NCBI GenBank assembly: GCA_020348925.1
Contig: CP070758.1
Coordinates: forward strand, 1,449,793-1,506,352
Length of the DNA stretch: 56,560 bases
Reading direction: 5' to 3'
From: Gemmatimonadota bacterium
GTDB taxonomy: Bacteria > JBHIER01 > G020348925
The notes below the pieces were generated by a model that made no database searches, was not told where the DNA came from, and worked only from the letters and a program-made list of their open reading frames with translations. The first letter of the stretch is position 1; every line of letters begins with the position of its first letter. Positions 1 through 56,560 of the stretch are shown here, one piece after another. The translations under genes and the position numbers were made by a program.

Positions 1-363
1 GTGGAAGTCCGCCTTATCACAGAGAGGTTGAGGAAGCCCGTTTCATCAAGGGCTAAGATTATGTCCCATTTATTATTGCCAATGATATGGAGCTCGGCGA
101 AATTTGTTGAAGGGAGAGATATCCCTCACCATTCCCCGCACAGGAAACATATCCTGTGTGATCTCGTTTCATGAATCTTTGTTACGCTCTTCCGAGAAGG
201 TGCTTGCCTTTGTGGGAGCATGTTTGTATATTACGCACACAATGAGTCTTCTTGTTATGGTGTTTCAAAATATTTTTCAAACTTCTCTCTCCTTCGTCAC
301 TTCTCTCAATTCAATGAGGGAACCTGAGTGACGAAATTCACTCAAGGAAAGGACGGTCAGCAG
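1..363. other. 5' flank without a supportable gene
   Basis: No gene could be supported here. The plus-strand frame open from base 1 to about 171 and a minus-strand frame running off the left edge (from a stop near 120, with no usable start) both give protein-like stretches, but I recognise neither. The minus frame could be part of a gene lying mostly outside the window. The right half holds the probable promoter and ribosome-binding site of the selenoprotein gene. Confidence 0.4.
204..232 (+). promoter_or_regulatory. Candidate sigma70 promoter for the selenoprotein-gcvPB pair
   Basis: TTGCCT (204-209) and TATATT (227-232) are separated by 17 nt. The -10 box matches consensus at five of six positions; the -35 box is weaker. 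It lies about 130 nt upstream of the ATG at 364. Confidence 0.4.
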
Positions 364-1200
364 ATGAAGAAAACTCTTTTTCTTTCGCTCTTAGTCGCTG
401 GACTTATGTTTGGATGTGCAGCGCGCAAACCTCATATCCAGTGGGAATCGAACCTTGACAAGGGACTGGCAGAGGCAAAAGCGTCGAACAGAAACGTCGT
501 CATCGATTTTACGAGCCCGACCTGAAAGTGGTGTACGGCTCTGGATGAGTCGACCTTCGTCGATCCTCAGGTGATCGCTTTTTCAAGAGAATACGTCTTC
601 GTGAAAGTCCAGGCCAAAGAGGATACCATCACGGCTCAGGAATACGGCATTGCCGGTTTTCCCACAGTTGTCCTGCTGGACTCCAACGGGGAGGAGATCG
701 ACCGGATCTTGGGCTATCGAGGCCCGGAACCCTTCATCAAACAGATCGAAAACTATGAAGCCGGTATCGGCACCTTTTTATCCGTACTGAAAGAGTTTGA
801 GGCAGACCCCATGGATGTGCACCTGAACTTCGAGGTTGCCGAGAAATATTACGGCCGCGGCGACCTGGACGATGCCGTCACCCACTACGAAAGGGTATTC
901 CTCCTCGACCAGTGGAACGAAAAGGGGAAATCGGACGTGGCCATCTACTATATCGGTGTCACCCATCGCAAGGACAAAGAGTACGATAGGGCCGCTCTCC
1001 AATTTCAGCGCATGATGGATACCTACCCAAACAGTTCCCTCGTACCTGATGCCTTGGTATACAAGGCCTTCGTCTACCAGAAGGGAGAGAGAAAAGCGGA
1101 GGCCATCGCCGCCTACGAGAGTTTTATCGAAACGTACCCTGATCACGACGACGTCGAATGGGCCCAAAAACAGATCGCAGAGCTGAAAGGGAACGAATAA
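364..1200 (+). CDS. Thioredoxin-like selenoprotein (UxxC) lipoprotein with TPR repeats
   Basis: Read through one in-frame UGA at 523-525, this is a 278-residue protein. The start at 364 follows an AAGGAAAGGA purine run and opens a lipoprotein signal peptide ([18 protein letters not shown]). Residues about 25-135 form a thioredoxin fold: VVIDFTSPT, then U54-K-W-C57 where relatives have CxxC, then TALDESTF, and a cis-proline motif GIAGFPT. Residues about 150-275 resemble tetratricopeptide repeats with several YERV/AYESF-like helices. UGA falls exactly on the first redox cysteine and the frame is unchanged on both sides, which fits selenocysteine better than a mutation. The family usually reduces or isomerises disulfides, here probably in the periplasm. 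The stop overlaps the gcvPB start (TAATG). Without recoding the gene would yield a useless 53-residue peptide. No selA, selB, selD or tRNA-Sec gene lies in the window. Confidence 0.85.
530..555 (+). promoter_or_regulatory. Putative bacterial SECIS hairpin
   Basis: It starts four bases after the UGA at 523-525. A six-pair stem, CGGCTC (536-541) with GAGTCG (547-552, one G-U pair), closes a five-base loop TGGAT. Three more pairs, GGT (530-532) with ACC (553-555), lie below a three-base bulge GTA. The second loop base is G, 18 nt past the UGA. Position, size and loop guanine agree with the known bacterial SECIS pattern. Folding was done by eye. Confidence 0.65.
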
Positions 1201-2675
1201 TGCCGGAGAAGCTGATCTTCGAACTGAGCTCCAAAGGAAGACGAGGCTATACGCTGCCCAAGTGCGACGTCCCCGAAAAGGAGATTGCTGAACTCATACC
1301 GCCTGACATGTTGAGGGACAAGCCGGCCGAGCTGCCGGAAGTGAGCGAAGTGGACGTGGTGCGCCACTTCGTCAATCTCTCAACACTGAATCATCACGTG
1401 GACAAAGGATTCTATCCCCTCGGGTCATGCACCATGAAGTACAATCCCAAGGTAAACGAGGACATGGCAGGATTGCCCGGCTTCGCCCACATTCATCCTC
1501 TTCAACCGGAGAGCACGGTCCAGGGCGCGCTGCAGCTCATGTACGAGCTCGGACAGTACCTGTGCGAGATCGCCGGTATGGACGATATCACTCTCCAGCC
1601 GGCCGCCGGGGCGCACGGCGAACTGACCGGTCTGTTGATGATGCGGGCCTATCACGAAAAAAGGGGGAACCCACGATCAAAGGTGATTCTGCCCGATTCC
1701 GCCCACGGCACAAACCCGGCCAGCGTCGTTACGGCAGGATATAAAACAGTACAGATTCGATCCGACAGACGGGGTCTTGTCGATCTGGATCAGCTCCGGA
1801 GCGTCATGGACGAAGAGGTGGCCGTCGTCATGCTCACCAATCCCAATACTCTCGGCCTCTTCGAATCGGACATCTGCGAGATCGCAAAAATCGTCCACCA
1901 TGCCGGCGCACTGCTCTACATGGACGGCGCCAATTTAAACGCCCTCTTAGGTATCGCCAGACCTGGCGACATGGGGTTCGATGTCGTCCATTTCAACCTG
2001 CACAAGACCTTCTCCACACCCCACGGCGGAGGGGGACCGGGCTCAGGCCCCCTCGGCGTGAAGAAAGATCTGGCGAAATTCCTCCCGGTTCCGGTTGTGA
2101 GGAAAAATCAAAATCCAAAATCCAAAACTCAAATTGAATATTCCCTCGACTACGACCTGCCCGAATCCATCGGCAAGATCCACGGCTTCTATGGTAATTT
2201 TGGGGTTCTGGTCAAGGCCTACACCTATATTCGGATGCTCGGACCGAAAGGATTGCGGGAGGTGAGCGAGGCGGCCATCATCAACGCCAATTATCTCCTG
2301 CGCCGTCTTGAGCCCTACTTCGATGTCCCGTATGAGGGCTGCTGCATGCACGAGTTCGTTCTCTCAGGCAACAGACAGAAGGACAAAGGTGTTAAAACCC
2401 TTGATATCGCCAAACGGCTCCTCGATCACGGCGTCCACGCCCCAACCGTCTATTTCCCCCTCATCGTCCCCGAGGCCCTCATGATCGAGCCGACTGAGAC
2501 GGAGAGTAAGGAGAGCCTGGACCACTTTGTGGAGGCCATGATCAAAATCAACGAAGAGGTCGAGACGAACCCTGACATCGTCAAGACCGCCCCCCACACC
2601 ACACCCGTCGGCCGCCTTGATGAAGCATTGGCAGCAAAGAATCTCGACGTGAGGTGGAAACCAAAGGAGGAATAA
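1200..2675 (+). CDS. gcvPB: Glycine dehydrogenase (decarboxylating), subunit 2
   Basis: This is the catalytic PLP half of the two-subunit P protein of the glycine cleavage system, which decarboxylates glycine and passes the aminomethyl group to the lipoyl arm of GcvH. The ATG at 1200 overlaps the preceding stop and gives 491 residues, normal for the family. Recognisable blocks are [12 protein letters not shown] near residue 75, a glycine-rich [19 protein letters not shown], and [16 protein letters not shown], whose K269 should bind PLP. Its partners gcvPA, gcvH and gcvT are not in the window. An unusual lysine/asparagine-rich insertion at residues about 302-313 is encoded by a degenerate heptanucleotide repeat and sits where relatives have a short turn before the conserved DLPESIGKI segment. 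Coupling to a thioredoxin-like lipoprotein has no obvious metabolic reason. Confidence 0.95.
2103..2138 (+). repeat. Degenerate heptanucleotide tandem repeat inside gcvPB
   Basis: About five units of a 7-base motif close to AAATCCA follow one another in the coding strand (units such as AATCCAA, AATCCAA, AACTCAA). They add roughly ten residues of N, Q, K, P and S to an otherwise conserved enzyme. The reading frame stays open because the run has drifted and contains no stop in this frame. Confidence 0.7.
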
Positions 2676-2745
2676 TCAGCACCTATTTTTAATCTTCACA
2701 ATTTTCCTGCAGGAATCCTCTCCAGCACGAAACTGAAGATCACCA

Positions 2746-5103
2746 TCAAGGCGGGCAGGAACCGGTGCCAAATATGCAGTTGATTATTCCAAGAGCATCC
2801 AAAACATCCACACTTCCATCTCTGTTGCAGTCGGCCCGGCAATATCTGCTCATATCCGTTGCTAAGAGCGATATATCAAAAATACACTGAATTACACCGA
2901 CCACATCGATAACGTTCACTGACCCATCTCCGTTCACATCACCCAAGGCCCCACCCTCGCACCAGGCCCAGGCCGGACGGCGGGTCTCGGCCAAAATTTC
3001 CCAAGACCCTGAGATGGACCGCATCTCTCCCTCGGAATACCACCAACTTCGACCACCATCAAGAGCATTTTCTCTGGCGAAAAACCGGCCCTCTGTCTGC
3101 TCGGTGGCCCGCACATGAAACCAAAAATCCCCTTCCACGTACAGGATATCAATGTACTCCCGCACATCGATCTCAATTTGGTCCTGAGGTCCATCAACCC
3201 AGATTCCGAAGGGCTCGATGAGAGCCTCCCCGAAGGTGCTGTCATTGACCCCTTCGCCCAAGATGTATATCTCCAGAGGACCGCTCAATTCCACACCTCT
3301 CACGGAAATTCCGGTCAAAGCAATGGCCTCCCAGGAGATGTCAACAGCCGTGAAGCGTACTACCGGTCCGGAATTCGACTGAGCTTCAAAAAACGTCGTA
3401 TCTGTGGAGAATCTGTCAAAATAGCCTAAGGTTACCCTCCAGGACTCGTACACATGTACAGGAGCAGGGGTAGTGAATATATCATCATACGTTGGATAGA
3501 AATTTATAGCCATGATGTAAAAATTACCTGTGTCCACTGGAGTCCATTCAAAGGCAACCTGCGTTGTTTCACCTGCAGCTACCGTAAGATTTGGAAGTTC
3601 AAAAATCGAGTAAGGAGGATCGCCAACCACGTTTAATTCCTCGTCCAAAAGCACCCATAAAAGAGGTGCCAATTGAGCCGCATGCGATCCATGATTTACA
3701 ATCTCCGTAGTTACAGGAGTGGGGTAATTTACAGAATTCGGAAATGGGACAATAATCCGTATGATTCGCACAACGTGCTCCCATTTAGGCTGTTGAAACA
3801 GAAGGACATTATCGACAAAAAGCCCCCGCCCATTGCACGGTATCCAATCACAGCCTCCACCTCCATCATCATCTCCGTCGGTGTGAAGCCGCCACCGAAC
3901 CTTAACCTGCTGCCCGCAATAGGCATGCAATCCCAAACTATGGTCACGGTCCCAATTATAAACCTTCCACGTTGAATCGTTATCGCCCCTCCCATAATCA
4001 TAGAAGAGCGAAGACCACACCAAAAAATTGGACTCAGCCGTGGAGAGTTCCACATCAAAAAAATCCTCCAAAAGTCCATCCCCATTACCATCATAATCAG
4101 GAACCTCGACAAGGTTGTAAAAACTCGCCCGCGGGTATCCCTCCTCCGGCAAGGTGAAAATTGGGGAGACAAGGGCAGCATTGATGAGGGGTCGATCGTC
4201 GCAAACCATGCTGAAGCTGCCCTGCGTCCAGCCTTCCGGCGGATAATACGGATCACCGTACTTCTGATGAATGGCACTATTGTCGTCCGTGATAGTCCAG
4301 AAATCTCCATGACAAGGATTTGAAAAAGTCATTCGGCCTGGCTCATGGTCGCCCCCATCATCGAAGAAGAGGGTATCGCCGTCACCTGTGAGAACAATCT
4401 CGTCGACCCAAACTCCTGTGAAAAAATCGGTGAAGGAGTTGTAACAAACATCACTGACAAAAGTATATCGTATTTTGATCCTGCTGCTCTCAACATACTC
4501 ATCGAGATGAAAAATCTCAGTCCACCACACATCGCCCAAACCCGTCCAGCCCGGTGTACCACTCTGCCCTCTGTATTCGAAGGCCCTGAGCGTATCAACA
4601 GTGTATCCCCCTTCCGGAAAGAGGATGTGAAACGATCCCCCATCCTCTGAGAGAAATACGGCGGAGCCATCCCAAACTTGCTCTTCCGGGCTTTCCGTAT
4701 CCACTTTGTGCACAAACGAAAGCGTTAACGTCGTGATTCCCTCAGGGATCTCAATCTCCGGCGTCTCCAAAAAGTCCTCCCACAAATCCTGATATCCGCT
4801 CCCGACCGGTGTTTCTATGGCACAATAATACGAATGACCGTCATAGGCTCCGGTCGAAGTCACGTGCCAGTGTGGCTCGCAGGTGAGATCGACCGTCTCC
4901 CAGCCTTGGGGCAGCCCGTCCTCGAAATCGAAAAAAGCAAGGGTCTCTCCCCCCGCACTCGCAAACCTGCTCGAAACCGTCTCCACCGATCTCTTCTCTC
5001 GATGGGATATGACGCTCCTACGATCACGGCCAAAGACATACTCCGTTGTACAAATTGAAGCAATGAGCACAAGAAGTCCCATAACGATAACTCTTCTTCT
5101 CAT
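2746..5103 (-). CDS. Secreted dockerin protein, no recognised catalytic domain
   Basis: A 785-residue secreted protein with an arginine-led signal peptide (MRRRVIVMGLLVLIASICTT), preceded by a strong AGGAGG site. Two related beta-sandwich-like segments follow (FFDFEDGLPQGW near 60 and LFFDDGGDHEPG near 250), of the type found beside immune-inhibitor-A peptidases. A Gly/Asp-rich segment and an Ig-like spacer (about 450-560) come next. The C terminus is a dockerin with two calcium loops, DVNGDGSVNVID and DCNRDGSVDVLD. No HExxH or other catalytic motif is visible, so it may bind rather than cut. Unlike the next minus-strand gene it has no sorting tail. It is transcribed away from that gene's terminator and converges on gcvPB. 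Confidence 0.85.
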   Translation of the reverse strand: MRRRVIVMGLLVLIASICTTEYVFGRDRRSVISHREKRSVETVSSRFASAGGETLAFFDFEDGLPQGWETVDLTCEPHWHVTSTGAYDGHSYYCAIETPVGSGYQDLWEDFLETPEIEIPEGITTLTLSFVHKVDTESPEEQVWDGSAVFLSEDGGSFHILFPEGGYTVDTLRAFEYRGQSGTPGWTGLGDVWWTEIFHLDEYVESSRIKIRYTFVSDVCYNSFTDFFTGVWVDEIVLTGDGDTLFFDDGGDHEPGRMTFSNPCHGDFWTITDDNSAIHQKYGDPYYPPEGWTQGSFSMVCDDRPLINAALVSPIFTLPEEGYPRASFYNLVEVPDYDGNGDGLLEDFFDVELSTAESNFLVWSSLFYDYGRGDNDSTWKVYNWDRDHSLGLHAYCGQQVKVRWRLHTDGDDDGGGGCDWIPCNGRGLFVDNVLLFQQPKWEHVVRIIRIIVPFPNSVNYPTPVTTEIVNHGSHAAQLAPLLWVLLDEELNVVGDPPYSIFELPNLTVAAGETTQVAFEWTPVDTGNFYIMAINFYPTYDDIFTTPAPVHVYESWRVTLGYFDRFSTDTTFFEAQSNSGPVVRFTAVDISWEAIALTGISVRGVELSGPLEIYILGEGVNDSTFGEALIEPFGIWVDGPQDQIEIDVREYIDILYVEGDFWFHVRATEQTEGRFFARENALDGGRSWWYSEGEMRSISGSWEILAETRRPAWAWCEGGALGDVNGDGSVNVIDVVGVIQCIFDISLLATDMSRYCRADCNRDGSVDVLDALGIINCIFGTGSCPP

Positions 5104-5192
5104 GTCTCACCTCCTGGCCATTTGAATGAGAAGGATTCCGATGAAAGGTGTCCGACGACGCAGCAAACTCTCGAAACGAATGAACAACAGAT

Positions 5193-5222
5193 ATAATATA
5201 CCTATCCAGGTTTCGTTGTCAA
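5193..5222 (-). promoter_or_regulatory. Sigma70-type promoter for the 2746-5103 gene
   Basis: On the minus strand there is a perfect TTGACA (5217-5222), followed after 16 or 18 nt by TATATT or TATTAT (5193-5200). The transcript would start about 80 nt before the ATG at 5103. Confidence 0.7.
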
Positions 5223-5273
5223 GCCTGAAAATTTAACAGCAGAGGTACAAAAATCTTGCTCGGATATGCATAC

Positions 5274-5313
5274 GAAAAAAGCCGCCGTGCACCCAACGCA
5301 AGACACGGCGGCT
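5274..5313 (-). terminator. Rho-independent terminator of the M6 protease gene
   Basis: On the minus strand a ten-pair perfect stem (AGCCGCCGTG with CACGGCGGCT) and a 14-nt loop run straight into TTTTTT. It lies about 120 nt past the stop of the 5434-9387 gene and before the promoter of the next minus-strand gene. Confidence 0.85.
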
Positions 5314-5433
5314 CCTACCCCATATCTCTCTTCCACCAACCGGAGTTGTTACAGTAACACTTTGCGCATGTTGATACTTACTTTACCAACCTCCAATCTC
5401 TATCCGGAGCAGTCTCACCCGCTCGTACTGGCC
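5314..5433. other. 3' untranslated spacer with a short dyad
   Basis: Between the terminator and the protease stop I see only a 13-bp palindrome, TGTTAC-A-GTAACA (5347-5359). No gene is evident. Confidence 0.4.
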
Positions 5434-8400
5434 TTATTTGAGAAGCGTCATCGTCTTCGTCGCTGTGAAATCCCCTGCCGTCAGTCTGCAGAAGTACGTA
5501 CCACTGACGACGTCTTTTCCACAATGATCCCGACCATCCCACGTCACACTATAGTGCCCCGGATCTTGGACCCTATCGACGAGAGTCCTCACCTCCTGCC
5601 CGAGGATATTGAAAAGCTTCAAGGTGACATGGGGTGGAAACCGATCACTGAGCACTGAATACTGAATACTGGTTGTCGAATTAAAGGGATTCGGATAATT
5701 TTCGATCAATGAGAATACAGGCTGCCCGCCAGATTCAAACCGCACAGGCTCTCCCGTCCCTTCAACGGCAAGAGAGCGGCCTTCCGCGTTTACTGCAAGT
5801 ACCTCTTCGACATGGAATGCGCTCCCACAATCACCTTTCATAGCCCCCTTCAGGAAGAATACCGGGCCATCACCAGCAGGCAGAAAGCCGCCGTTCCGAC
5901 TGTAAACAAGAACCGTTAAGCGACCGTCCCTGTCATTCCACCGCAGGTCCATGGAACCGCACCGTTCCGAAAGCTCGACAGCATGGAGAGTGAAAAGCCC
6001 GGTGTCATAGTCAAGCTCACATTGAACACCCGCAATCCCACTCGCATGATCCACCTCAAATAGAATACGTGCATTCTCTCCGAATTCACCCCTTGCCCCC
6101 CGAACCCCGATCTTCGCGAACGCCTTGTCACCATTTGCAGCGACCGGTGAAGCACCGCAAATGTTGTTGACCATGCTGACCACATCCATGACATCAATGA
6201 CTCCGTCACTGTTGAAGTCGGCGGCCCAAAGTTCGGCCTCGGCAGGGGTGATGCTGCCCAGGATGATGTTCACAACCCGGACAAGATCCACAACATCAAT
6301 GCACCCATCGCAGTTCATGTCTCCCTTGCATCCTATAACAATGAGCCCATTGAGGCGCTCTATGGGCAAAGACCTTCCCTCTTCGTCAGACAGGATCACT
6401 TTCTGATACTCGATCCAATATGTTTGCCCTGCCTCAGCCGCCTCATCTATGGTGAAGCGGAAGTGAGCAATGGCCCCTCTTCCGGACGGTATGACATGGC
6501 CGTTCGTGTCCGAAATGAGAAGAATAATACGACCCGGTTCCGGCATACTCCATATCATGGAGTTCATACTCTGGGATCTCTCACTCGGAAGAATCTGGAC
6601 CGGGGAAAAGATTGCACTGTGAAAGTGAAGTTCTACCTGGACGCCGGATACAGGGACGGGTTTTTCGGTCTCGTTATCCATCTCAAGATCGATCACAACA
6701 GTATCCCTCGGAAAGCCATACGTCAGAGGTGTCCCGACGTATATGGGGGCAGTCTCGACACGCATCGTCACCGGAATGGTCACACTCCCGTTCTCAGGAT
6801 CGTCGCTCGAAACGGTGATCGTTGAAGAATATTCGCCCTCAGCCAAGGAAGCACTGCTGAGGGTAATCATCACATCCGCGTTTTGATTGGCCCCCACTGT
6901 CCCTGAAAGTGGTGCCACAATGAGCCAACTCACCATTTCACCGATTTCAAAGGACAGTGGGGCATTACCCAAATTAGTCAGGGAAAGCTGTACGGTCAAC
7001 TCCTCCGCCTCCGAAAGAACTCTCTCAATGGATGAGGCACTCACGCTGATCTGAGGAGCCAATCCTGTACCCGTGAGGTTTACACATATCGTCTCCTCGT
7101 CCTCGTCGCTGCAGGATATCGTAAGGAGACCTGACCGGATACCCGCCGTTGAAGGTACAAACGCCACCGCCACAGAGATCGACGCTCCCGGTGAAATTGT
7201 ACAGGGAAAGTTTGGAGAAAGAATTTGAAAATCCTCAGACTCTGATCGAACGGAGGATATTTGCAAATCAATCCCGCCCGAGTTCCGCATTGAGAAACTC
7301 CAACCTCCTGTTTCGCCGAGGGGGACAGGGCCAAAATCATGGTCTCTCACTGCAAGCTCAACCTCAGCTGCAGAAGGTGGTACGGAACCGAATCCGTCAA
7401 CTGTCATGGAGATAAGGCTTCTGTCCGGGTCATTGCTGGACAGGGTGAGTTGTCCGGATTTCAGTCCCTCAGACTGCGGACGAAAACGAACCGTCACTTC
7501 AATGGAACCACCGACTGGAACTTCCTGAGGAAAATCTGGAGCCGCAATGTCGAAATCGGAATGATTTGAAACTATTGAATATACCCTCAGGCTCCCAGAT
7601 CCAGTATTGAAAATGGTGAACTGCCATGCCGAGGTCTCATTGACCGGAACGTTTCCAAAATCGTGGCTTGTCCCAGAAAGCTCGATATTGGACTCAGTGT
7701 CCGCCCCCACGCCTGTCACGGATACAACGAGCGGATTTTCATTCGGATCGTCGCTTTCAATACGGAGTTGCCCCGATACACTTCCTGCAGCTGCAGGGGT
7801 GAAAGCGATCGCGACCTCGAGAATACCCCCCGGGATCACCGTTTGCGGAAAGCTCGGGGACGCAACGACGAAGGCATCAGAATCGGAAACGATATGCATC
7901 ACCATTAATAGTGCTTCTCCGTCATTGTGAAGGGAGAAAATTTCGTGGGCAGTTGCATTGACAGAGACCGTTCCGAAATGAACGCTTGTGACCGAGGATC
8001 GAATATCAGGGTATACTCTGCCGCTCACCAGCACATCAGCCCTCATCACGCCGGCCGAATTTCTGACGTCCCGAACCGCCACGCTCGTCGCAATCCCTTG
8101 ATAATTCAGGCTGTTAGGTTTGGAGTGCTCATCCCAGGTGCGATTGCCGGTCGTTCCCGGGAAATAATCGCCCGCATCACCACGGTTAAAATTGGCGTAC
8201 ACATTCAAATGATTCAATCCGTCCGCTTCCTCAAGATCGACCAATTTATGGAGTTCGTCATTGTTATGGGGTACGCTTTCATCAATATGCCAGATAAGCA
8301 GACCGCTCCCTGGCAGGAGCGTATCGAAGCCTTCCTTTTGGCGGTTCGAGACAATAAAATACTCGTGTCCAGCATTGCCATTGGCCCACAACCGCAGGGC

Positions 8401-9387
8401 CTCCGGTGTTTGCCCGATGCTGTGCATACCTTGATCAAAGAAATCGTCGTCGACCTCCGTGGCCGAAATCCATCCCAGTTTCATTTTAGACCAGGCGCAC
8501 ATGTGTACCGGTCGATGCGGCGAGCGACCATCGCCTCCCCATGAGCCGAAACCCATGAGACCGTACAGACCGATTCCGTCGGAACTTAAATCGGTGTCAT
8601 AGAGATCAGGCAGTCCCAAGATATGGCCGAATTCATGACAGAAGACGCCGATGCTTATGACATTCCCGTTCTCGTGCTCCTCCGGTTCCATGGAGTAGGA
8701 CCAGACCGAGACGCCATCTGCAGGAAGAGGAGATGGTATCGCCCAAGCATGCGACCAGATATCATGGGCGCTGCCCGTCTCCTCGGCACCGGGTCCGGTG
8801 TGAATGATAAAGAGCGCATCAACATATCCATCGCCGTTGGTATCATACTGGGAGAAATCGACATCCGGGTCGGCCAGTGAGATCGCATGCTCGACCATCT
8901 TCTGAGCATTGGCCGGATAGGGACCGAACCCCTGATTCCCGTTCACGTAAAAGGAGTACGGTTGCGGAGCCGTGTACCATCGGGTCACGTCTCCAGCCAG
9001 AGCCAAAGTTCCGTATGAGACCTCTTGATAGTAATCGTACATGCTGCCGGAGGGATAGGTGTTCTGGGAAAAAAGCATATCCCAAAAGAGCGACGCCGGG
9101 TGATTCGCCTTGGCGGGCTGATCGGGGAATTCCAGTAAGATGACGAGGGCTTTGCCTGTACCGCTGGCGGAACCGTACATCCGTTGCGGTTGGTCGACCC
9201 CCTCGGGTTTCACGGGGAGCTTGTCTCCCGTCGTGATTGAGCGCCCGGTCTTTTTATCAAAAAGATCGGGCTTCGGGGAAACGGGATGGGGACCGACAGG
9301 CGGACCGTCTGCGAGACACAACTGCATCCAAAGGAGAACGAGGATCCCCGTGGCCAGTGCAATGATTTTTAACCGTAATCTCAACAT
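5434..9387 (-). CDS. Secreted M6-family metalloprotease with cohesin-like, dockerin and type IX-like sorting modules
   Basis: 1317 residues from the ATG at 9387, chosen over an upstream in-frame ATG (9477) because a GGAG site and a proper signal peptide (MLRLRLKIIALATGILVLLW) start there. An M6 (immune inhibitor A-like) peptidase domain fills residues about 60-460, with zinc motif H251-E252-F-G-H255-ILGLPD. Three or more repeats of the Hydin/ASPM-SPD-2 beta-sandwich type follow (each with DFG-x-V-P-x-x-E-T). Then come a cohesin-like domain, a dockerin (DMNCDGCIDVVD, DFNSDGVIDVMD), a second cohesin-like domain, and a tail with YPNPFNST, a DGRDHCGKDVVSGTYFCR segment and terminal LLK. Having both cohesin-like modules and a dockerin would let it be a structural hub. 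The cohesin assignment is by pattern only. Confidence 0.85.
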   Translation of the reverse strand: MLRLRLKIIALATGILVLLWMQLCLADGPPVGPHPVSPKPDLFDKKTGRSITTGDKLPVKPEGVDQPQRMYGSASGTGKALVILLEFPDQPAKANHPASLFWDMLFSQNTYPSGSMYDYYQEVSYGTLALAGDVTRWYTAPQPYSFYVNGNQGFGPYPANAQKMVEHAISLADPDVDFSQYDTNGDGYVDALFIIHTGPGAEETGSAHDIWSHAWAIPSPLPADGVSVWSYSMEPEEHENGNVISIGVFCHEFGHILGLPDLYDTDLSSDGIGLYGLMGFGSWGGDGRSPHRPVHMCAWSKMKLGWISATEVDDDFFDQGMHSIGQTPEALRLWANGNAGHEYFIVSNRQKEGFDTLLPGSGLLIWHIDESVPHNNDELHKLVDLEEADGLNHLNVYANFNRGDAGDYFPGTTGNRTWDEHSKPNSLNYQGIATSVAVRDVRNSAGVMRADVLVSGRVYPDIRSSVTSVHFGTVSVNATAHEIFSLHNDGEALLMVMHIVSDSDAFVVASPSFPQTVIPGGILEVAIAFTPAAAGSVSGQLRIESDDPNENPLVVSVTGVGADTESNIELSGTSHDFGNVPVNETSAWQFTIFNTGSGSLRVYSIVSNHSDFDIAAPDFPQEVPVGGSIEVTVRFRPQSEGLKSGQLTLSSNDPDRSLISMTVDGFGSVPPSAAEVELAVRDHDFGPVPLGETGGWSFSMRNSGGIDLQISSVRSESEDFQILSPNFPCTISPGASISVAVAFVPSTAGIRSGLLTISCSDEDEETICVNLTGTGLAPQISVSASSIERVLSEAEELTVQLSLTNLGNAPLSFEIGEMVSWLIVAPLSGTVGANQNADVMITLSSASLAEGEYSSTITVSSDDPENGSVTIPVTMRVETAPIYVGTPLTYGFPRDTVVIDLEMDNETEKPVPVSGVQVELHFHSAIFSPVQILPSERSQSMNSMIWSMPEPGRIILLISDTNGHVIPSGRGAIAHFRFTIDEAAEAGQTYWIEYQKVILSDEEGRSLPIERLNGLIVIGCKGDMNCDGCIDVVDLVRVVNIILGSITPAEAELWAADFNSDGVIDVMDVVSMVNNICGASPVAANGDKAFAKIGVRGARGEFGENARILFEVDHASGIAGVQCELDYDTGLFTLHAVELSERCGSMDLRWNDRDGRLTVLVYSRNGGFLPAGDGPVFFLKGAMKGDCGSAFHVEEVLAVNAEGRSLAVEGTGEPVRFESGGQPVFSLIENYPNPFNSTTSIQYSVLSDRFPPHVTLKLFNILGQEVRTLVDRVQDPGHYSVTWDGRDHCGKDVVSGTYFCRLTAGDFTATKTMTLLK

Positions 9388-9706
9388 CTCTCCAAGCTCA
9401 TCAACCTCAGGTTCACAAGAAACGTTCACTCCTGGACAACCACTCATTCCCACGCAAAACCAGTGCCAGACGCACATTCGACGCTCGTGAAAACGTTACT
9501 GTTTTGTATTTTATTGAAATATTGAGATTTACAAAAATTAAGATAAAATAGTCCTTCAAGAAGAGTGCACCTTTCCATGGTCAAATAACCCAAGTTCTGT
9601 ATTTTGCAAGGGTGATTTGAAAGGCTCGACGAGTGGATAAGCTGACTGCTGCGAAGATATTTGTGTACACATCGATCTGAAGAAACGAAAAGAGACAAAC
9701 TTCCGG
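9388..9706. other. Divergent intergenic region
   Basis: This separates the minus-strand protease from rnz. It is AT-rich around 9495-9560 and presumably holds the protease promoter, but I could not pick a convincing box pair. No gene is seen. Confidence 0.4.
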
Positions 9707-9735
9707 TTGACAATTGGGCTGAAAAGCATTACACT
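9707..9735 (+). promoter_or_regulatory. Sigma70-type promoter for rnz
   Basis: Perfect TTGACA (9707-9712), 17-nt spacer, TACACT (9730-9735). It lies about 75 nt before the rnz start. Confidence 0.65.
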
Positions 9736-9810
9736 TCACATTCACTGACATGGCTGTGGACACGGATGCATAAGGAGACAAGGTCACCTGATTTTCCGGA
9801 GGGGTTGCGA

Positions 9811-10722
9811 ATGAGAGTTATTGTTTTAGGGTCCGGTGGAACCATTCCCACACAAACGAGAAATCTTCCCTCCTTCGCTTTGAAAAGAGACGGTGAGCTT
9901 CTTCTCTTCGATTGCGGTGAGGGCACACAACTCCAGCTTATGGGTGCTAAGTTAGGGTTCGGGCCTCTCGAGCGCATATGTATCTCTCACCTTCACGGCG
10001 ATCATGTGACAGGAATACCCGGGCTTCTGATGACCCTTGGCCAGTCAAACCGTGAGAAGCCATTGACGATTCACGGTCCGCCAGGGATCGACACCTTTAT
10101 TCAGTCCATCATGAAGAACCTCTCCATTCACCTTCACTACCAGGTGCATGTTGCAGAAATCGAAAAAGGACTGGTCCACAACAATTCCCACTACAGAATA
10201 GAATCTGTACCTGCCGACCATAACATCTTCACTCTGGCGTATGCTTTTATTGAAGCTGAACGCCCAGGCCGCTTCGATGTGACCAAAGCCAGGGAGCTGG
10301 GAGTACCACCGGGTCCACTCTACCGAGCGTTACAGGAAGGGAAAGACGTGCGTTCCGGTGACGGGCGGATTGTTCGCTCCTCGGACATCGTCGGACCACC
10401 GCGACCCGGACGCAAAGTGGTCTATGCCCTTGATACGCGCCCCTGTTCCGCCGTGGTCGAGCTCGCCAGGGGTGCCGACGTATTAATTCACGACGCCATG
10501 TTCACCGAGGAGCTGCAGGCTGAGGCGAATGAGCGGGGCCATTCCACCGCCAGGCAGGCAGCGGAGATCGCTCAGCAGGCGGTGGTCGGCCAGCTCATTT
10601 TGGCCCACATCAGTCCTCGATATGAGACAGCCAAGGAACTCCTTGATGAGGCACTTTCGATCTTCACCGAGACCAGAGTTGGGGAGGATTCCATGGGTGT
10701 CGAAATCCCCGTTCACAAATAA
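9811..10722 (+). CDS. rnz: Ribonuclease Z
   Basis: RNase Z removes the 3' trailer of tRNA precursors in the cytoplasm. The 303-residue protein starts at 9811, six bases after GGAGGGG; the longer open frame upstream covers the promoter and is not coding. It has the metallo-beta-lactamase fold: MRVIVLGSGGTIPT at the N terminus, FDCGEGTQLQL near residue 38, the zinc motif SHLHGDHVTGIPGL near 57, the exosite/PxKxRN-like region shortened to the form seen in bacteria, ALDTRPC, and the late IHDAMF and GHSTARQAAEIA motifs. The length is normal and the gene is monocistronic. Confidence 0.95.
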   Translation: MRVIVLGSGGTIPTQTRNLPSFALKRDGELLLFDCGEGTQLQLMGAKLGFGPLERICISHLHGDHVTGIPGLLMTLGQSNREKPLTIHGPPGIDTFIQSIMKNLSIHLHYQVHVAEIEKGLVHNNSHYRIESVPADHNIFTLAYAFIEAERPGRFDVTKARELGVPPGPLYRALQEGKDVRSGDGRIVRSSDIVGPPRPGRKVVYALDTRPCSAVVELARGADVLIHDAMFTEELQAEANERGHSTARQAAEIAQQAVVGQLILAHISPRYETAKELLDEALSIFTETRVGEDSMGVEIPVHK

Positions 10723-10795
10723 GATTTCCCATATTCTTCAACCAACCTGTGAGCAACCGCCAGCCCGAGCGATCACAGATCAGTGAAGTTAATCC

Positions 10796-10824
10796 TTGAC
10801 AAAACCGTCAAAAAATCATATAAT
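10796..10824 (+). promoter_or_regulatory. Consensus sigma70 promoter for the DUF47-PiT operon
   Basis: TTGACA (10796-10801) and TATAAT (10819-10824), both perfect, separated by exactly 17 nt. The leader is about 120 nt. No clear 11-bp Pho array overlaps it, so this operon may be constitutive, unlike the Pst units. Confidence 0.85.
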
Positions 10825-10954
10825 TGTTCTTTCAACTTCAAAGGAAGCCATCTCCGTCTCGTGAATGGTTTCCGGTGGTAATTCAAGAGAGATCCTGAAG
10901 GTATTCCTGTTATTCATGATCGACGAAAATCAGTCTTAATAGAGGAGGTATGTT

Positions 10955-11632
10955 ATGCGAGGCATTTTAGCCGGGCTCTTTGCCAAATCGCCCTTCGGGC
11001 CGTTGAGCGAACACATGAATGCCGTAAAAAAATGTGTCAATCTGCTCAAGCCGATGTTCGAAGCGCTCATTGAACAGGATCATGAACGCGTCGAGGATAT
11101 TGCCAATCAGATATCAAAGCAAGAACACGAAGCGGACATCATCAAAAATGAAATTCGCAATCATCTTCCAAAAAGCATATTCTTGCCGGTTTCCCGGACC
11201 GATATTCTCAATTTTTTAAGGGAACAGGATGCTATTGCTGACGATGCGGAGGACGTTGGTGTTCTCCTGACCGTACGAAAGACCAATTTACCTGCTGAAC
11301 TCAAGGATGAACTCTTTGCTTTTCTCGACAAGGTGTTGGAGACTTTTGAGCTCACCGTCAGGGTGAATAGCGAGCTGAAACTTTTGATGGAAAGCTCCTT
11401 CGGGACAGCTGAAGTAGAAAAAGTACTTAAGTTGGTGGACGAGATCGGGCATGCGGAATGGGAAACCGACAGCCACCAATTCCGGTTGGCGCAGAAGATG
11501 TTCGAGATGGAGCAGAAATTAAGCCCCGGAGACATCATCATTCTGTTAAACGTCTTCCGACAGGTGGCCAGACTGGCCGATCACGCTCAAAACGTAGGAG
11601 ACCTTCTCAGGCTCATGATCTCGAAAGGATAA
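10955..11632 (+). CDS. DUF47 (PhoU-like) regulator of PiT transport
   Basis: A 225-residue all-helical protein of the DUF47/TIGR00153 family, distant kin of PhoU. Helices with EQDHERVEDIANQISKQEHEAD near residue 40 and a second half ending RLADHAQNVGDLLRLMI match the two-bundle fold that binds metal clusters. A good GAGG site precedes the ATG. It lies 39 bp upstream of the PiT gene, the usual pairing, and is thought to modulate that transporter in the cytoplasm. The pairing supports the assignment more than any single motif. Confidence 0.88.
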   Translation: MRGILAGLFAKSPFGPLSEHMNAVKKCVNLLKPMFEALIEQDHERVEDIANQISKQEHEADIIKNEIRNHLPKSIFLPVSRTDILNFLREQDAIADDAEDVGVLLTVRKTNLPAELKDELFAFLDKVLETFELTVRVNSELKLLMESSFGTAEVEKVLKLVDEIGHAEWETDSHQFRLAQKMFEMEQKLSPGDIIILLNVFRQVARLADHAQNVGDLLRLMISKG

Positions 11633-11671
11633 CGATCTGCAAACAGAACTCGAAACCTGGAGCAAGATGGA

Positions 11672-12910
11672 ATGGGCCCTGAACTGATTATTATAGTTGC
11701 TGCGGTTGTTGTTGGACTGTACATGGCCTGGAGCATCGGTGCAAACGATGTGGCCAATTCCATGGGAACCTCGGTCGCCTCAGGAGCTCTCACCATGAAG
11801 CAGGCCATCATCCTTGCCGGAGTATGTAATTTCATCGGGGCTGTCTTCGTCGGAACTCATGTGACCAATACAGTCCGAAAAGGTGTTCTCGACATTTCCA
11901 ATTTTGCTCACGATCCCACCACCCTTGTCTATGGCATGCTCGCAGTGTTGTTGGGAGCGAGTATTTGGGTGACACTGGCAACGTATAAAAAACTCCCTGT
12001 CTCTACAACCCATTCAATTATTGGTGCTGTTATCGGTTTTGGAATTGTCGAGATCGGTTTCTATGGAATACGGTGGCATATCGTTGGAGCCATCGTCCTG
12101 AGTTGGCTTATCTCTCCTTTGGGAGGAGCTCTGATTTCATTCACAGTCTTCAAGATTATCAGAAAGACAATTTTTAATGCCACATGTCCTGTTGCAGCCG
12201 TGAAAAAGATCGGACCTCTTTTTATCGGCCTCGTTTTCACCATTTTATGTTTGGCCATCATCTTCAAAGGCCTCAAACATTTGCATCTGGATTTACCATT
12301 GCCAAAAGCATTGCTCATATCCCTTGGAGTGGGACTTATGTTCGGCCTCTTGGGGTTTTTATTCCTTCGAAACCATCCTGTGAGAAAAGGTGAGGAATAC
12401 GAACAAGTCGAGGGTCTGGCAAATCCATTACAGATTCTGAGTGCAGCTTACGAAGCCTTTGCACACGGGGCGAACGACGTTGCCAACGCCATCGGTCCGG
12501 TGGCAGCCATCTATGCCATTCTTCAGACGCATCAAGTGGATATGCAGGTCTCAGTTCCTACCTGGATATTGGCCATTGGTGGCCTCGGTATTGTTGCGGG
12601 CATTTCCACCTGGGGATACCGTGTCATGGAAACCGTTGGTAAAAAAATTACTGAGATCACTCCTACACGTGGATTTTCCGCAGAATTTGGGACAGCGACA
12701 ACGGTACTCATCTTCTCAAAATTGGGTATGCCCGTTTCGACCACCCACGCCTGTATCGGAAATGTGATTGGTGTTGGATGTGCCCGAGGACTTGCGGCTC
12801 TCAACTTCGCCGTCGTCGGGCGGATCATTCTCATGTGGATTGTATCACTTCCCGCAGCTGCAGTACTGACCATCGTTTTCTTCAAGCTTCTCGTTTTCAT
12901 TCTGGGATAA
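11672..12910 (+). CDS. pit: PiT-family inorganic phosphate transporter
   Basis: A low-affinity phosphate permease of the inner membrane driven by protons or sodium. The 412-residue protein has about ten hydrophobic segments in two inverted halves, each with the family signature: SIGANDVANSMGT near residue 22 and AHGANDVANAIGPV near 267. Paired VSTTHS and VSTTHACIG motifs follow. GGAG lies nine bases before the ATG. It forms an operon with the DUF47 gene behind a consensus promoter and sits directly upstream of phoB-phoR. Confidence 0.93.
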   Translation: MGPELIIIVAAVVVGLYMAWSIGANDVANSMGTSVASGALTMKQAIILAGVCNFIGAVFVGTHVTNTVRKGVLDISNFAHDPTTLVYGMLAVLLGASIWVTLATYKKLPVSTTHSIIGAVIGFGIVEIGFYGIRWHIVGAIVLSWLISPLGGALISFTVFKIIRKTIFNATCPVAAVKKIGPLFIGLVFTILCLAIIFKGLKHLHLDLPLPKALLISLGVGLMFGLLGFLFLRNHPVRKGEEYEQVEGLANPLQILSAAYEAFAHGANDVANAIGPVAAIYAILQTHQVDMQVSVPTWILAIGGLGIVAGISTWGYRVMETVGKKITEITPTRGFSAEFGTATTVLIFSKLGMPVSTTHACIGNVIGVGCARGLAALNFAVVGRIILMWIVSLPAAAVLTIVFFKLLVFILG

Positions 12911-12994
12911 CGATAAAATAGATTTTGAAAAATGGTGGCTCAATATTACATTTCACCAGAGCCTGTATCGGTTTGAAATAATTGGGATAGGAGA

Positions 12995-13024
12995 TTGTTG
13001 TCGAGATCGCGTGTAAGATATATT
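12995..13024 (+). promoter_or_regulatory. Weak candidate promoter for phoB-phoR
   Basis: TTGTTG (12995-13000) and TATATT (13019-13024) with an 18-nt spacer, about 30 nt before the phoB ATG. It is only a moderate match. Confidence 0.35.
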
Positions 13025-13052
13025 TTCATATTCTCATTGATCGTGGAAAAAT

Positions 13053-13732
13053 ATGGATCAGGAAAGCATTCTCGTCGTAGATGACGAAAAAGATATACTC
13101 GACTTAGTGAGCTACAATCTCGAACAGGAGGGTTTCAGGATTTTAAAAGCAACCGATGGCCCCTCCGCCCTCAAAGCCGCTGAGAAAGAATTGCCCGACT
13201 TGATCGTTCTGGATCTCATGCTGCCGAAACTGTCCGGCATGGAAGTGTGTAAACTCCTCAAGAAGAAAAAAGAGACTTCTGAAATCCCAATAATCATGCT
13301 CACAGCCAAGACGGAGGAGATCGACCGAGTGCTTGGCTTTGAGTTGGGAGCCGACGATTACGTCACCAAGCCATTCAGTCCGCGGGAACTTGTGCTTCGA
13401 GTAAAGGCGGTCCTCAAAAGAATGAAGGAAAAGGAGGTCAAGGAACTCATAAAAATTGATGCCTTGACGATTGATATTCCCAAACACCAAGTTTGGGTTG
13501 ACAACGAACCCCTTACATTAACGCCAACGGAATTCGATCTCCTGCTCGAATTGGCAGAGCGAAGAGGTAAAGTCCTTACGAGGGATATTCTTTTGGATAC
13601 AGTTTGGGATACGATTATTCAAGTTTCAACAGGACGGTAGACACCCACATTCGAAGATTACGATCGAAATTGGGTAAGATGGGCCAATACATTGAAACAG
13701 TCCGTGGATTGGGATATCGTTTCAAAGAATAA
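13053..13732 (+). pseudogene. phoB: PhoB-like response regulator, interrupted by a one-base frameshift
   Basis: The first 195 residues read as an OmpR/PhoB regulator: acidic pocket VVDDEKD, phosphoacceptor D54 in VLDLMLP, TKPF lysine, then the start of the winged helix ([30 protein letters not shown]). At 13606-13608 the run GGG is one G short. The frame then ends at 13638-13640, while the -1 frame continues the winged helix perfectly: [17 protein letters not shown], then RLRSKLG, then [10 protein letters not shown] to the stop at 13730-13732. Repaired, it would be 226 residues, normal for PhoB. No X-XXY-YYZ slippery site is in the right phase. Because the rest of the gene and phoR are intact, a sequencing or assembly indel is the simplest cause, but a real mutation or recoding cannot be excluded. 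Confidence 0.85.
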
Positions 13733-13748
13733 ACAAAAGAAGATTGAT

Positions 13749-15521
13749 ATGACATTCAATGTACGCTGGAAATTGATGATCACCTACATCATCATTATTC
13801 TCGTTATTCTCCTCGCCATCACGATCTATCTCAATCGGACATTGAAATCGCATTATCTGGATCTAACAAGGGATCGGCTTCGACATGAGGCCAATCTGGC
13901 CAGGGCTTACATTCTGAATGAAACAATCGATCTCCCTTTTTCTCATCAGATTGACACACTGGCAAACGAAATAGGCGAACAATTAGGGCTTCGAGTGACA
14001 ATTGTTGATCCACAGGGGATCGTTCGGGGAGATTCCGAGCTTGATGGGCAAGCGCTCATAAACACAGAAAATCATGCCAATCGCCATGAGATCATGGATG
14101 CACACCAAAAAGAAATCGGTATAAACACAAGATACAGTTATACACTCAACACCGATATGATGTATCTTGCCATTCCGCTCGTTCGCCAAGATAAAAATAT
14201 TGGTACTGTACGACTGGCTCTCCCTCTGGATGAGATCAATCAAACGTTACGTCGAGTTCGAAGAATGCTCGCTGTTGCTTTCATTGTCGGGCTCATTCTG
14301 GCACTTTTCTTAAGCTACGTTACGGCCCGCGCTGTGACGAGACCTTTCAACGACATGTCGCAAATCGCCGAGAGAATGGCACGGGGAGATTTTTCAAGAA
14401 AAACAATTGTGAGATCCGGCGACGAAGTGGGCCAGCTCGCCACGACCCTCAATCAGATGGCTCTCCAATTGGACCGGACTATTCGGGAGATCACGACAGA
14501 GAGGGATCGTTTGCGCGGTGTGTTGAGCGGCATGCGGGAAGGAGTCATACTCACCGATAAAGAGGGGCGGATCGTTTTAACCAATGATGCGCTTTTAAAT
14601 TTTTTCAACGTGACATCATCCATCGAAGGCCGAACCGCGATCGAAACGATTCGAGACGCGAAACTTCACGCGACCATTGAAAAGGCACTCAAAACCAAAC
14701 AGGAAGTCATCGAGCAAATCGAGCTCACGGTCCCAAAAGAACGCACTCTCTACGTCCATGTTTTTCCATTGGGCGTTCCTGCCGGCTGCACTGGCACTGT
14801 TGTCGTGCTCTATGATGTTACTCAGCTGAAACGGTTGGAAAAAGTTCGAAAGGACTTCGTGGCCAATGTCTCCCACGAGCTGAACACTCCTTTGGCTGTT
14901 ATAAAGGGGTACACGGAGACCCTCCTCGACAAGGCGCTGGATGATACGGAGACGGCCAACAAGTTTTTAAAGATCATCTCTAAACATGTGAATCGGATGT
15001 CGAAACTGGTGGCCGATCTCTTAGCCCTTTCAAAATTTGAGTCGGACACCTATACACCTCTCTTTGGCTCTCAAGATTTACAAAAGATAGTGGCAAGTTC
15101 CACTGACACATTCAAAGACGCCCTCGAAAAAAAGAATGTAACGTGTACTGTCGACCTCCCTTCCGATCTCCCCCTTGTCAAGGGCGATGACAAAGGATTA
15201 GAGCAGGTCCTGCTCAATCTTCTCGACAACGCCGTGAAATTTACACCCGCAGGAGGCTCAATCACCGTTAGGGCACACGAGCAAGAAAGCGCTGTCAAAG
15301 TATATGTGTCAGATACTGGGATCGGTATTCCTATGAAAGATATACCACGAATCTTCGAACGATTCTATCGAGTGGATAAGGACCGATCCCGGGAACTCGG
15401 AGGGACAGGACTCGGGCTCTCCATTATCAAGCAAATTGTTCGGGCTCACGGTGGACAGGTGTGGGTTGAGAGCCAGGTGGGCCAAGGAACCACTTTCTCT
15501 TTTACGCTTCCTAAAGCATAA
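13749..15521 (+). CDS. phoR: PhoR-like phosphate-sensing histidine kinase
   Basis: Membrane sensor kinase that should phosphorylate PhoB when phosphate is low. The start at 13749 is preferred to an in-frame ATG at 13692 that lies inside the phoB C-terminal region. Order in 590 residues: transmembrane helix (about 12-32), extracytoplasmic domain, second helix (about 170-195), HAMP (about 195-250), PAS (about 260-360), HisKA with H376 in VSHELNTPLAVIKGY, and HATPase with DNAVKFTPAGG, DTGIGIP, ERFYR and GGTGLGLSI. It is spaced 16 bp from phoB. The periplasmic domain, PAS and position match PhoR of Gram-positive and deltaproteobacterial type. Confidence 0.9.
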   Translation: MTFNVRWKLMITYIIIILVILLAITIYLNRTLKSHYLDLTRDRLRHEANLARAYILNETIDLPFSHQIDTLANEIGEQLGLRVTIVDPQGIVRGDSELDGQALINTENHANRHEIMDAHQKEIGINTRYSYTLNTDMMYLAIPLVRQDKNIGTVRLALPLDEINQTLRRVRRMLAVAFIVGLILALFLSYVTARAVTRPFNDMSQIAERMARGDFSRKTIVRSGDEVGQLATTLNQMALQLDRTIREITTERDRLRGVLSGMREGVILTDKEGRIVLTNDALLNFFNVTSSIEGRTAIETIRDAKLHATIEKALKTKQEVIEQIELTVPKERTLYVHVFPLGVPAGCTGTVVVLYDVTQLKRLEKVRKDFVANVSHELNTPLAVIKGYTETLLDKALDDTETANKFLKIISKHVNRMSKLVADLLALSKFESDTYTPLFGSQDLQKIVASSTDTFKDALEKKNVTCTVDLPSDLPLVKGDDKGLEQVLLNLLDNAVKFTPAGGSITVRAHEQESAVKVYVSDTGIGIPMKDIPRIFERFYRVDKDRSRELGGTGLGLSIIKQIVRAHGGQVWVESQVGQGTTFSFTLPKA

Positions 15522-15620
15522 CCGATTTCTTTTCTTTTCCAAAAACTTCTGAGCACACGTCTTGAAAGGGAAAACTCTGTTCATATGTTTCTATGCCCCC
15601 CTGTTGACCTCATAATATGC

Positions 15621-15659
15621 TTGACACATCCTTGAAAGGTTCATAACTTAGAGTTGAGT
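15621..15659 (+). promoter_or_regulatory. Candidate PhoB box array upstream of the first porin
   Basis: Four hexamers spaced exactly 11 bp apart: TTGACA (15621), TTGAAA (15632), ATAACT (15643) and TTGAGT (15654). The 11-bp phase is that of PhoB/PhoP direct repeats. A plain TTGACA/TAACTT promoter reading (17-nt spacer) is also possible. Confidence 0.55.
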
Positions 15660-15747
15660 GATATCAATATGCAATTTCTTTGATTTTGAGAACATCCGAA
15701 CAGGATTTTCAATACACCCTGATTGTTGTCAAGGAGAGCAAATTAAA

Positions 15748-16914
15748 ATGACAAGACTGAACACTGTGATGTCTTTATCACTCATTTTCATTCTAACATC
15801 CGCATCTCTTACCCAAAGTGGAGATTCGCCAATCGGAATATTCGGATATTTCCAGAACTCATTTCAACACTGGACTACTTTCGAAGACAGAAAAGAACAA
15901 AATTCCTTCAGTGTACAACAGCTGAATCTTTTTTTTCAAAAAGATCTGAGTCGAGATTGGACCGCCTTTATTAATTTTGAATTTCTGAACAGCTTTTCAT
16001 CCATCAGGCAATGGGGTGCGGCCAATCTCGAAGAGGCGTGGGTAAAATACAGAGCGAATGAGAAATTTAATTTAAAACTTGGATTACAGATCCCCATATT
16101 CAACAATCTCAATGAAATCAAAAATCGTACTCCCTTGCTGCCTTATATTGTTCGGCCACTGGTGTATGAAACTTCATTTAGTGAGTTTATTATTATCGAG
16201 GAGTTTGTGCCAGACCGAGCCTTTTTGCAGGTTTATGGATTTCTGCCCAAGGGAGAGACCAAATGTGACTATGCGTTCTACTTAGGCAACAGTTCAAACA
16301 TGAATGATAATAGGGAAAAAGGACAAACCGGTATCGATACCACAACCACCTTTCTTGCCGGCGGACGTCTTGGTTTCCGCTACCGCGAATTAAAACTCGG
16401 TCTCTCGGCCACGCATGAGAAGAAAAATGGCATCAGAACTCTCGATTTCATAAGTCTCGCAGATTCTCTCGGAAGAGAGCCCTCGGAATTGATGGGATTA
16501 CCGAAAACGCGGCTGGGTGTGGATATGTCCTATAAATTTACCAATTTTATTTTTGAGAGTGAATTTGTAACCGTTAATATTGATGAAGGCATTCCCGAAT
16601 TGGAATTGGATCTCGACTTTTACTACGCAACATTAGGGTACCATTTGACCGAGCAGCTTTTTGCTTATGGAAGCTATTGGGTTGTTGATGTTCATAGTGC
16701 CCTGTTAGCCACTGGAGATGAAAAAGTTGAGGATGAAGCTATTCAAACATTAAATATTGGCGCTTCTTACGACTTGAATGACAGAATACGTTTCAAAGGA
16801 CAGTTCGCCCGGGTAAAAGCCGATGAAGAACTCCATCTCCTGTCTCACGATGATGTGATAAAGGAGGAAGATAAATTTAGTGTTTATGCAGTTGCAGTTT
16901 CCGTATTCTTCTAA
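15748..16914 (+). CDS. Outer-membrane porin-like protein
   Basis: The 388-residue protein starts at 15748 after AAGGAGA; residues 1-25 form a signal peptide. The rest alternates short amphipathic strands with turns rich in Asn, Asp and Gly and ends in a strand with terminal aromatic residues (YAVAVSVFF), as expected for a beta-barrel. Segments such as FSVQQLNLFFQKDLS and AWVKYRANEKFNLKLGLQIP resemble phosphate-selective porins, though less clearly than the 19402 protein. Together with the candidate Pho array upstream and the phosphate-binding-like gene downstream, this suggests a channel used in phosphate starvation. Substrate is inferred. Confidence 0.7.
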   Translation: MTRLNTVMSLSLIFILTSASLTQSGDSPIGIFGYFQNSFQHWTTFEDRKEQNSFSVQQLNLFFQKDLSRDWTAFINFEFLNSFSSIRQWGAANLEEAWVKYRANEKFNLKLGLQIPIFNNLNEIKNRTPLLPYIVRPLVYETSFSEFIIIEEFVPDRAFLQVYGFLPKGETKCDYAFYLGNSSNMNDNREKGQTGIDTTTTFLAGGRLGFRYRELKLGLSATHEKKNGIRTLDFISLADSLGREPSELMGLPKTRLGVDMSYKFTNFIFESEFVTVNIDEGIPELELDLDFYYATLGYHLTEQLFAYGSYWVVDVHSALLATGDEKVEDEAIQTLNIGASYDLNDRIRFKGQFARVKADEELHLLSHDDVIKEEDKFSVYAVAVSVFF

Positions 16915-16950
16915 ACCTTGGATTCTTATTCTCGAACAAGAAAAAGAAAT

Positions 16951-17379
16951 ATGAAATCGGTGATTGTTGCACTCTTCTGTTTTCTTGTAAATGCGACGAT
17001 TGTATTATCGCAAGTTGCCGTCATTTCTCATAAATCGGTTCCTGAAGATTCAATGACAAAATCGGTGCTGCTGGATCTCTACACAGGAGATATTCAATCG
17101 TGGAGCAACGGTGAACCTGTTATTGTCATAGATTTGAAACCGAGAGGTGACGTCAAAACAGCATTCTATGATTTCATCGGTAAGAAATCGTCCCGCATCA
17201 AATCAATATGGTTGAAAAAAAAGCTCTCAGGTGAATGGGACACCCCTGAATCACTTGAAACAGAGGATGACGTTGTAAAAAAGGTTGCCTCAACGGCCGG
17301 TGCCATAGGATTCGTCAGTCAATCAAGCGTGACGACTGACGTGAAAGTACTTTTACTCATACAACAGGGAAAGAATTAG
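16951..17379 (+). CDS. Short phosphate-binding (PstS-like) periplasmic protein
   Basis: 142 residues from the ATG at 16951, which opens a signal peptide (MKSVIVALFCFLVNATIVLS). The body resembles one lobe of PBP-like phosphate-binding proteins: VPEDSMTKSVLLDLYTGDIQSW corresponds to the PstS segment with the 'iy.G....W' pattern, and STAGAIGFVSQ to the late 'GaIGYv' motif. It lacks most of the other lobe, so it is about half a normal PstS. Such stand-alone short PBP proteins often lie beside porins and sensor kinases. It lies 36 bp after the porin. A sensory role with the following kinase is possible. Confidence 0.7.
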   Translation: MKSVIVALFCFLVNATIVLSQVAVISHKSVPEDSMTKSVLLDLYTGDIQSWSNGEPVIVIDLKPRGDVKTAFYDFIGKKSSRIKSIWLKKKLSGEWDTPESLETEDDVVKKVASTAGAIGFVSQSSVTTDVKVLLLIQQGKN

Positions 17380-17456
17380 ACTATGGCAGCGAACCATCTT
17401 CTTTTGCATTTCACTGTTCATAACACGTATACAAAGGACTCTTTGAATCAGACATC

Positions 17457-19097
17457 ATGAGTCTCAAAGATCTACGATTAAGTGTAAAACAGAAGATTGG
17501 GTTTGGTCTCATTCTCCTGATCATGGCCGGTGTCAATATCTTCTCCATTCATAAGATGGCCATGCTAAAAGTCGAACTGGATGAAGTGAGCTTGAATTGG
17601 CTCCCAAGAGCCATAGCTCTTTCTGACATTAACCTCAACACATCCCGCCTGTTATTAATTCAGTCACAACACGCATTTCCTGCCGACGAAGCAGCCAAGC
17701 TTCACCAGGCAAACATCCAGATCAATCTGATAGACAATATCAATGAGAACTTGGATACCTATGAAGAGTTGAAAACGGACTCCGAAAAACGAGGTCTGTA
17801 TTCAGAAGAAGAGGGGAAACTTTTCGCAGAATTCGACTGGAAATGGGAGGAGTATCAGGATTTGAGTCGTGATTTCCTGGATCTCGTTAACGCAAATAAG
17901 TCACCAGAAGCAAATGCGTTATTGAATGGAGAGGGTCGTGAGGTTTTCCGTTCCCTCAGTACCCGACTGGAAGAATTGGTCACGATCAATAAAAACGATG
18001 CTCTTCAAGCTGCGGGGCGAGCTGAAATCATGTTCAGAGCTACCCGAAATGTGACTGTTGTCCTGCTCATCGCGACGATGATCCTCTCCGGAGTTGTCGG
18101 AACTCTTTTCGTCAGGTATATAACGATACCTGTCAGGCAACTGGAAAAAGCAGCCAGGACCATAACGGATGGTGATCTCAGTGTCCAACTCGAAGTCCCG
18201 AGCAAGGATGAAATCGGCAATCTTGCGAATTCATTTAATCAGATGACGGTATCTCTTCGGGAAGCAAGACAAAGACTTGAACATCAGGCTGAAAATCTGA
18301 GGACAAAAAATCGAGAGCTCGAAAATGCGTTACACGAATTACAGACAACGCAGGATCAACTCATGATGAAGGAGAAGATGGCTGCCCTGGGTGATCTGGT
18401 TGCAGGGATCGTTCATGAGATCAATAATCCCATCGGGGCCGTAAACAGTTCTGCCGATGTTTCCAGACGATGTGTGAATAGAATTGAGGTTATGGTAGAA
18501 GAGGGGAAAACACCTCATGACGTCAAGCAAAATCCAGAGTATCAGAAAGCTTTAAATATCCTTAAAGAGAATATTCGAATTACACATGCAGCAAGTGATC
18601 GCATTGCCACTATAGCCAAAAGCTTGAAAATTTTTTCCACACTCGACGAGTCAGAGTATCAGAAAACGAATATCAACGAAGGTATTGAAAGTATCCTCAC
18701 ATTAATGGAGAACGAAATGCGCGGTCGGATATCCGTCATTAAAGACTACGGCGACATTCCAAAGATTGAGTGCTATCCAGGTCTTTTGAATCAGGTGTTC
18801 ATGAACGTGCTGAAAAATGCTTCTCAGGCCATTGAGAACTCTGGTACAATATATATCAAGACCTTCAAGGAAAACAAAAACGTTCATGTCAAGATTTCCG
18901 ATACGGGAAAAGGAATTCAGGCTCATGAAATAGAAAAAATATTTGATTTTGGATTCTCAGCGGTCGGTACGCGGGTCAAGATGGGATCCGGACTGGCAAC
19001 CGCATACAACATTATTCAGAAACACGATGGTGATATCAGTGTGGAAAGTGAAGTCGGCAAAGGTACAACTTTTAATATTTCCCTGCCCGCGACATAA
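17457..19097 (+). CDS. Transmembrane histidine kinase with four-helix sensor and HAMP domain
   Basis: 546 residues. The first helix (about 13-31) and the second (about 196-218) enclose a helical periplasmic domain like the four-helix bundle of chemoreceptors. HAMP (about 220-272, RYITIPVRQLEKAARTI) and a coiled coil follow. HisKA holds H320 in GIVHEINNPIGAV, of the NtrB-like HEINNP class, and the ATPase domain has NVLKNASQAI, DTGKGI and GSGLATAY. No response regulator is adjacent. It is the third gene after the Pho-like array, following the porin and the half-PstS, so it may sense phosphate status through that protein. This is an inference. Confidence 0.85.
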   Translation: MSLKDLRLSVKQKIGFGLILLIMAGVNIFSIHKMAMLKVELDEVSLNWLPRAIALSDINLNTSRLLLIQSQHAFPADEAAKLHQANIQINLIDNINENLDTYEELKTDSEKRGLYSEEEGKLFAEFDWKWEEYQDLSRDFLDLVNANKSPEANALLNGEGREVFRSLSTRLEELVTINKNDALQAAGRAEIMFRATRNVTVVLLIATMILSGVVGTLFVRYITIPVRQLEKAARTITDGDLSVQLEVPSKDEIGNLANSFNQMTVSLREARQRLEHQAENLRTKNRELENALHELQTTQDQLMMKEKMAALGDLVAGIVHEINNPIGAVNSSADVSRRCVNRIEVMVEEGKTPHDVKQNPEYQKALNILKENIRITHAASDRIATIAKSLKIFSTLDESEYQKTNINEGIESILTLMENEMRGRISVIKDYGDIPKIECYPGLLNQVFMNVLKNASQAIENSGTIYIKTFKENKNVHVKISDTGKGIQAHEIEKIFDFGFSAVGTRVKMGSGLATAYNIIQKHDGDISVESEVGKGTTFNISLPAT

Positions 19098-19189
19098 TTT
19101 ATCGCAAGATCATTTAAGCTTTCCCGGCAGCCATTTTCCAATAGATTCGTAGATTCATCAAAAGAGATATCTCTTTCACCTCTCTCTTT

Positions 19190-19228
19190 TTTAACGTAAT
19201 TGTAACGAGTCTGTAGCAGTTCTGTAAC
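19190..19228 (+). promoter_or_regulatory. Strong candidate PhoB box array upstream of the OprP-pst operon
   Basis: Four near-identical hexamers at exact 11-bp steps: TTTAAC (19190), TGTAAC (19201), TGTAGC (19212) and TGTAAC (19223). A -10-like TATGAT (19249-19254) follows about 21 nt past the array with no good -35, as expected for an activator that replaces the -35 contact. Confidence 0.72.
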
Positions 19229-19248
19229 ATAGTTCTTTTAACTTTGAA

Positions 19249-19254
19249 TATGAT
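19249..19254 (+). promoter_or_regulatory. -10 element of the OprP-pst promoter
   Basis: TATGAT, five of six matches to consensus, downstream of the Pho array. The leader to the ATG at 19402 would be about 140 nt. Confidence 0.5.
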
Positions 19255-19328
19255 TTAGGAGAAATTGGTTATTATAACATGCAAAATCACTACTGGTGAC
19301 ACGGGAAGGGGGTGATAACCGATACAGA

Positions 19329-19346
19329 ACTTGATATGAATCAAGT
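19329..19346. promoter_or_regulatory. Dyad in the OprP leader
   Basis: A perfect seven-base inverted repeat, ACTTGAT-atga-ATCAAGT, lies in the untranslated leader before the ribosome-binding site. It could be an operator or an RNA hairpin; there is no T-run. The rest of 19098-19401 apart from the Pho array holds nothing I recognise. Confidence 0.4.
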
Positions 19347-19401
19347 CGAAGCTGTAAAAATGTGGTCAATAAGAAAAAGTAGATTGTAAAAGGAGGAAAG
19401 A

Positions 19402-20412
19402 ATGAGCTTACGTCTCGCGGGTGCAGTTCTACTTGTATTCTCTTTGATATTCCGCAGCGTTTCTTTTGCAGGAACTTCGCAGATCAAAGGACATATGTTT
19501 GGCGATTACCTTTATAACGTCGCCAATCATGACAAGAGAGAAGAAAACTTTAACGAATTTCAATTCAGGCGAATATACTTTACTTTCGAAAACCAGCTGC
19601 ACGACAATATGAAGGTTAGGCTCCGGCTGGAGTCAGAAACGGAGAAGACGAACAGCAGCGGGCTCATCAGTCCCTATGTCAAGGATGCCTACTTGGAATG
19701 GTCGAATCTTTTCAGAGGGCATAAAGTGGTCTTCGGCCTTTCAAGCCCCCCAACGTGGGAGCTTTCCGAGGCGATTTGGGGTTACCGGTCAATAGAGAAG
19801 ACCATTATGGACTTCCGAAAGATCCGGTCATCCCGGGAGATGGGCCTTGGCTTAAAAGGAGCCTTTGACCTCAATAGTAAGTATAACCATCATTTCATGA
19901 TAGGTAACGGAAAGGGATACAAAGGTCCAGATGATGACAAGTACAAGCTGTTCATGTACAGCTTTTGGGTAGTACCTGTTGACGGTCTAACCCTCCAGGC
20001 GTATGTTGATTATCAGCGTAAGGAAATGAGTCCGAAAGTGAACGACATTGTGTACAAAGGTTTCTGTGCCTATGAAACCCCTCAGTTCTCAGTGGGTGTT
20101 GAGGGTTTCCAGCAGTCCCTGAAGAATGATGTTGTCGATTCGAAAAATGTTGGCATTTCTCTTTTCGCGTCTGCAATTCCGATACTTGGTTCCAAATTTA
20201 AGGTCTTTGGGCGGTTCGACTACTGGGATCCTGATACGGAGAGTGACGATGATGAGGAAAATCTCATCATCGGCGGATGGGACTTTATCCCTATCAATGA
20301 TGTTCACGTCATGCCGAATATTGTGGCCCGCACCTATGCCGAAGAAGACAAAAACAGTGACATCACTGCGCGTATCACGGTCTCATACAAATGGAGCAGC
20401 GGTCAATTCTAA
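19402..20412 (+). CDS. OprP/OprO-like phosphate-selective porin
   Basis: 336 residues with signal peptide (about 1-25) after a strong AAAGGAGG site. The barrel pattern is clear: FQFRRIYFTFENQLHDNMKV near residue 55 is typical of phosphate-selective porins (family 'porin O and P'), as are AYLEWSNLF and an RKIRSSREMGLGLKGAF segment. The chain ends with a strand and terminal aromatic (SYKWSSGQF). It sits first in the pst operon, 39 bp before pstS, under the best Pho array, so passage of phosphate through the outer membrane is the likely job. Confidence 0.85.
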   Translation: MSLRLAGAVLLVFSLIFRSVSFAGTSQIKGHMFGDYLYNVANHDKREENFNEFQFRRIYFTFENQLHDNMKVRLRLESETEKTNSSGLISPYVKDAYLEWSNLFRGHKVVFGLSSPPTWELSEAIWGYRSIEKTIMDFRKIRSSREMGLGLKGAFDLNSKYNHHFMIGNGKGYKGPDDDKYKLFMYSFWVVPVDGLTLQAYVDYQRKEMSPKVNDIVYKGFCAYETPQFSVGVEGFQQSLKNDVVDSKNVGISLFASAIPILGSKFKVFGRFDYWDPDTESDDDEENLIIGGWDFIPINDVHVMPNIVARTYAEEDKNSDITARITVSYKWSSGQF

Positions 20413-20451
20413 GCATTTTACTACGTTCACATGTATGAAGGAGATTTTAGC

Positions 20452-21342
20452 ATGAAATGGAAAATAGTCTTCATTAGTCTGATTTTTGCTGGTTTTGCTG
20501 TCATGACATGTACGAAGGGGAGTCCTCCTGTTCAAGTGAAAGGATCGGACACTTTGGTCAATCTCGTCCAGGTTCTGGCAGAGCAGTACATGGACAAGAA
20601 TCCGGGTACCGCCATTGCTGTGACCGGTGGAGGGTCGGGTGTCGGTATTGCCGCTATCATCAACGGAACCGTCGATATCGCCAATCACTCCCGCCCATTG
20701 AAAGACAAAGAATTTAAAGAATTTGAGGAAAAAGGAATTATTCCTACCACTTTGGTCATCGGCATCGACGGTCTCTCGGTCATTGTCAACGAGAACAATC
20801 CGGTCGATTCTCTCTCTATGGAGGACATCGGCAAAATCTACCGCGGTGAACTTGATACGTGGAACCAGATCGGCGGCTCAGATGAGGATATTTCCACGTA
20901 CGGGCGTCAACCCAACTCCGGCACCTATGTCTTTTTTCAGGATCTCGTCCTAGGCAAAAAAGACTACTCGCCAAAGATGAAGCAGATGAACGGCAACGCC
21001 CAGATCATGGATGCTGTGAAGACTGATGCGAATAGCATCGGCTACGTCGGTGTGGGGTACGTGTACGATGAGAGGGACAATGTGCAGAAGGGCATCAAGG
21101 TGTTGAAGGTTTCTCTGAGCGATGGTCCTGCCTATGCGCCGACCAATGTGGATGATGTCAAGTCCGGCCGATACCCCATCGCCCGTCCGCTGTTTCAGAC
21201 CATCAACGGGAAGCCGAAGGGTGCGGTGAAAGATTTCGTGGCTTTTGAGTTAGGCCCGGAGGGGCAAAAAATCGTTGAGGAGCAGGGATTTTTCCCCATC
21301 GGAGGGGAGTATATAGAGGCAAATAAAAAAGCCGGCTTCTGA
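20452..21342 (+). CDS. pstS: Phosphate ABC transporter substrate-binding protein
   Basis: The 296-residue periplasmic receptor of the Pst system. The start at 20452 follows GAAGGAG; the longer in-frame ATG (20431) covers that site. The signal ends at MTC, so a lipoprotein anchor is likely. Phosphate-binding motifs are visible: KGSDTLVNLVQ near 30, GGGSGVGIAAIINGTVDIANHSR near 65, IDGLSVIVN, IYRGELDTWNQIGG, YGRQPNSGTYVFF and SIGYVGVGYV. Phosphate delivered here is imported by PstCAB. Confidence 0.93.
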   Translation: MKWKIVFISLIFAGFAVMTCTKGSPPVQVKGSDTLVNLVQVLAEQYMDKNPGTAIAVTGGGSGVGIAAIINGTVDIANHSRPLKDKEFKEFEEKGIIPTTLVIGIDGLSVIVNENNPVDSLSMEDIGKIYRGELDTWNQIGGSDEDISTYGRQPNSGTYVFFQDLVLGKKDYSPKMKQMNGNAQIMDAVKTDANSIGYVGVGYVYDERDNVQKGIKVLKVSLSDGPAYAPTNVDDVKSGRYPIARPLFQTINGKPKGAVKDFVAFELGPEGQKIVEEQGFFPIGGEYIEANKKAGF

Positions 21343-21387
21343 ACACCAACTTCACGACCGTTTGGAAAAGATCGAAATGTTTCACTT

Positions 21388-21423
21388 CCGGCCCTCCAGA
21401 CCCATCTCTGTCTGGAGGGCTGG
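21388..21423 (+). promoter_or_regulatory. Long intergenic hairpin between pstS and arsC
   Basis: A 14-pair stem with one G-T pair (21388-21401 with 21410-21423; core GCCCTCCAGAC/GTCTGGAGGGC) and an eight-base loop. No T-run follows. Such a hairpin may protect upstream pstS mRNA and lower expression of the distal genes, as at other binding-protein operons; that role is inferred. Confidence 0.6.
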
Positions 21424-21451
21424 CGATTCCTGAAAGAAATTCAAAGAAACG

Positions 21452-21862
21452 GTGAAGCGTATACTTTTTGTCTGTGTCGAAAACAGTTGTCGCAGTCAAA
21501 TGGCTGAAGGTTTTGCCCAGCATCATGGCAAAGGAAATATTCTCTCTTCCAGCGCAGGGACAGCACCCGCCAAGAGAATGGACGAATCGGTGATTCGGGT
21601 CATGAAGGAGAAGGGCATAGATATCAGTCGCCACACACCGAAAAAAATCGATGAGAACATGATCGCCCGCAGTGATGTCGTCGTCACCATGGGCTGCTGC
21701 TCTGCCGAAGAACTCTGCCCGGTTTCCTATCACGGCCGCAAAGTGGACTGGAATATCCCGGACCCAAAAGGTGGTTCAATAGAAACTTTTCGAAACGTTC
21801 GAGATATCATTGAAAAACAGGTCCTGGATCTCATACAGAGCTTGAAAACCGACACTGTTTAA
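21452..21862 (+). CDS. arsC: Arsenate reductase, thioredoxin-coupled (LMW phosphatase fold)
   Basis: 136 residues from a GTG start. It has the P-loop C8-VENSC13-RS and cysteines C82, C83 and C89 in TMGCCSAEELCP. The triad C8/C82/C89 is close to the C10/C82/C89 relay of staphylococcal ArsC, and D in WNIPDPKG is the general acid. It reduces arsenate to arsenite in the cytoplasm using thioredoxin. A tyrosine phosphatase is less likely because of the extra cysteine pair. Its location inside the pst operon is notable. The start is weakly supported, since only an AAAGAAA run precedes it. Confidence 0.85.
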   Translation: MKRILFVCVENSCRSQMAEGFAQHHGKGNILSSSAGTAPAKRMDESVIRVMKEKGIDISRHTPKKIDENMIARSDVVVTMGCCSAEELCPVSYHGRKVDWNIPDPKGGSIETFRNVRDIIEKQVLDLIQSLKTDTV

Positions 21863-21909
21863 TGTATATTAGCGTTTTGTGAACAAGCATATATAGAACA
21901 ACCCAAAAA

Positions 21910-22866
21910 ATGGAAAGCAGTAATCATATGGGAAAAGAATCCGAGCAACATCTCCCTGTATGGCGCATCTTTTTGAGAAGTTACCGCTTCCAGAAGATAT
22001 GGGAAAAAGTTTTAGTCATTTTTTTCTTTTTCAACGGATTCTTCGCCGTTTTTGTTCTCCTGGGTATTTTCTCGCTCCTCTTCTTCGAGGGCACGCCGGC
22101 CTTTAAAACGATTTCCCCGAAAGAATTTTTCTTCAGTTCCGTCTGGAATCCAACGTCACCGATTCAGGAAAAGTACGGTATTCTGTCCCTTGTTGTAAGC
22201 ACGATGTTGACAACGTTAGGTGCTCTGGTTATCGCCACACCCCTGGGCGTGGCCTGTGCCGCTTACCTTTCCGATGTGGCCAGCCACCGCGTCCGCGAGA
22301 TCGTAAAACCCGCGGTGGAGATTCTGGCCGGCATACCATCCGTCGTTGTCGGCTTCCTGGGTCTCGTCGTCGTCGCTCCGCTCCTGGCAAAACTCTTCAA
22401 CCTTCCCAACGGATTGAACGCCCTGAACGGATCGATTCTGTTGGCCGTTATGTCGCTGCCGACCATCATCAGCCTGTCCGAAGACGCACTCGTCGCAGTT
22501 CCCCAGGAGTATAAGAGCGCCTCTTTGGCCCTGGGAGCAAACCGGTGGCAGACGCTGCTCAGGGTGACCATCCCTTCCGCCCTATCCGGCATCATTGCCT
22601 CCATCATGCTGGGTATGGGCCGGGCCATCGGTGAGACCATGACGGTCCTCATGGCCTGCGGAAACAGCCAAGCCATGCCCCACAGTTTCCTCGACTCCGT
22701 CCGGACCATGACGGCCACCATCGCCATCGAATTGGGGGAAACGGCCTACGGCTCCCCCCACTATCACTCCCTCTTCATCATCGGCTTTGTCCTCTTTCTC
22801 ATGACCTTTCTGGTCAATCTCGTCTCCGATCTCATTCTGGCGAAATATCAGGAGGTGGCTCGATGA
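21910..22866 (+). CDS. pstC: Phosphate ABC transporter permease PstC
   Basis: 318 residues with six or more membrane segments. The first follows a soluble 30-residue N terminus. The permease loop near residue 190-235, with SLALGANRWQTLLRVTIPSA, is the EAA coupling motif, and MGMGRAIGETM follows. It forms the inner-membrane channel with PstA. The stop overlaps the ATG of a 13-codon open frame (ATGA), which itself overlaps the pstA start. The start is uncertain; an ATG at 21928 is the alternative. Confidence 0.92.
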   Translation: MESSNHMGKESEQHLPVWRIFLRSYRFQKIWEKVLVIFFFFNGFFAVFVLLGIFSLLFFEGTPAFKTISPKEFFFSSVWNPTSPIQEKYGILSLVVSTMLTTLGALVIATPLGVACAAYLSDVASHRVREIVKPAVEILAGIPSVVVGFLGLVVVAPLLAKLFNLPNGLNALNGSILLAVMSLPTIISLSEDALVAVPQEYKSASLALGANRWQTLLRVTIPSALSGIIASIMLGMGRAIGETMTVLMACGNSQAMPHSFLDSVRTMTATIAIELGETAYGSPHYHSLFIIGFVLFLMTFLVNLVSDLILAKYQEVAR

Positions 22867-22924
22867 CGTTTCCCAAAGTCAAAGATCAGGAGATGGTCCA
22901 ATGACGTTGCGCAAGATCAACGAG
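22849..22924 (+). repeat. 38-bp imperfect tandem duplication at the pstA start
   Basis: Two adjacent copies (22849-22886 and 22887-22924) share CAGGAG, the ATGACGTT start and scattered downstream bases. The offset between the two ATGs is exactly 38 bp. Confidence 0.55.
22863..22904 (+). CDS. 13-codon relay ORF between pstC and pstA
   Basis: ATG at 22863 overlaps the pstC stop, and its own TGA (22902-22904) overlaps the pstA ATG. The peptide would be MTFPKVKDQEMVQ. The stretch 22849-22886 repeats the next 38 bases (22887-22924) with changes and thus duplicates the GGAG site and the first codons of pstA. It may be a relic of duplication that now couples translation. Confidence 0.4.
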   Translation: MTFPKVKDQEMVQ

Positions 22925-23755
22925 GTGGCGGGCTTTACGGTATTGAGAATTGCGGCGGTTCTCGTCTTGGCCTCCTTAGCCTTCATACTCTTCGACGTCT
23001 TCACCAAAGGCTGGGGCGTCATCTCCTGGGAATTCTTAATCGATAAACCACGGCAGGGCATGACGGAAGGCGGGATCTTCCCTATTATTGTGGGAACCTT
23101 CTATGTCAGTCTGATAACCGTCATCTTCGCCGTACCCCTGGGTATGTTTGCTGCCATATATTTGAACGAGTATGCCAAGCAATCCAGGATAACCCGTCTC
23201 ATTCGATTGGCCATACGCAATCTTTCCGGCGTACCTTCGATAGTCTATGGACTCTTTGGCGTGGCTCTCTTTGTGAAGATGATTGCTTTCGGCACGTGTG
23301 TCCTGTCGGCGGGTCTCACCCTGGGTCTCCTCACTTTACCCTGGACCATAACGGCCAGTGAGGAAGCGCTAAAAACCGTACCCATGTCCTATCGTGAGGG
23401 CGCTCTGGCTTTAGGGGCCACGAAATGGCAGTCCATCAGAACGAACGTTTTACCCTATGCTGTTCCGGGTATGCTCACCGGCACGATCTTGGGCTTGGCC
23501 CGGGCAGCGGGCGAAACGGCTCCCATCCTCTTCACCGGGGCCGCCTTCTTCTGGCCGTTCCTTCCGAAATTGTTCAGTCAGTTCATGGCTCTCCCCTATC
23601 ACATCTTCATCATGTCGACACAGCATCACGAGATTATGAAGGTCAGGCCTCTGGCCTACGGAACGGCCCTCGTTTTAATCGCCATGGTGCTGTCATTGAA
23701 CGGATTCGCCGTCTGGATCCGGTACCGTTTCCGCAAGAAATACAGAAGAGTATAG
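22901..23755 (+). CDS. pstA: Phosphate ABC transporter permease PstA
   Basis: 284 residues with about six membrane segments. GTFYVSLITVIFAVPLGMFA near 65, the EAA loop (REGALALGATKWQSIRTNVLP near 165) and GLARAAGETAPILFTGAAFF are typical of PstA. It pairs with PstC. The next gene, pstB, follows after 53 bp. Confidence 0.93.
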   Translation: MTLRKINEVAGFTVLRIAAVLVLASLAFILFDVFTKGWGVISWEFLIDKPRQGMTEGGIFPIIVGTFYVSLITVIFAVPLGMFAAIYLNEYAKQSRITRLIRLAIRNLSGVPSIVYGLFGVALFVKMIAFGTCVLSAGLTLGLLTLPWTITASEEALKTVPMSYREGALALGATKWQSIRTNVLPYAVPGMLTGTILGLARAAGETAPILFTGAAFFWPFLPKLFSQFMALPYHIFIMSTQHHEIMKVRPLAYGTALVLIAMVLSLNGFAVWIRYRFRKKYRRV

Positions 23756-23808
23756 CGTGCCAGGGGAAATGATGATGCACAATGTTAGGAGTAACAGAAG
23801 GAAATACA

Positions 23809-24567
23809 ATGTCTGAGATAAAAATGTCCATAAAGGAATTCAATTTCTACTACGGCAATGATCGGGCACTGAAGGACGTCACCATGGATATCCAGACTCA
23901 TCAGGTCACGGCCCTCATCGGACCCTCGGGCTGCGGCAAATCGACCCTCATCAGATCATTGAACCGGATGAACGATATCATTCCCGGGATCCGCGTGGAG
24001 GGCACCGTCACCCTTGACGGGCAGGACATCTACGCCAAAGGTATCGATGTTGTCGATCTGCGTCGGCGTGTGGGTATGGTTTTCCAGAAATCGAATCCCT
24101 TCCCCAAGTCGATATTTGATAATGTGGCCTACGGCCTGAGGATCAACGGTATGCGGGACAGAAATTTCATCACCCACCGCGTCGAGGAAAGCTTGAAAGG
24201 GGCTGCCCTGTGGGACGAAGTGAAGGATCGACTGAAGGACAACGCCATGGATCTGTCAGGTGGTCAGATGCAGCGCTTGTGCATTGCCCGGGCCTTGGCC
24301 GTCCAGCCGGAGATCATCCTCATGGATGAGCCCGCTTCAGCCCTCGATCCCCTGGCCACCCTAAAGATTGAAGAGCTCATCTTTGAACTGAAGAAGAATT
24401 ATACCATTGTCATTGTTACACACAACATGCAGCAGGCAGCACGAGTCTCCGACTTCACGGCATTCTTCTACCTCGGTGAGCTCATCGAATTCGACAAAAC
24501 CGACGTCATCTTCACACGGCCCAACAAGAAAAAGACGGAGGATTATATCACCGGGCGCTTCGGATAA
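23809..24567 (+). CDS. pstB: Phosphate ABC transporter ATP-binding protein
   Basis: 252 residues from the ATG at 23809, preferred over 23782 because of GAAGGA just upstream and the usual family length. Walker [11 protein letters not shown]-loop [11 protein letters not shown], signature [16 protein letters not shown], Walker [14 protein letters not shown] and the H-loop [13 protein letters not shown] are all intact. It energises phosphate uptake through PstCA. Confidence 0.95.
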
Positions 24568-24631
24568 GAGGTATCTCAATGATAAATCGATATGTTATTG
24601 AATATGAATAAAACGAACAGGAGAATAGAAA

Positions 24632-25306
24632 ATGCCTGAAGCAAGACATTTTCATGAAGAACTGGCTGAATTGAAAAACAAACTGCTTGTCATGAGTTCG
24701 TTGGTTGAAGCGAGCATTCAGAAATCCATTCAGGCTCTCGAAGAGCGAAGCCCGACGTTGGCCCGTGAAGTATTTGACGATGACAAGGTGATCGATCAGA
24801 TGGAAATCGAGATCGATGAATGCGGCATTAGGCTCATGGCGCTGGATCAACCCGTGGCCGTCGACTTGCGTATGCTTTTCGGCGTCCTGAGGATCAATAA
24901 CGACCTGGAGCGCATCGGGGACCACAGCGTCAATATCGCCGAGCGGGCCCTTCGTTTGGCCGAGGCACCGTTCCTGAAACAACTCGTGGATATCCCCCGG
25001 ATGGCCGCCATCGTACAAAGTATGGTCAAAGACGTACTGGACGGATTCGTTCAGGAAGATCCCGAAAAAGCCCGAGCAACATGCAAACGCGATGACGAGG
25101 TCGATGAACTCGATGATCGGTTCATACGAGCTCTCCTGACCTACATGATGGAAAAGCCAAGTGTCATAACACAGGCGATGGATCTGATTATAATCAGTAA
25201 GAATCTCGAGCGCATTGGTGATCTGGCCACAAATATCGCAGAAGACGTCGTATTCATCTATCAGGCCAAGACCATTAAGCATCATATTGATAAAAAAGAG
25301 GATTAA
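24632..25306 (+). CDS. phoU: Phosphate signalling protein PhoU
   Basis: 224 residues, two three-helix bundles with the paired PhoU metal motifs: ERIGDHSVNIAERA near 92 and ERIGDLATNIAEDVVFI near 195. It links Pst flux to PhoR and limits phosphate overload. As last gene of the pst operon it has an AGGAG site eleven bases before the ATG. Confidence 0.95.
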   Translation: MPEARHFHEELAELKNKLLVMSSLVEASIQKSIQALEERSPTLAREVFDDDKVIDQMEIEIDECGIRLMALDQPVAVDLRMLFGVLRINNDLERIGDHSVNIAERALRLAEAPFLKQLVDIPRMAAIVQSMVKDVLDGFVQEDPEKARATCKRDDEVDELDDRFIRALLTYMMEKPSVITQAMDLIIISKNLERIGDLATNIAEDVVFIYQAKTIKHHIDKKED

Positions 25307-25313
25307 GCCTCTT
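25296..25313 (+). terminator. Weak hairpin at the end of phoU
   Basis: AAGAGG-attaag-CCTCTT, a six-pair perfect hairpin spanning the phoU stop. There is no T-run, so termination here is doubtful. Confidence 0.3.
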
Positions 25314-25433
25314 CACTTAACGAGGATCAGAAATCAGAACAGAGAACCGTGTCCAAGGCGCATTGTAGTACTCGTTGGGAATACGTTATCGAAAACCCGA
25401 TTATTTTCAACTTAAACAGTGAGAGGTCGTTCA

Positions 25434-26123
25434 ATGAAGAATCAAAAGGGCAATAACACAAAAATGAGTCGCCGGCATTTCATTAAAGTCACTGGGACTA
25501 TTGTTCTGGTGGCTGGAGCTGGATACCGTCTTGCCGCGTCGGATGAGATCTTGCCTTCGGATGGATATCTCCTGGTGGACATTGAAAAATGCCAGGGATG
25601 CGCAAGTTGTATGCTCGCCTGTTCTTTGGTTCATGAAGGGGCGGAGAGTCTCTCGCTTGCCAGAATTCAGATGATGCAAAACTCCTTCGAATCCTTTCCA
25701 GTTGATGTGACAATCGAGCAATGCCGTCAATGCGTGGAGCCCGCCTGTGTGAAGGCATGTCCTACAGGTGCATTGGGTGCAGATGCCAGGTATGGCAACG
25801 TGAGAATGGTGGATACAGAGCAATGTATTGGCTGCGGCATCTGTTATGATGCTTGCCCTTATACGCCAAGCAGGGTGGTTCTCGCAGCCGATAAAAAATA
25901 TGACGGTGAGGACAGGAGTCGAAAATGCGATCTGTGTGCCAATGCCCCTTTTCATTGGGATGAAGCAGGCGGCGGACCTGATGGGAAACAAGCCTGTGTC
26001 GCAGTGTGTCCCGTAGGCGCTATCGAGTTTACAAAGAAAATACCCAAGCAAGATGGAGATGATGGGTACAAAGTGGATTTGCGGGACCGGAATTGGGGGA
26101 AACTCGGCTACCCAACCCGGTAA
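25434..26123 (+). CDS. Tat-exported ferredoxin-like protein with four [4Fe-4S] clusters
   Basis: 229 residues. A twin-arginine signal SRRHFIKVTG precedes a hydrophobic stretch, so folding and cofactor loading should happen before export. Four cysteine sets follow: CQGCASCMLAC, CRQCVEPACVKACP, CIGCGICYDACP, and CDLC paired after a 20-residue insert with CVAVCP. This is the DmsB/HybA/YdhY type of electron carrier. The ATG at 25434 is preferred over a GTG at 25419 because of GAGAGG upstream. It lies 26 bp before the aldehyde oxidoreductase-type gene, resembling the ydhY-ydhV pairing. An odd point is that the partner enzyme has no export signal. Confidence 0.85.
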   Translation: MKNQKGNNTKMSRRHFIKVTGTIVLVAGAGYRLAASDEILPSDGYLLVDIEKCQGCASCMLACSLVHEGAESLSLARIQMMQNSFESFPVDVTIEQCRQCVEPACVKACPTGALGADARYGNVRMVDTEQCIGCGICYDACPYTPSRVVLAADKKYDGEDRSRKCDLCANAPFHWDEAGGGPDGKQACVAVCPVGAIEFTKKIPKQDGDDGYKVDLRDRNWGKLGYPTR

Positions 26124-26149
26124 ATGGATCAATCAAGGAGGAATACTGA

Positions 26150-28237
26150 ATGAACGGCTATGCGGGAAAAATACTCAAAGTGGACTTGACTGAACGAAAA
26201 GTCGACGTCATACCTACCAGCACATACCAGCACTGGATGGGCGGACACGGCATGGGCTCGGCCATCTTTTTTGACCTGGTCAAAGACAAAACAATTGATG
26301 GGTTCCATCCCGCCAATGTGGTCACCATGATGACCTCACCACTATCCGCAACCCTGGTACCAGCAGCTTCGGGCCGAACAGAGGTCCAGGGAATCGGGGT
26401 TCAATCCTATCCCATCGGCTGGTTTACGCGAAGTAATCTTGGCGGCAGATTTTCAGGCATGCTGAAGTTTGCCGGATGGGACGGGGTTGTTATCCAGGGG
26501 AGTGCCGACACACCGGTCTGGATTGACATCAGAGATGGCGATGTTCAAATAAGGGACTGCGCTCCGTTATCGCTCTGGGGCAAGGAAACATGGGACTGCC
26601 AGGAGACCATTTGGGATTACGTGCTCTCAGGTGGCACACCTGATGACTGGATCAGTCCCTCCGGGAAAGAGGGTGGCAAAACGACCCAGCGCCCGGCGGT
26701 GGTTGCCATTGGACCGGCCGGAGAGAATCGAAGCCGGTTAGCCTGTCTGATACACGATGCCAGTAATGCGGCCGGACAGGGCGGTTTTGGCGCTGTCTTT
26801 GGATCGAAAAACCTCAAGGCGATCAGTGTCATCGGAACCGGGCAGGTGGAAATAAACGATCCAAAAATGCTTCTGGCGACCCGACTCTGGCAGAAGACAG
26901 AATACGCATTTGATCTTGCTCATCTGACACAAACCTGGGGCTCGTTTCAATTTCAGAGCCCACCTGTTCCCATTATATTCTGGAAGGAAGGCCGCCCGAA
27001 ATTTGACCAGAGACCCCAGGCCTGTATGGGCTGCCATTCTGGATGCCGGGCCAGATACAAAGACGCCGCCGGCAATGAAGCGTCATGCTTTGCTTCCGTT
27101 TTCTACTGGGATGCCAGAACCCTCGATATCCAGCGGGCAGCCAGCGACCTGATCAATCGTAACGGCCTCAACGCTGTGGAAATGATCTATGGTCTTTTGT
27201 ATATCCGTATTCTTCAGCAGAATGGTCAGTTGAAGTCAGCAAAAATCCCTGATTGCCCCCTCGATTTCAGCACCTATGGGAGTCACGACTTTATCGAACA
27301 ATTTGTGAAGATGATCGCCTATGGTAATGATGGCGTGGGCAATGAAAGCCAGTTCGGCAGAGATGTTTCCGGCGGATTTGTCAGGGCGGCTGAGAAATGG
27401 GGCAGAAGAAAACAGGATTTGGACAGTGGCATCCTGGCGTTTCCCTATTGGGGCATCCCGATACACAAGGAGCCCAGAGCACAGGTTTACTGGGGTTACG
27501 GCACGTTGCTGGGCGACAGGGACATCAATGAGCACGATTTTGACTGGCTCAAATGGGAGGCTACGAGTGCCAAAAGCTCGGGCAGAGAACCCAGTTTGCC
27601 TGCCAAAGAAGTCGTGAAAATCATAACCGACAAAATGGTTCCCTTTCAAGGTGACCTGGATATGCTCGATTTCAGTGAGAGGAACATCTATTCCGAACAC
27701 ATGGCCAAAATGGTCTCCTGGCAGCGGTATTACACCCGGTTCTGGAAACAATCCATGCTTTTCTGCGATGCCCGCTGGCCCGATTTCGTCAATAATCACC
27801 GACCTGATAAAATTGGGGCAACAGGTATTGCTGAGCCAAAATATGTTAAAGCGGTCACGGGAAGGGACTTCTCCTTTGAGGATGGAATCGATCTCGGCCG
27901 CAAGATATGGAATCTGGACCATGCCATCTGGACCCTTCAGGGCCGCCACAGGGATATGGTCCATTTCTCTGATAACGTCTATGAGAAGCAGCCCCTTTTC
28001 CAAGCAGATGTCCCTAACGCATACATGCCGGGAAAAGAGAACGGGAAATGGGATTATTACGGCTATTCCCACAGAACGCTGGACAGAGACAAATTCGATG
28101 AATTCAAAACACGATTCTATCTTCTCCAGGGCTGGGACACAGCCACCGGCTATCCCACCCGCGCGGCCCTGGAACCGCTGGGCCTTGGATACGTGGCCGA
28201 TGAGTTGGAAAAAGAAGGCAAACTCGGGAGCGGGTAA
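26150..28237 (+). CDS. Aldehyde:ferredoxin oxidoreductase-family tungsten enzyme
   Basis: 695 residues after AAGGAGG. The N-terminal domain (YAGKILKVDLTERKV, TEVQG, SNLGGRFSGMLKFAGWDGVVIQG) binds the bis-pterin tungsten or molybdenum cofactor. C292, C295, C299 (CMGCHSGC) and C539 (MLFCDARW) are the expected [4Fe-4S] ligands. Family members oxidise aldehydes to acids or, as in BamB and YdhV, do other low-potential chemistry, so the substrate is open. It is slightly longer than classical AOR (about 605), with extra sequence at residues 150-180. It shares an operon with the preceding Tat ferredoxin, the likely electron partner. Confidence 0.88.
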   Translation: MNGYAGKILKVDLTERKVDVIPTSTYQHWMGGHGMGSAIFFDLVKDKTIDGFHPANVVTMMTSPLSATLVPAASGRTEVQGIGVQSYPIGWFTRSNLGGRFSGMLKFAGWDGVVIQGSADTPVWIDIRDGDVQIRDCAPLSLWGKETWDCQETIWDYVLSGGTPDDWISPSGKEGGKTTQRPAVVAIGPAGENRSRLACLIHDASNAAGQGGFGAVFGSKNLKAISVIGTGQVEINDPKMLLATRLWQKTEYAFDLAHLTQTWGSFQFQSPPVPIIFWKEGRPKFDQRPQACMGCHSGCRARYKDAAGNEASCFASVFYWDARTLDIQRAASDLINRNGLNAVEMIYGLLYIRILQQNGQLKSAKIPDCPLDFSTYGSHDFIEQFVKMIAYGNDGVGNESQFGRDVSGGFVRAAEKWGRRKQDLDSGILAFPYWGIPIHKEPRAQVYWGYGTLLGDRDINEHDFDWLKWEATSAKSSGREPSLPAKEVVKIITDKMVPFQGDLDMLDFSERNIYSEHMAKMVSWQRYYTRFWKQSMLFCDARWPDFVNNHRPDKIGATGIAEPKYVKAVTGRDFSFEDGIDLGRKIWNLDHAIWTLQGRHRDMVHFSDNVYEKQPLFQADVPNAYMPGKENGKWDYYGYSHRTLDRDKFDEFKTRFYLLQGWDTATGYPTRAALEPLGLGYVADELEKEGKLGSG

Positions 28238-28734
28238 ACCAACGATCAAGTCCAGATGGTCATATCTTTTCAGCCTGCTGTGGGTTTCATTGATTCAAGA
28301 CTTCACTACTGCTGTTCAGAACACCGCACCTGGAGATTCCGGATCCAATGCCTGTAAGTCCGTTGCTCACGGGAAACACAGCGGAAGCTTAAGACCTATA
28401 AAAGGGTGGAAAACGTGCACTCCCGAAGCCGGGAATGGATTCTCAAAAACTGTCGGAAACCGTTGAATACGTGGCTGGACCAAAGTTCAACACCGAAGGC
28501 AGTATTGTGATCAAGGACGGATACATCGGCATGGGGGTTAGGCTTCAGTAAAATTTTTTCTGGTACACTTCTTGGTTTCTACGACTTTTGGAGAAATTAT
28601 TCTCTGCAACTAAAAAAATAGAAAGTGAGGTTTATCCTTAATAATCTCACTCCGACCTCTCAAAGCCTCTCAATAGTTCTTACCTGTTAAAACCTTCGCA
28701 AGGGTAAGGTCGGCGTCATCAATTCAAATGGTAT
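28238..28734. other. Intergenic region between AOR and the kinase gene
   Basis: 497 bp between converging genes. I see no full gene. A 38-codon open frame at 28435-28551 is listed separately. Around 28681-28715 an interrupted inverted repeat (CTTACC ... GGTAAG with inner CCTT-cgc-AAGG) lies just past the minus-strand kinase stop and might act in its 3' end, but it lacks a clear T-run. Confidence 0.4.
28435..28551 (+). CDS. Small hypothetical ORF, possibly a gene remnant
   Basis: 38 codons from ATG at 28435 to TAA. The peptide contains GPKFNTEGSIVIKDGYIGMG, which reads like a piece of a folded protein rather than random sequence, but I do not recognise it and there is no convincing ribosome-binding site. 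It may be a decayed fragment of a gene once following the AOR. Confidence 0.25.
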   Translation: MDSQKLSETVEYVAGPKFNTEGSIVIKDGYIGMGVRLQ

Positions 28735-30087
28735 TCAAAACTTCAATGTAAAAACCGTCTCCTCAAAGGCTTTCGATTGCACACTCATCGATCCCCGGTG
28801 CAGTCGCATGATCTGCCTGGACAGACTGAGGCCGATTCCTGAACCATCCTTTTTCGTGGTAAAAAAAGGAATAAAGATCTTTTCCAGTGCTTCTTCGACT
28901 ATTCCGGGTCCGTTGTCGGAGGCCTGAATAATGACTCTCCCTCCGTCCAGATGGGAACGAAGTTTGATCGCAGCCCCGGGTTGATTATCGACAGCCTCAA
29001 TCGCATTCAGCACAATATTGATGAGCACCTGTTCGATCAATTCCGGATCTGCCGTGAGTTCGAGGGTCTCCGGTTCAATGTGGGTCGAAAAGTGAATAGA
29101 TTTGTCTTTTAACTGCCCATTCATGAGCTGTTGAACCCGTTCGAACAGTGTTGAAACGGGAACGATGTGGAAGTATGGCTTGGGGAGGCGCGTCAGCTTT
29201 CTGTAGGATTCGACAAAGTGGAGGAGCCCCTGGCTGCGCCGTTCTATCGTCTGGACAGCACCCCGTATGTCATCGATGGTTTCCATGCTGACCGAGCCGT
29301 TGTTTCCGTTCCCATTCGAAACATCATACAACATGTCCTGAGCCGTCGAAGCCAGTGATGAAATGGGCGTAATGGAATTCATAATTTCATGGGTTAAAAC
29401 CCGAATCAGATTTTGCCACGCTTCCATCTCTTTCTCTTCCAACTCGCTCTGAATATTCTGTAATGAAACAAGAGTTAAATTTTCCCCGCCGAGCTTAAAT
29501 TCCGTAGCGTACAGGGCCAGTTGCTGCATTTCACCGCAATTTTCAACTTTTACCAGTGTCTTCTCCCCCGATTTCATACGAAGCATCGCATCCACCAACG
29601 GTTCGCTCGACGAACTGAGCGAGTGAATGTTTTTCAAACGCGGTACTCCCAGTAACCGTTTCGCCGCTGTGTTGACGAGCTCTACTTCCCCATCCCGATG
29701 GAAAGAGATCAAGCCCATACCCACATGCTGGACGACGGTTTGCAGATAGCGGTATTGCTCTTCCTTTTCCGAGCGTGTCCGCCGGAAAGCGTTCAGAACT
29801 TCTGAGAACGATGCTCTCAATTCGTCGAAAGATGATCCCAATCCCCTGCCCGTAAAGGACTGTGAAAAATCCGAATATCGGATCGATTCGAGGAAACGGG
29901 TCAGATCCCGATTTGTCTTTTCGACAAAATGAATAAGACCGTACATTTGATACACAGCAACAACGGCAAGGATAAAGGTCATGGCAAAGGATGTGATCTC
30001 GAAGGTGGTATAGAAGAGAAGACACAAGGTGATGCCGAGAAGTATCACACGGATGATGCAGCGGAAACGAAAATGCTTAAAGATCAT
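28735..30087 (-). CDS. NtrY/AtoS-like membrane histidine kinase
   Basis: 450 residues. Two hydrophobic segments (about 10-28 and 30-52) with almost no periplasmic part, a short linker coiled coil, a PAS domain (about 105-210), HisKA with LTHEIMNSITPISSLAST and an ATPase domain with NIVLNAIEAV, DNGPGI, PFFTTKKDGSGIGLSL. This is the class that partners NtrC regulators. It overlaps the 3' end of the regulator gene by 11 bp, so the two are translationally coupled. With little extracytoplasmic sequence it probably senses a membrane or cytoplasmic cue. Confidence 0.9.
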   Translation of the reverse strand: MIFKHFRFRCIIRVILLGITLCLLFYTTFEITSFAMTFILAVVAVYQMYGLIHFVEKTNRDLTRFLESIRYSDFSQSFTGRGLGSSFDELRASFSEVLNAFRRTRSEKEEQYRYLQTVVQHVGMGLISFHRDGEVELVNTAAKRLLGVPRLKNIHSLSSSSEPLVDAMLRMKSGEKTLVKVENCGEMQQLALYATEFKLGGENLTLVSLQNIQSELEEKEMEAWQNLIRVLTHEIMNSITPISSLASTAQDMLYDVSNGNGNNGSVSMETIDDIRGAVQTIERRSQGLLHFVESYRKLTRLPKPYFHIVPVSTLFERVQQLMNGQLKDKSIHFSTHIEPETLELTADPELIEQVLINIVLNAIEAVDNQPGAAIKLRSHLDGGRVIIQASDNGPGIVEEALEKIFIPFFTTKKDGSGIGLSLSRQIMRLHRGSMSVQSKAFEETVFTLKF

Positions 30088-31453
30088 ATTTCTCCAGCCT
30101 GCGATACAGGGACGTCCGAGTCAGCCCCAATTCCTGGGCTGCTTGGCTGACATTCCCACCGTGTTTGCTGAGCACCTTTCGGATGACGGTTTTCTCCACC
30201 TCGTCGAGATGAAGATTGTCAAAGACGAAGCCTTTTCTTTCCACATCCGGTGCTTTCAGAAGAAAATCGGATGGTTGGAGCACTTGTGAATCACTCATAA
30301 TGACTGCACGCTCTATGGCGTGACGCAGTTCCCGAATATTCCCTGGCCAATGGTATTTCTGCAGTTTTCGCATGGTGGCAGGTGTGATCCGTATGTATGG
30401 TTTATGGTATTTTTTTGCGTACATCGCCAGGAAATGATCCACAAGCAAGGGAATATCCTCCATTCGCTCGCGGAGGGAGGGCAGGTGGATCTCAACGGTA
30501 TTAATGCGATACAGAAGATCCTGTCGGAATGTATGGAGGCCCACCATTTCATGAATCGGCATATTGGTCGCGCAGACGAGACGGACATCTACGGATCGCG
30601 GCTTGTGAGAACCAAGACGGATCACGTGACGATTCTCCAGTACTGAAAGCAATTTGGCCTGGAGGGGCAGAGAAAGATTGCCGATCTCATCAAGAAACAG
30701 TGTTCCTCCGGATGCAACCTCAAAGCGCCCGGCCCGATCTTCTTTGGCATCCGTGAAGGCTCCTTTGACATGGCCGAAGAGCTCGCTCTCGAAAAGTGTT
30801 TCCGTCAGAGCGCCCATGTCGACGCTGATGAAGACTTCCTTGGCACGCAGCGATTGGCGGTGGAGGGACCGGGCCACCAACTCCTTGCCCGTCCCGTTCT
30901 CACCGAGAATCAAGACATTGGCCTCGGTCTGGGCGACCTTCCGAACAGCTGAAAAGACGGGTTCCATAGCAGAACATTGGCCGATAAAATCCCGAAAACG
31001 CTGATCAAGATCGGCACTCAATTGTCTCTGTCTCGAACGAAGGTGATCGACCTCTGTCCGAGATTGCCGCAGGCACATTCCTGCCGACACGGTCGCCAGC
31101 AGTTTTTCATTCTGCCACGGTTTGAGAATAAAATCGGTTGCCCCCTCTTTGACGGCCCGGACGGCCATCTCCACATCCCCGTATGCGGTTATCAGGACAA
31201 CCACAGCCTGCGGATCGATTTCCAGAATCCTGCTGAGCCAGAAGAAACCTTCCTGACCGCTGGTGACGTCCCGCGCAAAATTCATGTCCAGAAGGATGAC
31301 ATCGTAGGTCTCATTTTTGAGAAGCGATGGGATTGTCTCCGGATTTTTTTCCGTGTGTACCACGCTGACGTGCTGCTTGAGCAAGAGCTTCCCAGCCAGG
31401 AGAACATCCTCATCATCATCGACGATAAGGATTTTACCATATTTCCCACTCAT
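30077..31453 (-). CDS. NtrC-family sigma54-dependent response regulator
   Basis: 458 residues: receiver domain with D56 in VILLDMNF, AAA+ domain with Walker A GENGTGKE, Walker B GGTLFLDEIG, and a Fis-type helix-turn-helix at the end (NVSQAAQELGLTRTSLYRRL). The sigma54 contact loop reads GAFTDA instead of GAFTGA, a variant also common in FCB bacteria. It should bind enhancer DNA and open sigma54 promoters; one such promoter and a dyad lie in the divergent spacer, so the exporter genes at 31815 are its likely target. Confidence 0.92.
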   Translation of the reverse strand: MSGKYGKILIVDDDEDVLLAGKLLLKQHVSVVHTEKNPETIPSLLKNETYDVILLDMNFARDVTSGQEGFFWLSRILEIDPQAVVVLITAYGDVEMAVRAVKEGATDFILKPWQNEKLLATVSAGMCLRQSRTEVDHLRSRQRQLSADLDQRFRDFIGQCSAMEPVFSAVRKVAQTEANVLILGENGTGKELVARSLHRQSLRAKEVFISVDMGALTETLFESELFGHVKGAFTDAKEDRAGRFEVASGGTLFLDEIGNLSLPLQAKLLSVLENRHVIRLGSHKPRSVDVRLVCATNMPIHEMVGLHTFRQDLLYRINTVEIHLPSLRERMEDIPLLVDHFLAMYAKKYHKPYIRITPATMRKLQKYHWPGNIRELRHAIERAVIMSDSQVLQPSDFLLKAPDVERKGFVFDNLHLDEVEKTVIRKVLSKHGGNVSQAAQELGLTRTSLYRRLEKYDL

Positions 31454-31698
31454 TCATTACCCTCTTCCAATAGTTGTATCAGATCATGCGTAACTATGCA
31501 CACCGATTTTCATCCAACCATCCAATTTCTCGATGTTCCTGTCAGAGGGCAGAACCCTCGATCCTACAGTACCAAGACACAGAAAGGTCCTCGGATGTTT
31601 CAGCCGTTCACCCGATTCGGTATGAGGTATCGCCGGATCGTCCGTTTTCGGACACGTTGTGTTACGCCAGCGGACACATCGACACGCGCTTTCCGATC

Positions 31699-31727
31699 CT
31701 GTCTATCCACAAGTTGTTGATAGACAG
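31699..31727. promoter_or_regulatory. 29-bp dyad, candidate regulator binding site
   Basis: CTGTCTATC (31699-31707) and GATAGACAG (31719-31727) are perfect inverted arms. Inside them ACAA-G-TTGT is also symmetrical, with only one mismatched pair. The centre is 28 bp upstream of the -24 GG of the sigma54 promoter. The remaining 31454-31698 shows no gene. Confidence 0.65.
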
Positions 31728-31740
31728 CAGGTGAATACAA

Positions 31741-31756
31741 TGGCATGTTCTTTGCG
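31741..31756 (+). promoter_or_regulatory. Sigma54 (-24/-12) promoter for the exporter operon
   Basis: TGGCAT, five bases, TTGCG. The invariant GG (31742-31743) and GC (31754-31755) are separated by exactly ten bases. Transcription should start near 31767, about 48 nt before the membrane-fusion gene. Confidence 0.75.
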
Positions 31757-31814
31757 AAATCAAACAGTGCACAATGATGAGTCAATGTTTTGAAACGAGG
31801 CAAGAACCGCAGAT

Positions 31815-33065
31815 ATGGACCGAATACTTGAAAAAAAGAAATGGCCGCCTAAAAAGATTGCCGGCATCTCCTTCGTAGTATTCTTCTGTGGAGCAATCAT
31901 TTACGGTTTTTTCTTGGCGGATCGCAGTTCGAAATTGAACATCGATGCCGAAAAAATAACGATCGCCGAGGTTACCAGGGACCAATTTCAGGAATCTATT
32001 CCCGTCATCGGAAACGTCCTCCCCATCAAAACGGTTTATCTTGACGCCGTTGAAGGCGGTAGAGTTGAGACACGATTCGTTGAGGCAGGAACCCTCGTCC
32101 AGGAAGGGGATAAAATCCTGAAACTGTCCAACACGAATCTTCTCCTGGACATTATGTATCGTGAAGCTCAATTGTTCGAACAAAGCAACAATCTCCGGAA
32201 CAGTCGGCTGCTCATGGAACAGAACCGACTCGCTTTACGACGAGAACTTGCCGAGATCAACTATAATATTAAAAGCCAGAAACGCCTTTTCGAGCGTCGT
32301 GCCCAGCTGGCGGAAAAGAAACTCATTTCCCAGGAAGAATACGAACAGGCCAAGGATGACTATGAATTTCTCATTAAAAAAAGAGATCTTACCATCGAAA
32401 CGCAAAAGCAGGACTCGCTCTTCCGGCAGATGCAAATTACCCAGTTGGAGGCATCCCTCGAGCGCATGGAGTCCAATCTCGTCATTGCCAAACAAAAGCT
32501 GGATAATCTCATCATCAATGCGCCAGTAACCGGCGCCCTCACCTCACTCAACGCGGAGATCGGCGAGTCCAAAGCGGCGGGCGAGCGCCTGGGACAAATT
32601 GATGTTTTGGAGGGTTTTAAGGTCAGGGCTGCGATCGATGAGCACTATCTCCATCGTATTGAAATCGGTCGATCCGGCACCTTTGACTTTGCCGGAAATT
32701 CATACCGTCTGACGATCAATAAAATTTACCCCGAAGTACAAGAGGGTCGGTTTGAGGTCGACATGGAATTTATGGGGGCAGAGCCGGTGGGAATACGGCG
32801 CGGTCAAACGCTCCACATCCGTCTGGACCTGGGAGATCTGTCGGAGGCGATCCTCATCCCCAGAGGAGGATTCTACCAATCGACCGGCGGTCAATGGGTG
32901 TATGTCCTGAGTGAATCCGGTGCGTACGCCACGAAGAGAGCCACAAAGCTGGGGAGACAAAATCCTGAGAAGTACGAAGTCCTCGAAGGTTTAAAGCCCG
33001 GTGAGCAGGTGATCACGTCATCCTACGATACCTTCGGTGATTTTGATAAGCTGATTTTAAAATAA
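31815..33065 (+). CDS. Membrane-fusion (HlyD/MacA-like) protein of an exporter
   Basis: 416 residues with an N-terminal membrane anchor (about 15-35), a lipoyl-like half (VEAGTLVQEGDKILKLSN near 90), a long coiled-coil hairpin (about 110-225, rich in E, R, K and Q), the matching lipoyl half (INAPVTGALTSLNAEIGE near 235) and a beta-barrel ending VLEGLKPGEQVITSSYDTFGD. It would bridge an inner-membrane pump and an outer-membrane channel. The usual FtsX/MacB permease and TolC-like partner are not seen next to it. It is first behind the sigma54 promoter. Confidence 0.88.
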   Translation: MDRILEKKKWPPKKIAGISFVVFFCGAIIYGFFLADRSSKLNIDAEKITIAEVTRDQFQESIPVIGNVLPIKTVYLDAVEGGRVETRFVEAGTLVQEGDKILKLSNTNLLLDIMYREAQLFEQSNNLRNSRLLMEQNRLALRRELAEINYNIKSQKRLFERRAQLAEKKLISQEEYEQAKDDYEFLIKKRDLTIETQKQDSLFRQMQITQLEASLERMESNLVIAKQKLDNLIINAPVTGALTSLNAEIGESKAAGERLGQIDVLEGFKVRAAIDEHYLHRIEIGRSGTFDFAGNSYRLTINKIYPEVQEGRFEVDMEFMGAEPVGIRRGQTLHIRLDLGDLSEAILIPRGGFYQSTGGQWVYVLSESGAYATKRATKLGRQNPEKYEVLEGLKPGEQVITSSYDTFGDFDKLILK

Positions 33066-33343
33066 GTCATCCGGTCCGAGCGAATGGCCGTCCATTGACA
33101 TCAACGTGGAGTGAAAAAAATGCAAGGCTTTTAATCTGGAAGGCGGAAGAAGGACAGGTGTTGACACTTCATGGGAGAGGGTCATCAAGGAACACGGAAC
33201 ATCGAGGGAACCGCAGGAGCACGACCAGAAAAAGAACATTCCGTTTCACACGTCGCACACATATCGTTGAACACCTGATACAGAAAGTACGCTCCTGAGT
33301 TTCAGGACGATATCGCACACCAATCATAAAAAAGGACAAAGCG
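33066..33343. other. Spacer between membrane-fusion and ATPase genes
   Basis: 278 bp with no supportable gene, unusually long for an exporter operon. It may be the scar of a lost gene. Confidence 0.35.
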
Positions 33344-34033
33344 ATGATTAAGACGAGGAATCTGAAAAAGATTTTCAGAACCGAGGAAATTGAAACGACG
33401 GCGTTGAATAATGTCAATTTTGAGGTGGCCGAGGGAGAGTTTGTCTCCATCATGGGACCCTCCGGATGCGGAAAATCGACGCTGCTCCACCTTCTTGGTC
33501 TTCTCGATAATCCGACCGACGGCCAATACTTCTTCCTCGATCACGAGGTCTCAAAATATTCCGAGCGGCAGCGGGCTCATCTGAGGAAGAATAATATCGG
33601 CTTCGTCTTTCAAAGTTTCAACCTGATCGACGAGCTCACCGTTTTCGAGAATGTCGAACTGCCCCTGCTCTATCTGAAAGTTTCTGCGTCGCAGCGAAAA
33701 AAGCGCGTCAATGATGTCCTCGAACAGATGCAGATCATGCACCGCAAAAATCACTTTCCGCAGCAACTGTCAGGAGGTCAGCAGCAGCGGGTCGCCGTAG
33801 CCCGTGCCGTTATCGCCAATCCAAAGCTTATTCTCGCCGACGAGCCGACGGGAAATCTCGATTCGGCTCACGGTGATGAGGTCATGAAGTTGTTAACAGA
33901 ACTGCACGAAAGGGGCACGACCATCATTATTGTCACCCATTCGCCTGCGTATGCGGAATACGGCCACAGAATGGTACACCTCTTCGACGGACATATTGTA
34001 ACCGAAAACATCCGGAGTGAATTTAAGCTGTAA
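33344..34033 (+). CDS. MacB/LolD-like ABC transporter ATPase
   Basis: 229 residues, a single nucleotide-binding domain: Walker [11 protein letters not shown]-loop GFVFQSFNLIDELTV, signature LSGGQQQRVAVARA, Walker B LILADEPTGNLD, H-loop VTHSPAYAEYGHRMV. This is the MacB/LolD/FtsE clade, which powers FtsX-type permeases in lipoprotein release or efflux. No permease follows; the next gene is a secreted protein. A close paralogue lies at 53130. Confidence 0.9.
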   Translation: MIKTRNLKKIFRTEEIETTALNNVNFEVAEGEFVSIMGPSGCGKSTLLHLLGLLDNPTDGQYFFLDHEVSKYSERQRAHLRKNNIGFVFQSFNLIDELTVFENVELPLLYLKVSASQRKKRVNDVLEQMQIMHRKNHFPQQLSGGQQQRVAVARAVIANPKLILADEPTGNLDSAHGDEVMKLLTELHERGTTIIIVTHSPAYAEYGHRMVHLFDGHIVTENIRSEFKL

Positions 34034-34214
34034 GCCGACTCAGGGAATGATTCGAAAGGAGGTGGAAATTATGCATCTTACGACATAGAAAAGATACATT
34101 GATTCCAGGGGTTCAGGGCAAATGGTGCGCATTCCTACTACCGCTGCACAACTCAGAACTTCACAGCGACACAGCGGCTCATTCTTCTGAAACGCAAGAG
34201 AAGGAGATACGAAA
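34034..34214. other. Spacer with a strong ribosome-binding site and an aborted start
   Basis: AAAGGAGGTGG at about 34058-34068 is followed by an ATG (34071) that runs only five codons to TAG (34086-34088). This could be a leader peptide or the remains of a gene start. Confidence 0.35.
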
Positions 34215-37200
34215 GTGAAAAAAATACTACCCACAATCGTCGCTTTTGTTGTCACAACAACTTTTTGTCTCACAGTACTGCGTTGTGAGGTGCGTGCCGA
34301 TATTCTTTTGCCTGAAAATCCCACCTGGCAAATGCAATCCGGGAGCTTTCCCACAGGTCTGGGCTGGGCCGATATCGATGGTGATGGCTGGCTCGATCTT
34401 GTTGTCACCAACGGACTTGATGTTTTCGACGACCATAATGTGGTCTATTTTAACAATCACGGTGAACTGCCGGACTCACCGGGATGGATTTCCGACAACG
34501 TCATGCCGGGGGACTGTATTTACCTCGGCGACCTCGATAATGACGGTGATCCTGACCTGACCGTCGCCAGCCTGGGCATCACGAACAACGGCAGCCTTAC
34601 TCGGGAACACCGCTTTATCTATTACAATAACGACGGTCTCTCCCTTTCACCGGACTGGATGACGCCTCTGGGCAACTCGTTCTCATGCACAGGGGGTGAT
34701 CCTGATGGAGATGGCGATATTGATATCGTCTTCGGACAGGGTGACTACGCGACAGCAAATTTACAGAAATCGAGATTATATTTCAACAATGGTGGTCTCT
34801 TCGACACGCTTTCCTTCTGGGAGACGGATTTCCCCTATTACGCCGATGAAGTCGTTTTTGGGGACGTCGACAACGACGGCGATCTCGACCTCATCCTCGG
34901 TAATGAGCGCACGGTGGACAACCTCGGCATACCCGGCATAGTTCTCTTTTATAATCACAACGGAACGCTCGAGACGACCCCGTCGTGGCATACGAATGCA
35001 ATTGTCGGGGGTCGGCAGATGGATTTTGGTGACGTCGATGGGGACGGATACCTGGATCTTGCGGTGGCCGAGCCCACGGGAAGTTATCGCCTCTTCAGGA
35101 ATCGCAACGGAACTCTGGACACCACACCCTCATGGACTGCCGAAGCAAACGAAGCCTCCGCCGTTTCCTGGGGCGACGCGGATGGTGACGGCGATCTCGA
35201 TCTGGCCGCCGGCGCCTGGTTTTCACCCTTCGGTATTTTCGAAAATATCGAAGGGGCGCTGACGGACACCTTCGTGTGGTCCTACAGCGGATCCGCAGTC
35301 CAGCAATTCGCCTGGGGAGATGTTGATGGTGACTATCTCCCCGATACCCTTCAGGTCATCGTTACCGACGGGACCAAAAAATTGTTCTATCTCGACAGAA
35401 GAAATCTTCACGAGATATCCTCGGTCGCATTGAACGGGACACCTCTGGATCTCGACCAGTACTGTTACGACCTCATTCAGGGTTGGGTATCCCTGGGTAT
35501 CCTCCCGCAAGCCGGAGAGACGCTCACCATAGGCTACACGTATTCAAAGGATCTTGACCTGGCCGTAACCGATTGGGAACGAGTCAGAGTCTTTGAGAAT
35601 TTGGTGTTTTCCACTGATTTCGTGGCCGAACCACTGACAGGTCACAGGCCTCTGTCCGTGCAGTTTACGAACCGATCGCAGACACTGTTACCAGAGCATA
35701 TCTGGGCCTGGGACATCGACACCGACGGCACGATCGATTCCGACGAACAGCATCCGACCTGGACGTACGAGGAGCTCGGCCTCTACACCGTCAGTCTGGA
35801 GTTTTCGAGCGGCTTATACTCTGAAAGACAAATCCGTGAGGACTATATTCGTGTCTTCGACGGAGAAAGTGCCCTCCTCTTCAACAATCCCCCGTGCTAC
35901 GCCACATGTCCTGCCACACCGGATCTGGAACTCTCCGGCACATTTACCATCGAGGCCTGGATATATCCCCACGATTGGGGCATTTTTCAGACACTGGGAC
36001 TCGGGCGGGTGGTCGATAAGATGAATATTTCGCTGTACCTCGTCAATTCGTACCTCTCCCTCAACAGGCACAGTCTCGCGCTCCAGATGATCCACGACGA
36101 CGGAACCGTCAGTTATTCAAATTCGCCGGAAAATTCCCTCGCTCTCAACGAATGGCAGCACGTGGCCGTGACGTACGATGGTCAAGCGAATGTCAGCATG
36201 TATATCAACGGTGCGCAACAGACGGTCACTCACAGGACACCGCCGTCGGGCAGCATCAGAGAGAACAGAGACGAAGACGTGGTCATAGGCACTTCTCCGG
36301 ACCACGGTTGGACGTACCTCGGCCTTATCGATGAGGTTCGCATCTGGAACAGAACTCGGACTGCGGAGCAGATCCTGGCCAACATGAATTTCTCTCTGTG
36401 CGGCAACCAGCCCGACCTGGTGGGTTACTGGCAGATGAACGAGGGCAACGGCGCAATCCTTCTGGATCATTCCGGACACGAACACAACTGCAGCATCGTT
36501 AATCTCTTATGGAGAGAGGGTGCACCTCTGAGTCAATCGTCGGCCGACACTGACGAAGACGGTGTCTCCGACTGTATCGACAACTGTCCCGAAAACTACA
36601 ATCCCGGCCAGGAGGATGGTGATGAGGAAGGTGTCGGTGACCTCTGCGACAACTGTCCGGACGACGTCAATCCGGATCAGCAGGATAGCGATAACGACGG
36701 TATCGGTGACCCCTGCGACACCTGCATGGACTCCGACGGCGACGGGTACGGCGATCCCGGCTATCCAACCAATACCTGTCAGGAGGATAACTGCCCCGCG
36801 GTCTACAATCCGGACCAGGCCGAGGTCGAGAGGGGCAACATCGACTGCGGGGGAGGCATCGACGTCCTGGATGTTCTGGCCGTTGTCAATCACATTCTGG
36901 GGACAACACCTCTGATCGGCGGCCCTCTCGTTCGGGCCGACTGCAACGCCGACGGAAGTGTGGACATCCTGGACGCCCTGGGCATTGTGAACGCTATTTT
37001 GGGTACTGGCGCATGTTCCCCTGCACTCAGGCCGCTGGTCAATCCCGATGTGATCCGCTACTGCCGGTCCCTCAAAGCATACCTGTCTCCCGAGGACTTT
37101 TCTCAGTTCATGGCTCTTTTAAAATCCGAGACGGCACTACCAACTGAATACGGTTTGACCCAAAATTACCCCAATCCCTTCAACCCCGAAACCTCAATAC

Positions 37201-37421
37201 AGTACCTTATCCCGTCTACCTCACACGTCCACCTTGCTATCTTCAACATCCGAGGAGAACTGGTCAAAACCTTGATCAACGAAGACAGGGAGCCAGGCCT
37301 TTCTGTGGTCACATGGAACGGTACGGACGAGTCCGGAGTGAAGGTCAGCTCAGGCGTCTACTTTTACCGGATGGTGACGGATCGGTTCGTTGGTTCAAGG
37401 AAAATGCTGTTGTTGAAATAA
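34215..37421 (+). CDS. Secreted FG-GAP/VCBS protein with PKD, LamG, TSP3, dockerin and sorting tail
   Basis: 1068 residues from a GTG start behind AAGGAG. Signal peptide about 1-30. Residues 40-430 hold FG-GAP/VCBS beta-propeller repeats (DIDGDGWLDLVV, DLDNDGDPDLTV, DVDNDGDLDLIL and more). Then a PKD domain (about 475-555), a LamG-like lectin fold (about 555-770; [26 protein letters not shown]), thrombospondin type 3 calcium repeats (about 775-875; DGVSDCIDNCPENYNPGQ), and a dockerin whose first loop is degenerate and second intact (DCNADGSVDILD). A 45-residue linker leads to the sorting tail ([23 protein letters not shown]). No enzymatic motif is seen; it is probably adhesive or structural on the cell surface. 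Confidence 0.88.
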   Translation: MKKILPTIVAFVVTTTFCLTVLRCEVRADILLPENPTWQMQSGSFPTGLGWADIDGDGWLDLVVTNGLDVFDDHNVVYFNNHGELPDSPGWISDNVMPGDCIYLGDLDNDGDPDLTVASLGITNNGSLTREHRFIYYNNDGLSLSPDWMTPLGNSFSCTGGDPDGDGDIDIVFGQGDYATANLQKSRLYFNNGGLFDTLSFWETDFPYYADEVVFGDVDNDGDLDLILGNERTVDNLGIPGIVLFYNHNGTLETTPSWHTNAIVGGRQMDFGDVDGDGYLDLAVAEPTGSYRLFRNRNGTLDTTPSWTAEANEASAVSWGDADGDGDLDLAAGAWFSPFGIFENIEGALTDTFVWSYSGSAVQQFAWGDVDGDYLPDTLQVIVTDGTKKLFYLDRRNLHEISSVALNGTPLDLDQYCYDLIQGWVSLGILPQAGETLTIGYTYSKDLDLAVTDWERVRVFENLVFSTDFVAEPLTGHRPLSVQFTNRSQTLLPEHIWAWDIDTDGTIDSDEQHPTWTYEELGLYTVSLEFSSGLYSERQIREDYIRVFDGESALLFNNPPCYATCPATPDLELSGTFTIEAWIYPHDWGIFQTLGLGRVVDKMNISLYLVNSYLSLNRHSLALQMIHDDGTVSYSNSPENSLALNEWQHVAVTYDGQANVSMYINGAQQTVTHRTPPSGSIRENRDEDVVIGTSPDHGWTYLGLIDEVRIWNRTRTAEQILANMNFSLCGNQPDLVGYWQMNEGNGAILLDHSGHEHNCSIVNLLWREGAPLSQSSADTDEDGVSDCIDNCPENYNPGQEDGDEEGVGDLCDNCPDDVNPDQQDSDNDGIGDPCDTCMDSDGDGYGDPGYPTNTCQEDNCPAVYNPDQAEVERGNIDCGGGIDVLDVLAVVNHILGTTPLIGGPLVRADCNADGSVDILDALGIVNAILGTGACSPALRPLVNPDVIRYCRSLKAYLSPEDFSQFMALLKSETALPTEYGLTQNYPNPFNPETSIQYLIPSTSHVHLAIFNIRGELVKTLINEDREPGLSVVTWNGTDESGVKVSSGVYFYRMVTDRFVGSRKMLLLK

Positions 37422-37479
37422 AGAATCAGAATCTATTGTGGATTCGCTCTAGCGGAGTTCTTTTCCAAAAGGAGGAAGT

Positions 37480-40398
37480 ATGAGGAGACGGGTGTCGAGC
37501 GTCACGATCTTGCGTGGTATCCTTACCATGTCACTTGCGTTCGTGAGCGCCAAGGCGAACGCCGCAGAACCCTCTTTCACAGGACATACTATCGCCGAGA
37601 ATTTCGATGTCACCATGTCCGTTCAAGGCACGGATGTGGATCAGGATGGAGATATCGACGTCATTGGTGGGGCTTACGTTGACGACGGGATCAGGTGGTG
37701 GGAGAATGACGGCCACCAGAACTTCACCGAGCACATCCTCGGTGAAAACTATGGATTTGTGCGAACGGTCGAATCCGCCGACATTGACGGTGATGGTGAC
37801 GTGGATCTTCTGAATGCTGCGATTCATACCGACAGGATAACGTGGTGGGAGAACGACGGGGCTCAGCATTTTACAGAGCATCTGATCTCGGACAGTTTTC
37901 ACCACCCACATACCGTGTACGCAATAGACGTGGATGGGGACCAGGACGTCGATGTCCTCAGTGCTAACTGGGACGATGATTTCGTCTGGATGGAGAACGA
38001 CGGCAATCAGAATTTCAGCCAACACGTATTTTCCAATCGTCAACGCGGTACATGTGTCACTGCCCTCAAGGACGGCAACAACAGGGTGCATCTGTACGGT
38101 GCGCAATTTACCGAGACCGGCGGTATCCTGTGGTGGCAGAACGACGGCGCCCAGAACTTTACCGAGCATTTTTTCCCCTTTCCCTGGGCTCACTGGGTAT
38201 ACGCCACCGATATCGACGGTGACGGTGACACCGATATTCTGGGATCGGCCTGCGGCAGCGCCGTCGCCTGGTGGGAAAATGATGGACATCACAATTTCAC
38301 GATGCATATTCTCACGGACAATTTCAACTGTGCCGCCTCCGTCTATGCCGTGGATATCGACGCTGACGGAGATGCGGACATCCTCAGCGCCGGTGAAGGG
38401 GCCAACGATATTCGATGGTGGGAAAACACCGGAAGTCAGGATTTCATTGAACACTCCGTGACCGGAGGAAATTTCGGGGGCGCCAGCGGCATTCATGCCG
38501 CGGACGTGGATGGGGACGGTGACATGGATGTCTTGGGCGCTGCATACATGGACGGCAGGATCGCCTGGTGGGAGAGTCATCTCATCGGAGCCCACTTTGT
38601 GGCGCAACCGGTCACAGGCCATGCTCCCCTGGATGTTCACTTTACGGATAAGTCTTTTGTCCTGAATCCTATCACTTGGTGGCAGTGGGATTTTGACAGC
38701 GATGGCGTCATCGACGCCGAGGAACAGCATCCCTGGTACACCTATGAAGACCCAGGGACCTACACGGTAGCCCTCCACATTTCAAGCCATTCGCAGGAGT
38801 TCTCCACGATCTATGAGAATTACGTTCGGGTGTTCGACGGTGAGAGCGCTCTCGAGTTCGTCGACGCATACAGCTCCGTTTCATGTCCTGCCGCACCGTC
38901 TCTCAATCTGACGGATCAACTGACCCTCGAAGCCTGGATCAATCCCACCGGCTGGGGAGACTTTTTCACCTTCGGTCTCGGTCGCGTGCTTGACAAAAGA
39001 TACATATCCCTGCAATTGATACAGTCCTACCTCAACTATAACAGGCACAGCCTCCTCCTTCAGCTTTTTCATCAGGATGGTCCCACGAGCACCACCAACT
39101 CCCCGGATTCATCGTTAACATTGAACGAATGGCAGCACGTCGCCGTCACCTATGATGGTCTGAATGAAATTCGTATGTATATCGATGGTATTCCACAGCC
39201 CCTCACTTCCACAACATTACCATCAGGTCCCATCCTGGATAACAGCACTGAGAACCTCTATATCGGGAATGACGCATTCGGCGGTTTCAACTTCGAGGGA
39301 ACCATCGATGAGGTCCGCATCTGGAGCATCGTCCGAAGCGCAGAGGAGATCAACGCCACGATGCGTACCTGTCTGACAGGAGAGGAACCGGGGCTCGTGG
39401 CCAACTGGCGGATGAATGAGGGATGCGGTGGGACGATTACAGATTGTTCTATAAATAGACACGACGGGAGTGTGAGCGGCACCGCATGGATCCAGGGCGT
39501 ACATCTGACGCCAACAATCGTGGATGCTGATGAAGATGGGATCGTCAACTCGGAGGACAACTGTCCGTATGCATACAATGCCGGACAGGAGGATGAAGAC
39601 GGAGACGGTCTGGGTGACGTCTGCGACAATTGTCCCCACGACTTCAATCCGGATCAGGAGGATGGTGATCATGACGGGACCGGTGATCCCTGCGATACCT
39701 GCATTGATACCGATGGTGACGGGTACGGTGATCCGGGTTACCCGGCTAATACATGTGAGGAGGACAACTGCCCTGCTGCCTACAATCCGGATCAGACCGA
39801 CGTCGAGAGAGGCAACGTAGACTGTCAGGGGGCAACCGACGTGCTGGATGTATTGGCAGTTATTAATCACATATTGGCCTCAGCGCCCCTGCTTGGGGCT
39901 TCGCTTGAGCGAGCCGATTGTAACAGTGACGGGAGTGTGAATGTTCTGGATGCTCTGGGCATTATTAATGTGATTCTGGGTCTGGGTGAGTGTGCTCCAG
40001 GGACTTCCAAACCAGTGCTGACCACTGAAATGATGGAGTTTCTGAAATCGTTGGCGTCTTACCTCTCAGTCGATGACTTTGACAGATTCATGTCTCTGAT
40101 GAAAGAGGTGTCTGTTCCTGCCGCATATTATCTCTCTCAGAATTACCCCAATCCCTTTAACTCGGAGACATCCATAGACTTCAGTCTCCCCCGCATCTCC
40201 CACGTAAACCTTGCCGTTTTCAATATCAGCGGTGAACGGGTGAAGACCCTTGTATCTGAGGAACTTGATGCTGGATATCATTCGATAGTGTGGAATGGAA
40301 AAAACGAGCGAGAAGAGGAGGTGTCATCAGGAATCTATTTCTACCGGATCACTGGAAATGGTCACTCTGTAACAAAACGGATGTTACTTCTCAAGTAG
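37480..40398 (+). CDS. Secreted FG-GAP/VCBS protein, paralogue of the preceding one
   Basis: 972 residues after AAAAGGAGG, 58 bp past its neighbour. Signal peptide about 1-28. The propeller consists of repeats with the phrase WWENDG and DVDGDGDMDVLGA, a different subtype from the 34215 protein. The C-terminal half is the same cassette: PKD, LamG ([25 protein letters not shown]), TSP3 (NCPYAYNAGQEDEDGDGLGD), dockerin with second loop DCNSDGSVNVLD, linker and tail (YPNPFNSETSI, SGIYFYRI, LLLK). The two differ mostly at the N terminus, which points to domain exchange. Role unknown. Confidence 0.88.
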   Translation: MRRRVSSVTILRGILTMSLAFVSAKANAAEPSFTGHTIAENFDVTMSVQGTDVDQDGDIDVIGGAYVDDGIRWWENDGHQNFTEHILGENYGFVRTVESADIDGDGDVDLLNAAIHTDRITWWENDGAQHFTEHLISDSFHHPHTVYAIDVDGDQDVDVLSANWDDDFVWMENDGNQNFSQHVFSNRQRGTCVTALKDGNNRVHLYGAQFTETGGILWWQNDGAQNFTEHFFPFPWAHWVYATDIDGDGDTDILGSACGSAVAWWENDGHHNFTMHILTDNFNCAASVYAVDIDADGDADILSAGEGANDIRWWENTGSQDFIEHSVTGGNFGGASGIHAADVDGDGDMDVLGAAYMDGRIAWWESHLIGAHFVAQPVTGHAPLDVHFTDKSFVLNPITWWQWDFDSDGVIDAEEQHPWYTYEDPGTYTVALHISSHSQEFSTIYENYVRVFDGESALEFVDAYSSVSCPAAPSLNLTDQLTLEAWINPTGWGDFFTFGLGRVLDKRYISLQLIQSYLNYNRHSLLLQLFHQDGPTSTTNSPDSSLTLNEWQHVAVTYDGLNEIRMYIDGIPQPLTSTTLPSGPILDNSTENLYIGNDAFGGFNFEGTIDEVRIWSIVRSAEEINATMRTCLTGEEPGLVANWRMNEGCGGTITDCSINRHDGSVSGTAWIQGVHLTPTIVDADEDGIVNSEDNCPYAYNAGQEDEDGDGLGDVCDNCPHDFNPDQEDGDHDGTGDPCDTCIDTDGDGYGDPGYPANTCEEDNCPAAYNPDQTDVERGNVDCQGATDVLDVLAVINHILASAPLLGASLERADCNSDGSVNVLDALGIINVILGLGECAPGTSKPVLTTEMMEFLKSLASYLSVDDFDRFMSLMKEVSVPAAYYLSQNYPNPFNSETSIDFSLPRISHVNLAVFNISGERVKTLVSEELDAGYHSIVWNGKNEREEEVSSGIYFYRITGNGHSVTKRMLLLK

Positions 40399-40586
40399 AC
40401 CTTTATACTATAAACGGTCTGACTATTCGATCGAAGTTCTGGACCTCTTAGCAATCGTGAGTAGCATCCTTCAGAGAGCCCCGTGAAAAAAAGAATTGTA
40501 CTGTCCCTTCGTATTTTCGAAGAGATATGTGTAGCAGGTAACCGCAGGAATATGTGCATAAAGTCAGAACAGAAAGGAGGCAAAAC

Positions 40587-43500
40587 ATGAAAAACCTGGC
40601 ATTTGTTTTCTCCGTTTCGCTTTTCCTTTGTCTTATGACGGCTCCTGTTTCATGGCTGATGAAAACGGTTAGCGCCTCTTCAAGCGACTTGACGGAGAGA
40701 GAGCTGGACAATCTCATCGCCTTCACCAGGCTGATGGGCTACGTGCGCTTCTTCCATCCCAGCGACGAGGCGGCGGCGACCAACTGGGACCTGTTCTGCG
40801 TCGAAACCATGCCCACGGTGATAGACGCCTCGGATGCCGCCGACCTGGCCCAGAGGTTGGAGGATCTCTTCGCACCCATCGCCCCGTCGGTGCGGGTTTA
40901 TGTCACCGGAACGTCCCCACCGGACATGCCGGACATGATTCCAGAAGAAGAAACCGATTCATTGCGGATTATCCAGTGGCGCCACGAGGGTGTCTGGATG
41001 CCTCAAATGCTTTTCCCTGAACATGAAGCCAGTTACAGTAGCGACCGCGCTCTTGAAGCTGCCCCCAGCGGATGCATCCCTGATGGTTTTCATGATCCTG
41101 AAGATCCCTTTACTGCCGACCTGGAAGGCTCGGTCACCTGCAGCGTACCGCTGGCACTCTTTGTGAACGAACATGGGACATATCCGCCTTCCGATGTCAT
41201 CAATCCATGGACTCACGCTACCGATCCGACCGACTATTCGGGGGACGATCTGGCCACCCGTCTGGCCGGCGTGGCCATTGCCTGGACCGTCTGGCAGCAT
41301 TTCTATCCTTATTTTGATGTTGTGCAAACAGACTGGCCGGCCGCCCTCCGCCAGGCCCTCTCCTCGGCCGCAACTGATGAGAGTGAGCTGGACTTTCTCT
41401 ATACGCTCCGCCTGCTTGTGGCGGCCTTACACGATGGTCATGGACTGGTCCTCCATTCCTCAGAGCCTTTTGGAACCGCCTACACCTATAACCCTGCTTT
41501 TGTCACGGATTGGATCGATAACCGCCTCATTGTCATGTATGTCGATTCATTGAGTCTCCCTGAGATCCACCTGGGCGATGAGATTGTGACTCTCGATGGC
41601 GTGCCCATCGAGGAGGCTTTTGCCGACAGAGCGCAATATACCTGCGGGTCAACCCCCCAACACATACGTGCTCTGGTGACGCCAACGCTCTTCCTGGGCG
41701 AAATGAATACCTCTATCACTGTGGGGATTCAACCATACACTGGGGAATTTTTTTCGATGACGCTGGTCCGCGATCGGCTGTATCATTTTGATCTCCTGGA
41801 ACATGCCATGCCGCGACCGGAAAAATTCACCATGCTCGGTACGGACGTGTATTATATCGATCTGACTCGAACCGAATTCAGCGATATTGAGGATCACCTC
41901 CCGCAACTCCAAAAGGCACGGGGTATCATTTTTGACTTTCGCAGACTTTCAGGAACTATCGATGTTTCAGTTTTCCCGTATCTCCATGATACACCTGTAC
42001 TAGGTCCGCAAACGTATACCCCTCTTGTGACGCACCCGGACAGGGAAAACCTCACCTTTCTTTTCAACCAGTGGACAGCAGACCCGGCGGATGCTGAACA
42101 GTCTCTCAGCCATGTCCAAAAAGTATTTCTGACGGACGGTGAAATAATGAGTCACGGTGAAACGATCATGGGTATCATTGAACATTACCACTTGGCCGAC
42201 ATTGTCGGGGGGCCGACAGCCGGTACGAACGGGAATGTGAATCCCTTCGTTCTTCCCGGAGACTATCTCGTCGCCTGGACGGGTATGAAAGTACTCAAGC
42301 AAGATGGGTCCCAACATCACGGTGTCGGTATCCTGCCAACCCATCCCGTTTCAAGAACGATTGAAGGTGTCAGACAGGGGAAGAAGGACGAAGTTTTGGA
42401 TTATGCCATGGGCCTCATCGGTATTTTTCACGGCCTGGCCGAACCGAATACCGGCCATGGGCCCCTGACGGTCCAATTCGATATCGATCTGGCACATTTC
42501 ACCACACCCATCTCAGCCATCGATTGGGACGTGAACAACGACGGGCTGACCGATGTCCAGGGACAGGCCCCGCAATGGACGTACACACAGCCCGGTACCT
42601 ATACGGTCGGCTTGGCGGTGTCCACCGATTCTGAACGCATTGAGGTGACATATGACGACTTCATCCACGTTTTCGACGGCGAAAGCGCCCTCTTGTTTGA
42701 GGAACGGGAGAGTTCTGTCAATTTTTTCCCCGCCCCCTGGCTGAATCTCACGGACGAATTGACCGTCGAAGCCTGGATCAAACCCATCGGCTGGGGATCG
42801 TTTCCTTATCTGGGCCTGGGAAGAGTGGTGGACAAAAGGAGTATATCCCTGTACCTTGTCGAATCGTACGCTCCCTTTCATGATCACAGCCTTGTCTTGG
42901 AGCTGCACCATGAGAACGGTTCGACGAGCTCTTCGTATACGCCAGCGGAATCCATACGCCTGAACGAATGGCAGCATGTCGCGGTGACCTACGACGGACA
43001 GCGAACGGTAAAGATGTATCTCAACGGCGCAGAACAGATCATCGCCCACACCACGCCGCCCTCAGGACCTGTTCAGGACAACAGCCACGAACATCTCATC
43101 GTTGGAAATCTCCCCGATCTGACGAGAACGTTTCACGGCTTGATCGACGAAGTTCACGTGTGGAATACTGCTCGAAGCGGCGAAGAGATCCGGGAGGACA
43201 TGAATTCGTATCTGGCCGGAACAGAACCGGGTCTGGCCGGTTGCTGGTCGATGAACGAGGGAGTCGGTGATACGATCTTCGACACGTCTCACAACGGATC
43301 CGACGGTCACGTCAGCGGCGCACTGTGGCGACAGGGGATACGATTTCACCCCGAATCCTTCGATACGGACGAGGACGGTATTGTGAACTGGGATGACAAC
43401 TGTCCCTGCATCTTCAATCCTGACCAGAATGACAATGATAGCGACGGCCTGGGGGATGCCTGCGAATCACTCCGGGGCGATGTGGACGGCAGCTGCTCTA

Positions 43501-43700
43501 TCGATATTTTGGACGTTGTGAAACTGGTCAACATCATTCTGGCTCAACTGGATCCAACCGATTACGAGCGCGCGGCCGGGGATTGTGACCGGAACGGTGT
43601 ATTAAATATCCTCGACGCCGTATGCATCGTAAACCTCGTACTGGGTATTGGTGAACGTCCGACCCAGGGGGGTGTAAACCCATACGGAAAGACGAAGTGA
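40587..43700 (+). CDS. Secreted S41-family peptidase with PKD, LamG, TSP3 and dockerin; tail lost
   Basis: 1037 residues. The ATG at 40587 follows AAAGGAGG; an upstream in-frame ATG is ignored. After the signal peptide comes a helical N domain ([21 protein letters not shown]), a PDZ-like region, and an S41 (C-terminal processing/tricorn-core) domain with probable nucleophile S522 in MSHGETIMG and [13 protein letters not shown], LamG, one TSP3 repeat and a dockerin follow ([24 protein letters not shown]). The chain ends a few residues later. In the -1 frame at a six-G run (43667-43672) the sequence continues as [11 protein letters not shown], matching the next gene's linker, then stops at 43724. 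Loss of the sorting tail by frameshift and deletion is therefore likely. Confidence 0.85.
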
Positions 43701-43767
43701 TGGGTACCTGTATGGAGAGGCTATGAAAACTTTCGTGAATTGCTTCACTTTCAAAAAGGAGGTCATC

Positions 43768-46700
43768 ATGAAAGTCTCTCGTTTTTGTTTTTCGATGTTC
43801 ACGCTTCTCACAACCTTCATGCTGTGTTACCGAGCCGAAGCTCAATGGCCGGGTGAATTTTCCTGGCAGGACTCCCAGTATCCTGATGAAAGTATTGTGC
43901 AACATAAGCCTCAAGCGAATACAGTATATTCCTCAACGAATTCTGAAAGTCTCACCGAACTTGAGCTGGACAATCTCATCGCCTTCACCAGACTCATGGG
44001 CTATGTTCGATTCTTTCATCCCAGTGACGAAGTGGCCGTCACAAACTGGGACGAGCTCTGTCTTCAGGCCGTTCCGATCGTCAGAGGTGCCCTCGATCCA
44101 ACGGATTTAGCTCTGAAGCTGCAGTCGTACTTTGCACCGATCGCCCCCTCGGTTCGTGTATATCCCACGGCAACCGATCCCGCAGATATCCCAACCATGA
44201 TCCCGCCGAGCGGGAACGATTCATTATATATCACCCAGTGGTACCACGAGAGTGTCGGGTTCGACTACGCCCATTCATGGTTTTTGCAGCATGGTATTCC
44301 ACCGGAGAGTTCGTGCATAAGCCAACGTATCTCGGAGCGGCTGTTCCATGCCTCAGTGCCTCAGGGCTTTCACGATCCTGAGACGCCCTTCGTGAGAGAC
44401 CTGGAGGGATCGGTGACGTGCATGGTTCCTCTATCGCTTTTCGGCACCAGGGAGGGGACCTTCCCCCCCTCAACCCTGCCTCATCCCTGGACGACAATGA
44501 CCGATCCTTTTGATTACTCGGGGAACGACCAGGCCGTGCGACTGGCATGCGTATCGATCGTCTGGAATGTGTTTCAACACTTCTTTCCGTATTTCGACGT
44601 TATTGAAACCGATTGGCACCAGGTACTCCGAGAGACATTAGCCAGGGCTGCAGTTGATGCAAATGAGCGGGATTTTGCAAACACACTCCGTCTTCTCCTC
44701 GTTCCTCTCGAGGATGGACATGGTACTGTATTACAACAAGATATGATGACGGGGGGAATGTTTTCGCCTCGTCTTAAAGTGAATTGGATCGAGGATCAGC
44801 TCGTCGTAACGTTTGTCGATACGACCATCGTGCCCAGGATACGACTGGGGGATGTCATTGTCGCTATCTATGGGGTATCAGCGAGGCAGGTTGTGGAAGA
44901 AAAAGAGAAATATATATCGGGATCGCCCCAGCGGAGACGTCTCATGGCCACAGAGAGAATCTTAACCGGTGATCCGAATACGTCCGTTACCCTGGATGTC
45001 CTGTCCTTTTCAGGTGAATCATTTACAATTACGCTGAGGCGTGATCAATATTACACTCATCTTGATGGATTCGAGGAACCGCGGCCGGATAAGTTTGACG
45101 TGCTCGGCGATAACTTCCATTATATTGATATGACACGAATTTCCACGATGGAAGAATACGAGGAACGGTTTCCTAAACTACAAAATGCGGATGGTCTGAT
45201 TTTCGATCTGCGGGGATCTCCGGGTGGACCGTTCATCATCGGTCATCTCATAGACAAACCAGCCCACTGGTCACCAATGTATATACCCGCAGTCACGTAC
45301 CCGGATCGCGAGAATTTTTCATTTCTCTGCACATCCTGTGGATGGGTTGTGCCTCCCGAATATACGCTGAGTAAAATAAAGAAGGTGTTTCTGACAAATG
45401 CGGGTGCAATGAGTTATGGTGAGACAAATATGGAAATCATTGCCTCCAATCGGATAGCTGAAATTGTTGGGGAGCCAACGGCCGGTACGAATGGCCTAGC
45501 AAATCGTCATTATCTGATAGGCGGTTATTATATTTTGTGGACATGTATAAAAGTGCTCAAGGGTGATGGCAGCCAACTCTACGGTATAGGCGTCACACCG
45601 ACACATCCGGTGTCACGTACCATTGAAGGTGTGGCCCATGGACGGGACGAAGTCCTTGAATATGCGATGGACCTGTTGGGGGTGCATGCTGTTAGCGCTG
45701 TACCCAACACAGGTCATGCGCCATTGACCGTTCAATTGACCTTTGATCCCTCGCATCTCATCATGCCGGTTTCCTCGTTACGCTGGGATTTTGAGAATGA
45801 CGGTACCACCGATTCCCGTGAGCAGCAGACGGAGTGGACGTACGAGCAACCCGGAGACTACACTATATGTTTAGGTGTAGAAGGGAGTAACAGCTTCGAT
45901 ACGTTAATGTACAAGGACTTTATCCGCGTCTTCGATGGTGAAAGCGCTTTGCTGTTTGATGGGAAACAGAGCCTCGTCTCATGTCCCGCTGCACCATCTT
46001 TGAATGTGACCGATGCGTTGACAATAGAGGCGTGGATCAACCCCCAGGGGTGGGGAGAATTTCCTCATCTTGGTTTGGGTAGAGTCGTGGACAAAGGGAG
46101 CATATCCCTGTACCTCGTCGAGTTCTACGCTCCATTTCATGATCACAGTCTTGTCATGGAGCTGCACCATGAGAACGGTATGACGAGTTCTTCCTACACG
46201 CCAGCGGAATCCATTCACCTGAACGAATGGCAGTATCTTGCAGTCAGCTATGACGGTGAGCATAGTATAAAAATGTATATCAACGGCGCTGAACAGGTCC
46301 TCACCCACACAGGGACGCCCTCAGGACCTGTTCAGGACAACAGCAATATTAATCTGATTTTCGGAAATCTCCCCGATCTGACCGGGACGTTTCACGGCCT
46401 CATCGATGATGTACGGTTGTGGAATACTGTCCGAACCGGAGAAGAGATCCGGGAAAACATGAATTCGTATCTGGCCGGAACAGAACCGGATCTGGTGGGG
46501 TACTGGCCGATGAATGAAGGAAACGGGGATACGATCTTTGACAGCTCCGATAAAGGATCCGATGGTCACATCAGCGGTGCCCTGTGGCGACAGGGGAGGC
46601 AATTTCACCCCGAATCCTTCGACACGGACGAGGACGGTATTGTGGACTGGGATGACAACTGTCCCTGCATCTCCAATCCCGATCAGAAGGACTCAGATGA

Positions 46701-47310
46701 AGATGGCCTGGGTGATGCCTGCGAATCCCTCCGGGGCGATGTGGACGGCAATTGCTCTTTCGATATTCTGGACGTTGTGAAAGTCATCAACATCATTCTG
46801 GCTCAACTGACGCCAACAGATTACGAGCGTGCGGCCGGCGATTGTGACCGGAACGGCTCGCTCAATATTCTTGACGCTCTGGGCGTCGTCAACCTTGTCC
46901 TGGGTATTGGTGACTGCCCGCCCCAGGGATGCAAACCCGTATGGAACGACGAGGTCATGGCCTATCTCAAAGGACTGCAATCCCACTTCACACCGGAAAT
47001 TTTTGACCGACTCATGACGACATTGCATCGCATCGATTTTGCACCGTCACACTTTTCTCTGGCCCAAAATTATCCCAATCCCTTTAACCCGGAGACGTCG
47101 ATTGAATTCGCTCTCCCCCGGACAGCTTACATAAGGTTGAGTGTCTACAACATTCTGGGCCGGGAGGTAAAGGTCTTAGTGGATGATCGGATGGAGGCCG
47201 GATATCATGCGGTGAGGTGGGAGACATCAAACATGCCCAGCGGGGTCTATTTCTATCGTCTGAGGGCAGGTGATTTCTCAGCAGTGAGAAGTATGGTTTT
47301 AATGAAGTAA
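43768..47310 (+). CDS. Secreted S41-family peptidase with PKD, LamG, TSP3, dockerin and sorting tail
   Basis: 1180 residues from the ATG at 43768 (AAGGAGG five bases before). It is the intact paralogue of the preceding gene: same N domain ([21 protein letters not shown]), S41 core with S549 in AMSYGETNM and [13 protein letters not shown], LamG ([12 protein letters not shown]), TSP3, dockerin ([24 protein letters not shown]), linker [11 protein letters not shown], then [24 protein letters not shown] and the terminal LMK. S41 enzymes cleave near C termini of substrates; here the target is unknown. The two copies lie head to tail 67 bp apart. Confidence 0.88.
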
Positions 47311-47326
47311 CCAAAGGAGGTGCATA

Positions 47327-49984
47327 ATGCACACAAGTATACTTTTTGTAATGCTCATCTCTCTGGCGTTGATGGCAGTCCCGACGAGGGGAACTGTCAT
47401 CCATGTTCCCGGAGATCAAACCTCTATTCAAGGGGGAATCAATGCCGCGGTGGACGGCGACACCGTCCTCGTTGCGCCCGGAACCTACTCCGAAAACATC
47501 TCTTTTCGCGGCAGAAACATCGTTCTCGCCAGTCACTTCATCTTAAACGGCGATCCGGATTTTATCGAAACAACCATCATCGACGGCAGCAATCACACCG
47601 ATCCCGATACAGGCAGTACTGTCCTGATCATTTCCGGTGAAGATTCGACGGCCGTGCTGGAGGGATTCACCGTGACCGGCGGTACAGGGACCATCTGGTG
47701 GGACACACACGATTTGCAGTGGCATCGGGAAGGCGGCGGGATACTCATCGAACTCTCCTCCCCAACCATCAGGAATAACCATGTCGTGGACAACGAGGCC
47801 GTCAATCTCTCCGGCGTTATTGCCGCCGGTGGAGGCGGTATTCGCTGCATGGACGGAAATCCTCTGATTGAGAACAATCTCGTCATGCACAACAGGGGAA
47901 CCCACGCCGCCGGGGTCGAGATGCTGTTCTCCACCGGCACTATAAGAAGGAACGTCATCGTTGAAAACAGCGGAGGACAGCTTTGGGGTGGTGGCGGTTT
48001 CTTAAAGTATTTCGGAGGGACCACCCTCTTAGAGAACAATACCATCGCCGGGAATTCATGCACTGGGGGCGGAGATCCTCCGGCAGGCAGGGGAGGTGCC
48101 ATGGTAGTCTGGGGAGGTGTCATTATCGCCCGCAACAATATCATATGGGGGAACACACAGGAAGTTGGGGATCAGATTCATTACGCTGTAAACAGGAGCT
48201 CAGACATAAGCTACAACGATATCGAGGGTGGCTGGGAAGGTGTGGGCAACATAAATGAGGATCCTTTGTTCGCGGATGACGGGTATACGCTCTCCGAGAA
48301 CTCACCCTGCATCGATGCCGGTGATCCCAACAGCCCTCTGGACCTTGATGGGACGAGGGCGGATATAGGAGCATTCACATACTATCATCTTGACACCCCG
48401 TACATACGGATTGTGCACTGTATTTTGGATGACAGCCAGGGGAACACCAATGGAAATGCCGACGGCGGTGAGACGGTAGATCTCGTTGTGACATTGATCA
48501 ACACCAGCTTGGATGCAACCGGGGTCTCAGCCGCACTTTCGACCATCGATCCGGATGTCGAATTGATTCAGGACACAGCCACCTTCGGGGACCTGCCACG
48601 TGATGAATGCTCTCTCAACGACAGCAATCCCTTCTCGTTCTCGGTTGACCAATATGCCGTCCCCCACCGGAGCATGTTCTACCTGAACATTGCGGCAGAT
48701 GGCGGGTACGAAGCCTCCTATAGCTTTGAGCTCACCGTCGGCACAGCCACCATTCTCCTGGTGGACGATGATGAGGGGACCTCTTACGAGAGGTGTTACT
48801 TCGACGCCCTGGAGACCAAGAATATCGCTCCGGGGGAATGGAATGTCGCAGCCAAGGGTTGCCCCACAGTCCCTGCATTACTGCAATACGGAACCGTCGT
48901 CTGGCTCACCGGAAACGACCGGGAGAGCAGCCTGACTTCGGAAGAGCAGGGGGCCATTGCTGCCTTGCTGGATGGTGGGGGAAATCTTTTCATGGCGGGA
49001 TCGAATATTGGATACGATCTCGTGGAGGACGGTTCTTCCGGTGATGCGGCTTTTTACGCCAATTATCTTCATGCCGAGTATATCAGTGACTCGATTGAGG
49101 AGACCTTCCTGTCCGGAGTCGAAGGGGATCCCATCTCCGGACAGTTCTCGCTTCTTTCATTGGATGTGAATCAGACGTCTCCCAGTGTCATTGCTCCTCT
49201 TGAAGGTGCGAGCACGGTGCTCACCTACTATTCCTCGCAGGAGGCGGCAGCCATAAAATTCGACGGGGAGCACAAGGTTGTCTACTCTGCTGTCGGTTTT
49301 GAGGGTATTCGGTCCATGGGTGGAAATGATGATGTGGTTCGGGGGACACTGTTGAAGAATGCGCTCCAGTGGTTCAGCTATGTTCCCAGTCGAGGGGATG
49401 TCAATCAGGACGGCGGGACGGACATATTGGATGTGCTGGCGGCCGTAAACATCATTCTGGGCGCGATACAACCTTCGGGACCGCAGGACTGGGCAGCCGA
49501 CTGTACCGGAGATGGAGCGGTCGATATTATTGACGCCCTGGGCATTGTGAACGTCGTCCTCGGAATTGGCGAATGTGTGCCCTCGACCTCCAGGCCCGTA
49601 ATCACCGCGGCGACAATCCGGTTCTGCGAATCTCTCGAAAACCATCTCTCGCCCGAAATGTTCGCGCAGTTCATGGCTCTCGTCAATGCCGAGACATCAT
49701 TACCGACCGGCCACAATCTGGCCCAGAACTATCCCAATCCCTTCAACCCTGAAACAACGATTCGATTCACCATACCCCAGGTTTCGCACACCAGCCTGAC
49801 TATTTATAATATAACCGGGGAGCTTGTCAAAAAACTGGCCGACGGTGAATTACAGGCCGGATATCATTCCGTCACCTGGGATGGAAAAGACACATATTGT
49901 CTCAAGGTAAGCTCGGGAGTCTATTTTTACACCATGAAGACTGAGAAGTTCACTCGTACTCGAAAAATGTTGATCGTGAAATGA
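47327..49984 (+). CDS. Secreted right-handed beta-helix protein with dockerin and sorting tail
   Basis: 885 residues, 16 bp past the S41 gene, with AAAGGAGG. Signal peptide about 1-22. Residues 25-345 form a parallel beta-helix of the pectate-lyase/DUF1565 type (VPGDQTSIQGGINAAVDGDTV, GGGIRCMDGNPLIENN). Then an Ig-like module (GNADGGETVDLVVTLIN), a GATase1/ThuA-like module (ILLVDDDEGTSYE ... NLFMAGSNIGYDLVEDG), a dockerin (DVNQDGGTDILD, DCTGDGAVDIID), the conserved linker and the tail ([23 protein letters not shown]). It may bind or cleave polysaccharide, but catalytic residues were not identified. Confidence 0.85.
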   Translation: MHTSILFVMLISLALMAVPTRGTVIHVPGDQTSIQGGINAAVDGDTVLVAPGTYSENISFRGRNIVLASHFILNGDPDFIETTIIDGSNHTDPDTGSTVLIISGEDSTAVLEGFTVTGGTGTIWWDTHDLQWHREGGGILIELSSPTIRNNHVVDNEAVNLSGVIAAGGGGIRCMDGNPLIENNLVMHNRGTHAAGVEMLFSTGTIRRNVIVENSGGQLWGGGGFLKYFGGTTLLENNTIAGNSCTGGGDPPAGRGGAMVVWGGVIIARNNIIWGNTQEVGDQIHYAVNRSSDISYNDIEGGWEGVGNINEDPLFADDGYTLSENSPCIDAGDPNSPLDLDGTRADIGAFTYYHLDTPYIRIVHCILDDSQGNTNGNADGGETVDLVVTLINTSLDATGVSAALSTIDPDVELIQDTATFGDLPRDECSLNDSNPFSFSVDQYAVPHRSMFYLNIAADGGYEASYSFELTVGTATILLVDDDEGTSYERCYFDALETKNIAPGEWNVAAKGCPTVPALLQYGTVVWLTGNDRESSLTSEEQGAIAALLDGGGNLFMAGSNIGYDLVEDGSSGDAAFYANYLHAEYISDSIEETFLSGVEGDPISGQFSLLSLDVNQTSPSVIAPLEGASTVLTYYSSQEAAAIKFDGEHKVVYSAVGFEGIRSMGGNDDVVRGTLLKNALQWFSYVPSRGDVNQDGGTDILDVLAAVNIILGAIQPSGPQDWAADCTGDGAVDIIDALGIVNVVLGIGECVPSTSRPVITAATIRFCESLENHLSPEMFAQFMALVNAETSLPTGHNLAQNYPNPFNPETTIRFTIPQVSHTSLTIYNITGELVKKLADGELQAGYHSVTWDGKDTYCLKVSSGVYFYTMKTEKFTRTRKMLIVK

Positions 49985-50036
49985 GTTCACAAAAAAGAGA
50001 CGAACTCATATTTTTTCAAAAAGGAGAACAACGATA

Positions 50037-52994
50037 ATGAAGAATCTTCGTTTTTTCGCTGTTCTGGCACTCTCTTTCTGTATTCTTGGTAGCGGTCATA
50101 CAATTACCGAGGGAGAGAGACCCGACTTGGTGAGTATCTCCCGAAACGATCCGTCAGTGGTATCTTTACTCAAGGATCGTGGTATTCCAGTTCACCTTGT
50201 ATTGAAGGAATGGTTTCTTGCTCAAGCTGCCCCGGCCGATCTTGCGCAACTCGAAAAGGCCGGGATAGAGTACAAAGTTCTGGACAAGGAAGCCTGGTCA
50301 GATCCGTATTACCTCATCACGAGACCTCGTGGAAAAGAAATCGGTGAAATCCCGGATGTGACACAGGTTGTGTTCAAAACCGGTACGGAAGCCCTGGTGA
50401 AGAGTCCGCCGAAACAAGCTTTTGAACTGGGACGGTTTGGTTTTCATGTGACCAGAATATCTTCGAAACCGCAGCCACTTTTTACGAACCGGACCAGAGA
50501 TACGGACCGCATTTTGGAGAAATTTCAGGCCGGGCATCGGACGGACGATGTCATCGGCGTCCTCGTGAATCAGGTCTCTCAGGAGATCATGCGACCACAC
50601 GTGCAGAGATTGCAGGATTTTCAGACGCGATATTATGCCTCCGATTCCCTCAACGCGGCTGCTCAGTGGCTCTTCGACCGCTTCGTCGAGTTCGGATACA
50701 GTAATGTCCAATTCGACGAGTTCGAGGAACCGCTGGATCATACACCGGTCAAGAACGTGATCGCGACAAAGCCGGGAGTTGTCCATCCGGACAGTGTCAT
50801 CATGATGGGTGCTCACTACGATTCTGCCGTTATCGACGGGACGGATCCGTATGTTTGGGCACCAGGGGCCGACGATAACGCTTCCGGGGTTGTGGGTGTA
50901 TTGGAAGCGGCCCGTATTCTGGCCGACGTTGATTTCGATTGCACGATCAAATTTGTCTGCTGGAGTGCTGAAGAGTGGGGTTATTTCGGGAGTGAGCACT
51001 ATGCGGAACGTGCATACAATCAAGGTGAGAAGATAGGGCTGTATATCAACTATGATATGCTGGGTTATATTGATGAGGATGATCCGGTGAGGGATATTGA
51101 TATTGGCTGGAATCCCACCGGCCAGCCCTACGCCGATCTGATGGCCGAGATGGTCACCACATACACGAGTCTGGTGCCAATAACTTATCCTGCAGCTCCG
51201 GTCGGCAGCGACTACGGCCCCTTTATGGCCTACGGCTACGATATCCTCAGTGTCATGGAGAGTGATCCGTATCCGTTTATACATTCCGCCGGGGATATCA
51301 TAGACCGCATGAACTTCTCTTACATGTGTGAAGCCGTCAAAATGGGCCTGGCCACGTTGGCCACGGTAGCCGGTCCACCGGCATCGGTGTCTCTTCCCCA
51401 TCCCATGATTGCACTTGAAAGTTACTCATGGGACGATGACAGTGAGGGAGGAAGTGTTGGAAACGGAAACGGCTTCTTTGATACCGGTGAAACAATTGAC
51501 ATTTCCCTGTCACTCCGCAACATTGGCGACACGCCGGCCGACAATGTCACGGCGTACCTTCTCACCGATGATCCCTACGTAACCCTTTCGGACAAAGTGG
51601 TGTCTTGTGGCCATATTCCCGCCGGCGGCACCGGCACAGGTCAGGATCAGTTTCGGTTCTCCATATCGGAGGCTTGCCCGAACGGCCATTTCTTAGATTT
51701 TTCTGTCGAAGCGCATGCGGCAGGAGGATATGAATGGATGAGCTACTTCTCAGTTCGTGTCGTTCAACCTACTGTTTGGTACATAACCTTTAACCTCCAG
51801 GAGACGGTTGGTAATGAAAATGGCGCCGTTGATCCGGGTGAGACAGTGAATTTGTCTGTATTCCTGGGAAACGACGGACTGAGAAATACCTCCGGAGTAA
51901 CAGCCACCCTGGCAACCGATGATCCTGATGTACTCATCGTTGACGGTGATATCGGTTTCCCCGATATGGACGTTCACGATATCAAGGAGAACGAGGCCGA
52001 ACCTTTTGTCCTCTCTGTGGCGGAGGGAGCAATACCGCGTACTCTCTATTTCACACTGAACGTCTCCGAAGGAGAGGGATACTACCGCACAGAGATACCC
52101 ATTCAGGTTTCTATCGGACAGAGCACCCTGCGGCTTGTAGCAGATGACGGTGGTGCCGGGTACACAGGGTACTATATCGATGCTCTTCAGAATATCGGTG
52201 TCCCTTACGAAATCGATGAGATCGAGGGTGTGGTAATGCCCCATTCCGAAGATCTCAGTAATTACTCAGAGGTCATCTGGTTCACGTCAGGTGAGGAGAG
52301 CAATACCTTGACCCCTGATGATCGGAGTGATCTGGAGATCTTTCTCGAATCCGGTGGAAAACTCATTCTGTCCGGGGCCATGATCGGGTATGAGGTAGGC
52401 AATACGTCCTTCTACAGGAATTACGTGCACGGGAGATACATCTCTTTCATAACGTTGCTTCACCATCTCAATGGTGCTCCCTCCAATCCGGTCGTGGGCT
52501 CGCAAGACATCACACTGGCTTCTCGAGGATTCAACGGCCAGGGGTTCACTGGCGAGATCGATCCCATCAGTCCAGCCGTGCCACTGTTCACCTATGACCG
52601 GAGTACGGACCAAGGACCGGGTATTATCCGATCAAGCGGGAGTGCGGCATTGGCAGTGGAGACATCCGCTTACAAGGTTGCCTATTTCTCCTTTGGATTG
52701 GAAGGTATAGAGCCCCTAGAGAGCAGGGCTCAAGTCCTTGAAGACATACTTTCGTGGTTCAAGAAGCCGGGCATTGACAAGGGTGATGTGAATGGCAACG
52801 GCGTGACGGACATCATCGATGCGGTTGTGACCGTGAACATTGTCCTGGGTATGTATCAACCGGACGAGCAGGAGGTGGAACGCGCTGATATGAATTATGA
52901 CGGAGCCATCGATATCATCGACGTCGTCAGAATCGTCAACGCTGTGCTTGGGACGAGTGGAAAAGCTGCCCACAGTTATGCCACGGATCTGTAG
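50037..52994 (+). CDS. Secreted M28-family aminopeptidase with dockerin
   Basis: 985 residues with signal peptide (about 1-22). A 190-residue pro-like region precedes the M28 zinc peptidase domain (about 195-440), where all metal ligands are visible: H260 (GAHYDS), D279 (GADDNASG), E312-E313 (SAEEWGYFGS), D340 (YDMLGY) and H416 (FIHSAGD). Two Ig-like modules with GxxDxGETxxxS and a GATase1-like module (NLFL-type, here GGKLILSGAMIGYEV) follow, then a dockerin (DVNGNGVTDIID, DMNYDGAIDIID) that ends the chain. No sorting tail. It removes N-terminal residues from peptides outside the cell, if active. Confidence 0.9.
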   Translation: MKNLRFFAVLALSFCILGSGHTITEGERPDLVSISRNDPSVVSLLKDRGIPVHLVLKEWFLAQAAPADLAQLEKAGIEYKVLDKEAWSDPYYLITRPRGKEIGEIPDVTQVVFKTGTEALVKSPPKQAFELGRFGFHVTRISSKPQPLFTNRTRDTDRILEKFQAGHRTDDVIGVLVNQVSQEIMRPHVQRLQDFQTRYYASDSLNAAAQWLFDRFVEFGYSNVQFDEFEEPLDHTPVKNVIATKPGVVHPDSVIMMGAHYDSAVIDGTDPYVWAPGADDNASGVVGVLEAARILADVDFDCTIKFVCWSAEEWGYFGSEHYAERAYNQGEKIGLYINYDMLGYIDEDDPVRDIDIGWNPTGQPYADLMAEMVTTYTSLVPITYPAAPVGSDYGPFMAYGYDILSVMESDPYPFIHSAGDIIDRMNFSYMCEAVKMGLATLATVAGPPASVSLPHPMIALESYSWDDDSEGGSVGNGNGFFDTGETIDISLSLRNIGDTPADNVTAYLLTDDPYVTLSDKVVSCGHIPAGGTGTGQDQFRFSISEACPNGHFLDFSVEAHAAGGYEWMSYFSVRVVQPTVWYITFNLQETVGNENGAVDPGETVNLSVFLGNDGLRNTSGVTATLATDDPDVLIVDGDIGFPDMDVHDIKENEAEPFVLSVAEGAIPRTLYFTLNVSEGEGYYRTEIPIQVSIGQSTLRLVADDGGAGYTGYYIDALQNIGVPYEIDEIEGVVMPHSEDLSNYSEVIWFTSGEESNTLTPDDRSDLEIFLESGGKLILSGAMIGYEVGNTSFYRNYVHGRYISFITLLHHLNGAPSNPVVGSQDITLASRGFNGQGFTGEIDPISPAVPLFTYDRSTDQGPGIIRSSGSAALAVETSAYKVAYFSFGLEGIEPLESRAQVLEDILSWFKKPGIDKGDVNGNGVTDIIDAVVTVNIVLGMYQPDEQEVERADMNYDGAIDIIDVVRIVNAVLGTSGKAAHSYATDL

Positions 52995-53129
52995 GCTGAG
53001 ATCAGAATGTTGAGAGAAATTCCGGTAAAACTTACGGGCGAAACAAGAGGAGGACTCATAGGAAGATGAAAGAATGAGAGGTTTTATCCCTTACATTTTC
53101 AACATGACACCAAACATGCGAGGTGCATC

Positions 53130-53792
53130 ATGATCAGACTCCAGAATATTTTTAAATTCTACTCCAACCGATTCGTGAAAACCTATGTTCTCCAGGATAT
53201 TGACCTGGAAATTCAACGTGGGGAATTTGTCACCGTTATGGGGCCGTCAGGTGCAGGAAAATCGACCCTGTTGTATATAATAGGCATGTTGGATGAACCC
53301 AGTGACGGTGAGTACTACTTTCGCGATGAGCCGGTCCATACGATGAAAGAAAAACAGCGCACCGAACTTCACCGAGGTGAGATCGGGTTCGTCTTTCAAA
53401 GCTACCATTTGATCGATGAGTTGACCGTGTATGAGAACATTGAGACACCTCTTCTCTATCAGAAAGTGAAGGGATCGGAGCGCAAAGGGCGCGTGGCGGA
53501 AATGCTGGACCGCTTCCAGATTGTGGCCAAGAAGGATCTCTTTCCCAATCAGCTCTCAGGCGGTCAACAACAGCTGGTCGCCATTGCCAGGGCCATCATC
53601 GGACAGCCTGGTCTCATCCTGGCCGACGAACCCACCGGCAATTTGAACTCCGAGCAAGGGATGGAGATTATGGAGCTCCTGAGTAAATTGAACAAAGAAG
53701 GCACGACCATCATCCAGGTCACCCACTCGGAAGAAAAAGCAGCGTACGCACACCGGATCATCAATTTACTGGATGGGAGAATTGTGGAATAG
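53130..53792 (+). CDS. Second MacB/LolD-like ABC ATPase
   Basis: 220 residues, clearly related to the 33344 protein (shared LIDELTVxEN after the Q-loop and PLLYxKV). Walker A GPSGAGKST, signature LSGGQQQLVAIARA with Leu in place of the usual Arg, Walker B LILADEPTGNLN and H-loop VTHSEEKAAYAHR. No permease is adjacent: M28 peptidase on one side, M14 peptidase on the other. It may serve a permease elsewhere or one lost here. Confidence 0.88.
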   Translation: MIRLQNIFKFYSNRFVKTYVLQDIDLEIQRGEFVTVMGPSGAGKSTLLYIIGMLDEPSDGEYYFRDEPVHTMKEKQRTELHRGEIGFVFQSYHLIDELTVYENIETPLLYQKVKGSERKGRVAEMLDRFQIVAKKDLFPNQLSGGQQQLVAIARAIIGQPGLILADEPTGNLNSEQGMEIMELLSKLNKEGTTIIQVTHSEEKAAYAHRIINLLDGRIVE

Positions 53793-53870
53793 AAGTGGAT
53801 TACCCTCAACGTTCAGCTTTATTCTGTTCCATTCAAAGAAAGCTGATTACTAGTTTCTAACGTAGGGACC

Positions 53871-54008
53871 GAAAATATTGTAATGCCTCGAACTTTGAGA
53901 TATTGTGTACGAATACGGAGGATATCATGCGAAAGAAATGGATAGGCTGGTATCTTGCTCTGGTTCTCATGACCAATGTCACCCATTCCGAGGTCAGGAA
54001 GCTCGTTC
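53871..54008 (+). repeat. Copy 1 of a 138-bp near-perfect direct repeat
   Basis: It matches 56423-56560 at an offset of 2552 bp with two differences (53876 T/A and 53890 G/A). It covers the ribosome-binding site, start and first 27 codons of the M14 gene. Confidence 0.95.
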
Positions 54009-56344
54009 GAGTAGACGTGAGCAATCAACCGCAAGCCACAATTATTGATTTCATGCGACTTCATCCTGATATTATCTCACGCGGGCAACAGGGACGATCC
54101 GTGGATGTGCTTGCCCCGGCATCGCAGTTGGAAAAAATCACCGATCTCGGTATTCCCCTCGAAGTTCTGGTGGATGACGCCGATGAGTATGCTCAAACCT
54201 TGAAACAACAGGGATATTTCGATGCTTTCCATTCATATGAAGAGATGTTAGCCGAGATGCGGACTGTCGAAGCGAACCATCCTGAAATCGCCAAACTCTA
54301 TGACATCGGTGACAGCTGGGAGAAAACTCAAGGGTTGGCGGATCGAGACATCTGGGCCATCAAAATCTCTGATAACGTGAATAGAGAGGAACCACAAGAA
54401 CCGGAAGTGTTGTACATAGGCTGCCATCACGCTCGGGAGATTATTACGCCGGAAGTCCTACTCTATTTCATGGACTACCTTGTGGATACCTACGGTACCG
54501 AGCCTGAAGTAACATATCTTGTCGACAATCGTCAGCTGTGGTTCGTACCGATGCTCAATCCTGACGGCCACGACTTTGTCGTGAGTTCGAGGAGGTATAC
54601 TGAAGATATGTATTGGCGGAAAAACAGGCGTGACAACGGCGATGGAACATTTGGAGTGGACCTGAATAGAAACTACGGTTACATGTGGGGTTTTGACGAT
54701 ATCGGCTCCAGCCCGGACCCGAGCAGTTTGCTCTATCGAGGCACACACCCTTTTTCTGAGCCGGAAACCCAGGCAATTCGAGACTTGGTGACGGCCCACC
54801 ATTTCGTGACATCACTCTCATATCATGCCGCTGGCGGATTGTGGCTGTATCCCTGGATGTATATCCAACAAAACACTCCGGATCATGATACCTTCGTGGC
54901 CATCGCCGAGAGTTGTGTGGCCTACAATGGCTATGAACCCGGCAACCCGGTGTCGGAAACCATTTACACCTGCAGCGGTAATTTTATTGACTGGATGTAT
55001 GGCGAACAGACAACGAAATGTAAAACATATAACTTCGATCCTGAAGTGGGGTACTCTATGTATCCGGACACCTCTCGCATAGTGCCCTATTGCCGGGATA
55101 ACCTCGGCCCCAATTTATACGTCGCGAAAGTGGCGGAAGAGTATGCACTCCCGTTCATTTCTTACAATGAATACAAGGTCACTGAAATGCATGGAAATCG
55201 TGATGGGATTTTTGATCCCGGTGAGACGGTTCATCTGACGTTCACACTGTTCAACATGGGTTATGTATCCACTGGCCTCGTGGGATCCATGTCGACTGAG
55301 GATCCGGCCGTAGATTTTATGAAACGGACAGCGTATTTCGGGAACGTGGACTTCCGGGAGATGGCTTCAAATGAACAAGATCCTTTTGTGTTCACAATCG
55401 AAGCTGATACGAAAAGCCACGTTTCCAGTTTTGTCTTGACCATCACAGATGATAGTGGATACACAACCAGTGAAAGTCTCGATGTGAGTATCGGACCAGC
55501 TACCGTTCTTGTTGTCGACGACGACCTCGGAGAGGAATATGAGCAGTATTATACGGAAGGGTTGTCTCAAAATTACCCTTTCGATATGTGGGAGATTGAA
55601 ACGCAGGGGATTCCTTCGGAGACGCTTTCCCATTACGAAGCCGTAGTCTGGTTCACCGGCGATGACAGAACCACCTCCCTTACGCCAGGGGAACAGACAG
55701 TTCTTCAAGAATACCTCGACAGCGGTGGCAACCTTTTTCTCACAGGGCAGAATATCGGATACGATCTCGTCGAGGAGGGATCGGAAGGAGATGCTCTGTT
55801 TTACCGCACGTACCTTCGGGCAGACTATGTAAGCGATGACTCACATGAGAACGTTTTAACCGGCGTCCCTGGGGACCAGATCTCCGGAGATTTTACATTC
55901 TTGACCGTGGGAGCAGGAGGTGCCGGAAATCAGACCTCGCCCAGCAGTATTGAACCTCTGTCCGGGGCAACCGCAGTCTTCACCTATTACGGATCGGCCC
56001 ATACGGCGGCCGTCAAATACAGCGGTGCATTTAAAGTGGTTTACTTCGCCTTCGGCTATGAAGGAGTGGGCGCCTTCGGGACAGGCGCTGCCAGATTGAG
56101 ATCTTCCCTCATGGACAATATCGTCGCCTGGTTTCGGTATGAGCCGCACAAGGGGGACGTCAATGAGGATGGGAACGTCGACATCCTTGATGTGGTCGAG
56201 GTGGTAAACATCATTATAGGGTTGGTGGAACCGACAACCGCTCAATTTTGGGCTGCCGATGTCACCCAAGATGGGAGTATCGACATTCTGGATGTCGTGA
56301 ACATCGTGAACGTTATTCTCGGGCCAACGGTATCGGTACGATAA
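53927..56344 (+). CDS. Secreted M14-family zinc carboxypeptidase with dockerin
   Basis: 805 residues from the ATG at 53927 (CGGAGGA just before); signal peptide about 1-21. An activation-like region precedes the M14 domain (about 105-410): H168-A-R-E171 zinc motif, DLNRNYGYMWG, third ligand H300 in SYHAAG, and catalytic E373 in DPEVGY. Downstream are an Ig-like module (GIFDPGETVHLTFTLFN), a GATase1-like module (VLVVDDDLGEEYE ... NLFLTGQNIGYDLVEEG) and a dockerin (DVNEDGNVDILD, DVTQDGSIDILD) at the very end. There is no sorting tail. It trims C-terminal residues outside the cell. A second copy begins 134 bp downstream. Confidence 0.9.
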   Translation: MRKKWIGWYLALVLMTNVTHSEVRKLVRVDVSNQPQATIIDFMRLHPDIISRGQQGRSVDVLAPASQLEKITDLGIPLEVLVDDADEYAQTLKQQGYFDAFHSYEEMLAEMRTVEANHPEIAKLYDIGDSWEKTQGLADRDIWAIKISDNVNREEPQEPEVLYIGCHHAREIITPEVLLYFMDYLVDTYGTEPEVTYLVDNRQLWFVPMLNPDGHDFVVSSRRYTEDMYWRKNRRDNGDGTFGVDLNRNYGYMWGFDDIGSSPDPSSLLYRGTHPFSEPETQAIRDLVTAHHFVTSLSYHAAGGLWLYPWMYIQQNTPDHDTFVAIAESCVAYNGYEPGNPVSETIYTCSGNFIDWMYGEQTTKCKTYNFDPEVGYSMYPDTSRIVPYCRDNLGPNLYVAKVAEEYALPFISYNEYKVTEMHGNRDGIFDPGETVHLTFTLFNMGYVSTGLVGSMSTEDPAVDFMKRTAYFGNVDFREMASNEQDPFVFTIEADTKSHVSSFVLTITDDSGYTTSESLDVSIGPATVLVVDDDLGEEYEQYYTEGLSQNYPFDMWEIETQGIPSETLSHYEAVVWFTGDDRTTSLTPGEQTVLQEYLDSGGNLFLTGQNIGYDLVEEGSEGDALFYRTYLRADYVSDDSHENVLTGVPGDQISGDFTFLTVGAGGAGNQTSPSSIEPLSGATAVFTYYGSAHTAAVKYSGAFKVVYFAFGYEGVGAFGTGAARLRSSLMDNIVAWFRYEPHKGDVNEDGNVDILDVVEVVNIIIGLVEPTTAQFWAADVTQDGSIDILDVVNIVNVILGPTVSVR

Positions 56345-56422
56345 AATTATAGCATTCGTTGTTCAGCCTTACTCTTTTCTACTACAATGAAAGGCTTATC
56401 ACTGGATTCTGATATGATCACT

Positions 56423-56560
56423 GAAAAAATTGTAATGCCTCAAACTTTGAGATATTGTGTACGAATACGGAGGATATCATGCGAAAGAAATGGATAGGCT
56501 GGTATCTTGCTCTGGTTCTCATGACCAATGTCACCCATTCCGAGGTCAGGAAGCTCGTTC
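56423..56560 (+). repeat. Copy 2 of the 138-bp direct repeat
   Basis: See the copy at 53871. It is cut by the window edge, so the true repeat may be longer. Upstream of it, 56345-56422 is only loosely similar to 53793-53870, although both spacers are exactly 134 bp long. Confidence 0.95.
56479..56560 (+). CDS. Second M14 carboxypeptidase gene, 5' end only
   Basis: Only 27 codons are inside the window. They are identical in DNA to the start of the 53927 gene (MRKKWIGWYLALVLMTN...), with the same GGAGGA site. It is probably a tandem duplicate; whether the rest is intact cannot be seen. Confidence 0.8.
   Translation, partial: MRKKWIGWYLALVLMTNVTHSEVRKLV

Follow-up and report, generated by a model that had tools for sequence, protein, structure and literature searches.

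The PhoP box of Bacillus is of the TTAACA type. In the published architecture of Pho boxes, the units follow each other at an 11-nt step and are bound in tandem (PMC4415409, PMC4832192). The PhoB box of E. coli consists of CTGTCAT direct repeats at this 11-nt step (PMC4415409, PMC3264566), and the cyanobacterial SphR box, CTTAACCT, occurs in at least three tandem repeats (PMC1906773). According to a rule for E. coli, the -10 element is located 10 bp downstream of the Pho box (quoted in PMC1906773). Binding to direct repeats with a spacing of about one turn is common to all regulators of the OmpR/PhoB family (PMC4832192).

The window analyzed here, a stretch of 56,560 nucleotides, contains two strings of four hexamers at exact 11-bp steps, array 1 (15621-15659) and array 2 (19190-19228), which an earlier note had described as Pho boxes that define a Pho regulon. 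Both strings are present as quoted, and both precede genes of the porin family, porin 1 following phoB-phoR and porin 2 heading the pst operon. Our analysis suggests that the two arrays are of different kinds: very probably, the four units of array 2 form a Pho box of the porin2-pst operon, and array 1 is a plain sigma-70 promoter.

Array 2 (19190..19228, + strand) is made up of the direct repeats TTTAAC (19190), TGTAAC (19201), TGTAGC (19212), and TGTAAC (19223) at 11-bp steps, that is, four units where a Pho box is expected to have at least two at an 11-nt step. The self-agreement of the four hexamers is 22/24, a score that only 4 windows reached when 1.26 Mb of this genome was scanned; a poly-A tract accounts for one of the other three. 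When a matrix built only from E. coli Pho boxes was used, array 2 ranked first among 2.51 million positions of the genome sample, in agreement with units of the TGTCAT/C or CTTAAC class. With a mixed matrix it was also at the top in 1.26 Mb (26.1, compared with 16.6 for the next unrelated site), and its score was matched in 1 of 5000 dinucleotide shuffles of its own region. Array 2 is a real, non-random repeat, and it is best read as a predicted Pho box (PhoB-type operator) from its repeat, matrix, and shuffle scores and from a layout that is standard for a PhoB operator (PMC4415409).

As the earlier note had pointed out for one of the arrays, a -10 box follows directly: the predicted -10 element TAACTT (19239..19244, + strand) is exactly 10 bp past the last unit of array 2 and fits the pattern TANNN[T/A], and no -35 element was found at the 17-bp position ahead of it, which reads GCAGTT. 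TAACTT at 19239 is a weak match to TATAAT. Another -10-like sequence, TATGAT (19249..19254, + strand), fits the phase of the repeats less well, and was rejected as the -10 element because its distance of 20 bp from the last unit is outside the peaks at 10 and 21 bp observed across genomes. A promoter of the Bacteroidota type (TAnnTTTG), overlapping TAACTTTG at 19239, was dropped, since the enrichment of this pattern in the genome was small while that of TTGACA-17-TANNNT was strong. The leader of porin 2 also contains a perfect FNR/CRP-type palindrome, TTGATATGAATCAA (19331..19344, + strand), which is possibly a second control site. A search of positions 15400-20500 against Rfam gave no match.

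Array 2 is located on the same strand as, and upstream of, a phosphate-acquisition operon in the order porin-pstS-arsC-like-pstCAB-phoU. The first gene of this putative operon, porin 2 (19402..20412), has a weak match to Porin_O_P, and is followed, also on the + strand, by PstS, the phosphate-binding protein (20446..21342, above the cut-off of TIGR02136), a protein of the arsenate-reductase-like/LMW phosphatase family inside the pst operon (21452..21862), PstC (21910-22866), PstA (22901-23755), PstB (about 23806-24567), and PhoU (24632-25306). PstC, PstA, and PhoU were assigned by ORF and profile evidence, and PstB by its ORF sequence and BLAST matches. These seven genes probably form one transcript. 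In the proposed mechanism, the PhoB encoded by the neighboring phoB-phoR pair would, once phosphorylated, occupy the 11-bp direct repeats of array 2 in a head-to-tail arrangement. The bound PhoB would stand in for the absent -35 element and bring the RNA polymerase with sigma-70 to the -10 element TAACTT. When phosphate is scarce, the genes from porin 2 to phoU would be switched on by this route. Both the binding of PhoB and the phosphate response at array 2 are what we infer from the sequence.

The condition of the regulator gene itself complicates this mechanism. The phoB-phoR pair is 4-6 kb upstream of array 2, and the phoB ORF (13053..13640, + strand) is frame-broken: it ends early, within the winged helix, and matches only positions 2-41 of the 77 in Trans_reg_C. 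The remainder of the DNA-binding domain is encoded in another frame (13592..13732, + strand) and includes the recognition helix with an arginine at E. coli position 201. It is followed by a sensor kinase of the PhoR/PnpS type (13749..15521, + strand; ATG at 13749), which scored above the cut-off of the PnpS model and for which the homologues in named genomes are all distant. The best model for the phoB ORF was the PhoB equivalog TIGR02154, with 224.2 bits, which is under the curated cut-off of 296.2 because the ORF is shortened by the frame break. The break may be either real or an assembly error. Because phoB is broken in its DNA-binding domain and a genome search revealed no other close protein of the PhoB type, this strain may lack the regulator. 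Array 2 could then be a relict left by a recent loss of phoB, with the operon off, constitutive, or driven from elsewhere, for instance from the FNR-type palindrome at 19331, a perfect TTGATNNNNATCAA in the leader. We consider this unlikely, although it accounts for the stop within the winged helix and the lack of a second PhoB. The residues past the break are fully conserved in the other frame, and the loss, if real, must therefore be very recent; array 2 itself has not decayed; and a one-base assembly error in this single-contig genome is equally likely.

A functional array 2 might also serve a different member of the OmpR/PhoB family, since repeats of this kind, spaced by roughly one turn, are recognized by the whole family (PMC4832192). 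A candidate would be the partner of an orphan histidine kinase (17457-19097) encoded immediately upstream of array 2. This is quite improbable, because the unit of array 2 is closest to the consensus of PhoB itself and the genes downstream are pstSCAB-phoU. Furthermore, among the other response regulators of the genome even the best show only 30-38% identity, nearly all of them over the receiver domain alone.

Still less probable is that both arrays are Pho boxes which jointly mark a Pho regulon whose form is specific to this organism, even though both strings are present and each precedes a porin gene in the phosphate cluster. Porin 1 (15748..16914, + strand; match to Porin_4/Porin_O_P) is located downstream of phoB-phoR and upstream of a short, weak PstS-like protein. 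The units of array 1 are TTGACA (15621), TTGAAA (15632), ATAACT (15643), and TTGAGT (15654), and their self-agreement of 18/24 was reached 1811 times in 1.26 Mb, or about once per 700 bp. Its score was matched in 333 of 2000 dinucleotide shuffles of its own region, and with the matrix from E. coli boxes only, 659 of 2.51 million positions scored as high or higher. Neither 11-nt-step repeats beyond chance nor a resemblance to the Pho consensus was thus found at array 1. The same letters include TTGACA (15621-15626) and TAACTT (15644-15649) separated by 17 bp, a sigma-70-type promoter of porin 1 (15621..15649, + strand). Upstream of the ORFs of this genome, TTGACA followed by TANNNT has a sharp peak of 28 at a 17-bp spacer, where unrelated spacers give about 2. 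With its spacer in the 16-18 bp range, array 1 is an instance of a pattern that marks promoters here. Like the housekeeping promoter TTGACA-17-TATAAT, it has a perfect -35 element, a 17-bp spacer, and a TANNNT -10 element; unlike the consensus, its -10 element matches at only 3 of 6 positions. On the chance-level counts and this promoter reading, array 1 was rejected as a Pho box. Judged by its sequence, array 1 is an ordinary sigma-70 promoter whose repeated appearance is due to chance spacing, and porin 1 would be expressed from it without an activator. Of the claims that the arrays exceed chance and are Pho boxes, only the part concerning array 2 therefore stands.

The regulon itself was not recovered. 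In the 5-Mb whole-genome scans, neither a further array nor more matches than in controls with the pattern reversed were found. The strict three-unit TGTARC pattern matched only array 2 (7 matches in the controls), a looser G-form gave 9 matches compared with 10 in the reversed controls, array 2 being the best, and the CTTAAC form gave 1 compared with 21. Matches with two mismatches elsewhere in the genome were within genes or, where checked, before genes for VWA and Ig-like proteins, not phosphate genes. A second PstS/porin locus at 522-542 kb was set aside, as its proteins point to a tungstate/molybdate type. PhoD is absent from the genome. Three PhoA-type phosphatase genes are present elsewhere in it, and the scan of the genome sample, which covered stretches on their flanks, revealed no strong array there. 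No Pho box was found at the other phosphate units of the window; for contrast, the DUF47/Pit (low-affinity phosphate) unit is preceded by a perfect-consensus promoter, TTGACA-17-TATAAT (10796..10824, + strand). A Pho regulon of several operators is not supported, and the proposed enrichment near phosphate genes reduces to the single operator array 2. One operator in 5 Mb is few for a working PhoB. That the hexamers of array 2 resemble each other merely by chance is hardly credible: equally self-similar arrays occur 4 times in 1.26 Mb and 1 in 5000 shuffles reaches its score, but the other three windows are unlike a Pho unit, and array 2 is upstream of pst with a -10 element at the canonical distance.

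The form of the box was compared across about 50 genomes from other families, in which 69 regions upstream of pstS were scanned. At period 11, 15 of these regions had a three-unit array of at least 13 bits, compared with 0-2 at periods 7-10 and 12-16 and 1 on the opposite strand, so that the 11-bp period stands well apart from all the others. Past the last unit, TANNN[TA] was found at 10 bp in 4 cases and at 21 bp in 4, with none at 3-9 or 11 bp. The 11-bp layout and the distance to the -10 element thus hold across many unrelated families. The arrays take TGTAAC, TGTCAC, and CTTAAC forms. In the E. coli complex, Arg201 of PhoB hydrogen-bonds a guanine (PMC3973317). Residue 201 (E. coli numbering) was arginine in all 7 genomes whose unit has G as its second base, the window included, and was not arginine in any of the 11 with T at that position (Fisher 3e-5). 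Since the PhoB of the window has Arg201, the G-form of array 2 would follow from its regulator. We lean slightly toward the generalization that the Pho-box form of any bacterium can be read from this one residue, with Arg201 predicting G (TGTMAY) and other residues predicting T (CTTAAC). If so, the TGTAAC of the window represents the G form, with an A at the variable position that follows, and its place between the Bacillus and proteobacterial boxes would be a state that can be predicted, not a motif particular to one taxon. Regulators of uncultured lineages could then be paired with operators by sequence, because the form of the box tracks one residue of the recognition helix. For this deep-branching bacterium, to which none of the searched genomes is closely related, the outcome is a well-founded prediction of a control site for phosphate uptake and the removal of one false site.

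Compared with the E. coli PhoB box, array 2 has the same 11-bp direct repeats with conserved TGT and A before pst genes, and the same -10 element at 10 bp downstream without a -35 element. It differs in having A instead of C at hexamer position 4 (TGTAAC versus TGTCAT/C) and four units in a row. The PhoB of the window resembles that of E. coli in Arg201, Thr194, and Arg219 at base-contacting positions, and differs in a threonine for valine at position 197, while the operon, unlike E. coli pst, includes a porin and an arsC-like gene. With the SphR and Bacillus PhoP boxes, array 2 shares at least three units, 11-bp steps, and a TAAC core; these boxes have T at the second position where array 2 has G, which, following the residue-201 correlation, would reflect a different recognition helix. 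The earlier view that the motif lies between the Bacillus and proteobacterial forms is correct in that T[GT]TAAC is between TGTCA and CTTAAC, but the form is not special to this organism. A three-unit TGTAAC/TTTTAC array with the same hexamer form and step is present in the unrelated genome G073 (locus L144), where it immediately precedes pstS and not a porin gene, and its -10-like TATCAT is 10 bp away, the same spacing as in array 2.

The genome is a single contig of 5.04 Mb, in which the window occupies 1449793-1506352, and its closest relative among the genomes searched was no nearer than "same domain". The phosphate genes of the window and their neighbors all lie on the forward strand, beginning with a DUF47/PhoU-like gene (10955), Pit (11672), phoB (13053), phoR (13749), a first porin (porin 1, 15748), a short protein weakly matching the PstS type (16951) and a histidine kinase (17457), followed by a second porin (porin 2, 19402), PstS (20446), an arsenate-reductase-like protein (21452), PstC (21910), PstA (22901), PstB (about 23806, from its own ORF and BLAST matches) and PhoU (24632). 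The short protein, a secreted product of 142 amino acids (16951-17379) that matches the PstS fold in its central part alone, sits between porin 1 and the histidine kinase, an orphan with a four-helix sensor, and the two possibly form a sensing module. The arsenate-reductase-like gene included in the pst operon (21452-21862) may handle arsenate imported by Pst; an unrelated genome has an arsenate reductase (thioredoxin type) gene (L096, 6661-7104) beside phoB in its own pst cluster.

The two hexamer arrays, TTGACA/TTGAAA/ATAACT/TTGAGT upstream of porin 1 (array 1, 15621-15659) and TTTAAC/TGTAAC/TGTAGC/TGTAAC upstream of porin 2 (array 2, 19190-19228), were found exactly as quoted in the earlier note, which had taken both to define a Pho regulon. 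Our analysis leaves one predicted Pho box of standard architecture and one housekeeping promoter that had been misread. The identification of array 2 as a Pho box is well supported: with no consensus assumed, 22 of 24 letters agree across its four hexamers, a level reached by 4 windows in 1.26 Mb of this genome, and its score was reached by 1 of 5000 dinucleotide shuffles of 19098-19401. It also ranked first among 2.51 million positions with a unit matrix from E. coli Pho boxes only, used as a convenience matrix, and with a mixed matrix it scored 26.1 bits vs 16.6 for the next unrelated site.

The Pho box is generally defined as an 11-nt direct repeat (PMC4415409), to which PhoB-family proteins bind head-to-tail in tandem (PMC4832192, PMC3973317), and in E. 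coli the -10 element is placed 10 bp downstream of the repeats (quoted in PMC1906773). The last unit of array 2 ends at 19228 and TAACTT begins at 19239, exactly 10 bp downstream, with GCAGTT at the -35 position; a -10 element there would give porin 2 a leader of about 150 nt. This leader contains a perfect FNR/CRP-type palindrome, TTGATNNNNATCAA (also given as TTGATATGAATCAA, 19331-19344), found once in the window against 0.11 expected and 3 times in 1.3 Mb of genome, which could provide a second control of the porin 2-pst promoter.

Array 1 did not hold up as a Pho box, since its agreement of 18 of 24 letters was equalled 1811 times in 1.26 Mb of genome, the Pho matrix placed 659 positions level with it or above it, and shuffling its own region matched it in 333 of 2000 trials. 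A predicted sigma-70 promoter for porin 1 is the better explanation: the array opens with TTGACA at 15621, followed 17 bp later by TAACTT at 15644, so that its first unit is the -35 element and its third overlaps the -10 element. Upstream of 474 ORFs in a genome sample, the spacer between TTGACA and TANNNT peaked at 17 bp (28 cases vs about 2 at unrelated spacers), and thus this genome uses classical sigma-70 promoters. The DUF47/Pit unit carries a perfect TTGACA-17-TATAAT at 10796.

Enrichment of such arrays near phosphate genes, which had been proposed as the test of a regulon, was not found. In whole-genome scans, TGTAAC-N5-TGTARC-N5-TGTAAC with at most 3 mismatches matched array 2 only (in two registers) and the reversed control gave 7 matches; a looser G-form (G at the second position of the unit) with 2 mismatches gave 9 matches, array 2 being the best, vs 10 in controls, and the CTTAAC form gave 1 vs 21. 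No comparable array was found within 250 bp upstream of the other phosphate genes in the window, nor was one among the top matches of the genome-sample scan in the stretches around three PhoA-type phosphatase genes. Array 2 is one predicted operator and not a regulon. One of the three phosphatase genes (3684655-3685668 of the contig) is split into two ORFs by an in-frame TGA, and an apparently intact paralogue is located at 1255524. Elsewhere in the genome (522001-542000), a tungstate/molybdate-type binding protein, a helix-turn-helix/binding-domain regulator and a Porin_O_P-type porin share one locus, which, like the pst operon, pairs an outer-membrane porin with an oxyanion importer.

The phoB ORF ends inside the DNA-binding domain, its frame being broken at 13592-13640, within the turn that leads into the recognition helix; the remaining residues, including this helix, are intact in another frame (13592-13732). 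The Pfam match extends over just 41 of the 77 positions, the TIGR02154 score is below the cut-off, and no other close PhoB was found in the genome. The break may be an assembly error, since in-frame stops were seen in other genes of the same assembly, or a recent mutation. It has no bearing on what the sequence at 19190 is; it decides whether that sequence is in use.

For comparison, the DNA upstream of 69 pstS genes, in about 50 genomes belonging to other families, was scanned with a combined [CT][GT]T[AC]A[CT] matrix for three units repeating at a period of 7-16. At period 11, 15 regions reached at least 13 bits, compared with 0-2 at other periods and 1 on the opposite strand at period 11. 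Past the last unit of 16 arrays, TANNN[TA] lay 10 bp away in 4 cases and 21 bp away, 10 plus one further step, in 4, and never 3-9 or 11 bp away. TGTAAC units are also present in L144 (genome G073) and TGTCAT/TGTAAT units in L179 (G011), and therefore the form in the window is one of several.

The form of the box tracks PhoB residue 201 (E. coli numbering). In the E. coli complex, a guanine is hydrogen-bonded by Arg201, and thymines are touched by Thr194 and Val197 (PMC3973317; also PMC3264566). Both the array and the best-matching PhoB were readable in 18 genomes (helices from loci L187-L198 and L216-L222), with PhoB taken as the best match to one query, itself Arg201, synteny not being required. 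Arg occupied position 201 in each of the 7 genomes with G at the second unit position (that of the window, G043, G012, G073, G011, G023 and G082), and the 11 with T all had W, H, N, K, S or A there, an agreement in 18 of 18 (Fisher 3e-5, kinship ignored) for arrays whose forms were assigned by eye, among which that of G082 is weak and that of G034 mixed. The pstS array of G034 (L136) combines CTTAAC, CTTAAC and TGTCAT, its regulator has Ala at position 201, and the pair is possibly an intermediate. The recognition helix of the window PhoB belongs to the Arg class, which predicts a G-form box, and this is the form observed. This link, the most interesting by-product of the analysis, extends the contact known from E. 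coli to many lineages.
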